Positions 1 through 32,303 of a stretch of DNA of 32,303 bases are shown here, piece by piece (positions within the stretch are counted from its first letter, which is position 1; each line of letters begins with the position of its first letter). Made by a program: the position numbers and the translations under genes. Source of the DNA: a virus; the IMG/VR virus record IMGVR_UViG_3300015366_000030, positions 1 to 32,303 of that record. One strand, written 5' to 3'. Below the pieces are notes generated by a model. It had not been told where the DNA came from and searched no databases. It saw only the letters and a list, made by a program, of their open reading frames with translations.

Positions 1-147
1 CGCTGGACAGTCCAGATTGACCGACCAATGTGCAGTTTTCATCAATGGGGCACAAACGCAAAGCCAAAGAGCGACATTCACAAGGTTTTAAAGACGCCAC
101 CTGTTCAGCATTGGAACGATACTGAAAACGATGGGGAGGTATTTTGA
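1..147 (+). CDS. 3' end of an unidentified gene (partial)
   Basis: An open frame runs from the first base of the window to a TGA stop, giving the last 48 residues of a protein whose start lies outside. The tail begins RWTVQIDRPMCSF and ends NDTENDGEVF. I do not recognise the family. The stop lies just before the starts of the two overlapping methyltransferase-region ORFs, and the ribosome binding site for those ORFs (GGGGAGG) falls inside this coding sequence, so the genes are probably co-transcribed and translationally coupled. Frame and stop are read directly; function is unknown. Confidence 0.6.
   Translation, partial: RWTVQIDRPMCSFHQWGTNAKPKSDIHKVLKTPPVQHWNDTENDGEVF
133..139 (+). promoter_or_regulatory. 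Shine-Dalgarno site shared by two out-of-frame starts
   Basis: GGGGAGG lies 4 nt before a TTG at 144 (methyltransferase frame) and 8 nt before an ATG at 148 (second frame). Both spacings are usable, so one ribosome binding site could feed two reading frames. In the methyltransferase frame a TGA at 123 blocks any earlier start, and motif I begins only seven residues in, which makes TTG 144 the natural start. Confidence 0.55.
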
Positions 148-857
148 ATGAGTTGGCTCTTTTCGCAGGCGCTGGTGGTGGAATACTTGGGGGAAAACTT
201 CTCGGATGGCGAACAGTCTGCGCCGTTGAATGGGAACCATATCCAGCAAGCGTATTGTGCGCCCGACAAAATGACGGTTTTCTCCCGCCTTTCCCGATTT
301 GGGATGACGTTCAAACCTTTGACGGAAGACCGTGGAGAGGACTTGTTGACGTTGTTTCGGGAGGATTTCCATGCCAAGACATATCTGCCGCAGGAAAAGG
401 GGCAGGAATTGACGGGGAACGAAGCGGAATGTGGCATCACATGGCGCGGGTGGTTGGCGAAGTTCGACCAAGATACGTTTTTGTGGAAAACAGCCCAATG
501 CTCGTTACTAGAGGACTTGAACGAGTCATTGGTGACCTTACCGCGCTCGGGTATGACACGAAATGGACTGTTATGGGAGCTGCGGATGTTGGAGCAAATC
601 ACCAGAGAGACAGAATTTGGATTTTTGGAAAAGCTATCGACTCCAATGTGTCACAACTCAAAAGAAGCAAATTATCCAGCGGAGCATCGGAGGGTTACGC
701 CTTCGCTCGCGATGCACGTTGGTGGCAAGATTCATCCAATGTTTACCGAGTGGATGATGGGGTGGCCGCTAGGGTGGACAGACTTAAAGCCATTGGAAAC
801 GGACAAGTCCCACTCTGTGCCGCAACAGCTTGGAGAATCCTAAGTGAACTACTATGA
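144..857 (+). CDS. dcm: C5-cytosine DNA methyltransferase (Dcm type)
   Basis: This 237-residue protein has the ordered motifs of S-adenosylmethionine-dependent cytosine-C5 methyltransferases. Motif I is FAGAGGG at residues 7-13, the catalytic loop is GGFPCQDIS with Cys77, motif VI is ENS with Glu115, the QRDRIW block is at 154-159, and the GNGQVP motif lies near the C-terminus. It should methylate cytosine in a short target, probably to protect phage DNA from host restriction. It is shorter than typical enzymes (300 or more residues) because the target-recognition segment between motif VIII and the GNGQVP block is very short, so specificity or even activity is uncertain. The start is a TTG. 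Nearly the whole gene overlaps another long ORF in the +1 frame, and its 3' end overlaps the next small gene by 14 bases. Confidence 0.88.
   Translation: MNELALFAGAGGGILGGKLLGWRTVCAVEWEPYPASVLCARQNDGFLPPFPIWDDVQTFDGRPWRGLVDVVSGGFPCQDISAAGKGAGIDGERSGMWHHMARVVGEVRPRYVFVENSPMLVTRGLERVIGDLTALGYDTKWTVMGAADVGANHQRDRIWIFGKAIDSNVSQLKRSKLSSGASEGYAFARDARWWQDSSNVYRVDDGVAARVDRLKAIGNGQVPLCAATAWRILSELL
148..843 (+). CDS. ORF overlapping the methyltransferase gene in another frame
   Basis: An uninterrupted 231-codon frame lies almost entirely inside the methyltransferase gene, shifted by one base. It starts at an ATG 8 nt after GGGGAGG and stops immediately before the GTG of the next gene. Its product resembles, from memory, proteins often annotated beside phage Dcm genes: an N-terminus of the MSWLFSQALV kind, then FSRLSRFGMTF, LTEDRGEDLLT, PRSGMTRNG and a C-terminal MMGWPLGWTDLKP. 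Parts of it are simply the alternative-frame reading of conserved methyltransferase motifs; for example the TEDRGEDLLT region covers the same bases as the segment before the Cys motif. It may therefore be a true dual-coded protein or a long open shadow. No catalytic motif is visible. A later in-frame ATG at 271 is another possible start. Confidence 0.5.
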   Translation: MSWLFSQALVVEYLGENFSDGEQSAPLNGNHIQQAYCAPDKMTVFSRLSRFGMTFKPLTEDRGEDLLTLFREDFHAKTYLPQEKGQELTGNEAECGITWRGWLAKFDQDTFLWKTAQCSLLEDLNESLVTLPRSGMTRNGLLWELRMLEQITRETEFGFLEKLSTPMCHNSKEANYPAEHRRVTPSLAMHVGGKIHPMFTEWMMGWPLGWTDLKPLETDKSHSVPQQLGES

Positions 858-1050
858 AGCCCACAACTATTTGGATGAAGTTCGTGCTGGCGCTCAGTAC
901 CATATCAACATCATTAACAAAGCTCTAACCCTGACAGGTGATTTAGATGGATTTAACCCGAGCCTACGACCAACAAGTGGAACATCTTGCCCAGATGGTG
1001 ATTCGGGCTGGTTGGGTTCCTTATGCCAAACAGAGAGCCAAGGAACTTGA
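844..1050 (+). CDS. Small phage protein of unknown function
   Basis: This 68-residue ORF starts with GTG directly after the stop at 841-843. A GGAG about 7 nt upstream lies inside the preceding ORFs. The first 35 residues (MNYYEAHNYLDEVRAG, then INKALTLTGDL) look like a small folded helical domain of a kind I have seen in other phages. The last 30 residues are rich in Ser, Gly, Thr and Pro and are read from DNA that also encodes the start of the next gene, so they may be an unstructured tail. No function can be assigned. Confidence 0.6.
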   Translation: MNYYEAHNYLDEVRAGAQYHINIINKALTLTGDLDGFNPSLRPTSGTSCPDGDSGWLGSLCQTESQGT

Positions 1051-1120
1051 GGAAGATGAATCAGGTCTTTGGGTAGGTATAACCGAGAAGATACGTGAAC
1101 GAGTAAAGGAACTATCGTGA
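947..1120 (+). CDS. 57-residue hypothetical protein
   Basis: The ATG at 947 opens a 57-codon frame that overlaps the preceding gene by 104 bases. The product begins MDLTRAYDQQVEHLAQM and is helical, charged and free of low-complexity runs (GWVPYAKQRAKELEEDES, then KIRERVKELS), which fits a real small phage protein better than the other frame's tail. It ends at a TGA that overlaps the GTG of the next gene (GTGA). No recognised domain. The upstream ribosome binding site is weak, so coupling to the preceding gene is likely. Confidence 0.6.
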   Translation: MDLTRAYDQQVEHLAQMVIRAGWVPYAKQRAKELEEDESGLWVGITEKIRERVKELS

Positions 1121-1284
1121 GCAAAGATGAACTGATTGCCCTGCTGAGAAGCGTGGGCGTAACTGAAAACACCGTGACAGCAATGTCAAACGCCTTTGAA
1201 CTAGGCTACGAATGGGCAAAAAATGAACGCCAGAATCTGCAACCTGTGCCTCCTACCGAAACCCCAACTGGGCGGCAAGATTAG
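1117..1284 (+). CDS. 55-residue hypothetical protein
   Basis: It starts with GTG in a GTGA overlap with the preceding stop. The upstream AAAGGA supplies a ribosome binding site. The product begins MSKDELIALLRSVGV, continues through a short helical region (AMSNAFELGYEWAKNE) and ends in a Pro/Thr-rich tail. A single compact helical domain is likely. I do not recognise it. Its 3' part overlaps the next small gene by 62 bases. Confidence 0.55.
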   Translation: MSKDELIALLRSVGVTENTVTAMSNAFELGYEWAKNERQNLQPVPPTETPTGRQD

Positions 1285-1342
1285 ATTTACGTCCGGCCTA
1301 AGACGTTGGGTTTGTGTAACTTGCGCGAAGAAATACGGATGA
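1223..1342 (+). CDS. 39-residue putative zinc-ribbon microprotein
   Basis: An ATG at 1223 opens a 39-codon frame. It contains one pair of cysteines near the N-terminus (ICNLCLL) and a second pair near the C-terminus (WVCVTCAKKYG), the spacing expected of a small treble-clef or zinc-ribbon fold. The stop overlaps the start of the nuclease gene as ATGA, the same coupling used throughout this operon. A role in binding nucleic acid or protein is plausible but is inferred only from the cysteine pairs. Confidence 0.55.
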   Translation: MNARICNLCLLPKPQLGGKIRFTSGLRRWVCVTCAKKYG

Positions 1343-1617
1343 GACACGCAGCTCGAGTGGATTCAAACCAAAAAGCCATCGTTGATGCTTTGAGAAAAGC
1401 AGGCGCGTATGTTTGGATAATTGGCCTACCTGTTGACCTTTTGGTGGGTTACAGAAATCGCACGATCTTGGTTGAGATTAAAAGTAGCTCTAAATCGCGT
1501 TTAACGGGCCTACAGCAAGACTTTTTTGAGAATTGGTGTGGTGATGGCTTGGCAAGGGTTGACAGCCCTGAAGCGGCTTTACGAATGTTAGGCGTTATCA
1601 ATGAAATACGACCTTGA
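1339..1617 (+). CDS. VRR-NUC-like (PD-(D/E)XK) nuclease
   Basis: This 92-residue protein starts MRHAARVDSNQ and follows the pattern of small stand-alone phage VRR-NUC nucleases. An N-terminal basic helix (residues 1-25) is followed by the acidic residue in PVDLLVG (Asp33), then the strand VEIKSS with Glu46 and Lys48 as the E-x-K pair, then LTGLQQDFFENW. Known members of the fold cut branched or structured DNA, so a recombination or packaging role fits beside NinB. The ATG at 1339 overlaps the preceding stop (ATGA); the frame stays open to 1306, but the family begins at this ATG. The gene overlaps ninB by 17 bases. Confidence 0.8.
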   Translation: MRHAARVDSNQKAIVDALRKAGAYVWIIGLPVDLLVGYRNRTILVEIKSSSKSRLTGLQQDFFENWCGDGLARVDSPEAALRMLGVINEIRP

Positions 1618-2014
1618 CAACGAACCGCAGGCTACGGCCTTGATGCGCAATATTTGGCCCAAGATCAAGGACGCTTTAAACGCTGGCAGACAGCTCACGT
1701 TAGAAATTAAACCTGCCAAGCGGTCATGTCCACAGAACGATAAATACCATGCAATGATTGCTGAGATTGCCCAACAAGCACAACATTTAGGCGCTAAGTG
1801 GGATGAGGAAAGCTGGAAAAGATTTCTGGTGTGGCAATTTGCCAAGGACACAGGCTTAAACGCAGGCAAGATTGTTCCAAGCCTTGACGGGACGGGTATC
1901 GTCCAGCTCGGAATTCAGACCAGAGACTTTACAAAAGAACAAGCCAGCGAGTTTGTGGAATTTTTACAAGCCTGGGCAGCACAGAACGGAGTGACACTTG
2001 CGGAAAAAATGTAA
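1601..2014 (+). CDS. ninB: NinB-type recombination protein
   Basis: The 137-residue product matches the NinB (lambda Orf/YbcN) family in length and pattern. It has a basic segment with LTLEIKPAKRS and QNDKYHAMIAEIA in the first half, the central EESWKRFLVWQF, and a C-terminal QTRDFTKEQASEFVEFLQAW. NinB proteins bind single-stranded DNA and help load recombinases in phage recombination. The neighbouring nuclease and HNH protein support that role. The start lies inside the end of the preceding gene, and its end overlaps the TTG of the next gene, so translation is coupled. Confidence 0.85.
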   Translation: MKYDLDNEPQATALMRNIWPKIKDALNAGRQLTLEIKPAKRSCPQNDKYHAMIAEIAQQAQHLGAKWDEESWKRFLVWQFAKDTGLNAGKIVPSLDGTGIVQLGIQTRDFTKEQASEFVEFLQAWAAQNGVTLAEKM

Positions 2015-2459
2015 ACGGCGCGTCTGGTCAACAGACATAAACCCAATTGCTCACGCTATTTCGGGCGCTTCTATTGCGGACAAGGCATCGCTAGACAAAC
2101 TTAGGATGCACGAATTAGGCGCAATTGATGCCATGACCAAGGGTAAGGGAACGGTAGAAGATTGGCGCTGGATAGCAGACTACATGAACATTGCTGAAAC
2201 CATGGGCGTCAACGGAATCGGGCCAGAAGTCTTGCCGCATTGCCAACTTGCCCAACAAGCCTTGTTTGAAGCCGCTAAACGCTACGAAACCACAGGCAAG
2301 ATGGGATTGTCAGGATTGGGGATTAAAGCGATCAAAGATGTTTGGGAGTACCACGATTTGCAACGGACAAGCATTGCTAGGTCTGAATACGAGCGCATGA
2401 TTCAAAAGACCGCCAACTACATCAAGAGCCAAGGTAAAAACGTGGTGGAGGTCGTGTGA
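1998..2459 (+). CDS. Conserved phage protein downstream of NinB
   Basis: This 153-residue protein probably starts at TTG 1998, 6 nt after GGAG at 1988-1991; the first in-frame ATG is far inside. It is mostly helical. It opens with a basic tract (KKCKRRVW), has a region like PIAHAISGASI followed by LRMHELGAIDAMTKG, and ends with helices containing TANYIKSQGK. I recall similar proteins of unknown function next to ninB in Burkholderia-type phages. No catalytic motif is visible. Its stop overlaps the GTG of the following nuclease gene. Confidence 0.7.
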   Translation: MRKKCKRRVWSTDINPIAHAISGASIADKASLDKLRMHELGAIDAMTKGKGTVEDWRWIADYMNIAETMGVNGIGPEVLPHCQLAQQALFEAAKRYETTGKMGLSGLGIKAIKDVWEYHDLQRTSIARSEYERMIQKTANYIKSQGKNVVEVV

Positions 2460-2764
2460 GGCCAAAATTTAGCTATTTCAGGAGCAAAAAGCACCTGATG
2501 AACGTGGCAGACCTGCCATGCCAGAATTGCTACATTGAAGGACAAACCCAAGCGGCACATTCAAACTGGGCAGAACACGGCAAAGGACGGGGAATCAAGG
2601 CCAGCGATGAATATACCGCGGCACTTTGCCAGACCTGCCATACCGAGCTGGACAGCGGAGCCAGGCTAAACAAGGAGCAAAGACGCGATTTGTGGCAAAT
2701 GGCCTACCAAAAGACAGTAATCAGATTAAAAGCTGGCAATCTTTGGCCTGATGAATTAAAATAA
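2456..2764 (+). CDS. HNH-type nuclease, YbcO/Ref-like
   Basis: This 102-residue protein has the Cys/His pattern of small treble-clef nucleases found in phage nin regions. It contains PCQNCYIEG, then QAAHSNWAEHGKG, then ALCQTCHTELDSG, and a conserved downstream RRDLWQMAYQKT helix. His in AAHSN and His in TCHTELD are the likely metal and catalytic residues. YbcO and Ref-type nucleases process DNA during recombination; the order ninB then a YbcO-like gene is also seen in the DLP12 nin region. The start is GTG in a GTGA overlap with the preceding gene. Assignment to one named family is uncertain. Confidence 0.75.
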   Translation: MRPKFSYFRSKKHLMNVADLPCQNCYIEGQTQAAHSNWAEHGKGRGIKASDEYTAALCQTCHTELDSGARLNKEQRRDLWQMAYQKTVIRLKAGNLWPDELK

Positions 2765-2833
2765 AGGCGAAGGTTAAGCCAAAACAATTTGCAGTTGCCA
2801 CTTGGTCGGACTGGGGAAACTCGGTCGCCTTCA

Positions 2834-2909
2834 CCTAACACGCATGAGGATTTAGCTGCTTGAGTTGGGAGACTCAAGATTTGCGTCCCTAATCCTCAGC
2901 CGTGTTGGG
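2834..2909 (+). repeat. Long imperfect hairpin upstream of the terminase genes
   Basis: The arms 2834-2852 and 2891-2909 pair over 17 of 19 positions (one G-T pair, one 2x2 mismatch). Inside them is a second perfect stem, CTTGAGT (2859-2865) with ACTCAAG (2872-2878), closed by a 6-nt loop. No U-run follows, so it is not a normal terminator. It could be a structured RNA, an RNA-processing site or part of a packaging site. Confidence 0.6.
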
Positions 2910-2988
2910 TGTTAAGCCAGCACACGAGGATGTCATGTGTATATTTTTCTGGCTTTCCTGTACACGTTCAGATTGATGTGTTTAAGAG

Positions 2989-3123
2989 ATGCTGATTTCT
3001 GAACACAACGACCAAATCGTGCCCAACAACGACCAAAGGGGAACCACGCCCGATCAGCCCCTTGTAAGGGTGGACTTAAAACGTCCGTGGTGGCAGACCG
3101 GAAAGACGGTCATTTATTTGTGA
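2989..3123 (+). CDS. Possible 44-residue protein
   Basis: An ATG-to-TGA frame encodes MLISEHNDQIVPNNDQ, continuing through DLKRPWWQTGKTVIYL. The C-terminal half has the amphipathic, aromatic character of a real short protein. The ribosome binding site is weak (AAGAG directly before the ATG). The DNA also contains direct repeats and hairpins that may be the true reason for its sequence, so I rate it low. It fills part of an otherwise empty region upstream of the terminase genes. Confidence 0.3.
   Translation: MLISEHNDQIVPNNDQRGTTPDQPLVRVDLKRPWWQTGKTVIYL
3096..3120 (+). terminator. Weak possible terminator
   Basis: GACCG (3096-3100) pairs with CGGTC (3107-3111) around a 6-nt loop, GAAAGA, followed by ATTTATTTG. 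The stem is only 5 bp and the U-tract is broken. It could attenuate transcription between the nin-type operon and the terminase genes. Two other small hairpins lie just upstream (CCCT/AGGG at 3059-3070 and GGAC/GTCC at 3072-3086). Confidence 0.25.
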
Positions 3124-3163
3124 CTAAAATGCACTTAATCACTTAGAAACCTAAAGGATTAGC

Positions 3164-3493
3164 ATGAATAAAATAGAAAAAGGAAATTCTGCCAATTTGA
3201 CCAATCGCGGCAGAGGCAGGCCCAAGGGGGCCATTAATAAGGCCACCAAGACGTTTCGAGACACGGTTAATAGCCTGCTAGAGAATAACTCCGCAAACGT
3301 TGAAAAATGGCTTAAAGAGGTTGCAGAGGGTGACATTACCCGCGATGTAAAGCCGGACCCAAAAGGCGCTCTTGATTTGTTGGCTAAGTTGGCTGAATAC
3401 GCTGCGCCTAAGTTGGCTCGGACTGAGCATATTGGCGACCCTGATGCGCCTGTTGTTACAAAAATGGTCTTTGAATGGCAAGAACCGAAGTAA
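3164..3493 (+). CDS. Putative small terminase subunit
   Basis: This 109-residue protein lies directly upstream of, and overlaps by 19 bases, the large terminase gene, the usual place for the small subunit, which recognises the packaging site. It begins with a basic, Gly-rich arm (residues 10-25, RGRGRPKGAINKATK), as in DNA-binding small terminases or the related phage DUF5681-like proteins. A helical middle (FRDTVNSLLENN) follows, then GALDLLAKLAEYAAPKLAR and a short C-terminal strand ending VVTKMVFEW. AAAGGA 6 nt before the ATG is a good ribosome binding site. The function rests on position and general character, not a diagnostic motif. Confidence 0.65.
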   Translation: MNKIEKGNSANLTNRGRGRPKGAINKATKTFRDTVNSLLENNSANVEKWLKEVAEGDITRDVKPDPKGALDLLAKLAEYAAPKLARTEHIGDPDAPVVTKMVFEWQEPK

Positions 3494-5643
3494 AGCGGGT
3501 TCTGATTGACTATTCGCCTCGCAAGCAATTCCTTCCGTTTCACAATCGAAAAGAGCGTTGGGCTGTTGCTGTGGCGCATAGGCGTTGCGGAAAAACAGTT
3601 GCTTGCGTCAATGATTTGGTCAAACGTGGCCTAACTGAGGGCAAACCAGACGGGCAATATGCCTACATCTGCCCATTTCTTACGCAGGCCAAGTCTGTTG
3701 CCTGGCTGTATTTGTTGAGATTCACCGAAAACGTCAGAGCAAAGGCAAACGCTTCTGAATTGTGGGTTGAGCTAATAACTGGCGCTCGGATTCGTTTGTT
3801 TGGGGCTGATAACGCTGAAGCCCTGCGCGGCATGTATCTTGATGGAATCGTGCTTGACGAGTTTGCTGACATGAAACCTAGAGTTTGGGGTGAGGTGATT
3901 CGTCCTTTGCTGGCTGATCGACAAGGTTGGGCTGTGTTTATTGGTACGCCAAAAGGAAAAAACAACTTTTGGGACATATACGACAGCGCAAAACAATCCC
4001 CAAACTGGCATGTAACAACGCTCAGAGCCTCAGAAACCAAGCTACTGCCAGAGGATGAACTCAGGGATGCCAAGTCCATGATGAGCGAAGATCAATACCT
4101 GCAAGAGTTTGAATGTAGCTTTGAGGCGGCTATTCTTGGCGCTTATTACGGCAAAGAAATGAGAATTGCCGAGGAAGATGGGCGAATCACCCAAGTTGAC
4201 TACGACCGAAACGCTCCAGTTAACACGGCTTGGGACTTGGGATATACCGATGACACATCAATTGTGTTTTTCCAGGTTATCAAGGGTGAGATTCACGTTA
4301 TTGACCATTACGCAGGGTCTGGCTTGGCTATGGATGACTATTTGGCGGTCATAAAGTCCAAGGCTTACAAGTACGGAAAACATTGGTTGCCGCATGATGC
4401 CAAGGCTAAAACGCTGGCCTCTGGTGGCAAATCAATTCAGGAAATGGCACAAAAGGAGCTTGGAATTGGAAACGTCAGAATCGTCCCAGATTTATCGCTG
4501 CAAGATGGCATACAAGCTGTCCGAGCATTATTTCCACGGCTATGGCTGGATGCTGCACGCTGTAAGGAATACGGCCTCTTGGAATCTTTGCGACAGTATC
4601 AAAGGGAATGGGATGATGACAAAAAGCGGTATCGAGACAGACCACGGCACGATTGGACGAGCCATTGTTTTGTAGGCAACACAGAAGTATTGACACGTTA
4701 CGGAACGTGTCAGATAATGAACCTACCTAAAACTGGAGAGGTTCTAACATCATGTGGCTGGAAACAATACACAAATCCGAGAGTGACAAAGAAAAATGCC
4801 CAACTTGTGGTGGTTCGGTTTGCAAGCGGGAATTCGGTGAAATGTACGCCGGAGCATTTATTCTTGACGGAAAGCGGGTGGAAATCCGCAGAAAGCCTAA
4901 CGAAGGATTCAGTAATCCTGTCTACCTTGACCCCGTTACGCAATATTTTAATGGCGGCTTATATCGCCTATGGGCAAGTGAAAGATATTTGTCAAAAGGC
5001 GGCAAAAGGATTCATCGAGATGTTTGGGCTTCAGCGTTTGGGCCAATACCGCATGGTTGCCACATTCATCACAAAGATTCAGACGTTACAAACAACAATC
5101 TTGAAAATTTGGAATGTTTGCCTGCTAAAGAACATTTATCCGATACATGGAAACAACACAAAGGAAATAGCACAAAACACTTTTCAGACGCAGCGCGACA
5201 AAAAGCATCAGAATGGCACAAATCAGAAGAAGGAAGGCTTTGGCATAAACGAAACGCTGAAAAGACTAAAGGTTGGCTTAATTGGAAACGGGAAGAACGC
5301 TTATGCTTGCATTGCAAAGTGTCTTTCATGGCGCTTATACGCAAAAATGGACATGGTGACCAAAAGTATTGTTCAGGTAGGTGTAAAGCCGCTAATTATC
5401 GATTGCGTGATTAAAACCAATGAAATTTCTGATGTTTGGTGCATGACAGTCCCTAATGTTGAGAACTTTAGCTTGGGAAATGGTGCAATTGTTCACAATT
5501 GCGCAGATTCAGTAAGATATATGGCAATCGCTTGGCGCGAGGAATACAAGCAGCCTGAACCACCTAAACCTAAGTTCTGGCATGAGCAAACGCTCAATGA
5601 GATATTTGAGTCAACGCCAACAGCCAGACGGACTCGGTTATAG
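3475..5643 (+). CDS. Large terminase subunit interrupted by an intein
   Basis: This is the DNA-packaging motor, an ATPase followed by a nuclease. The 722-residue precursor carries a 278-residue intein (residues 398-675); spliced TerL would be 444 residues, normal for the family. Walker A is HRRCGKT ending at Thr41, Walker B with catalytic Glu is IVLDEF (Asp128, Glu129), and FIGTPKG (155-161) is the coupling motif. The RNase H-like nuclease shows WDLGYTDDT (Asp254) and the final motif HxxDxxRY, which is rebuilt only after splicing from DWTSH (393-397) and CADSVRY (Asp678). The start ATG at 3475 overlaps the small subunit gene. Packaging activity should depend on protein splicing, because the last nuclease motif is split by the intein. 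Confidence 0.93.
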   Translation: MARTEVKRVLIDYSPRKQFLPFHNRKERWAVAVAHRRCGKTVACVNDLVKRGLTEGKPDGQYAYICPFLTQAKSVAWLYLLRFTENVRAKANASELWVELITGARIRLFGADNAEALRGMYLDGIVLDEFADMKPRVWGEVIRPLLADRQGWAVFIGTPKGKNNFWDIYDSAKQSPNWHVTTLRASETKLLPEDELRDAKSMMSEDQYLQEFECSFEAAILGAYYGKEMRIAEEDGRITQVDYDRNAPVNTAWDLGYTDDTSIVFFQVIKGEIHVIDHYAGSGLAMDDYLAVIKSKAYKYGKHWLPHDAKAKTLASGGKSIQEMAQKELGIGNVRIVPDLSLQDGIQAVRALFPRLWLDAARCKEYGLLESLRQYQREWDDDKKRYRDRPRHDWTSHCFVGNTEVLTRYGTCQIMNLPKTGEVLTSCGWKQYTNPRVTKKNAQLVVVRFASGNSVKCTPEHLFLTESGWKSAESLTKDSVILSTLTPLRNILMAAYIAYGQVKDICQKAAKGFIEMFGLQRLGQYRMVATFITKIQTLQTTILKIWNVCLLKNIYPIHGNNTKEIAQNTFQTQRDKKHQNGTNQKKEGFGINETLKRLKVGLIGNGKNAYACIAKCLSWRLYAKMDMVTKSIVQVGVKPLIIDCVIKTNEISDVWCMTVPNVENFSLGNGAIVHNCADSVRYMAIAWREEYKQPEPPKPKFWHEQTLNEIFESTPTARRTRL
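4735..4741 (+). promoter_or_regulatory. Ribosome binding site inside the intein for the nested HNH gene
   Basis: GGAGAGG lies 10 nt upstream of ATG 4752. In the terminase frame the same bases encode part of the intein (TGEVL), so the site is maintained inside coding DNA. It supports independent translation of the out-of-frame endonuclease. Confidence 0.55.
4752..5414 (+). CDS. HNH homing endonuclease nested out of frame in the intein
   Basis: A 220-residue ORF lies wholly within the intein, in a frame shifted by two bases from the terminase. The product has a zinc knuckle at the N-terminus (CPTCGG, Cys16/Cys19), a middle like LDPVTQYFNGGLYRLW, and a classical HNH core at residues 83-125: KRIHRDVW, then GCHIHHKDSD with His106/His107, then NNNLENLEC with Asn119. 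A C-terminal Cys cluster (CLHCKVSF and YCSGRCKAA) resembles a zinc finger. HNH homing enzymes cut intein-free alleles and drive copying of the element by repair. Normally the endonuclease is fused in frame with its intein; here it would be a separate protein. GGAGAGG upstream supports its own start. A later ATG at codon 31 is possible. Confidence 0.85.
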   Translation: MWLETIHKSESDKEKCPTCGGSVCKREFGEMYAGAFILDGKRVEIRRKPNEGFSNPVYLDPVTQYFNGGLYRLWASERYLSKGGKRIHRDVWASAFGPIPHGCHIHHKDSDVTNNNLENLECLPAKEHLSDTWKQHKGNSTKHFSDAARQKASEWHKSEEGRLWHKRNAEKTKGWLNWKREERLCLHCKVSFMALIRKNGHGDQKYCSGRCKAANYRLRD

Positions 5644-5698
5644 TTGCCAAAAGTCCGTTTGCCTATAAAATGGGCTGAATTATAGGAGTGCTTGTTTT

Positions 5699-7885
5699 AT
5701 GGCATACAACGCAATCTTTTGGCGCGATGAGTTGCACCGCTATAAAGAAGATTACCGCAAGTTTACGGAAATCGGTCGAAAGATCATCAAGCGCTATCGT
5801 GACGAAAGAAAAGACAGCGCCTATTCTGATGCACGATTTAACATCCTTTGGTCAAACATCAAGACCCTAAAGCCTGCGGTTTATTCCCGCCCGCCCAAGG
5901 TTGAGGTCGCACGCAGATTTAAAGATCAAAACGATGTAGGTCGCGTGGCCTCCATGATCTTAGAGCGCGTGATTGATTACGAACTTCGGCAGTATTCTGA
6001 CTACCATTCGGCACTTTCTAACGCCATTGACGACCGACTGCTGCCAGGTCGGGGCGTGGCTTGGATTCGTTATGAGCCAAAGATTGAGACTGTTGAAGAG
6101 CCTCAGATTACCGATGACGTAGAAAATGAAGGCTATGCGCCTGGTCAGGGTGAAACAGGTTTAGAGGAAAACGGTCTTGCTGGTGAAGATGCCGAGCCGC
6201 TTGAGCAAGTCACAGACGAGCGTACACCTGTTGATTACGTCTTTTGGGAAGATTTTGCCCACTTGCCTGCCCGCACATGGGAAGAAGTGACTTGGGTAGC
6301 CCGTAGGGTTTATATGAGCCAAGAAGAAGGCGTGGAGCGTTTTGGGGACAAATTTAAAGAAGTTCCTCTTACCCATTCGCCTGACAAAGAAAACGAAGAC
6401 AGATCAACCACCCAATCGTTGAAAAAGGCTCCAGTTTGGGAAATCTGGTGTAAATCTAGCAAGAAACTTTATTGGATGGCAGATCATTTTGATGAACTGC
6501 TTGACGAAAAAGACGACCCGCTTGAGCTGGAAAACTTCTTTCCTTGCCCGAAACCAATCTTTTCCACGGTCACGACTGATAGCTTGATTCCCGTTGCGGA
6601 TTTCAAGATGTATCAAGATCAAGCAGACGAGATTGATGACATTACGGGCCGAATTCAGCATTTGACCCGCGCCTTGAAGGTAATGGGCATTTATGCTGCT
6701 TCTGAGCCTGCCATTGCTCGATTGATGAAAGAGGGCAACGATGCGGTGATGATTCCTGTTGAAAACTGGCCTGCTTTCATGGAAGGCGGCGGTTTGCAAA
6801 GTGCTGTGCAATTCGTGCCATTAGGTGACATTGTTCAAGCCTTGGGAACTTTGTATCAAGCCCGCGAATCGTGCAAACAGATCATTTACGAAACCACAGG
6901 ACTAAGCGACATTCTGCGCGGTGCTTCTGTCGCTTCTGAAACAGCTACAGCACAAAACATCAAGGCTCAGTTTGCTTCTATTCGTCTGAACGATATGAAA
7001 GACGATGTGGCCCGATTTGCGCGTGATTTGTTGCGCATGAAAGCCGAGGTTATCTGCGGAAAGTATCAGCCAGAGATCATTCTTCAAGTGTCTGGTATTG
7101 CCAACACGCCTGATGCACAGTTTGCGCCTCAAGCTATCGCCCTGCTGAAAAATGAGCCGTTACGCAATTTCACGATTGACATTGAGACGGATACGCTTGT
7201 CCAGCTTGACGAACAAGGTGAAAAGCAGTCGCGAATGGAGTTCTTGAGCGCTGCTGGTGGATTCTTGAATCAGGCGGTATCGGCTTCGCAAGCAAACCCT
7301 GACATGGCTCCGCTAATGATGCAGATGCTGTTGTTTGGAGTACGTGGGTTTAAGGCTGGTCGTGAGCTTGAGGGCCAGTTTGAGCAAACTATGCAACAAC
7401 TTGAAAATGCTCAGAAACAGCGCATGGCACAGCCTCCACAGCCAACTCCAGACCAAATCAGGGCGCAGGCCGAGCAGCAAAAGGCTCAGATTGAAGCCCA
7501 GATGGAACAGGCTAAGTTGCAGTTTGAGCAACAAAAAGCCATGCAAGATGCTCAGTTGGCCCAATGGAAAGCACAACTTGAGTCTGAAACCAAGAAAGAA
7601 ATTGCTCAACTGCAAGCAAACACCGACTTGCGCTTGAAAGGCATGGACAAGTCAACAGACCTGATTGAGTTTGACGGTATGGGCAATCAACAGGCTTCAG
7701 CGGTGATTCAAAACACGCTTGAGCAAAGTAACCAGGCTATGAGTGCAAACATGGCGCAAGTCATTCAAGCGATTCAGGCTTCAAATGAGCAGCAAACCCA
7801 GGTTTTGGCGAATATGGTCGCTCACCTGACCAAACCCAAACAAGTCGTGCGTGATAGCAACGGCAAAATTGTCGGCGTCCAGTAA
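5699..7885 (+). CDS. Portal protein
   Basis: This 728-residue protein directly follows the terminase, the standard portal position, and has the length of P22-type portals. The N-terminal part (YSDARFNILWSNIKTLKP, then VYSRPPKVEVARRF) is typical of podovirus portals. A stem/wing region follows with conserved segments such as MYQDQADEIDDITGRIQ and YETTGLSDILRGAS. Residues of about 560-645 are Gln/Ala/Glu-rich and form a long coiled coil, like the barrel extending into the capsid in P22-like portals. The dodecameric ring is the channel for DNA and binds the terminase. GGAG lies 12 nt before the ATG. A TATAAA upstream at 5664 has no good -35 partner. Confidence 0.9.
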   Translation: MAYNAIFWRDELHRYKEDYRKFTEIGRKIIKRYRDERKDSAYSDARFNILWSNIKTLKPAVYSRPPKVEVARRFKDQNDVGRVASMILERVIDYELRQYSDYHSALSNAIDDRLLPGRGVAWIRYEPKIETVEEPQITDDVENEGYAPGQGETGLEENGLAGEDAEPLEQVTDERTPVDYVFWEDFAHLPARTWEEVTWVARRVYMSQEEGVERFGDKFKEVPLTHSPDKENEDRSTTQSLKKAPVWEIWCKSSKKLYWMADHFDELLDEKDDPLELENFFPCPKPIFSTVTTDSLIPVADFKMYQDQADEIDDITGRIQHLTRALKVMGIYAASEPAIARLMKEGNDAVMIPVENWPAFMEGGGLQSAVQFVPLGDIVQALGTLYQARESCKQIIYETTGLSDILRGASVASETATAQNIKAQFASIRLNDMKDDVARFARDLLRMKAEVICGKYQPEIILQVSGIANTPDAQFAPQAIALLKNEPLRNFTIDIETDTLVQLDEQGEKQSRMEFLSAAGGFLNQAVSASQANPDMAPLMMQMLLFGVRGFKAGRELEGQFEQTMQQLENAQKQRMAQPPQPTPDQIRAQAEQQKAQIEAQMEQAKLQFEQQKAMQDAQLAQWKAQLESETKKEIAQLQANTDLRLKGMDKSTDLIEFDGMGNQQASAVIQNTLEQSNQAMSANMAQVIQAIQASNEQQTQVLANMVAHLTKPKQVVRDSNGKIVGVQ

Positions 7886-7896
7886 GGAGAATTATT

Positions 7897-8313
7897 TTGG
7901 CCTCATTCAACAAATATCAAAAGGGCGTAGAAGCCCTAATGGAAAGCATCAATGCTGGCTCAGACGCTTGGAAAGTCGCCCTGACTAACCGCGCCCCTAT
8001 TGTGGCAACTGACGCAACCCTGACAGACGCAAGCGAAATCTCTGCTGGTAACGGTTACACGGCTGGCGGCAATGCGGCAACCACAACATCGTCTGCTCAA
8101 ACAGGTGGTGTTTACAAGTTGATCTTGGCAAGCCCTACCGCTTGGACTGCTTCAGGCGCTACGCTTGGCCCATTCCGATACGCTGTTTTGTACGATTCAA
8201 CGACAAACAACCTTGTTGGATATTGGGACTATGGTTCATCCGTGACTTTGCTTTTGGGTGAATCTTTCACGGTCAGCTTGGATGGCACTAACGGCGTGTT
8301 CTCGGTGTCCTAA
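7897..8313 (+). CDS. Conserved virion-region protein
   Basis: The 138-residue product starts at a TTG 7 nt after GGAG; no earlier in-frame start is better. It is rich in Ser, Thr, Gly and beta-prone residues: an N-terminal FNKYQKGVEALMESINAG segment, then DASEISAGNGYTAGGNAAT and RYAVLYDSTTNNLVGYWDYG. I recall similar proteins after portal genes in many phages, without a defined role; a structural or decoration function is inferred from place and composition. It ends in a TAATG overlap with the next gene. Confidence 0.75.
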   Translation: MASFNKYQKGVEALMESINAGSDAWKVALTNRAPIVATDATLTDASEISAGNGYTAGGNAATTTSSAQTGGVYKLILASPTAWTASGATLGPFRYAVLYDSTTNNLVGYWDYGSSVTLLLGESFTVSLDGTNGVFSVS

Positions 8314-9077
8314 TGGCGACAAACGCTGTTTATGGCATTGCCGCTTATGGCAGTAGTCAATACGGCACGCTATTTGTAACCGCAGTCGCTGGTAGCTATA
8401 CGCTTAGTGGCGGCGCAGCTACGTTTAAACGCGACTATGTTGCACAAGGCGCAGCAGGCTCATATGCTCTAACAGGCGTTGCTGCTTCTTTGCTTGCTAG
8501 TCGTATTCTTACTTCTGAGGCAGGTTCTTATGCACTTACAGGATATTCATCAACCCTAATTCACAATGATGTTATCTACGCTGGTTCATTTGCGTTTACG
8601 TATACGGGCTATGACGCAGGGCTGATAGCAAACAAAGTCCTGACTTCAGACGCTGGCACTTATGCGTTGTCGGGCAATGCTGCTGATTTATTGACCGCAC
8701 ATATCTTGACGGGTGATGCAGGCGCATACGTTTTAACTGGTGTTTCTGCTGATCTGCAATATCAGCCAATCATTCTGGAAAACGTGACCCGTGGCGGCAT
8801 CCCCAAAAAGGTCAAAACTAAGATCAAAAAGAGCCAGCGGGATGAAGTGGAGGCCGCTGTTCGTGAGGCATTTGACAAGATGGATGGCACTTATGTGCCT
8901 GAAGTCGTGGTCGCTGAGATTCAGAAAGAGGTTAAGCGTGAAATTCAGCAAATAGACCTTGCTCAATATGAATCGGCTATGGCGCAAGTAAATGCGTTAT
9001 TATTGCAGGCACAAATTCAAATTCATGCGTATGAATCGGAATTGGATGACGAAGAATCACTACTGATGCTCTTGTAA
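8313..9077 (+). CDS. Virion protein with tandem AGSYALTG repeats
   Basis: This 254-residue protein has three parts. The first 25 residues (NAVYGIAAYGSSQYG) look like a capping strand. Residues 26-148 hold six copies of a repeat of about 22 residues built around AGSYxLTG, starting near residues 26, 48, 70, 90, 114 and 136. The remaining about 100 residues are charged and helical, with a coiled-coil-like stretch (DEVEAAVREAFDKMD, then EIQKEVKREIQQIDLAQ) and an acidic tail. Similar short repeats occur in phage structural proteins. A fibrous or surface-decorating role is plausible but unproven. It overlaps the preceding stop and ends in a TAATG with the next gene. Confidence 0.75.
   Translation: MATNAVYGIAAYGSSQYGTLFVTAVAGSYTLSGGAATFKRDYVAQGAAGSYALTGVAASLLASRILTSEAGSYALTGYSSTLIHNDVIYAGSFAFTYTGYDAGLIANKVLTSDAGTYALSGNAADLLTAHILTGDAGAYVLTGVSADLQYQPIILENVTRGGIPKKVKTKIKKSQRDEVEAAVREAFDKMDGTYVPEVVVAEIQKEVKREIQQIDLAQYESAMAQVNALLLQAQIQIHAYESELDDEESLLMLL
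8388..8756 (+). repeat. Six tandem repeats of about 66 bp coding AGSYALTG
   Basis: The protein-level repeats begin about every 22 residues (spacings 22, 22, 20, 24 and 22). They are well diverged at the DNA level, so they are old repeats under protein selection rather than a fresh expansion. Copy number is likely to vary between related phages. Confidence 0.65.
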
Positions 9078-9412
9078 TGCCAATCTACCTAGTTAAATGT
9101 CCCAAGTGCGAATCTCAACAAGAGATTTTCCGCAGCTTATCCAATTTTGATGACCTGCCAGACTGTTGCGGCGTCAAAGTTGAACGACAAATATGCGCCC
9201 CGATGGTGATTGCTGATATACAGCCCTATCGTTCAATGGCTACTGGTGAGATGATTACATCCAGGTCGCAGCATCGTGATCACCTAAAATCCACAGGCTG
9301 TATTGAGGTCGGTAACGAACCGATAAAACCCAAAACACAATCTTGGATTGAGCAAAAATCCCAAAAAGAATCCCTCCGCAAGGAAATCGCAGCCCGTATT
9401 GACACAATCTAG
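9077..9412 (+). CDS. FmdB-like zinc-ribbon protein
   Basis: The 111-residue product begins MPIYLVKCPKCESQQE, the signature of FmdB-type small zinc ribbons, with Cys8 and Cys11 as one metal pair and Cys30/Cys31 (DCCG) as the likely second. The C-terminal half is charged and helical (SWIEQKSQKESLRKEIAAR) with no known domain. Such proteins are frequent in phage head gene blocks, but their job is unknown. The start overlaps the preceding stop (TAATG), and the gene ends 8 bases before the scaffold gene. Confidence 0.75.
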   Translation: MPIYLVKCPKCESQQEIFRSLSNFDDLPDCCGVKVERQICAPMVIADIQPYRSMATGEMITSRSQHRDHLKSTGCIEVGNEPIKPKTQSWIEQKSQKESLRKEIAARIDTI

Positions 9413-9420
9413 GAGAAAAA

Positions 9421-10386
9421 ATGTCAGAGCAAAACTTGGAAACCCAAGCTGTAGTTCAAGAGCCAGAAGACACGCGAGACGTTGTAGCTCGTGAATTAGA
9501 TAAACTAGATGAGGCTGAGAAAGCCGAGCCAAATGAGCCTGCAAGGGCAGAGCCGCAAGCTGAAAAGCCTGAAAAAGCCCAAGAATCTGAAGACAAGCCA
9601 GAGCCAGAAGACAAGCCTCAACGCAATCCATTTGCAGCGTGGAAAAAGCCTGCTCAAGAAGCTCTAAGCCAATTACCTCCCGAAACTCAGCAATACATTG
9701 TTGAGCGTGAACAGCAATTTCACAAAGGAATTCAGCAGTACAAAGAAGACGCCCAAAAGGGCCGGTCTTTGGGTAATGCGCTGGCTCCGCATATGGAATA
9801 CCTGAATCAGTTGCAGGTTGCCCCAGAAGTGGCGGTTTCTAAACTGATTGAAACTGAGCGAAAGTTGCGGACTTCTGACCCGCAAACAAAAGCAAAAGAG
9901 TTCGTTCGCTTGGCCCATGACTATGGGATTGACTTAAATAGTTTGACAAGTGTTCCTTTTGACCCTTATCATCACAACTTAGAGCAGCAGCTTGCCCAAC
10001 AGCAGCAGCAACTCGCCCAACTTAGCCAATCTCGACAGATGGCAGAAGAAGCGCAACTTGGTCAAACGATCGAGCAATTCGCGCAATCGCATGAGCATTT
10101 CGATGAAGTGCGGGAAACGATGGCAGACCTTTTAGACAAGGGCTTCGCAACCGACCTGAACGATGCTTACGCAAAAGCAGTACGTCTGAATGATGATGTG
10201 TTTTCTCGGGTTAGCACACAGCCAACTCAGCAAGCAAATCCACTTCAACGTGCGAATGAAGCTGCCAAAGCAGCCAAGGCATCTGCCGTGTCTGTCAAAG
10301 GTTCACCAACGGGCGTCACACGCGCTCCAGAGCCTAAGACAACCGAAGAAGCCGTTAGGCAAGCAATGGCACAACTCGGACTTTGA
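9421..10386 (+). CDS. Scaffolding protein
   Basis: A 321-residue, highly charged and mostly helical protein lies directly before the major capsid gene, the usual scaffold position. Residues 12-70 are an acidic, Pro/Lys/Glu-rich disordered arm. The middle has PQRNPFAAWKKPAQEAL followed by LSQLPPETQQYIVEREQQ, a pattern common to phage scaffolds, then a Gln-rich coiled coil (about 185-210). The C-terminus is basic and Ala-rich, ending in a short amphipathic helix (TTEEAVRQAMAQLGL), as expected for the capsid-binding end. Scaffolds guide procapsid assembly and leave before DNA packaging. AGGAG lies 6 nt upstream of the ATG. Confidence 0.85.
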   Translation: MSEQNLETQAVVQEPEDTRDVVARELDKLDEAEKAEPNEPARAEPQAEKPEKAQESEDKPEPEDKPQRNPFAAWKKPAQEALSQLPPETQQYIVEREQQFHKGIQQYKEDAQKGRSLGNALAPHMEYLNQLQVAPEVAVSKLIETERKLRTSDPQTKAKEFVRLAHDYGIDLNSLTSVPFDPYHHNLEQQLAQQQQQLAQLSQSRQMAEEAQLGQTIEQFAQSHEHFDEVRETMADLLDKGFATDLNDAYAKAVRLNDDVFSRVSTQPTQQANPLQRANEAAKAAKASAVSVKGSPTGVTRAPEPKTTEEAVRQAMAQLGL

Positions 10387-10407
10387 TCTTAATTTAAAGG
10401 AGGCCTT

Positions 10408-11406
10408 ATGGCTTACGCAAACAGCGCGATTTCAGACATTATCGCAACCACTATCGAGAGCCGTACCAAGTTCGCTCAAGATAACTTGACCAACAACAAC
10501 GCCTTGCTGATGCGCTTGAAAGAGCGCGGCAACGTAAAGACAATCTCTGGTGGCTCGACCATCTTGCAAGAGATTTTCTACAACGACCCTAACACGAACT
10601 TTGCTAACAGCTATTCGGGATACGAGACTATCAATATCAGCCCTGATAGCCCCATTTCTGCTGCTCAATTCACGATGAAGCACTATGCTGACGCCGTGAC
10701 CATCAGCGGCCCAGAAATGTTGCAAAACAGCGGCAAAGAGCAAATGATCGAATTGATCGCTGCTCGCGTTGAAGTTGCACAATCCCGCTTGGCTAACAAG
10801 ATTGACGTTGACCTCCACGGTGACGGAACTGCCAACGGCGGCAAAGCCTTGGTCGGTTTGGCTGCAATGATCTCTACCTCGCCAGGCTCTGGCACATACG
10901 GTGGTATTGATCGTGCTTCTTGGTCTTTCTGGCAAAACGGCGCTTACGTTGCTTCTACTATCCTTGGTGTTGCCGTAACTTCCGCAAACATTCAGCAAGC
11001 CATGAATACCGTTGCTCTGAGCCGTGTTCGCGGTAACGACCGTCCTGACCTGATTTACGCAGGCACGACCGCTTATGCTATGTACTTGCAGTCTCTGCAA
11101 GCCATCCAGCGTATTACGGACGACAAGATGGGCGCTGCTGGTTTCACCGCTATCAAGTACTATGGTTCTGGCGGCTCTGCTGATGTCGTTTTGGGCGGTG
11201 GTATTGGTGGAAACCAAACCGCTACCCGCATGGACTTCATTAACAGCAAGTTCACCCACTTCCGTCCTCACAAAGACCGCAACTTCGTGGCAATTGGCGG
11301 CGACCGTCAAGCCGTGAACCAAGACGCCATCGTGCGCTTGATCGGCTGGTCTGGTGCTTTGACTTGCTCGGGCGCTCAGTTCAACGCAACTTTGTCGATC
11401 ACCTAA
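10408..11406 (+). CDS. Major capsid protein
   Basis: The 332-residue product is the main shell protein, probably with the HK97 fold. It follows the scaffold and has a near-perfect ribosome binding site, AAAGGAGG (10396-10403), as expected for the most abundant virion protein. Telling segments are the N-terminal arm (SAISDIIATTIESRTK), ALLMRLKERGNVKTISGG with QEIFYNDPN, the spine-helix region (MIELIAARVEVAQSRLANKID) broken by DLHGDG, and the C-terminal DRNFVAIGGDRQAVNQD. Codon choice is visibly more biased to frequent codons than in neighbours, another mark of high expression. Confidence 0.92.
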   Translation: MAYANSAISDIIATTIESRTKFAQDNLTNNNALLMRLKERGNVKTISGGSTILQEIFYNDPNTNFANSYSGYETINISPDSPISAAQFTMKHYADAVTISGPEMLQNSGKEQMIELIAARVEVAQSRLANKIDVDLHGDGTANGGKALVGLAAMISTSPGSGTYGGIDRASWSFWQNGAYVASTILGVAVTSANIQQAMNTVALSRVRGNDRPDLIYAGTTAYAMYLQSLQAIQRITDDKMGAAGFTAIKYYGSGGSADVVLGGGIGGNQTATRMDFINSKFTHFRPHKDRNFVAIGGDRQAVNQDAIVRLIGWSGALTCSGAQFNATLSIT

Positions 11407-11428
11407 TTAAGGCATAGGAGAAAAAATC

Positions 11429-11911
11429 ATGGCATATACCATTCAAACCGCGCTTGTTGGCGCACAAGCCATCGCTGTTACCGATACAGTACAAAACCAT
11501 CCCCTTGGCACTCGCGTGTTCGCTACTGACCCGACTTACGGTGCTGGCGAATTCGTGTACCTGAAGGGCTTGGCTTCTACTGCTGTCGGCAACGCTGTCA
11601 TTTATGACCAATATGCTGGTACTTCTACTCGCGCTGTCGCTGGTTCGCGTGGCCCCGTTGCTGTTGCAATGTCGGCTAACGTGGCTTCGCAATACGGCTG
11701 GTATCAAGTGTCTGGCTCGGCTGTTCTGACCACAGGTACTGTGGCTGCTAACGCTTTGGGCTATGTGACTGCTACGGCTGGCACTTTGGACGATGCTGTT
11801 GTGTCTGGCGACAAGATTGACGGTTTTGTCTTCAAGACCGCTAACGGTACACCTGGTACTGGTTTGGCAATCGCACAGATTTGCCATCCTAGCTTGAACG
11901 GCAACGGTTAA
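11429..11911 (+). CDS. Capsid decoration or head protein
   Basis: A 160-residue protein directly after the major capsid gene, with the same strong codon bias and a good ribosome binding site (AGGAG). It is beta-rich, with short repeated Ala/Gly/Thr/Val strands (AVGNAVIYDQYAGTSTRAV, then GWYQVSGSAVLTTG). Small beta proteins in this position are commonly decoration or head-stabilising proteins. A terminator follows, so it shares a capsid-enriched transcript with the major capsid gene. The role is inferred from position and composition. Confidence 0.7.
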   Translation: MAYTIQTALVGAQAIAVTDTVQNHPLGTRVFATDPTYGAGEFVYLKGLASTAVGNAVIYDQYAGTSTRAVAGSRGPVAVAMSANVASQYGWYQVSGSAVLTTGTVAANALGYVTATAGTLDDAVVSGDKIDGFVFKTANGTPGTGLAIAQICHPSLNGNG

Positions 11912-11927
11912 TCCGTTGTAATATAGA

Positions 11928-11957
11928 GGGGCAGGCATCCCGCTTGCCCCTTTTTTT
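11928..11957 (+). terminator. Rho-independent terminator after the capsid genes
   Basis: GGGGCAGGC (11928-11936) pairs with GCTTGCCCC (11942-11950) over 9 bp including one G-T pair, around a 5-nt loop, followed by seven T residues. This is a strong intrinsic terminator inside the late operon. It should lower transcription of the adaptor and tail genes relative to the capsid genes. Confidence 0.9.
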
Positions 11958-11972
11958 ATTGGAGAAAAATCA

Positions 11973-12506
11973 ATGGCTGATGAAATCGCATACGTTGGAG
12001 ACACCTCCGGCGATGAGTTTCTGGATGTAACCTTCTATTCAAAGATCGTTGATGGTGTTGAAGTTGAATTTGTAAACGTCAAAGTCCCAGGCGACAAGAC
12101 CTTGGAAATTGATGTTGAAGCTACCGAAGATTACAAGCGCCGATTTGGTCGCAAATATTCTGCTTGGAAGCAAATGAGTGGGTTGGTTGGTACACCTATT
12201 GAAGAATGGGACGATGTACCTGAAGGCTTTAGACGCGAGCTGGCCTATCTTGGCTTTCGCTACGTTGAACAAGTCGCTGGAGCGCCTGATTCGGCCTTTA
12301 CCCGTGTGATGGGTGGTCTGCAATGGCGTGTTAAAGCACAAGCCTTTTTGAACCGTGGCAAAGTTGGTGCTGACGATTTGGTCAAGCAGCAACAAGCTCA
12401 AATTGAACAACTACAAGCGCAAATGGCGATGCTTTTGGGTGAAGCGCCAAAGCGTGGTAGAAAGCCTAAAGAAACTGCCGATAGCGTAGAATCTGAGGCA
12501 AATTGA
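11973..12506 (+). CDS. Conserved phage protein with C-terminal coiled coil
   Basis: This 177-residue protein opens with an acidic strand-rich domain (VEFVNVKVPGDKTLEIDVEAT), followed by DYKRRFGRKYSAWKQMSGL and the pattern GTPIEEWDDVPEGF, then LAYLGFRYVEQVAGAPD, which resembles a short helix-hairpin segment. Residues of about 132-155 are a Gln-rich coiled coil, and the tail (KRGRKPKET) is a basic, DNA-binding-like patch. I recall similar proteins of unknown function after capsid genes in other phages. GGAG precedes the ATG and the gene begins 15 nt after the terminator's T-tract. Confidence 0.7.
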   Translation: MADEIAYVGDTSGDEFLDVTFYSKIVDGVEVEFVNVKVPGDKTLEIDVEATEDYKRRFGRKYSAWKQMSGLVGTPIEEWDDVPEGFRRELAYLGFRYVEQVAGAPDSAFTRVMGGLQWRVKAQAFLNRGKVGADDLVKQQQAQIEQLQAQMAMLLGEAPKRGRKPKETADSVESEAN

Positions 12507-12516
12507 TGGAGTAAAT

Positions 12517-13425
12517 ATGGCGACCTTTCTCGAAAATATGCAGTCGGTATGTGCCGAGTTAGGTTTGCCAATTCCGTCAGTTATTACAGGTAACACCGAT
12601 GACATGGTGGTGCAGATGTCTGCACTAATGAACCGTGTCGGTACAACCCTGACCACCGAAAACAACTGGCAAGGGCTGGTTAAAGAATATCGTTTCCAGA
12701 CTGTTTACTATCAGTACACAGGAAACGTGGCGCTCAATGCTTTGCAATTGACGGGTATGTCAAGCACCTCGGGTCTGACTTCTGACTTCATGGTGATGGG
12801 TAATGGCATCATGCAGGACACTTTTGTGACCTCGGTTGCTGGCTCTGATGTCAATATCAACATTAACGCAACAGGCGCATATTCAGGCCAAACCTACACC
12901 TTTGGGCAGGTGAACTATGCAATGCCTTCTGACTATCAGCGGATGGTCAACAAAACGCAGTACAACAAGTCTAATCGCTGGTCTGTGATTGGCCCGAAAG
13001 ACGCGCAGGAATGGCAATGGCTTAAGGCGTCCTATGTGACTACAGGCCCACGGATGCGTTATCGAATTGCTGGTAACAAGTTTGTGATCTGGCCTATGCC
13101 TACGGCTCAAGTGATTTTGGGCTTTGAGTACCAATCCGGCTCATGGGCAGATTCGGCAAGCGGTACGCCTCAACTTAAGCTGATCAACGACACAGATACA
13201 AGCCTTTTCCCTGATTCGGTTTTAATCTTGGGCACAAAGCTCAAGTATTTTGAGATTAAAGGCTTTGACACAACCGCATTGCGTGCAGATTACTTGCGTG
13301 AGGTGAGTAAATTTAAAGCACAAGACGCTGGCGCGGATACCCTGTCGCTGGCTCCAAAATATCCAAACATCCTGCTGACACAGAACAATTTGCCAGATAC
13401 TGGCTTTGGCAATACAACCTCGTAA
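12517..13425 (+). CDS. Head-to-tail adaptor protein
   Basis: This 302-residue protein belongs by pattern to the podovirus adaptor group (P22 gp4/T7 gp11-like): an N-terminal helical domain (FLENMQSVCAELGLP, then MVVQMSALMNRVGTTLTT with NNWQGLVKEYRF), a central beta region with AMPSDYQRMVNKTQYN, then PKDAQEWQWLKA, GPRMRYRIAGNKFVIWPMP and GFEYQSGSW. Adaptors sit under the portal and start the short tail. Insert-like residues 66-120 (about 50, Gly/Ser/Thr-rich) may be a phage-specific loop. GGAG lies upstream. The exact family assignment is from memory. Confidence 0.75.
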   Translation: MATFLENMQSVCAELGLPIPSVITGNTDDMVVQMSALMNRVGTTLTTENNWQGLVKEYRFQTVYYQYTGNVALNALQLTGMSSTSGLTSDFMVMGNGIMQDTFVTSVAGSDVNININATGAYSGQTYTFGQVNYAMPSDYQRMVNKTQYNKSNRWSVIGPKDAQEWQWLKASYVTTGPRMRYRIAGNKFVIWPMPTAQVILGFEYQSGSWADSASGTPQLKLINDTDTSLFPDSVLILGTKLKYFEIKGFDTTALRADYLREVSKFKAQDAGADTLSLAPKYPNILLTQNNLPDTGFGNTTS

Positions 13426-13434
13426 GGGTCGGAC

Positions 13435-14631
13435 ATGGCTACTCTTGCTGAAATGCTGCGCCAGGGTTCGTGGGATAACCCGCAAAACCCATATTCGTCA
13501 AATCTTTTGGCTGATGCTTTGCGTGGCTCTTTGAGCAATGCAGAGTCTTTGGGCCGTGGGGCTGCGGTTGCTCCATTAGGCATTTTTGGCGATGTAAACG
13601 CTTTGGCGCGTGAATATATAACGCCTCGCCTGCCTGAGAAAGTCCGTGGCGTGTTTGAATCTTTGCCTGCCGCACCTACAACTGAGGCTATCTTGTCGCA
13701 AATCCCTCGCGGTACTGAAGCAAGACGCGAATCGTCAGGCATGGAACAGTTGGGTGCTGCGATGAACCCAATGGGGCCGATTGAAGTTGCTAAAGGCGTT
13801 ACTAAGGGGCTTGGTGCTTACGGCAAGCTGGCTGGCAATGCTGTCAATGATGCAATGGTCTACGGCCGTGGTCCGTTGGCTGAATTTACGCCACAGCCAA
13901 ACCGAATCGTTCCAACTGATGTTGCAAAACGAATTGACATGCCTGTCAATTTGCCACAAAGCAAAGAATTCTTGAAAGCAGTATCAAATGAACCATCGGC
14001 TCAAATTACAGATCAAGGTCTATTGATGAACCTGAAGCGGCTACAAAATCCAGATCAATCTGGGATGGAGTCTGTAAGAACTGGTGTTTTTTATCTTCCT
14101 GAAGGTCAAGCTGCAAACCTAAAACATTACAAAGGTAAAACTGGTTATGGTGGTGTTGAACCAATTGAAGGCGAAACTCTTTACAAAAATCCTTTATTTG
14201 TAAAAGGTGCAACTGGTGGCAAAGCACCTGAAGCAGCTTACGATCAAATCATAGGCAAAGGTTCATATCAATCAATGCGTGATGATGTATTGAAGTCATA
14301 TAGTTACAACGCAAATCAAAGTCAAAAAATTGAAGCAGTGCAAGGATTGCTAGAAAAGTACAACGGTTTAGATTCTGACGATGCTTACAACATGGCTTAC
14401 AACATCGTCAGCAACAGCAAAGGTGGAAACACATTGCCGTATGCTGTTCAAGAAAACATTGTTGCCAATGCCGTTCGCAATGCAGGACACGATGCTGTTC
14501 TCGGATATGGAAAAGGGCGAGGCGACAAAGGTGAGTTTTTCTCTGAAGTTTTTGACATAAGGGAGGCAACATACCCAACCCCACAAGGTGAATTTGAATT
14601 GATGCCTCAATTTCAAAGGGTTTACAAATGA
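13435..14631 (+). CDS. Virion-associated protein with a possible effector-like C-terminal domain
   Basis: The 398-residue product looks like two modules. Residues 1-150 (MATLAEMLRQGSW, then REYITPRLPEKVRGVF) resemble the leader of proteins found after adaptor genes in other phages, where the rest often carries an ADP-ribosyltransferase-like or other effector domain. Residues of about 170-398 are a distinct domain: TGVFYLPEGQAANLKHYKG, then GGVEPIEGETLYKNPLFVKG, GGKAPEAAYDQIIGKGSY, and near the end NAVRNAGHDAVLGYG with GEFFSEVFDI. That layout is reminiscent of ART-type folds, but I see no certain catalytic triad. The DNA of the second part is visibly AT-richer than the first. Function is not established. 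Confidence 0.6.
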   Translation: MATLAEMLRQGSWDNPQNPYSSNLLADALRGSLSNAESLGRGAAVAPLGIFGDVNALAREYITPRLPEKVRGVFESLPAAPTTEAILSQIPRGTEARRESSGMEQLGAAMNPMGPIEVAKGVTKGLGAYGKLAGNAVNDAMVYGRGPLAEFTPQPNRIVPTDVAKRIDMPVNLPQSKEFLKAVSNEPSAQITDQGLLMNLKRLQNPDQSGMESVRTGVFYLPEGQAANLKHYKGKTGYGGVEPIEGETLYKNPLFVKGATGGKAPEAAYDQIIGKGSYQSMRDDVLKSYSYNANQSQKIEAVQGLLEKYNGLDSDDAYNMAYNIVSNSKGGNTLPYAVQENIVANAVRNAGHDAVLGYGKGRGDKGEFFSEVFDIREATYPTPQGEFELMPQFQRVYK

Positions 14632-14957
14632 TCGCCAATCTATCAGGCACACCAAGCCGCCTTTGCCAAAAGGCCATTAACACAAGCTCCACAACGCTTT
14701 ACACCGCCCAACCTGATGGCAAGTCTGTGATTTTGGACATCATGGTGGTCAATACGACATCTGCTCCCGTCACTTTGACAATGTATATCGGGTCTGTAGC
14801 TACGGCTAACGCATTTGGCTGGTACAACTCGTCAATCCCTGCATATTCCTCGATGCAATACGCAGGCTATCAGATTCTGAATCAATCAGAGGCTTTGCTG
14901 GCTGTAGGCTCGGCTACGGGTTTGAGCGTAACAATCAGCGGGATTGAGCGCGTATGA
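14628..14957 (+). CDS. Small beta-rich virion protein
   Basis: This 109-residue protein starts in an ATGA overlap with the preceding gene. It is beta-strand rich with many Thr, Ser and Ala (SSTTLYTAQPDGKSVILD, then VVNTTSAPVTLTMYIG), which resembles small jelly-roll or immunoglobulin-like phage structural proteins. I recall similar proteins in tail regions of environmental phages. The exact role is unknown. It ends overlapping the next gene by 4 bases. Confidence 0.65.
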   Translation: MIANLSGTPSRLCQKAINTSSTTLYTAQPDGKSVILDIMVVNTTSAPVTLTMYIGSVATANAFGWYNSSIPAYSSMQYAGYQILNQSEALLAVGSATGLSVTISGIERV

Positions 14958-15457
14958 GAGTTACTCGTTACCCTGGGGCTAACTCTAGTGGCAGCGGTCT
15001 GCTTTACGGGGCGTATTCTGATACAACTTCCCAAACAATTGCTGCTGCAAACACGCCCTATGTGATAACGATGAACACCACCGATCTGGTGGATGGACTT
15101 TATCTAGACCCTGCTCATACCTCAAGAATTGTTTGCCCTGCTTCTGGCGTCTATAACTTTCAGTTTTCCTTACAGCTTCAAAGCTCATCGGCAAGTAGCA
15201 AAAACATAACTATTTGGGCGCGTATAAACGGAACTGATGTACCAAACTCAGCAACTTGGTTGACTACATCGGGAAACAATGCAAATTCAGTTGCGGCATG
15301 GAACTTCATGTTTAGATTAAACGCAAACGACTATTTCGAGCTGGTTTGGGCATCTGATAGCACCTCTATTTCTCTGTATCACGAAGTTGCACAAACAACG
15401 CCTTTTGCTCATCCTGCCGTACCATCCGTCATCATGACGGTTTTCCAAGTGAGCTAA
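14954..15457 (+). CDS. Jelly-roll-type tail protein (C1q/TNF-like)
   Basis: The 167-residue product has the strand pattern of compact C1q-like jelly rolls used in phage tails and fibres: LLYGAYSDTTSQTIAAAN, IVCPASGVYNFQFSLQLQS, KNITIWARINGTDVPNSA, AWNFMFRLNANDYFELVW and a last strand VPSVIMTVFQVS. The GVYNFQFSLQL plus NDYFELVW pairing is typical of this fold. It probably sits on the virion surface and may bind host glycans. The fold is inferred by pattern only. Confidence 0.65.
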   Translation: MRVTRYPGANSSGSGLLYGAYSDTTSQTIAAANTPYVITMNTTDLVDGLYLDPAHTSRIVCPASGVYNFQFSLQLQSSSASSKNITIWARINGTDVPNSATWLTTSGNNANSVAAWNFMFRLNANDYFELVWASDSTSISLYHEVAQTTPFAHPAVPSVIMTVFQVS

Positions 15458-15460
15458 AAA

Positions 15461-17002
15461 ATGGCAAAAACATCACAAATCATTACAGTCCCTGCTCCAA
15501 TTGGCGGCTGGAACGTGCGCGACCCATTGCCAATGATGGAGCCTCAATACGGCCCTGTGATGGATAACGTCTTTTGCCTGCCATCAGAATTGATGGTTCG
15601 CAAAGGATATAGCCAATGGGCGACATTCACAGGAATTTGCAAAACCTTACTGGAATACAACCCCTTAAATGGCGTCCAGAAGATGTATGCAGCCGTAGAT
15701 AACGCTGGCTCGGTGTCTATCTATGACGTTTCCTCTGCGGGCGCTGTAGGGGCCGCTAAAGTCTCTGGGCTGACGGGTGCAAAGTTTAAACAGGCCAGCT
15801 TTGCTACTTCTGGTGGCAATTTTGCTTATTACGTCAACGGCGCAGATAATGCGATCTTGTTTGATGGCACAACTTGGTATTCTGTCACTTCGGTGTCAGC
15901 CACTTACGCCATTACAGGCCCAAGCGATACACATTTTTCGGATGTTATTTCTCACAAACGCAGACTGTGGTTTGTGCCCAAAAGCTCTATGTCGTGTTGG
16001 TATTTACCAACAGATCAGATCGCGGGCGCTGCGGTCAAGTATGACTTTGCCCCAATCTTTGTGCGTGGCGGCTACATCACCAAAATCAACACTTGGTCGC
16101 TCGATGCTGGTACTGGCCTTGATGATTACTTTGTAATTTTCACCTCTGAGGGCGAAGTCGCGGTTTATACGGGTACTGACCCTGCCTCGGCTTCTACTTG
16201 GTCGCTGCAAGGCGTGTTCTACATTGGTTCGCCCACAGGCACAGGACATACTTGCAAATTCGGTGGTGACTTGCTGATTATCAACAAAGATGGCATTGCT
16301 CAAATGTCCAAGTCTTTGATGAGTTCTAGAGTAAACACTTGGTTACAGCTAACTGACAAGATTCAGCCTCAATTAGCTCAAGACACAACCACTTATGCGG
16401 ATAACCCTGATTGGGATTTGCTGCTTTACCCTCCGCAAAACATGCTGATGGTGAACATTCCAATATCGTCTAGTCAATCGTATCAATACGCGATGAACAC
16501 GATTTCCGGCGCTTGGGCCAGATGGACGGGCATACCTGCTAAATGCTGGTATTTCAGCAACGATCAGTTATTTTTTGGTTCTGATGGTTTTGTAGGCTTG
16601 GCTTGGGATACCCAGGCTGATGATGGCGCTGAAATCGTTGCCGATGTGGTTCCTGCTTATCAAAACTACGGTGCAAGCAGCCAGCTCAAATTCTGGTCTT
16701 TGGCTCGGATTCTGGTCGGTGCAAGTTCTAACTTTTCCTACGGCACACGTATGGAATTGGACTTCAACCTAAGTATCAAGGACTTTTCAACGCCAAGCGT
16801 GGTGCAGTTGCCTACCGCAATCTATGGCACTGCTTTATATGGTTCGTCCGTCTATGGCGGTCAGATTCAGGTCAAAAAGGTTTGGGCCAACGTCTCAGGA
16901 ATGGGCTATTGGGGCAGTCTGCACATCAAGATGAAGACCAAATACGCTGATGTGCGCCTGTATTCATACGATTTAACAATTGCCTCTGGAGGGAACATTT
17001 AA
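15461..17002 (+). CDS. Tail hub/nozzle protein (P22 gp10-like or T7 gp12-like)
   Basis: A large (513-residue) beta-rich protein with the recognisable start VPAPIGGWNVRDPLPMM, then MDNVFCLPSELMVRKGY. The body has repeated strand blocks resembling propeller blades (FAYYVNGADNAILFDGTTW, RRLWFVPKSSMSCWYLP, DDYFVIFTSEGEVAVYTG, FGGDLLIINKDGIAQMS). Proteins of this kind form the tail hub or nozzle below the adaptor in podoviruses. The ribosome binding site is poor, so translation is probably coupled to the preceding gene. The C-terminal third contains TAIYGTALYGSSVYGGQ. Confidence 0.75.
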   Translation: MAKTSQIITVPAPIGGWNVRDPLPMMEPQYGPVMDNVFCLPSELMVRKGYSQWATFTGICKTLLEYNPLNGVQKMYAAVDNAGSVSIYDVSSAGAVGAAKVSGLTGAKFKQASFATSGGNFAYYVNGADNAILFDGTTWYSVTSVSATYAITGPSDTHFSDVISHKRRLWFVPKSSMSCWYLPTDQIAGAAVKYDFAPIFVRGGYITKINTWSLDAGTGLDDYFVIFTSEGEVAVYTGTDPASASTWSLQGVFYIGSPTGTGHTCKFGGDLLIINKDGIAQMSKSLMSSRVNTWLQLTDKIQPQLAQDTTTYADNPDWDLLLYPPQNMLMVNIPISSSQSYQYAMNTISGAWARWTGIPAKCWYFSNDQLFFGSDGFVGLAWDTQADDGAEIVADVVPAYQNYGASSQLKFWSLARILVGASSNFSYGTRMELDFNLSIKDFSTPSVVQLPTAIYGTALYGSSVYGGQIQVKKVWANVSGMGYWGSLHIKMKTKYADVRLYSYDLTIASGGNI

Positions 17003-17178
17003 TGGCTAGTTCATCCGCTAAACAACATCGTTTTATGGAAATGGTCGCACATGACCCAGAAGCTGCAAAGCGCGTGGGTGTTCCTCAATCGGTAGGCAAA
17101 GACTTTGTGCAGGCCGATAAAGGCAAGAAATTCGCTAATGCTTTGCGTAAGCATGGCAAGAAAAAAGAGTCAATGTAA
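17002..17178 (+). CDS. 58-residue basic protein (DUF3008-like)
   Basis: The ATG at 17002 overlaps the preceding TAA (TAATG), and GGAGGG provides a strong ribosome binding site. The product starts MASSSAKQHRFMEMVAH, continues KRVGVPQSVGKDFVQADKG and ends in a Lys-rich tail. It resembles small basic DUF3008-type phage proteins, which are of unknown function. Nucleic-acid binding is possible given the charge. It is followed by the only convincing promoter in the late region. Confidence 0.7.
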   Translation: MASSSAKQHRFMEMVAHDPEAAKRVGVPQSVGKDFVQADKGKKFANALRKHGKKKESM

Positions 17179-17179
17179 T

Positions 17180-17208
17180 TTGACGTAACCCTCAATTTAA
17201 AGTAAATT
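17180..17208 (+). promoter_or_regulatory. Candidate sigma70 promoter before the ejection-protein genes
   Basis: TTGACG (17180-17185) and TAAATT (17203-17208) are separated by exactly 17 bp. The match to consensus is 5/6 and 4/6. It would start transcription about 40 nt before the ATG of the first ejection-type gene and give the tail/ejection and lysis genes a promoter of their own. Confidence 0.45.
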
Positions 17209-17252
17209 ACGACTATCGGGCGACCCTGATGGTTTAGATTTAAGGAATCATC

Positions 17253-18149
17253 ATGGCTGATCTAACATATTCCGCTGGTACTACACCGCTGAACACAAAT
17301 TTCGCAAATAACGCGAATCAAATCAGGACTAACGTCCAAGACCCTAACTTGGTCAATCAACAAGTTACGGATGCGCTTTATAAGCAGCAAACTCAATATC
17401 TTGACCCTCAGTTTGAGCGCACACAAAATCAGTTAGCTAGTCAACTGGCAAATCAAGGCATCACGCAAGGTAGTGAAGCCTATAACAACGCAATGAACAT
17501 GGCTAACGCTAACAAGCAACAAGCCTATGAATCAGCCCGCAATTCTGCAATCGGTGCAGGCGTAAACGCTGGCTCCCAAATGTTTCAAAATCAACTTGCT
17601 GGCGCTAACTTTGGCAACCAAGCTCTTGGTCAACAATTCGGTCAAGGTTTAGCCGCACAAAACGCAGGCAACACCGCACAAAACCAAATTTTTGGTCAGA
17701 ATCTTGCTAATGCTAACTTGGGAAATCAAGCTATTCAACAAGCAAATACTTTGCAAGTTCAACGCGAAAATGCTCAAAAAATGGCTGATGCCATGAGCAA
17801 GCAAGGTATGTATGGCCTTGGCGGTGCTTTGCTTGGCTCTCCAAGTGGATTGAATGCTGTAGGCAGCGCTTTGGGCGGTCTTGGTAGCCTTGGTTCAAGC
17901 GCATTGAGCAGCCTTGGTGGTTTGTTTGGAGGAAGTTCCGCTGTGCCTGAATGGGCTGCTGGAATTACCGACCCTGCAACTTTGGAAGCGCTTGGCCTTG
18001 GTGGTGGCGGCGCTGGCATGTTTGGTGGGTTTGACCCAACAGGCGGTTGGCTGACTGGTGCTTCAATGTTAGATAAAGCTACTGGAGGTGGTTTAGGTAG
18101 TGCTGTTGGCGACCTTGGCGGTTCAGTCGCTGATATATTTGGCTGGTAA
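17253..18149 (+). CDS. Gln/Asn-rich internal virion (ejection) protein
   Basis: This 298-residue protein resembles a set of phage proteins lying before large internal proteins. The motif TDALYKQQTQYLDPQFER, then QLASQLANQGITQGSEAY and an Ala/Gln/Asn-rich helical region (about 65-185) are typical. The C-terminal part (about 190-298) is Gly/Ser/Leu-rich (LGGLGSLGSSALSSLGG), like low-complexity membrane-active tails. In podoviruses such proteins leave the virion with DNA and help it cross the envelope. AAGGA lies upstream of the ATG. The assignment rests on composition and place. Confidence 0.65.
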   Translation: MADLTYSAGTTPLNTNFANNANQIRTNVQDPNLVNQQVTDALYKQQTQYLDPQFERTQNQLASQLANQGITQGSEAYNNAMNMANANKQQAYESARNSAIGAGVNAGSQMFQNQLAGANFGNQALGQQFGQGLAAQNAGNTAQNQIFGQNLANANLGNQAIQQANTLQVQRENAQKMADAMSKQGMYGLGGALLGSPSGLNAVGSALGGLGSLGSSALSSLGGLFGGSSAVPEWAAGITDPATLEALGLGGGGAGMFGGFDPTGGWLTGASMLDKATGGGLGSAVGDLGGSVADIFGW

Positions 18150-18160
18150 AAGGATAAATC

Positions 18161-19315
18161 ATGGCAACTTTTGACCCTTTCACCGAACAGATTATTGGCT
18201 TACGCGAACAGCAAGCCCTAGCGCAAAAGCTGCGCGATCAGGGGATGCAAGCCCCTGAAGGCCAAACTGTGTCGGGTGTGTACGTAGCCCCTAAAAACAC
18301 ACAATATCTTGCCCAAGCGCTTAAAACATACCTTGGCGGGCAAGACGTACAGCAAGCACAGCAAGGCATCAAAGACCTGATGGCACAACGTCAAGCTGAG
18401 AACGCTAACTTCTTGGCTAATATGCCAAAAGCCACAGAGACTCAAGTTGAAGTGCGCACCCCTGAAATGATGAATCAAATGGGGCCATCGCCTTTGTCGC
18501 GGGCTTTGCGGGTTAACCCTACTCCAGAAGAACAGCTTGCCTATGCCGCAAAAGCGCCTGGCATCAGTCCTGTTGATGTAGGCAATCTGGCTGTAAAAGG
18601 TGCTGAATTGCAGGCTAATCGTGAAGCGCAAATTGCTCAAGCGCAACTTAAAGCACAAGAACGCGCTCAAGAACTGGCACAGCGTCAGCAAGATCGTGAA
18701 CGTGAACAAGCACAACGTCAGCAAGATCGCTTAGATCAGATGAAGTTTGCGGCTTCTATGCGTCCACCTGCTCCAGAGCCTTTGGTTGCCGTTCTCGGCC
18801 CTGACAACAAGCCTGTGATGATGCCTCGTTCGCAGGCTGGCGGCATGACGCCTGCAAATGCTCAAACTATGGGCGCATCAAGCCCACAACAGCGCGTTCA
18901 AGATGCTAATGATGCAATTGCAATTATTAAGCAGGCCGCACCATTGATTAATAAGTCAACATCAAGTGGCATTGGTGCTGGTGTTGATTGGACATTAGGC
19001 GGTTTTGGATTTAGTCCGGATAGTGCTGATATTGCGGCAGACCTTAAAGTTTTAGGCGGCGCTCTGGTGTCAAAAATGCCCAAAATGTCTGGCCCGCAAT
19101 CTGATAAAGATGTATTGCTATACAAAGAAATGGCCGGCAAGTTGGGTGATTCCACTGTGCCTGCATCTCAAAAGCGTAGTGCTATGCAGACTTTGATGGA
19201 TTTACAAACTCGTTATGCTGGAATTCAGCCCCAAGTTTTGAATTTTGATGGCAAAGTGAAAACAGCAAGTGATATTTTGAACCAGGCAGATTCAATCATT
19301 GGCGGGAGTAAATAA
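18161..19315 (+). CDS. Internal virion (ejection) protein
   Basis: The 384-residue product is mostly helical. A coiled-coil segment of about residues 150-195 includes two near-copies of QRQQDRExEQA, and a C-terminal domain has KMSGPQSDKDVLLYKEMAG and NFDGKVKTASDILNQAD. This C-terminal pattern is familiar from phage internal proteins that follow the glycine-rich ejection protein. It sits in a three-gene run with overlapping or closely spaced starts. Its role in DNA ejection is inferred from gene order. Confidence 0.65.
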   Translation: MATFDPFTEQIIGLREQQALAQKLRDQGMQAPEGQTVSGVYVAPKNTQYLAQALKTYLGGQDVQQAQQGIKDLMAQRQAENANFLANMPKATETQVEVRTPEMMNQMGPSPLSRALRVNPTPEEQLAYAAKAPGISPVDVGNLAVKGAELQANREAQIAQAQLKAQERAQELAQRQQDREREQAQRQQDRLDQMKFAASMRPPAPEPLVAVLGPDNKPVMMPRSQAGGMTPANAQTMGASSPQQRVQDANDAIAIIKQAAPLINKSTSSGIGAGVDWTLGGFGFSPDSADIAADLKVLGGALVSKMPKMSGPQSDKDVLLYKEMAGKLGDSTVPASQKRSAMQTLMDLQTRYAGIQPQVLNFDGKVKTASDILNQADSIIGGSK

Positions 19316-21729
19316 TGGCTTCAGCAGAAGACTACGCAAATTGGATTGTTTCAAACGCTGACAAAAAGGGTACTCCTGAGTTTGATACGGTTGCAAGCGC
19401 ATACAAATTGGCCCGTCAGCAAGCAGAAGAGCCATCTACTTTGCGAAATGTAAGTGCTGGCCTTGTGCGTGGTGCTGGCGCTATTGGCTCCACTTTGTTG
19501 GCTCCGATTGATGTAGCTGCTGATGTATTTCTTGGCAAAGAGGGCAAACAAACGCGTCATGAAAAGCGTGTGGAGTCGTTAGATCGCGCCACTAAAGAAT
19601 TGTTTGGGGCAAATCCTGAATCTTTGGCTTTCCAGCTTGGCAAATTAGGTTATGAATTGCCCGCAACTGCTGGCGTTGGTGGCGCTTTGGCTAAAGGTGC
19701 TGAAGCTGTGCCTGCCATTGCAAAAGCGGCTCCGGCATTGATTGATGCTTTGCGAACTGGTGGTTTTAGTGCTGGTAAAGCAACTGGTTTAACTGGTTTG
19801 GCAACTCGTGGCGCTGGTGGTGCAATTACTGGTGGCGTGTCTGCTGGTTTGGTAAGTCCTGAAGATGTGGGCATGGGCGCTGCAATTGGTGGCGCTCTGC
19901 CTGTTGCTGGAAAACTTATTGCAGGCGCTGGCCGCAACATTGGCCGCGCTGTGGCTCCGGCTGACCGTCAAGTGGCTGAAAAATTGGCCGCACAAATGGG
20001 CGTTTCTACTGAAGAATTGTTGTCTGGTTTGCAACAACAAGGCCCGCAAATGATTGAGGGCTATCAAAAAACAGTCCCGCAAATCGTTCAAAACGAATTT
20101 ACAAGTCAATTGCAACGTAATTTGAAATCTGCTGGCATGAACGCTTTGGGTGAGGCTGAACGTGCCCAACAAGCGCAAATGATGCAGACTTTGGGCCGTG
20201 TTGCACCGATTCAAGATTCAGTCCCTACCGCTGCCGAGCGTGTTGGACAAGCTATTTCTGGGTATGCAATTCCTGCGCGTGCTGAAGCAACTCAAAAGGT
20301 TGGCCAAGCGTTTGAGGCGGTTGACCCATTTAGTGAAACTGCGTTGTACTTGCCTATTGAGGAAATGAAAAAGGCATCGGCTAAATATCTTGGACCAGGT
20401 ACGTTTGGCACTGGTGGCCGCGCTTCCCAAGCAATTGAAACCGCGCAACGTATTGGCACTGAGGTTTTGCCTGAAGTAAAAGCAATCCCACAATCTGCAC
20501 TTGGCAAACAGCAAACATTAGAACAAGCGGTTCGTGGATTGGGAGGCATCAAACCAGGTGATTACTTGAGCAAAGAAATCAGCGAATTGGGCCGCAAACA
20601 ATCAGGCACGACAGGTCTGATAGGTAAGGCTGGCAAAGACGTTGAAACAATGGCCGAGTTGATGCACGAGCGTGGCTTTTTAGTTGATAACGACCCTGCT
20701 TTGTTGGTTGATATGTTGCGCAACAAAGGTGGTCGCAATACTTTTGCATCTGACATTTACGAAAGTGCGTTTCAGCGTCAATTTGAGGGCGCTATGGGTG
20801 AATTGCCAGGTAAAGAGACAATTCTTAAAACTGTGCCATTTCAGACTGTGCAGAATTTGCGATCATCTATTGGTGAGGCCGCTGAAAAAGCTGCCGAACA
20901 GGGCGCAAATAAAGAGGCTGGCGCACTTAAGCAAATGATTGCAGAGATTGATTCAAGGATTAATCGCGCTGCTGGTGGCAACGCTGGCGAAAACGAGTTT
21001 TTCCCTAAAGACATTGCCGATCAATATCGCAAGGCTTTGAAATTGCACGAGCAAAAGATGCTTCAATTTGAAACAGGGCCACAAGCCAATATGTTTCGTA
21101 AGGGCGCAGATAAACAGGCTCAAATTCAGGGCGCTGAGATACCTGGCAAGTTTTATAACGCTAATATGTCGCAGGCCGATGATGTTCGCGCTTTCAAGAA
21201 ATTGATTGCTGATCGCACTGATTTGGCTGACCAATTGAAATCTTTTGCTGTTACTCAAATGGCTGGCAAAGAAACCCGCATGGGTAACTTGGGCGATCAA
21301 TTCTTAAAGTTTATTGAGTCTCGCACTGGTGCAAATAAGGAATTGTTTAGCGCTAATGAATTGGCAACAATTAACGAGGTTGCTAAAGCGGTTGAAAACC
21401 AAATTAAAACTGAAGGTTTGGGGCGTGTTTCCGGTTCTGATACGGCGCAAAAAATCGCAACCATGCAAAAAATGGGCTTGCTTGATAACCGTATGCTTGA
21501 CTTGTTGGCTCACAAAATTCCTTTGCTTGGTCAGTTTTCTGGCCCTGCTTTGGAAGGGTTGCGCAAAACTGCACAGCAAACTAGAAACGAGACAATGGCC
21601 CGCTTATTGGCTAATCCTGAAGAATTTGCAAAGGCTTTGAACAAACCAATGGAAAACAAATCTTTGGCGGATGCTTTGAGAATGGCATTACCAGTAACTC
21701 GCGGTTTGCCTGTTATTGCTGCTCAGTAA
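19315..21729 (+). CDS. Large internal virion (ejection) protein
   Basis: This 804-residue protein is the largest of the ejection group. The N-terminus (ASAEDYANWIVSNADKKG) and a charged helix lead to two Gly/Ala-rich hydrophobic stretches (about 110-150 and 160-215, with GAAIGGALPVAGKLIAGAG), which could insert in membrane. The remaining about 580 residues are helical and charged, with Gln-rich segments and conserved-looking blocks (VPFQTVQNLRSSIGEAAE, then QYRKALKLHEQKMLQF). No lytic transglycosylase motif is obvious. GGGAG precedes the ATG, which overlaps the previous stop as TAATG. Confidence 0.7.
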   Translation: MASAEDYANWIVSNADKKGTPEFDTVASAYKLARQQAEEPSTLRNVSAGLVRGAGAIGSTLLAPIDVAADVFLGKEGKQTRHEKRVESLDRATKELFGANPESLAFQLGKLGYELPATAGVGGALAKGAEAVPAIAKAAPALIDALRTGGFSAGKATGLTGLATRGAGGAITGGVSAGLVSPEDVGMGAAIGGALPVAGKLIAGAGRNIGRAVAPADRQVAEKLAAQMGVSTEELLSGLQQQGPQMIEGYQKTVPQIVQNEFTSQLQRNLKSAGMNALGEAERAQQAQMMQTLGRVAPIQDSVPTAAERVGQAISGYAIPARAEATQKVGQAFEAVDPFSETALYLPIEEMKKASAKYLGPGTFGTGGRASQAIETAQRIGTEVLPEVKAIPQSALGKQQTLEQAVRGLGGIKPGDYLSKEISELGRKQSGTTGLIGKAGKDVETMAELMHERGFLVDNDPALLVDMLRNKGGRNTFASDIYESAFQRQFEGAMGELPGKETILKTVPFQTVQNLRSSIGEAAEKAAEQGANKEAGALKQMIAEIDSRINRAAGGNAGENEFFPKDIADQYRKALKLHEQKMLQFETGPQANMFRKGADKQAQIQGAEIPGKFYNANMSQADDVRAFKKLIADRTDLADQLKSFAVTQMAGKETRMGNLGDQFLKFIESRTGANKELFSANELATINEVAKAVENQIKTEGLGRVSGSDTAQKIATMQKMGLLDNRMLDLLAHKIPLLGQFSGPALEGLRKTAQQTRNETMARLLANPEEFAKALNKPMENKSLADALRMALPVTRGLPVIAAQ

Positions 21730-21808
21730 AACCAATGACAAACCCTACAATAAAAATAATGACCAAGATCACTATTGCTTTGTATAGTTTGAATTCAATG
21801 TAAGACAT
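21713..21808 (-). CDS. Possible 31-residue membrane protein on the opposite strand
   Basis: On the minus strand an ATG at 21808 opens MSYIEFKLYKAIVIL, followed by a hydrophobic run ending GFTEQQ. The layout is a short amphipathic N-terminus plus one transmembrane helix (about residues 11-27). It overlaps the last codons of the large ejection gene and fills the 91-base gap before the next gene. No Shine-Dalgarno sequence precedes it, and it points against the late operon. The protein-like character is good, but the AT-rich DNA could give the hydrophobic run by chance. Confidence 0.35.
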   Translation of the reverse strand: MSYIEFKLYKAIVILVIIFIVGFVIGFTEQQ

Positions 21809-21820
21809 GGAAAGATTCTA

Positions 21821-22186
21821 ATGACAACTGACGCAAAAGAATTTGTAGGCGCGTTATTCTCTGCAAGAGACTACGCCCACAGCGCACACCTAAACACTGA
21901 CAGCTTTGCGCAGCACATGGCCTTAAACGCTTTTTATGATGAGATTGTCGGCTTGGCTGATGATTTTGCAGAGGCTTGGATGCGTCGCAACTTAGAAAAG
22001 TTGGGTGATGTTCCTGTGCTGCCTCAACCCAAAGGTGAGCCGCTTGACATTCTTGGTCGCTACTTGTCTTTCGTAGAGAAAAACCGTGATTTTGTGCCTA
22101 AGACTGATACGCCTTTGCACAACATCATTGATGAGATTGTCGGACTGTTTCTGTCTACGATCTACAAACTTAAATTCTTGAAATAA
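21821..22186 (+). CDS. Ferritin-like/Dps-like phage protein (DUF5856-like)
   Basis: A 121-residue all-helical protein with the pattern KEFVGALFSARDYAHSAHL, then DSFAQHMALNAFYDEIVGL and C-terminal HNIIDEIVGLFLSTIYKLK. The His/Glu-spaced helices and the repeated YDEIV/IDEIV motif are as I remember for the DUF5856 group of phage proteins, which resemble small ferritin/Dps four-helix bundles. Metal binding or DNA protection is possible, but no function is proven. It lies between the ejection genes and the tail fibre and has only a weak ribosome binding site (GGAAAG). Confidence 0.65.
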   Translation: MTTDAKEFVGALFSARDYAHSAHLNTDSFAQHMALNAFYDEIVGLADDFAEAWMRRNLEKLGDVPVLPQPKGEPLDILGRYLSFVEKNRDFVPKTDTPLHNIIDEIVGLFLSTIYKLKFLK

Positions 22187-22198
22187 AAGGGGAATAAG

Positions 22199-23476
22199 AT
22201 GAGTTTTTCCGCAGGGGTCTACACGCTGCCAGGCGCAGCACTAAACACGGGCGACACCGTATCAGCGACAGAAAACAACACGCTTCGCAATGATATGGCT
22301 TCGTCTTTTAACCTTACTTGGTTAAGAAACGGAACGGCTGCGGCTACTGCCAACATTCCAATGGGTGGCTATAAGATCACAGGGTTGGCTGCTGGCACAA
22401 CATCTGGCGATGCTGTTCGCTATGACGAATTTAGCGCATTTGCTGCAAATACGTTTGGTTTCAAGAACCGCATCATCAACGGCGCGATGGTGATTGACCA
22501 GCGTAATGCTGGGGCTAGTGTGACGATTAACTCAAACCAATACACCATTGACCGCTATCAAGCCATTCAAACACAGACTGGCAAATATTCTGTTCAGCAA
22601 AGCACAACTGTTCCCACGGGGTTTAAAAACTCAATGCTCATCACATCGGCATCTGCTTATTCAATCACATCGTCTGACACTTTTTATTTCCGTCAGTCTA
22701 TTGAGGGCTATAACGTGTCTGATTTGGCTTTTGGAACTGCTTCTGCCGCCACAGTAACGCTATCATTTTGGGTGCGTAGTTCTTTAACTGGGACATTTGG
22801 TGGCGCATTAAAAAACGATGCTGGCAACAGGTCGTATCCATTCAGTTACACCATTAGCGCGGCAAATACTTGGGAACAAAAATCAATAACCATTGCTGGT
22901 GACCAATCAGGCACATGGGACACAGGTACTGCCCGTGGTTTACAAGTTATTTTTGGTCTTGGCGTTGGTTCAACATTTAGCACAACTGCTGGCTCATGGG
23001 TTGCTGGAGATTACTCATCCGTCACAAGCGCAACCAGCGTTGTCGGCACAAACGGAGCCACCTTCTACATCACAGGCGTTCAACTTGAAAAAGGCTCAAC
23101 AGCAACGAGCTTTGACTACCGCCCGTATGGTACTGAGTTGATGCTGTGTCAGCGGTATCTGCCAGCGTTTCCTGCTGCGTCTGGAGTTATTCTTGGAACA
23201 GGTTATTTTGATACAAACGCTGGTATTTACTATCTTAATTTCCCGGTTACTCCACGAGTTCCCGCAACAGGAATGATCTCTTCATCAGCAAGTAGTTTTT
23301 ATGCAAACAACCCCGGCGTTGGAAACCCAGTTCCTACTGGAATTGCTTTTGTTTCCTCTTCAAATACATCAATGAGAATTACAGCAACTGGCATAGGTAC
23401 GGTAACAAACGGAATGAGTAGCGCATTAATCGCAAACACAACGGTGCTTATTTATGGAACAGGATGTGAATTATGA
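22199..23476 (+). CDS. Tail fibre / receptor-binding protein
   Basis: This 425-residue protein has a conserved fibre N-terminus (FSAGVYTLPGAALNTGD, then ATENNTLRNDMASSF) and the fibre motif MGGYKITGLAAGT followed by AVRYDEF. A central carbohydrate-binding-like domain includes RIINGAMVIDQRNAG, YTIDRYQ and TFYITGVQLEKGSTATSF, a signature of many phage host-recognition proteins, then DYRPYGTELMLCQRYLP. The C-terminal about 110 residues are beta-rich with little conserved character, as expected of a variable receptor-binding tip. AAAAGGGG lies before the ATG. It ends in an ATGA overlap. Confidence 0.85.
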   Translation: MSFSAGVYTLPGAALNTGDTVSATENNTLRNDMASSFNLTWLRNGTAAATANIPMGGYKITGLAAGTTSGDAVRYDEFSAFAANTFGFKNRIINGAMVIDQRNAGASVTINSNQYTIDRYQAIQTQTGKYSVQQSTTVPTGFKNSMLITSASAYSITSSDTFYFRQSIEGYNVSDLAFGTASAATVTLSFWVRSSLTGTFGGALKNDAGNRSYPFSYTISAANTWEQKSITIAGDQSGTWDTGTARGLQVIFGLGVGSTFSTTAGSWVAGDYSSVTSATSVVGTNGATFYITGVQLEKGSTATSFDYRPYGTELMLCQRYLPAFPAASGVILGTGYFDTNAGIYYLNFPVTPRVPATGMISSSASSFYANNPGVGNPVPTGIAFVSSSNTSMRITATGIGTVTNGMSSALIANTTVLIYGTGCEL

Positions 23477-23634
23477 TAACCCCAACTTGGAAATTGCTAC
23501 CAACGCCAGCATTTGGTGAGCAAGTTGTATGGCGCGAGTGGCCCGATGGTCGTCAAGAGTCATGCTTGGTCACAGTTGAAGCCTACCTAAAATGGCTGGA
23601 AGAGGGAAACACCCCAGAACCTGCTGATGAATAA
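23473..23634 (+). CDS. 53-residue protein next to the tail fibre
   Basis: The ATG overlaps the fibre stop (ATGA). The product is MITPTWKLLPTPAFG, then VVWREWPDGRQESCLV and EAYLKWLEEGNTPEPADE, an acidic, Trp-rich small protein. Its position right behind the fibre gene suggests a fibre-assembly helper, like phage tail-fibre chaperones, but the sequence is not diagnostic. It overlaps the next gene by 8 bases. Confidence 0.65.
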   Translation: MITPTWKLLPTPAFGEQVVWREWPDGRQESCLVTVEAYLKWLEEGNTPEPADE

Positions 23635-23848
23635 AATGTCAACCCCTGAAATTGATTTAGTCAAATACGGAGTTCTTTGGCAAAAAGTTGAGTCAATGGA
23701 AGCCAAGATTGACAAGATGGAAACTCAGCTGGAGACCTTGATCGCCCTGGCTAACAAAGGTCGTGGTGGGTTCTGGATGGGCATGATCTTTGTCTCTGCT
23801 GTTTCGTCCGTTGCCGGATGGCTAACGCATTGGTTTAACAGAGGTTAG
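23627..23848 (+). CDS. Small membrane protein with coiled coil (lysis region)
   Basis: A 73-residue protein with an N-terminal helix and short coiled coil (WQKVESMEAKIDKMETQLE) and one C-terminal transmembrane helix (FWMGMIFVSAVSSVAGW). This layout resembles hemolysin-XhlA-type accessory lysis proteins. It opens the lysis region. Two starts are possible, ATG 23627 and ATG 23636. Its stop leads directly into the next gene, whose ribosome binding site (AGAGG) lies in its last codons. Confidence 0.65.
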   Translation: MNKMSTPEIDLVKYGVLWQKVESMEAKIDKMETQLETLIALANKGRGGFWMGMIFVSAVSSVAGWLTHWFNRG

Positions 23849-23850
23849 TC

Positions 23851-24663
23851 ATTGACCCTTTCAGCCTTCTCCTTCTTGCGCAGAGTGCTGTCTCTGCCAT
23901 CAAATCTGGGTGCGAAATGCTCAGAGAAGGTCAAGTGGCCGTTGATGAGTTCCGTGAGCAGGCTGAGTCGTTGGTCGGCCAAGCGAAAGAAGCATACAAC
24001 ACGATTTCAGGCCTTTGGGAGTGGGCTACATTACTTTGGGCTAAGTTGGTCGGCGCACAACCGGTGGGACATTCGGTATCGCCTGATGTTGAACAGCAAA
24101 AGCCTGCGCCTGTCAAAACAAAACCAAAAGCAAAACGAGACCCAGAGCCTGAAATCCTCCAGATGCACGTTGTGCATAAGGTCAGCACTCAGCTTGGCGA
24201 GTTCTTTGACATTCAGCAAAAGATCACAGGCCATTACCAAGATTTGGAGTTGGCTTCAATCACCGTTTACAGCCCCAATCAAAACAACGCAAAAAAGGCT
24301 ATTGAGCGCGTAGAAGTTGAATTGCAGATGGAGTATTTGGGTGAGCAGATCAGGGAAGCAATGGTCTACGCCCCAAGGGAGTTGAAAGACCTGTACACAC
24401 GTTTTTTGCGGATGTATGGAAAGATTGAACAGGAACAGGAGTTCGCCAGACAACAACTGATAATGCAGGCCAGATACAAGAGGGTTAGAGAATGGCGACA
24501 TCACAACCTAAAAGTCGAGTTGGCAATGTGGGGTCTGGGTCTGGCAATCGTGTGGGCAACGGTGGTATGGATGATGATTCAGATAGCGTTGCTAAGTGGG
24601 CAGTCGTTGGAATGGTTTTCTTTGGAATCGTTTGTTTTATTTGTCTCCCAATTGCGGCAATGA
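23851..24663 (+). CDS. Membrane-anchored lysis-region protein with probable ATT start
   Basis: The reading frame is open from 23839, but the first ATG (23917) would cut off a conserved-looking N-terminus, IDPFSLLLLAQSAVSAIK. In similar phage proteins I recall a start of M(I)DPF followed by a helix of this type. AGAGG at 23840-23844 lies 6 nt before ATT 23851, so ATT is the likely start (270 residues). The middle is charged and helical with a basic Pro/Lys-rich linker (KTKPKAKRDPEPE), and the C-terminus has a transmembrane segment (MWGLGLAIVWATVVWMM). Its 3' end overlaps the next gene by 172 bases. Function is unknown; location suggests lysis or a tail-tip role. Confidence 0.65.
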   Translation: MDPFSLLLLAQSAVSAIKSGCEMLREGQVAVDEFREQAESLVGQAKEAYNTISGLWEWATLLWAKLVGAQPVGHSVSPDVEQQKPAPVKTKPKAKRDPEPEILQMHVVHKVSTQLGEFFDIQQKITGHYQDLELASITVYSPNQNNAKKAIERVEVELQMEYLGEQIREAMVYAPRELKDLYTRFLRMYGKIEQEQEFARQQLIMQARYKRVREWRHHNLKVELAMWGLGLAIVWATVVWMMIQIALLSGQSLEWFSLESFVLFVSQLRQ

Positions 24664-24770
24664 TTTTGATTGAGGCCAAGAAGATAAACGCAAGCGCGCA
24701 GGCGGCATTGGTGGAAACAAAGAAGCTGCAACAACAGCTAAAACCTAAAAAGGAAATGGACAATGAATGA
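24492..24770 (+). CDS. Single-pass membrane protein, possible spanin-like
   Basis: A 92-residue product: a Gly/Ser-rich N-terminus, acidic DDDSDS, one transmembrane helix (WAVVGMVFFGIVCFICLP) and a charged helical tail (EAKKINASAQAALVETKK, then LQQQLKPKK). The order of membrane helix then coiled coil fits inner-membrane spanin-like or accessory lysis proteins. The first 172 bases overlap the preceding gene in another frame; an in-frame ATG at 24567 would shorten the overlap to 97 bases and give a start of MDDDSDSVAKW, which I consider equally likely. AGAGG lies ahead of the upstream start. Confidence 0.6.
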   Translation: MATSQPKSRVGNVGSGSGNRVGNGGMDDDSDSVAKWAVVGMVFFGIVCFICLPIAAMILIEAKKINASAQAALVETKKLQQQLKPKKEMDNE

Positions 24771-25245
24771 CTTATTCAATTTACTTAAGGGTATCGCGCC
24801 GACATTGGCGACAGCGGTTGCAGGGCCGATGGGTGGTGCTGCCGTTACTGCTCTGGCTGCTAAGTTTGGCGTTTCTGACTCTGTTGAAAGCGTGGCAAAG
24901 GCTATTGCTGGTGACCCTGCGGCTGCGTCAAAACTTCAAGAAATAGAGCTGGAATATGCCAAGCTAGACATGGCAAACACGGCTGATGCCCGCAAGATGA
25001 ATTCTGAAATACAGAATTCTGTGGTTGCTTCGTGGATGTCCAAGAACATTGCTTACGTGATTGACATTGCCATCGTCACAAGCACCATTGGCCTGACTGC
25101 CATGCTTATGACTTCTAGCGTACCCCAAGAGAACAAAGAGTTGGCGCTGATGGCGTTTGGCTCATTGGTGACCCTGTGCGGAACAGTTGTTAATTTTCAT
25201 CGCGGCTCATCGCAGGGCAGCAAAGATAAATCAGCGAAAGGTTAA
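24763..25245 (+). CDS. Holin (3TM type)
   Basis: A 160-residue protein with an N-terminal Gly/Ala-rich amphipathic stretch (APTLATAVAGPMGGAAV), a charged middle (SVESVAKAIAGDPAAASK, LEYAKLDMANTADARKM) and two clear hydrophobic helices (about residues 95-115 and 125-145: IAYVIDIAIVTSTIGLTAM and LMAFGSLVTLCGTVV). This matches the holin_3TMs-like family in order and length. Holins make holes in the inner membrane at lysis time. AAGGAAA is the ribosome binding site. The stop is three bases before the next membrane gene. Confidence 0.75.
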   Translation: MNDLFNLLKGIAPTLATAVAGPMGGAAVTALAAKFGVSDSVESVAKAIAGDPAAASKLQEIELEYAKLDMANTADARKMNSEIQNSVVASWMSKNIAYVIDIAIVTSTIGLTAMLMTSSVPQENKELALMAFGSLVTLCGTVVNFHRGSSQGSKDKSAKG

Positions 25246-25247
25246 AA

Positions 25248-25460
25248 ATGAATGTTCGTGACGCTTGCGTGGTGACTGCCACAATTTCTCTGGTCGCTGT
25301 GGTGGCTGGAATGATGATCATGTTTGTGATCGCTTTAGTAGATCCTGCTGTTGATGACGGCATGGTGTTCTCAATCGTTGGCCCTGCTTTTCAAACTATT
25401 GTTGGCGGGTTTATTGGGCTGATCACAGGCATTAAGGTCGGTGAGGGAATGGACAAATGA
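25248..25460 (+). CDS. Second small holin-like protein
   Basis: A 70-residue protein with two strongly hydrophobic helices (ACVVTATISLVAVVAGMMIM and IVGPAFQTIVGGFIGLI) separated by an acidic loop (DPAVDDG). It has the shape of a small holin or antiholin, and its place between holin and endolysin supports this. AAAGG precedes the ATG, and its stop overlaps the start of the endolysin by ATGA. No family is recognised with certainty. Confidence 0.65.
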   Translation: MNVRDACVVTATISLVAVVAGMMIMFVIALVDPAVDDGMVFSIVGPAFQTIVGGFIGLITGIKVGEGMDK

Positions 25461-25945
25461 CACAATTATCTGAACACTTTACGTTGGAAGAATTAACCCA
25501 TACCGATCACCGCGAGTTGGACAATACGCCAACAGAGCATGAAAAGTGCATCGTAGATGGCAAAGAGGAAACCATTAATGCTGTGGCTAACTTGCCTCGA
25601 TTGGCTGCTTTCCTTGAAGAAGTCAAAAAGGTGCTTGGTGGCAAGCCAATTATGGTTAATAGCGCGTTTCGGTCTGAAGCCGTGAATGGTGCTGTTGGCT
25701 CTAAAAATACAAGCGACCATCGTCGTGGCTGCGCTGCCGATATTCGTGTACCAGGCATGACGCCAGACGAAGTAACCAAAGCAATCATTGCCAGCGATTT
25801 GCCGTTTCAACAGGTAATTCGAGAATTTTCAGACCCTGTTAAAGGCGGTGGTTGGACTCATGTTGCAATGGTCACCCATGTTGGAGACACACCTAAAAAA
25901 TCCAAACTTATCATTGATAAATTGGGAACTAGACTTTACGCTTAA
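25457..25945 (+). CDS. Endolysin, M15-type peptidase
   Basis: The 162-residue product is a zinc peptidase of the M15 (VanY/L-Ala-D-Glu) type that cuts peptidoglycan peptides. The zinc site is S86-D-H-R-R-G-C-A-A-D95 (SxHxxGxAxD pattern) with His88 and Asp95, and W133-T-H135 supplies the last ligand. The N-terminus FTLEELTHTDHRELDNTP is typical. There is no signal peptide, so it depends on the holins. GAGGGA precedes the ATG. Its stop shares the tetranucleotide TTAA with the stop of the convergent HNH gene. Confidence 0.88.
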   Translation: MTQLSEHFTLEELTHTDHRELDNTPTEHEKCIVDGKEETINAVANLPRLAAFLEEVKKVLGGKPIMVNSAFRSEAVNGAVGSKNTSDHRRGCAADIRVPGMTPDEVTKAIIASDLPFQQVIREFSDPVKGGGWTHVAMVTHVGDTPKKSKLIIDKLGTRLYA

Positions 25946-26418
25946 ATTGTGCAGGTAGGATGCAAATTTCTTTTTGCATTTACATAGGCTTGGTGAGCAT
26001 CATCTGGTGTTTTAAAGTTGCCAAGCCATTTTCTTTTGCCATTAACACAAATTCTGCTAAACCAATTTTTGTGCTTTTTGCTGTAAAAAGCTCCAAGCAA
26101 TTGTGATGTGCTTGATGTAAATGCTTTTCGCATATTTTGCTGATTTTCATTTTTATTTACCGCACGTAAATTTTCAATTCTGTTGTCATCTCTTATGCCA
26201 TTTATGTGATCAACATTGATAGGCAAATAACCATAAAAATAAAGAAAAATTATTCTGTGAACTAAATAACCTTTTTTATCTACCATGCAAGATATATAAC
26301 CAGTTTTTGCTTTAGACCCAAGTGGTTTATTTTTTTGTGCTCCTTTGCGTTTTACATTCCAATACAAATTTCCATTTTTGTATTTAAAAAGTTCTTGAAT
26401 ATAGTCTTGTGTTAGCAT
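25942..26418 (-). CDS. HNH/AP2 homing endonuclease, free-standing
   Basis: This 158-residue minus-strand protein has an HNH_3-type core (residues 50-88: YLVHRIIFLYFYGY with His54, then NVDHINGIRDDNRIENLR with His71, Asn79, Asn83) followed by an AP2 DNA-binding domain of about 107-150 (GAFYSKKHKNWFSRI, KRKWLGNFKTPDDAHQAY). This is the usual make-up of free-standing phage homing endonucleases. The DNA is clearly AT-richer than the genes on either side, consistent with arrival as a mobile gene. It lies between endolysin and the leftward early operon, with a good ribosome binding site (AGGTGA). Its TAA overlaps the endolysin TAA. Confidence 0.88.
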   Translation of the reverse strand: MLTQDYIQELFKYKNGNLYWNVKRKGAQKNKPLGSKAKTGYISCMVDKKGYLVHRIIFLYFYGYLPINVDHINGIRDDNRIENLRAVNKNENQQNMRKAFTSSTSQLLGAFYSKKHKNWFSRICVNGKRKWLGNFKTPDDAHQAYVNAKRNLHPTCTI

Positions 26419-26445
26419 TGTTCACCTCATCAGAGTGTCATCATT

Positions 26446-26497
26446 AAAAAGTGGCAGACGATGATGAATCGCTTTTCGGGGTCGACTTCCTAGCCAC
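26446..26497 (-). terminator. Possible terminator of the leftward operon
   Basis: Read leftward, GTGGC (26497-26493) pairs with GCCAC (26455-26451), directly followed by five T residues. Inside, AGTCGA pairs with TCGTCT apart from one mismatch, with a 5-nt bulge. Read rightward, the same stem is followed by a loosely T-rich stretch, so it could also stop late transcription. The stem is imperfect and the loop long. It lies just upstream of the HNH gene. Confidence 0.4.
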
Positions 26498-26513
26498 GTT
26501 TACATTTTAACGC

Positions 26514-26618
26514 TTAATCGTCAAGCGCAACCATCATTGACAAAACAATGAGAAACACGGCGGCGTAGAAAAACCCGCCTCCTATGAGTAAAACGATCAG
26601 CACTTCTAAGCTATCCAT
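26514..26618 (-). CDS. 34-residue membrane microprotein
   Basis: An ATG at 26618 preceded by AAGGAG (5 nt spacing) opens a 34-residue protein: MDSLEVLIVLLIGGG, a hydrophobic run (FFYAAVFLIVLSMMVA), and a short acidic end (LDD). It is a single membrane-spanning peptide. It overlaps the end of the preceding gene by 8 bases, the coupling style of this operon. The strong ribosome binding site is the main support. Its role is unknown. Confidence 0.7.
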   Translation of the reverse strand: MDSLEVLIVLLIGGGFFYAAVFLIVLSMMVALDD

Positions 26619-27120
26619 TTTTGCTCCTTAGTTTGGCTTGGATGCGCTGAAACGCTACAAGGTAGTTGCCACGTTCTGCCATCTGACAGGCTTCAACATA
26701 TTCCTCATCCGTCAGCTCAACCCATGTGCGGGGCGGTGTCCACCCCAATGTAGTTGCAATACGAATTGCCGCAGATTTGTCAATTACAGGCTCTGTGCGC
26801 TGTGGTGGGGTGGCAAAAAGCGGCGTTGATGTGACTGGGTAGCTTTTAGAAAAATCTATTCCCGCTTTCCCAAATGGGTGTTTTCTTTTTTGCGTGATTG
26901 AAACAACCCCTGTGCCATTGGCTTTAAGTCCTTCCGTGTTGTCCATAACGTGCATCCACGCCACAGGCTCCTGCTCTGGCTGTGTCAAAAATTCTTTAAC
27001 AACTTCTATCTCGTAATCCCATCCATCTGATTGATATGGAGTTTTATTCATTATTGCTATTAATAATTCTTCATGGTCATAAAACCATTTCACGACTTTG
27101 TTATGTAGTGCGTCATTCAT
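26611..27120 (-). CDS. Early protein with EPVAW module
   Basis: The best start is ATG 27120 (MNDALHNKVVKWFYDH), with AAGGA upstream and an ATGA overlap with the preceding stop, giving 169 residues; the frame is open further upstream. It contains PEQEPVAWMHVMDN, PLFATPPQRTEPVIDK and a C-terminal TWVELTDEEYVEA. The EPVAW and PPQR/LTDEE motifs recur in small early genes of phages and in three genes of this cluster, so it looks like a mosaic of shuffled short modules. The function is unknown. Confidence 0.7.
   Translation of the reverse strand: MNDALHNKVVKWFYDHEELLIAIMNKTPYQSDGWDYEIEVVKEFLTQPEQEPVAWMHVMDNTEGLKANGTGVVSITQKRKHPFGKAGIDFSKSYPVTSTPLFATPPQRTEPVIDKSAAIRIATTLGWTPPRTWVELTDEEYVEACQMAERGNYLVAFQRIQAKLRSKNG
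26954..26984 (+). repeat. 31-bp repeat, copy 1 (EPVAW module)
   Basis: An identical 31-bp sequence occurs here and at 27211-27241, and a shorter copy (21 bp identical) at 27973-27993. On the minus strand it encodes PEQEPVAW in each gene. An 18-bp identical pair at 26796-26813 and 27808-27825 encodes the PPQR motif. The near identity suggests recent duplication or recombination between the genes. Confidence 0.85.
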
Positions 27121-27467
27121 AATTTTTCCTTTGTGTAAAGTGGTTGTGATGCAAGTTCGCTTTCGCACACAAAACTGACTGACCGATTTCCAGTTGCCGC
27201 GCACCAGTTAATCCACGCCACAGGCTCCTGCTCTGGCTGTGCCCGTTCACAATTCAAGCAGGCGTCATCGGGTATCAATGTTTTCCACCCGCACACATTA
27301 CACAACTCAAGTGCAGTTTGGTCATAAGGCTCTGGCTGTGCCAAGGCTTTACGCGCAGCAGATGCCGCATCACACAACCCTTCAACTGCTTCTTCGCTGG
27401 GGTCTGGACTTTCTGCAAGATATTGCGTAATCGCCTCTAGCACCTGCTTTAATGCTTTGTCTTTCAT
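27117..27467 (-). CDS. Early protein with zinc-finger and EPVAW module
   Basis: The 116-residue product begins MKDKALKQVLEAITQYLA, followed by SEEAVEGLCDAASAARKAL. It then has a Cys pattern CNVCGWKTLIPDDACLNC (two CxxC pairs) and PEQEPVAWINWCAATG, ending SQPLYTKEKL. The first part is helical; the Cys pairs could bind zinc. AGGAG lies upstream and the start is in an ATGA overlap. It looks assembled from modules shared with its neighbours. No function is assigned. Confidence 0.7.
   Translation of the reverse strand: MKDKALKQVLEAITQYLAESPDPSEEAVEGLCDAASAARKALAQPEPYDQTALELCNVCGWKTLIPDDACLNCERAQPEQEPVAWINWCAATGNRSVSFVCESELASQPLYTKEKL
27211..27241 (+). repeat. 31-bp repeat, copy 2 (EPVAW module)
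   Basis: This is identical over 31 bp to 26954-26984. It lies at the equivalent position (encoding PEQEPVAW) of the adjacent gene, 257 bp away. Homologous exchange between the copies would delete or fuse the intervening genes in frame. Confidence 0.85.
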
Positions 27468-27694
27468 ATGTTCTTCTCCTTGAGTTTGGCTTCAATGGCA
27501 TCAAACGCAGCTTTGCCAATAATCATTTCACAGAAATCTTCCATGTCATTGCGTTCTTGCTCAGTCAACCCAACCCATGTGCGCTGTGTAATAGGTTCAA
27601 ACTTCAATGAACAATCAACGCAAGACCAAAGCCCGCTTGGTTGCCCTGTATCTTCAAATACCCATGTTCTGATGTAGTGATGTTTGCAAGTCAT
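27464..27694 (-). CDS. 76-residue early protein with Cys/His cluster
   Basis: The product begins MTCKHHYIRTWVFEDTG, then has SCVDCSLKF, RTWVGLTEQERNDMEDF and a helical tail KAAFDAIEAKLKEKNI. The Cys/His residues could bind zinc. The TWVGLTEQER segment parallels TWVELTDEEY in the EPVAW-containing neighbour. AAGGAG for this gene lies in the last codons of the preceding gene. The stop overlaps the next ATG (ATGA). The function is unknown. Confidence 0.7.
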   Translation of the reverse strand: MTCKHHYIRTWVFEDTGQPSGLWSCVDCSLKFEPITQRTWVGLTEQERNDMEDFCEMIIGKAAFDAIEAKLKEKNI

Positions 27695-27697
27695 GTC

Positions 27698-28117
27698 TTA
27701 CTCCTTAATGCTGTGAGCGGCTTCGGCGATGCGAATCCATTGCTTGGCGGTTTCAAACACCCACGTTTGCCCGCACCTAGAACGAATCCACTCATCCGTC
27801 AGCGGCTTGCGCTGTGGTGGGGTGGTGTTTTCCAACACTCCATCAATGTAGTTTTCAATCGAATCCTTGCCACAGAAACAACTGTTGTATTCCCCATCGT
27901 CATGCAGAAAGCAGTTGTCACCGTGGGGTGCTGCTCCAATCCATTCGCGAGCTACTTCAAGAGCGTTTAGCAACGCCACAGGCTCCTGCTCTGTCTGAGC
28001 CAACAAAGCATCAACTTCATCCGCAAGGTAGTAGTGCCTATCATGCTCTGTGTCATCGCGTGTAATGCGCTTCAATGCCTCTGGCTCTTGTCTCTTACGC
28101 CATAGTGAATCTGTCAT
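27698..28117 (-). CDS. Early protein with EPVAL and PPQR modules
   Basis: The likely start is ATG 28117 (MTDSLWRKRQEPEAL), in an ATGA overlap with the end of a microprotein gene, giving 139 residues; the frame is open further upstream but that DNA is coding in another frame. It contains TEQEPVALLNALEVAREW, GDNCFLHDDGEYNSCFCG, NTTPPQRKPLTDEWI and TWVFETAKQWIRIAEAA. The pieces are shared with neighbouring genes. I do not recognise a catalytic domain. Confidence 0.65.
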   Translation of the reverse strand: MTDSLWRKRQEPEALKRITRDDTEHDRHYYLADEVDALLAQTEQEPVALLNALEVAREWIGAAPHGDNCFLHDDGEYNSCFCGKDSIENYIDGVLENTTPPQRKPLTDEWIRSRCGQTWVFETAKQWIRIAEAAHSIKE

Positions 28118-28245
28118 ATCAATCCCAATTCTCTGGTTGCAGCAATAATAAGAAATACACATCCCATAGCTTGACAGCAATATTTGTTGATGTGCGGTGC
28201 AATGTAAATTGTTCCAATGATGATTAAAAATTGGCTTGAAGTCAT
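28114..28245 (-). CDS. 43-residue membrane microprotein
   Basis: The start ATG 28245 is preceded by AGGAG and opens MTSSQFLIIIGTIYIAPHI, followed by NKYCCQAMGCVFLIIAATRE and LGLI. Two short hydrophobic stretches with a Cys-rich turn make it a small hairpin membrane protein. It is linked to both neighbours by ATGA overlaps. The frame is clearly more protein-like than the competing frame through the same bases. Similar tiny membrane genes are found in other phages. The role is unknown. Confidence 0.7.
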   Translation of the reverse strand: MTSSQFLIIIGTIYIAPHINKYCCQAMGCVFLIIAATRELGLI

Positions 28246-28436
28246 AAACCAATCTCCTGTGTTGATTTGCTTAATTCCCACAATGCACGTTCTTGTTGCA
28301 TGCCTTGTTGGCGGCCTTTTTCAAATGCTAGTTGGGCAAAACTTCGAAGAAAAGCCAAATCCTTTTGGGGTGTTGTAGACAACTGTATGAAAGCGCCTGA
28401 TTTATTTGCCATTGCAATAAGCTCCTCATCTTTCAT
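28242..28436 (-). CDS. Small paralogue, EELIxMA family
   Basis: The 64-residue product starts MKDEELIAMANKSGAFIQL and has LRSFAQLAFEKGRQQGM, then ERALWEL. The first helix and the order of a Phe-rich helix followed by an ER-rich helix parallel the next three genes upstream, marking it as a distant member of the same family. Its ribosome binding site lies within the end of the preceding gene. The stop overlaps the microprotein start (ATGA). The function is unknown. Confidence 0.7.
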   Translation of the reverse strand: MKDEELIAMANKSGAFIQLSTTPQKDLAFLRSFAQLAFEKGRQQGMQQERALWELSKSTQEIGL

Positions 28437-28651
28437 GCTTCACCTCTTGCTCGGATTGCGGCGACGATGTTTCTGACGGTGGCATCTGCGTCACCAAACG
28501 GGTCGTAATAACCCCGACCACCAACAACATGGTCATAATCCTCGGCCTCCTTTGCACACGCCTCACGCTCTTGATTCATTGCCCAACGAATAGCATCACG
28601 GGTGCTTGCATGGCCTTTTATAGCCATCTCAATGATTTCATCTTGTGTCAT
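28433..28651 (-). CDS. Small paralogue, EIIxMA family
   Basis: The 72-residue product is MTQDEIIEMAIKGHAST, then NQEREACAKEAEDYDHVVGG and a C-terminal VRNIVAAIRARGEA. The pattern of EIIxMA, EREACA and IRARG is one I recall as frequent in small early genes of Burkholderia-type phages. It is the middle of a tandem group. The ending GEA followed by TGA carries GAGGTGA, the ribosome binding site for the next gene. No function is known. Confidence 0.75.
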   Translation of the reverse strand: MTQDEIIEMAIKGHASTRDAIRWAMNQEREACAKEAEDYDHVVGGRGYYDPFGDADATVRNIVAAIRARGEA

Positions 28652-28871
28652 GCTTCACCTCTTGATTGAATATGGTCAATATTTACCCAACCCAAAGAAT
28701 CAGCAAGCCCAAGAATTGCTTGACGCTCGGCAGATGCAACAAATGCGGCGAAGCATTCAAGGTAGTCAATAAACTGTTCCCTGTCTTTGCCCATGCCGTA
28801 AAGCGACAAGCCCGATGCGTCTGCCATGACAATAATGTGTTCTCTGTTCATGCTTCACCTCTTGCTCGGAT
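28434..28871 (+). repeat. Repeated gene-junction sequence in the paralogue array
   Basis: The 16-mer CATGCTTCACCTCTTG occurs at 28434, 28649 and 28849, at each junction between paralogous genes; copies one and three share 23 bp. Read on the minus strand it encodes the end of one gene (ARGEA or SRGEA, stop) plus the ribosome binding site GAGGTGA and the ATG of the next. Spacing is 215 and 200 bp, the length of one gene, as expected from tandem duplication of gene plus junction. Confidence 0.8.
28648..28851 (-). CDS. Small paralogue, EHIIxMA family
   Basis: The 67-residue product begins MNREHIIVMADASGLSLYG, then YLECFAAFVASAERQAIL and ends NIDHIQSRGEA. Its ends match its neighbours; the middle differs, with FAAFVASAER corresponding to FAKLVAAKER in the next upstream gene. 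It has GAGGTGA as embedded ribosome binding site in the preceding gene. The function is unknown. Confidence 0.75.
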   Translation of the reverse strand: MNREHIIVMADASGLSLYGMGKDREQFIDYLECFAAFVASAERQAILGLADSLGWVNIDHIQSRGEA

Positions 28872-29102
28872 GACGTCTTGAAACTCGCCAATCAAATCCC
28901 ATCGGCCTTGGATGTAATCGCTGTTTGCAGCAACGCCTTGCTTGAGCTTTAGCAATTCAACTTCAAGCGACTCACGCTCTTTAGCTGCTACCAGTTTGGC
29001 AAAGGCTTCAAGTTCATTTAAATGCGCAGCCCAATGCGTATTCATCTCATCTTTGTCAATACCAACTTGTCTAGCCATCTCAATAATTTCTGTTTGTGTC
29101 AT
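28848..29102 (-). CDS. Small paralogue, EIIxMA family
   Basis: The 84-residue product begins MTQTEIIEMARQVGIDKD, then LEAFAKLVAAKERESLEV and ends FQDVIRARGEA. It is the longest of the tandem paralogues. A coiled-coil-like helix occupies residues 30-60. It probably seeded the array, because its first 10 residues are near identical to those of the gene two places downstream. The function is unknown. Confidence 0.75.
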   Translation of the reverse strand: MTQTEIIEMARQVGIDKDEMNTHWAAHLNELEAFAKLVAAKERESLEVELLKLKQGVAANSDYIQGRWDLIGEFQDVIRARGEA

Positions 29103-29344
29103 ACATCCTCCAATGCTTCTTTGATGACGGTGATGGCTTCTTTTACTGCGTCTTCGTCAAACGATGGGTCAATCACATGACCAGTTGAATAGTCGCCTGC
29201 ATAACAGGTTTCCAACGCCTCAAGCACCTGCTCCAGCTTGGCCCGATCAATCGTTACTTTGCTGCCATCTGTCACCCCATGCGCCACTTGTTTCTGTAGC
29301 TTCTTGTCAAGCTCGTCAAATGCTTCGTCTTCGTAGTCTTTCAT
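29099..29344 (-). CDS. 81-residue acidic early protein
   Basis: The best start is ATG 29344 (MKDYEDEAFDELDKKLQ), preceded by AGGGGAG and overlapping the previous stop (ATGA); the frame is open to 29377. It is acidic and helical, with DRAKLEQVLEALETCYAG, then SFDEDAVKEAITVIKEAL. The LEQVLEALE helix also occurs as LKQVLEAITQYLA in a gene lower in the operon (27117-27467), a further hint of module sharing. The function is unknown. Confidence 0.7.
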   Translation of the reverse strand: MKDYEDEAFDELDKKLQKQVAHGVTDGSKVTIDRAKLEQVLEALETCYAGDYSTGHVIDPSFDEDAVKEAITVIKEALEDV

Positions 29345-29643
29345 AGCAGCTCCCCTTGTTTTGGCACAAACGCCCATTCACGTTCTTTTCGCTTGCTTGC
29401 TGACAAGACTTCGTTTCCTGTCAACTGAATCAGCCCCAAGGTCTGAAGTTCTTTCAATCTACGCGCAACCTGGTTGCTTTGAAGTCCTGTGTGTTTAGCA
29501 ATTCCATCCTTACCAAGTGGCCCAAATCGCTTAAGACAAGCCACAATGACCTCTTGGTGTTGGATAGCAAGATCAGTCGCTGATGCTGCTGCCTTAAAAC
29601 TTGTAACGGCATCGTTTGCCCGTGATTGAAAAAACTCAAACAT
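29341..29643 (-). CDS. Winged-helix DNA-binding protein
   Basis: A 100-residue protein with a helical N-terminus and a winged-helix domain at residues 30-95: QEVIVACLKRFGPLG, KDGIAKHTGLQSNQVARR (turn and recognition helix), LKELQTLGLIQL and the wing with REWAFVPKQG. It resembles MarR/LexA-type or replication-initiation winged helices in small phage regulators. It may regulate the leftward operon or act in replication. GAAGG precedes the ATG, and a promoter with an extended -10 lies 35 bases upstream, so it may open a separate transcript. Confidence 0.7.
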   Translation of the reverse strand: MFEFFQSRANDAVTSFKAAASATDLAIQHQEVIVACLKRFGPLGKDGIAKHTGLQSNQVARRLKELQTLGLIQLTGNEVLSASKRKEREWAFVPKQGELL

Positions 29644-29677
29644 AAAACCTTCTTTCTTTGGTTAGTACATAAGCTAG

Positions 29678-29686
29678 ATTATATCA
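29678..29686 (-). promoter_or_regulatory. Extended -10 promoter within the leftward operon
   Basis: On the minus strand TGATATAAT is a perfect extended -10 element (TGnTATAAT) placed over the stop codon of the SSB-like gene, whose TGA supplies the TG. The -35 region (TAGATG) matches only 3 of 6, which extended -10 promoters tolerate. Transcription would begin about 28 nt before the ATG of the winged-helix gene and raise expression of the small genes downstream. Confidence 0.5.
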
Positions 29687-29929
29687 GAAAGGTGCATCAT
29701 CATCTAGAGGAAAACCCTCGTTTTGCTTTTGTTGTTGTTCGCGTGGTTCAAAGATGTATGCCCAACCTGACCAGCCACCGTCCACAACGGGAATGGAATG
29801 AATCTTGATCATTGGGCCTTTTTTGGTTTCAATGATTGAACCGATACGTTGGTAAGACGTTTTTTCCTCGCCTGACTTGTTTGTGTATTTTCCAGATGCG
29901 ACTTTGATTTCGTTGATTACTTTAGCCAT
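29684..29929 (-). CDS. SSB-like single-stranded DNA-binding protein
   Basis: An 81-residue protein, shorter than bacterial SSB (about 170), with the pattern AKVINEIKVASGKYTNKSG, SYQRIGSIIETKKGPMIKI and GGWSGWAYIFEPRE, consistent with a small OB-like beta barrel. The C-terminus is the acidic tip DDDAPF, closely like the DDDIPF tail by which SSB recruits partner proteins. It lies between ERF/exonuclease and the regulator genes, where a single-strand binding protein belongs in a recombination set. Its start overlaps the end of the exonuclease gene by 8 bases. Confidence 0.75.
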   Translation of the reverse strand: MAKVINEIKVASGKYTNKSGEEKTSYQRIGSIIETKKGPMIKIHSIPVVDGGWSGWAYIFEPREQQQKQNEGFPLDDDAPF

Positions 29930-30545
29930 TTTTTACTTTCATTAGTTTTTCAATCTTGTCATCTAGTTCTTTCAAAAAGCTGATAACTTCTTTTTCTAGC
30001 ATTGCGCCAAAAACCGGATCGTATTCCACACGCTTGATAAACAGTTGCAGCTCTGCTGGTAAACGTGGGTCGTAGCTAACAAAGTCACACCAATGTCTGC
30101 CTGTGCAAACCATCTGCCAAGTCATTTGCGTGATGTATTTGCTTGGTACTGTTTGACTCAAAAGCGTGTCAATGTGTGTGGCAGTATTGGGGCACTTGAT
30201 CTCAATCAATCCCAAAGCACCCACCAAGCCATCAGGAGAGGCGCCAGCAGCCTCAATCGTTGGGTGATTGACAAACCCTACTTCCTCCACAATTTCAAAC
30301 CTAGCAGCCATATACGCTTCCCTAGCCTTGGGTTCTGTTTCTGTACCCCATTGCATTGCGGCATTGCTAAAACTTTCACCCTTTTGGCCTGTCAAGCGTT
30401 CGCAAACAAGTTGTGCCATGTAGTTGTCGCGGCTGGCGCTGTAACCCGTCTTGGTCTTGGCGATAACATCAGCAACACGGCTGGCGGTCACCTTGCCAAG
30501 CCTGGCGGCAAACCATTCGTCTGTGCCTTGGATTATTTCAGTCAT
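29922..30545 (-). CDS. YqaJ-type recombination exonuclease
   Basis: This 207-residue protein matches the YqaJ/lambda-Exo-like nuclease family. It has QGTDEWFAARLGKVTAS at 6-22, WGTETEPKAREAY at 66-78, the catalytic GASPDGLVG with Asp105, and LIEIKCP with Glu115 and Lys117, then the Gln-Trp-containing KYITQMTWQMVCTG. These enzymes resect double-strand ends 5' to 3' and load the annealing protein. The ERF-type annealing gene upstream completes the pair. The start ATG 30545 has GGAGA upstream; the ORF is open further to 30563. Confidence 0.9.
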   Translation of the reverse strand: MTEIIQGTDEWFAARLGKVTASRVADVIAKTKTGYSASRDNYMAQLVCERLTGQKGESFSNAAMQWGTETEPKAREAYMAARFEIVEEVGFVNHPTIEAAGASPDGLVGALGLIEIKCPNTATHIDTLLSQTVPSKYITQMTWQMVCTGRHWCDFVSYDPRLPAELQLFIKRVEYDPVFGAMLEKEVISFLKELDDKIEKLMKVKNG

Positions 30546-30750
30546 GGGTAATCTCCAAATCAATATTGGTCATCATTTCAATCTGCACATTAAGTTTGGC
30601 GAGTGGCCCGTAGGTCTTGTCAATCGTGGGTTTTAGCTTGTCGTACAACCCACCAGCAATGTGGATTTCGTTTATTGACAAGTCATGTAACGCCTGTTTT
30701 GTGGCGGCAAGCGCATCACGGATTTCAATCAGGTCTGAGAGTTTCATCAT
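30538..30750 (-). CDS. 70-residue hypothetical protein between ERF and exonuclease
   Basis: The product begins MMKLSDLIEIRDALAATK, continues QALHDLSINEIHIAGG and GPLAKLNVQIEMMTNI. Two ATGs lie at the start (30750 and 30747); GGAGG is only 1 nt before the first and 4 nt before the second, so the second is slightly more likely. It is helical with no recognised domain. Its fixed place between an annealing protein and an exonuclease suggests a recombination accessory. Both ends overlap neighbours. Confidence 0.65.
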   Translation of the reverse strand: MMKLSDLIEIRDALAATKQALHDLSINEIHIAGGLYDKLKPTIDKTYGPLAKLNVQIEMMTNIDLEITHD

Positions 30751-31271
30751 GCCTCCGATAATGCTGCGATAACCTGGGCGTCTTGCTCTGGCGTCAAAGC
30801 AAAAGTCTCGCGCAGTTTGATCGTGGTGTACTTGCCTTCTTTGATGCGTTGGATAGCATCGCCCAAACGCTTGGCGTCTAGCGTTGTTTTTTCAGGTTTG
30901 CGGCTGGCGGCGTTTCCATCGTCATCTTCTGGAGCAATACCGCAGGCAGCCATCAAGCTGTAACGGCGTGCGTAAGTAAGGGCAGAGCCAAACCCTTGCG
31001 CGTCTTGTTTTGTGGCAGGAACAAAGAGTTTGCCGCAGTTAATTATTTCGCCAGATTCATGGATAAACACGGTTTCCACAGTCACGCCATGTTCTGCTTC
31101 ATGCAACTGTTGAACAAGGGCAATGCCGTTATCGTTTAAACCGTCCATAACAGCTTCAACGCAAGCGGACAGGTCTGCATAGCGAGACTTGAAATGAGGG
31201 TTTGTAGCGGTCTTTAAAGCTGGCCCAAAGGCTTTCTGTGCTTTGACTAATGCTGTGGCAATCTGTTTCAT
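30747..31271 (-). CDS. erf: ERF-family single-strand annealing protein
   Basis: The 174-residue product belongs by pattern to the ERF superfamily. It begins MKQIATALVKAQKAFGPA, then NPHFKSRYADLSACVEAV (typical ERF), GIALVQQLHEAEHGVTVE, and GSALTYARRYSLMAACGIA, the most diagnostic block, followed by the acidic PEDDDGN. The C-terminal about 45 residues form a separate helical tail. ERF proteins anneal complementary single strands and work with the phage exonuclease. The ATG at 31271 overlaps the preceding microprotein stop (ATGA); the longer TTG start at 31283 lies in another gene and is unlikely. Confidence 0.9.
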   Translation of the reverse strand: MKQIATALVKAQKAFGPALKTATNPHFKSRYADLSACVEAVMDGLNDNGIALVQQLHEAEHGVTVETVFIHESGEIINCGKLFVPATKQDAQGFGSALTYARRYSLMAACGIAPEDDDGNAASRKPEKTTLDAKRLGDAIQRIKEGKYTTIKLRETFALTPEQDAQVIAALSEA

Positions 31272-31429
31272 AAAACCATCCAAACAATGATGAGGGAAAT
31301 AAGGCCGAGAACGTACAAAACTACGTCAGCGGGGTGGATTGAATCTTGAGGCTTGTCAATGGGGTCGCCCCAAGGATAGAACGTGGCTTCGTCAAGAGTG
31401 CGTGGGGTTTCAAAGTGTGAGGGTTTCAT
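31268..31429 (-). CDS. 53-residue membrane microprotein
   Basis: The ATG at 31429 starts MKPSHFETPRTLDEATF, then YPWGDPIDKPQDSIHP, and one C-terminal transmembrane helix (VVLYVLGLISLIIVWMVL). The cytosolic part has Pro/Asp-rich segments that look like a small binding tail. It is joined to both neighbours by ATGA overlaps, and GGAGCAAGC precedes the start. I recall similar short tail-anchored proteins in other phages. Their role is unknown; interference with host membrane functions is possible. Confidence 0.7.
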   Translation of the reverse strand: MKPSHFETPRTLDEATFYPWGDPIDKPQDSIHPADVVLYVLGLISLIIVWMVL

Positions 31430-31662
31430 GCTTGCTCCAATTTAGAGTCATCAAAATATTCGTCGCGGCACTTGCGGACATAGGCAGCGTATTCGCGTTC
31501 CAAAGATTGGATTACGGTGTCTGACAAGAGGTTGAAGATTTCACCGCCGTTTACGTACACATGAAAAAGGGACATGGTGTAATCGTCAAAGTAACAAATC
31601 AGCTCGGCGTCAATGTCGTCACGCTCGTCTGCTACGTATTCGGTGAGGTCTGGATGGTTCAT
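31426..31662 (-). CDS. First gene of the leftward operon, acidic hypothetical protein
   Basis: A 78-residue acidic protein (MNHPDLTEYVADERDD, then ICYFDDYTMSLFHVYVNGG and QSLEREYAAYVRKCRDEY). AGGA sits 7 nt before the ATG. It is the first gene after the divergent control region, so it should be made early. No domain is recognised. It might be an anti-host or regulatory protein, but nothing in the sequence proves that. Confidence 0.65.
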   Translation of the reverse strand: MNHPDLTEYVADERDDIDAELICYFDDYTMSLFHVYVNGGEIFNLLSDTVIQSLEREYAAYVRKCRDEYFDDSKLEQA

Positions 31663-31719
31663 AGTGGTTCCTAGTTACCGCTTGCATTGCGCTACGGGAT
31701 GTGTATAGCTTAACCTAGA

Positions 31720-31735
31720 TTTAGTGCAGATCAAC
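31720..31735 (+). promoter_or_regulatory. Operator-like site 1
   Basis: TTTAGTGCAGATCAAC matches the second site, TTTTGTGCGGACAAAC, at 12 of 16 positions and lies exactly 21 bp from it, two turns of DNA, so bound proteins would lie on the same face. It sits in the 140-bp divergent control region between the leftward operon and the Cro-like gene. Confidence 0.5.
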
Positions 31736-31740
31736 AACTA

Positions 31741-31756
31741 TTTTGTGCGGACAAAC
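31741..31756 (+). promoter_or_regulatory. Operator-like site 2 with inverted half-sites
   Basis: Within this site TTTGT (31742-31746) and ACAAA (31751-31755) form a palindrome with a 4-bp centre, a typical operator for a dimeric helix-turn-helix protein. It shares 12 of 16 positions with the site 21 bp away and lies upstream of the -35 region of the rightward promoter, where a Cro-like repressor or activator would bind. Confidence 0.5.
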
Positions 31757-31767
31757 CCTAATGTGGC

Positions 31768-31795
31768 TTAATTGAGGCAAGTAGTCTTATATAAT
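31768..31795 (+). promoter_or_regulatory. Rightward promoter of the Cro-like gene
   Basis: TATAAT at 31790-31795 is a perfect -10. A weak -35 (TTAATT, 31768-31773) lies 16 bp upstream. The ATG of the Cro-like gene begins 7 bases after the -10, so the transcript should begin at or next to the ATG (leaderless). No Shine-Dalgarno sequence is present before the ATG, in agreement. Confidence 0.6.
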
Positions 31796-31802
31796 CCAGC
31801 GT

Positions 31803-31958
31803 ATGACAAAAGAACAAGCTATCAAACTTGCAGGCTCACAGGTTGAGCTTGCTCTCATGCTAGGCATCAGCCAAGCTGCTGTGTCTCAATGGGGCGACAA
31901 AGTTCCTGAAATGCGTGTTTGGCAACTAAAAGTTCTCAAGCCGGAGTGGTTCAAATGA
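31803..31958 (+). CDS. cro: Cro-like helix-turn-helix regulator
   Basis: The 51-residue product is a compact Cro-type DNA-binding protein: MTKEQAIKLAGSQVELAL, then MLGISQAAVSQWGDKVP with the helix-turn-helix over about residues 13-31, and MRVWQLKVLKPEWF. The recognition helix is SQAAVSQW. It would bind the operator-like sites just upstream and control its own and the leftward transcript. The transcript appears leaderless. The gene overlaps the MazG-like gene by ATGA. No CI-type partner gene lies on the other side of the control region. Confidence 0.8.
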   Translation: MTKEQAIKLAGSQVELALMLGISQAAVSQWGDKVPEMRVWQLKVLKPEWFK

Positions 31959-32263
31959 GTTTTGCAGAAATTGAACTTGAGGTCATCCGATGGGGAGAGG
32001 TTAGGGGCATTGTGCAAAACAGTTCACCTTACGCCCAGGCGCTTAAGACCCAAGAGGAACTAGACGAGCTGTGCGATGCGATCAAAAAAGGCGACAGGGA
32101 GGCCATGAAGGACGCATATGGGGACATTCTTGTGACCTTGGTGATGGGTTGCGCTTGTGCTGATCTTGACTTAGTGAGCTGCCTTGAACTGGCCTACAAC
32201 GAGATTAAAGATCGCAAAGGTTTTTTGAACAAAGATGGAATTTTTGTGAAACAAGTGCTATGA
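31955..32263 (+). CDS. MazG-like nucleotide pyrophosphohydrolase
   Basis: A 102-residue protein of the MazG-like all-alpha NTP pyrophosphatase type: KTQEELDELCDAIKKGD with EExxEL metal ligands, DAYGDILVTLVMGCACADL carrying the second acidic pair, and AYNEIKDRKGFLNKDG followed by FVK. These enzymes hydrolyse nucleoside triphosphates or alarmones such as ppGpp, and in phages they are thought to alter host nucleotide pools. ATG 31955 with GGAG upstream overlaps the cro stop; the earlier TTG at 31919 lies inside cro and is unlikely. Confidence 0.85.
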   Translation: MSFAEIELEVIRWGEVRGIVQNSSPYAQALKTQEELDELCDAIKKGDREAMKDAYGDILVTLVMGCACADLDLVSCLELAYNEIKDRKGFLNKDGIFVKQVL

Positions 32264-32303
32264 TTTACGAAAGACGCTTGGCGGCGTTTCACAGTGGGGT
32301 TAC
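32260..32303 (+). CDS. 5' end of the next rightward gene (partial)
   Basis: An ATG in an ATGA overlap with the MazG-like gene opens MIYERRLAAFHSGV and runs off the window. Fourteen residues are too few to identify it. It continues the rightward early operon. Confidence 0.5.
   Translation, partial: MIYERRLAAFHSGV

Follow-up and report, generated by a model that had tools for sequence, protein, structure and literature searches.

How can a phage terminase gene remain readable across a stretch of DNA that encodes an HNH endonuclease in another frame, and what are the two products? This question is raised by a locus in the window analyzed here, i.e., the whole stretch of 32,303 nt that corresponds to positions 1 to 32,303 of IMG/VR record IMGVR_UViG_3300015366_000030. 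The terL/intein frame (3475–5643) comprises 722 codons without a stop across its entire span, and the HNH open reading frame (ORF; 220 aa) begins on the third base of a terL codon, i.e., in the −1 (= +2) frame (Table 1). An earlier sequence-only reading of this DNA had described an open terminase/intein frame and a 220-residue HNH ORF shifted by two; coordinates, lengths, and frames all agree with our results. A second, unrelated small HNH-like protein (phrog_131, DUF968) is encoded upstream of the terminase genes (window positions 2456–2764).

Table 1. Features of the terL locus, its intein, and the nested HNH gene (positions refer to the window).
Feature	Position	Strand	Evidence
terL N-extein (TerL ATPase domain and most of the C-terminal part)	3475–4665	+	Pfam Terminase_6N at residues 36–218; 99% identity to the intein-less L120 terL
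Intein, 278 aa, Cys1 ... His277-Asn278, inserted after HDWTSH	4666–5499	+	Intein_splicing; TIGR01445/TIGR01443; L120 empty site; structure match
Hint N-terminal part, intein residues 1–88	4666–4929	+	AlphaFold pLDDT ~89–98 per block of 10
Sigma70-like promoter TTGACA-17-GATAAT within intein codons 9–18	4690–4718	+	11/12 consensus; position shared by 40 relatives, exceeding codon constraint
Perfect inverted repeat ACACGTT-ACGG-AACGTGT between −35 and −10, operator-like	4693–4710	+	Synonymous-codon excess
Shine–Dalgarno-like GGAGAGG, 10 nt 5' of the HNH ATG	4735–4741	+	GGxGAGGT kept in relatives
HNH endonuclease gene, 220 aa, −1 frame of terL	4752–5414	+	HNH_3 1.3e-14; phrog_15471 6.5e-23; conserved in relatives
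Stretch conserved in both frames (HNH residues 1–55 over the Hint N-terminal part)	4752–4916	+	Codon-phase diversity; resampling; terL control
Intein-frame middle, residues 89–239; open, hardly conserved as protein, predicted disordered	4930–5382	+	Resampling; AlphaFold
HNH_3 catalytic motif, HNH residues 86–128 (H106/H107, N114/N115, H128)	5007–5135	+	Pfam; invariant columns
HNH C-terminal Cys cluster (C185, C188, C207, C211)	5304–5384	+	Invariant in all aligned relatives
Hint C-terminal part, residues 240–278, blocks F and G	5383–5499	+	pLDDT at least 95; TIGR01443
terL C-extein, first residue Cys as +1 nucleophile (Gly in the empty homologue)	5500–5643	+	L120 comparison

To the host frame first. 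Profile searches identified the insert as an intein, with a match to Pfam Intein_splicing (4e-10) and to the NCBIfam models TIGR01445 and TIGR01443, which represent the N- and C-terminal splicing regions. Cys1, the block-B residues Thr61 and His64, and Asn278 are invariant across the inteins of relatives, whose junctions are intact, with Cys1 at the start, mostly His-Asn at the end, and Cys, Ser, or Thr as the +1 residue. The sequence hallmarks of an intein are all present, i.e., blocks A/B and F/G, Cys or Ser at position 1, the TxxH motif, the terminal Asn, and Cys, Ser, or Thr at +1. The AlphaFold model of the intein was confident at residues 1–88 and ~240–278 and disordered in between; Foldseek matched it to the DnaB, RecA, and gp41-1 inteins, and the intein profile picked up the gp41-1 intein at 2e-13. 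We interpret the window intein as a complete Hint domain, and infer from the intact domain and its catalytic residues that it splices. It is not a canonical intein with an in-frame endonuclease, as the HNH sits in the −1 frame, and it does not represent a fractured gene with a split intein, as terL is a single ORF. A known intron was rejected: no Rfam family reached threshold anywhere in the window, so there is no described intron in it.

The product of the nested ORF matched Pfam HNH_3 above the gathering cut-off (residues 86–128) as well as HNH endonuclease families of PHROGs, including phrog_15471 (E-values in Table 1). Residues H106, H107, H128, and C185/C188/C207/C211 are invariant across relatives; they include the His106/His107 core and the C-terminal Cys cluster described earlier from the sequence alone. 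C16 and C19 are at least 90% conserved among relatives in which the N-terminal extension is present. AlphaFold folded the HNH-frame product well (mean pLDDT 84). Its top match among PDB structures was the homing endonuclease I-HmuI, albeit a weak one (E 0.05), and a PDB sequence search with the HNH profile gave no match.

We then compared 93 related loci, some of which are near-copies. The terL/intein frame was open across the whole HNH ORF in 86 of them; the other seven are free-standing HNH genes, mostly located beside terL. The HNH lies in the same −1 phase in 85 of the 86 nested loci, and this relation to terL is found in close IMG/VR relatives (~61% HNH identity) and in isolate phages of Tetrasphaera, Acinetobacter, and Rhodobacteraceae. 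Furthermore, 12 loci with the same nested layout come from bacterial genome records (Bacteroidota, Bacillota, Actinomycetota, Pseudomonadota, and Myxococcota) and are apparently terL genes of prophages. Roughly a hundred sequenced phages and prophages retain the nested arrangement. The only nested case with the HNH gene in the other alternative frame is the terminase intein of L101 (positions 1398–3689), whose frame, on sequence grounds, suggests an independent nesting event. In a Methanimicrococcus metagenome-assembled genome (L117, positions 2300–3670), the nested intein and HNH frames are each interrupted once, by TAG only (host frame 3416, HNH 3409). Reading TAG as pyrrolysine would open both frames, and the family of Methanimicrococcus has the pyrrolysine pathway. 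Regarding annotation, the nested HNH lies unannotated under the large terminase in three GenBank phage genomes, i.e., L002 (Tetrasphaera TJE1), L003 (Rhodobacteraceae LS06-2018-MD07), and L004 (Acinetobacter Highwayman).

Two findings would have refuted the sequence-only reading, namely a sequencing frameshift that conceals an in-frame HNH domain, and homologues in which only one frame stays open. The former is excluded by dozens of independent contigs and by isolate phages that share the −1 relation with both frames intact, and the latter did not occur, since homologues keep both frames open. We found nothing in favor of the second open frame being due to chance or a sequencing artefact, and we discount this explanation altogether: besides the dozens of independent assemblies, in 20,000 intein-length sequences of random codons, an open −1 frame of 220 codons was never retained. 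When the synonymous HNH codons were permuted with the amino acids fixed, the intein frame stayed open in one of 300 trials (3.9 stops expected in the window, 0 observed), and in the reverse test, with intein-frame codons permuted, the HNH frame almost never stayed open. The third frame of the window contains 20 stops, and the seven free-standing HNH relatives carry 1–10 stops in the intein-equivalent frame, matching the prediction from their sequences. Judged by these permutations, the openness of the intein frame across the HNH is selected, and stops are actively avoided.

How the constraint is divided between the frames was analyzed in the close clade (41 members below 88% HNH identity). Codon-phase diversity in 41 relatives revealed that HNH codons 1–40 vary most at intein third positions, and HNH codons 61–220 most at HNH third positions. 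In a two-way resampling, HNH identity exceeded the intein-derived expectation everywhere (observed versus predicted, 0.58 vs. 0.28 for codons 21–40 and 0.66 vs. 0.22 for codons 81–110). Intein identity was strongly above the HNH-derived expectation up to HNH codon 55 (0.68 vs. 0.27 for codons 21–40), only weakly above it at codons 56–110, and equal to the HNH-predicted value at codons 111–200 (0.25/0.24, 0.27/0.27, and 0.23/0.24). As a control, the −1 frame of terL outside the intein gave just the by-product (null) value, which demonstrates that the test is not inflated by common descent. The profile points to a clear double protein constraint over ~165 nt, and to most of the remaining overlap being HNH sequence that needs only stop avoidance in the intein frame. 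The earlier statement that about 80% of the intein is dual-coding is therefore correct geometrically (663 of 834 nt), whereas clear conservation of both frames is limited to about the first 165 nt of the HNH ORF. That the middle residues of the intein frame are a by-product of the HNH, as had also been proposed, holds for HNH codons ~110–200.

This lack of protein conservation in the middle of the intein frame is also what would be expected if the intein were a fossil, the HNH being the sole active part and TerL keeping the insert unspliced, as has been suggested for the ShiLan domain. We regard such a fossil as scarcely credible: conservation of the Hint N part far exceeds that of a by-product, the four residues Cys1, Thr61, His64, and Asn278 do not vary and are complemented by Cys, Ser, or Thr at +1, and the permutation revealed active stop avoidance. 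In addition, the insert is located in a conserved TerL motif, and L212, a relative without HNH, retains a mini-intein.

The terL gene of L120 allowed a direct comparison with an empty site. It shares 99% amino-acid identity with the window over the N-extein, is uninterrupted, and has neither intein nor HNH, while the flanks of both loci are collinear (~93% nucleotide identity). The empty site reads HDWTSH/GADSVRYM and the filled one HDWTSH/intein/CADSVRYM, i.e., Gly at the +1 position in L120 is Cys in the window. This constitutes an exact insertion into a gene that exists without the intein, and given the 99% identity of the empty terL, the 834-bp element entered the window terL recently and exactly. 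In 741 pairs of relatives, HNH identity averages 55%, exceeds extein identity in 92% of the pairs, and hardly depends on it, being ~55% both for exteins with less than 30% identity and for exteins with 50–60% identity. Such near independence of HNH similarity from terL similarity is as expected for a mobile element. Moreover, closely related elements occupy several positions 1–4 residues apart within HDW.SH. On the strength of these comparisons, the element has spread horizontally; cleavage of DNA by the HNH is an inference.

The HNH could alternatively be a packaging partner of TerL that merely happens to be nested, rather than a homing enzyme. HNH proteins adjoining terminase genes can aid cos cleavage (HK97, PMC10448857), and related free-standing HNH genes adjoin terL in some phages. 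However, the L120 terL, lacking both intein and HNH, indicates that packaging does not need the HNH there, and the HNH does not follow the terL lineage. We therefore consider a packaging role of this kind unlikely.

Regarding the production of the HNH protein, we searched the intein codons of 40 relatives for expression signals. ATG serves as the HNH start in 31 of the 40, and the intein codon that supplies its A ends in A in 36 of the 40, although the amino acid of this codon is variable. GGxGAGGT is located 10 nt upstream of the start in most relatives, and GAG accounts for 32 of the 35 glutamate codons at this Shine–Dalgarno (SD) site. The promoter-like element scored above its own codon-resampled mean in all 40 relatives (average 10.1 vs. 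7.9 of 12). Codon choice was strongly fixed for Leu9 (TTG in 34/37, 6 expected) and Ile17 (ATA in 36/38, 7 expected), and equally so for the spacer codons Arg11 (CGT in 37/37) and Gly13 (GGA in 34/39). These counts are inflated by the kinship of the relatives; however, the adjacent Thr10 codon varies (ACA 18, ACG 18, ACT 4), so that inertia alone does not explain the fixed neighboring codons. Across all of IMG/VR, the DNA pattern of promoter and spacer was found in 36 stretches, each at the same place in a terL intein; L212 lacks most of the HNH, and HNH sequence follows downstream in all others (for L221, this was judged from its host protein, which matches L216). In distant nested copies, no SD-like site was found in about half, and promoter matches were weaker and not at a fixed place. 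Judging from the consensus matches, the HNH gene appears to be equipped with a promoter, SD, and ATG of its own, the use of which is inferred, and the earlier proposal of a free enzyme made from an internal start gains support from their conservation.

The promoter spacer further contains an inverted repeat, whose 7-bp arms are perfect in the window, with 4.9 paired positions compared to 2.6 expected by synonymous resampling. Covariation of the arms was not clearly above shuffles (42 of 500 shuffles were at least as high), and the dyad thus rests on the synonymous-codon excess alone. The repeat may be an operator, and any regulation through it is inferred. An operator that resembles the homing site, in the style of T4 I-TevI, was not supported: across 40 relatives, each operator was no more similar to its own joined flanks than to stretches elsewhere in terL (mean P 0.48). 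The value for the window operator versus the L120 empty site (P 0.04) was not counted as evidence.

Nearly all copies have the HNH exactly in the −1 frame of the host gene, which would also fit programmed −1 frameshifting or bypassing, with the HNH fused to the N-terminal part of the intein. We rejected programmed frameshifting, as no conserved −1 slippery site was present in the 30 of 41 relatives that were scanned; 14 of the 30 had any slippery heptamer at all, and these were scattered and well inside the HNH ORF. Furthermore, conservation of the HNH start codon, SD, and promoter exceeds what codon constraint would produce, the HNH frame of the window has a stop only 7 codons before the ATG, and L101 uses the other frame. 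Production as a fusion is therefore very improbable.

We consider it quite probable that the locus harbors a mobile terL intein whose mobility enzyme is a separate, nested gene, with splicing, HNH translation, and cleavage being inferred without experiment. The terL mRNA would be translated straight through the intein, and the Hint domain (intein residues 1–88 and 240–278) would excise itself and join the TerL exteins. The ~150 residues between the Hint halves would be an HNH by-product that the protein accommodates as a disordered loop where inteins usually harbor their endonuclease. The HNH itself would be synthesized separately, using the promoter, SD, and ATG that lie within the Hint-coding sequence, and would probably cut intein-less terL near the HDW.SH motif, whereupon break repair would copy in the whole 834-bp element, including both frames and the +1 Cys. 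A more far-reaching reading, for which we see an even chance, is that of a three-layer element, in which Hint N residues, a sigma70 promoter with operator-like palindrome and ribosome binding site (RBS), and the HNH start coincide within ~90 nt. The HNH would then be expressed autonomously and possibly be controlled by a repressor, and this class of elements would be widespread and could become mini- or split inteins. If true, this would provide a route by which split inteins arise.

Several relatives show other layouts. L212 is a natural derivative that has lost most of the HNH and of the intein-frame middle but retains an in-frame mini-intein of 129 aa. In L019 (Lactobacillus phage CL2) and L108, terL ends after the Hint N part and is followed by a free HNH gene, whereas the Hint C part and the C-extein are located in another ORF 3' of the HNH, i.e., the gene is fractured and the intein is split (L019, positions 506–2800; L108, positions 300–1800). 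Of this arrangement, the CL2 record lists just the HNH and the N-terminal part of terL. We infer that stops in the intein frame can convert a nested into a split intein. L022 contains an eroded HNH remnant, and the inteins of L020 and L021 lack an HNH. Nested and free-standing states are interleaved in the HNH tree, with at least nine changes of the nested label, three of which are forced by well-supported branches. In L114 (positions 2402–4100), a free-standing HNH gene follows an intein-less terL, and downstream of it the C-terminal end of terL occurs a second time (IRYFVYTVARQLNKWVI), as though the HNH gene brought along a new 3' end for its target. Empty site, nested intein, mini-intein, and split intein with the HNH between its halves form a natural series, which can be used to test how inteins gain, lose, and separate endonucleases.

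Inteins are described with the endonuclease as an in-frame domain, and introns with the endonuclease as a separate gene. The locus described here comprises an intein whose DNA also contains, in a second frame, a gene that appears to be expressed independently and that annotation misses, and it is a strong natural case of overlapping genes in which the division of constraint is measurable. In the open-access literature searched, no intein was described whose endonuclease gene is out of frame, which does not exclude a prior description elsewhere. Fractured genes with split inteins reportedly have a free endonuclease gene between two Hint halves. This layout is found in L019 and L108; in the window, by contrast, host gene and intein form one continuous ORF and nothing is split.

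The nearest published case in the open-access literature is the ShiLan domain, i.e., hidden HNH insertions in mycobacteriophage DNA methylases (Arsenault et al. 2025, PMC11855218), whose scattered distribution suggests homing. Both systems have an out-of-frame HNH within a phage gene and a host frame that is open through the insert. However, ShiLan has no intein or intron splicing domain and the host protein is thought to retain the insert (PMC11855218), whereas a complete Hint intein surrounds the HNH gene in the window, which thus shares the first property of the ShiLan type and not the absence of a splicing domain. In addition, no RBS was detected for ShiLan and a leaderless GTG start was proposed, in contrast to the RBS and promoter-like element found here. 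Canonical large TerL inteins with an in-frame endonuclease are known from mycobacteriophages (TerL1-b/-c, PMC5050341), and the window intein resembles them in its Hint domain within TerL, the extra sequence at the usual endonuclease site, and the homing-like spread. It differs in that its endonuclease is encoded as a protein of its own in a second frame, whereas the two normally form a single polypeptide, and in its position near the C-terminus in HDW.SH.ADA instead of the ATPase domain (PMC5050341). Finally, group I introns can contain endonuclease ORFs, like T4 I-TevI, which is autorepressed via an operator resembling its homing site (PMC2988022). As in the T4 intron, an endonuclease gene with its own promoter and RBS lies in a self-removing element of a phage gene. 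Here, with no Rfam intron in the window, the self-removing element is a protein, and the host frame therefore has to stay open through the endonuclease gene.
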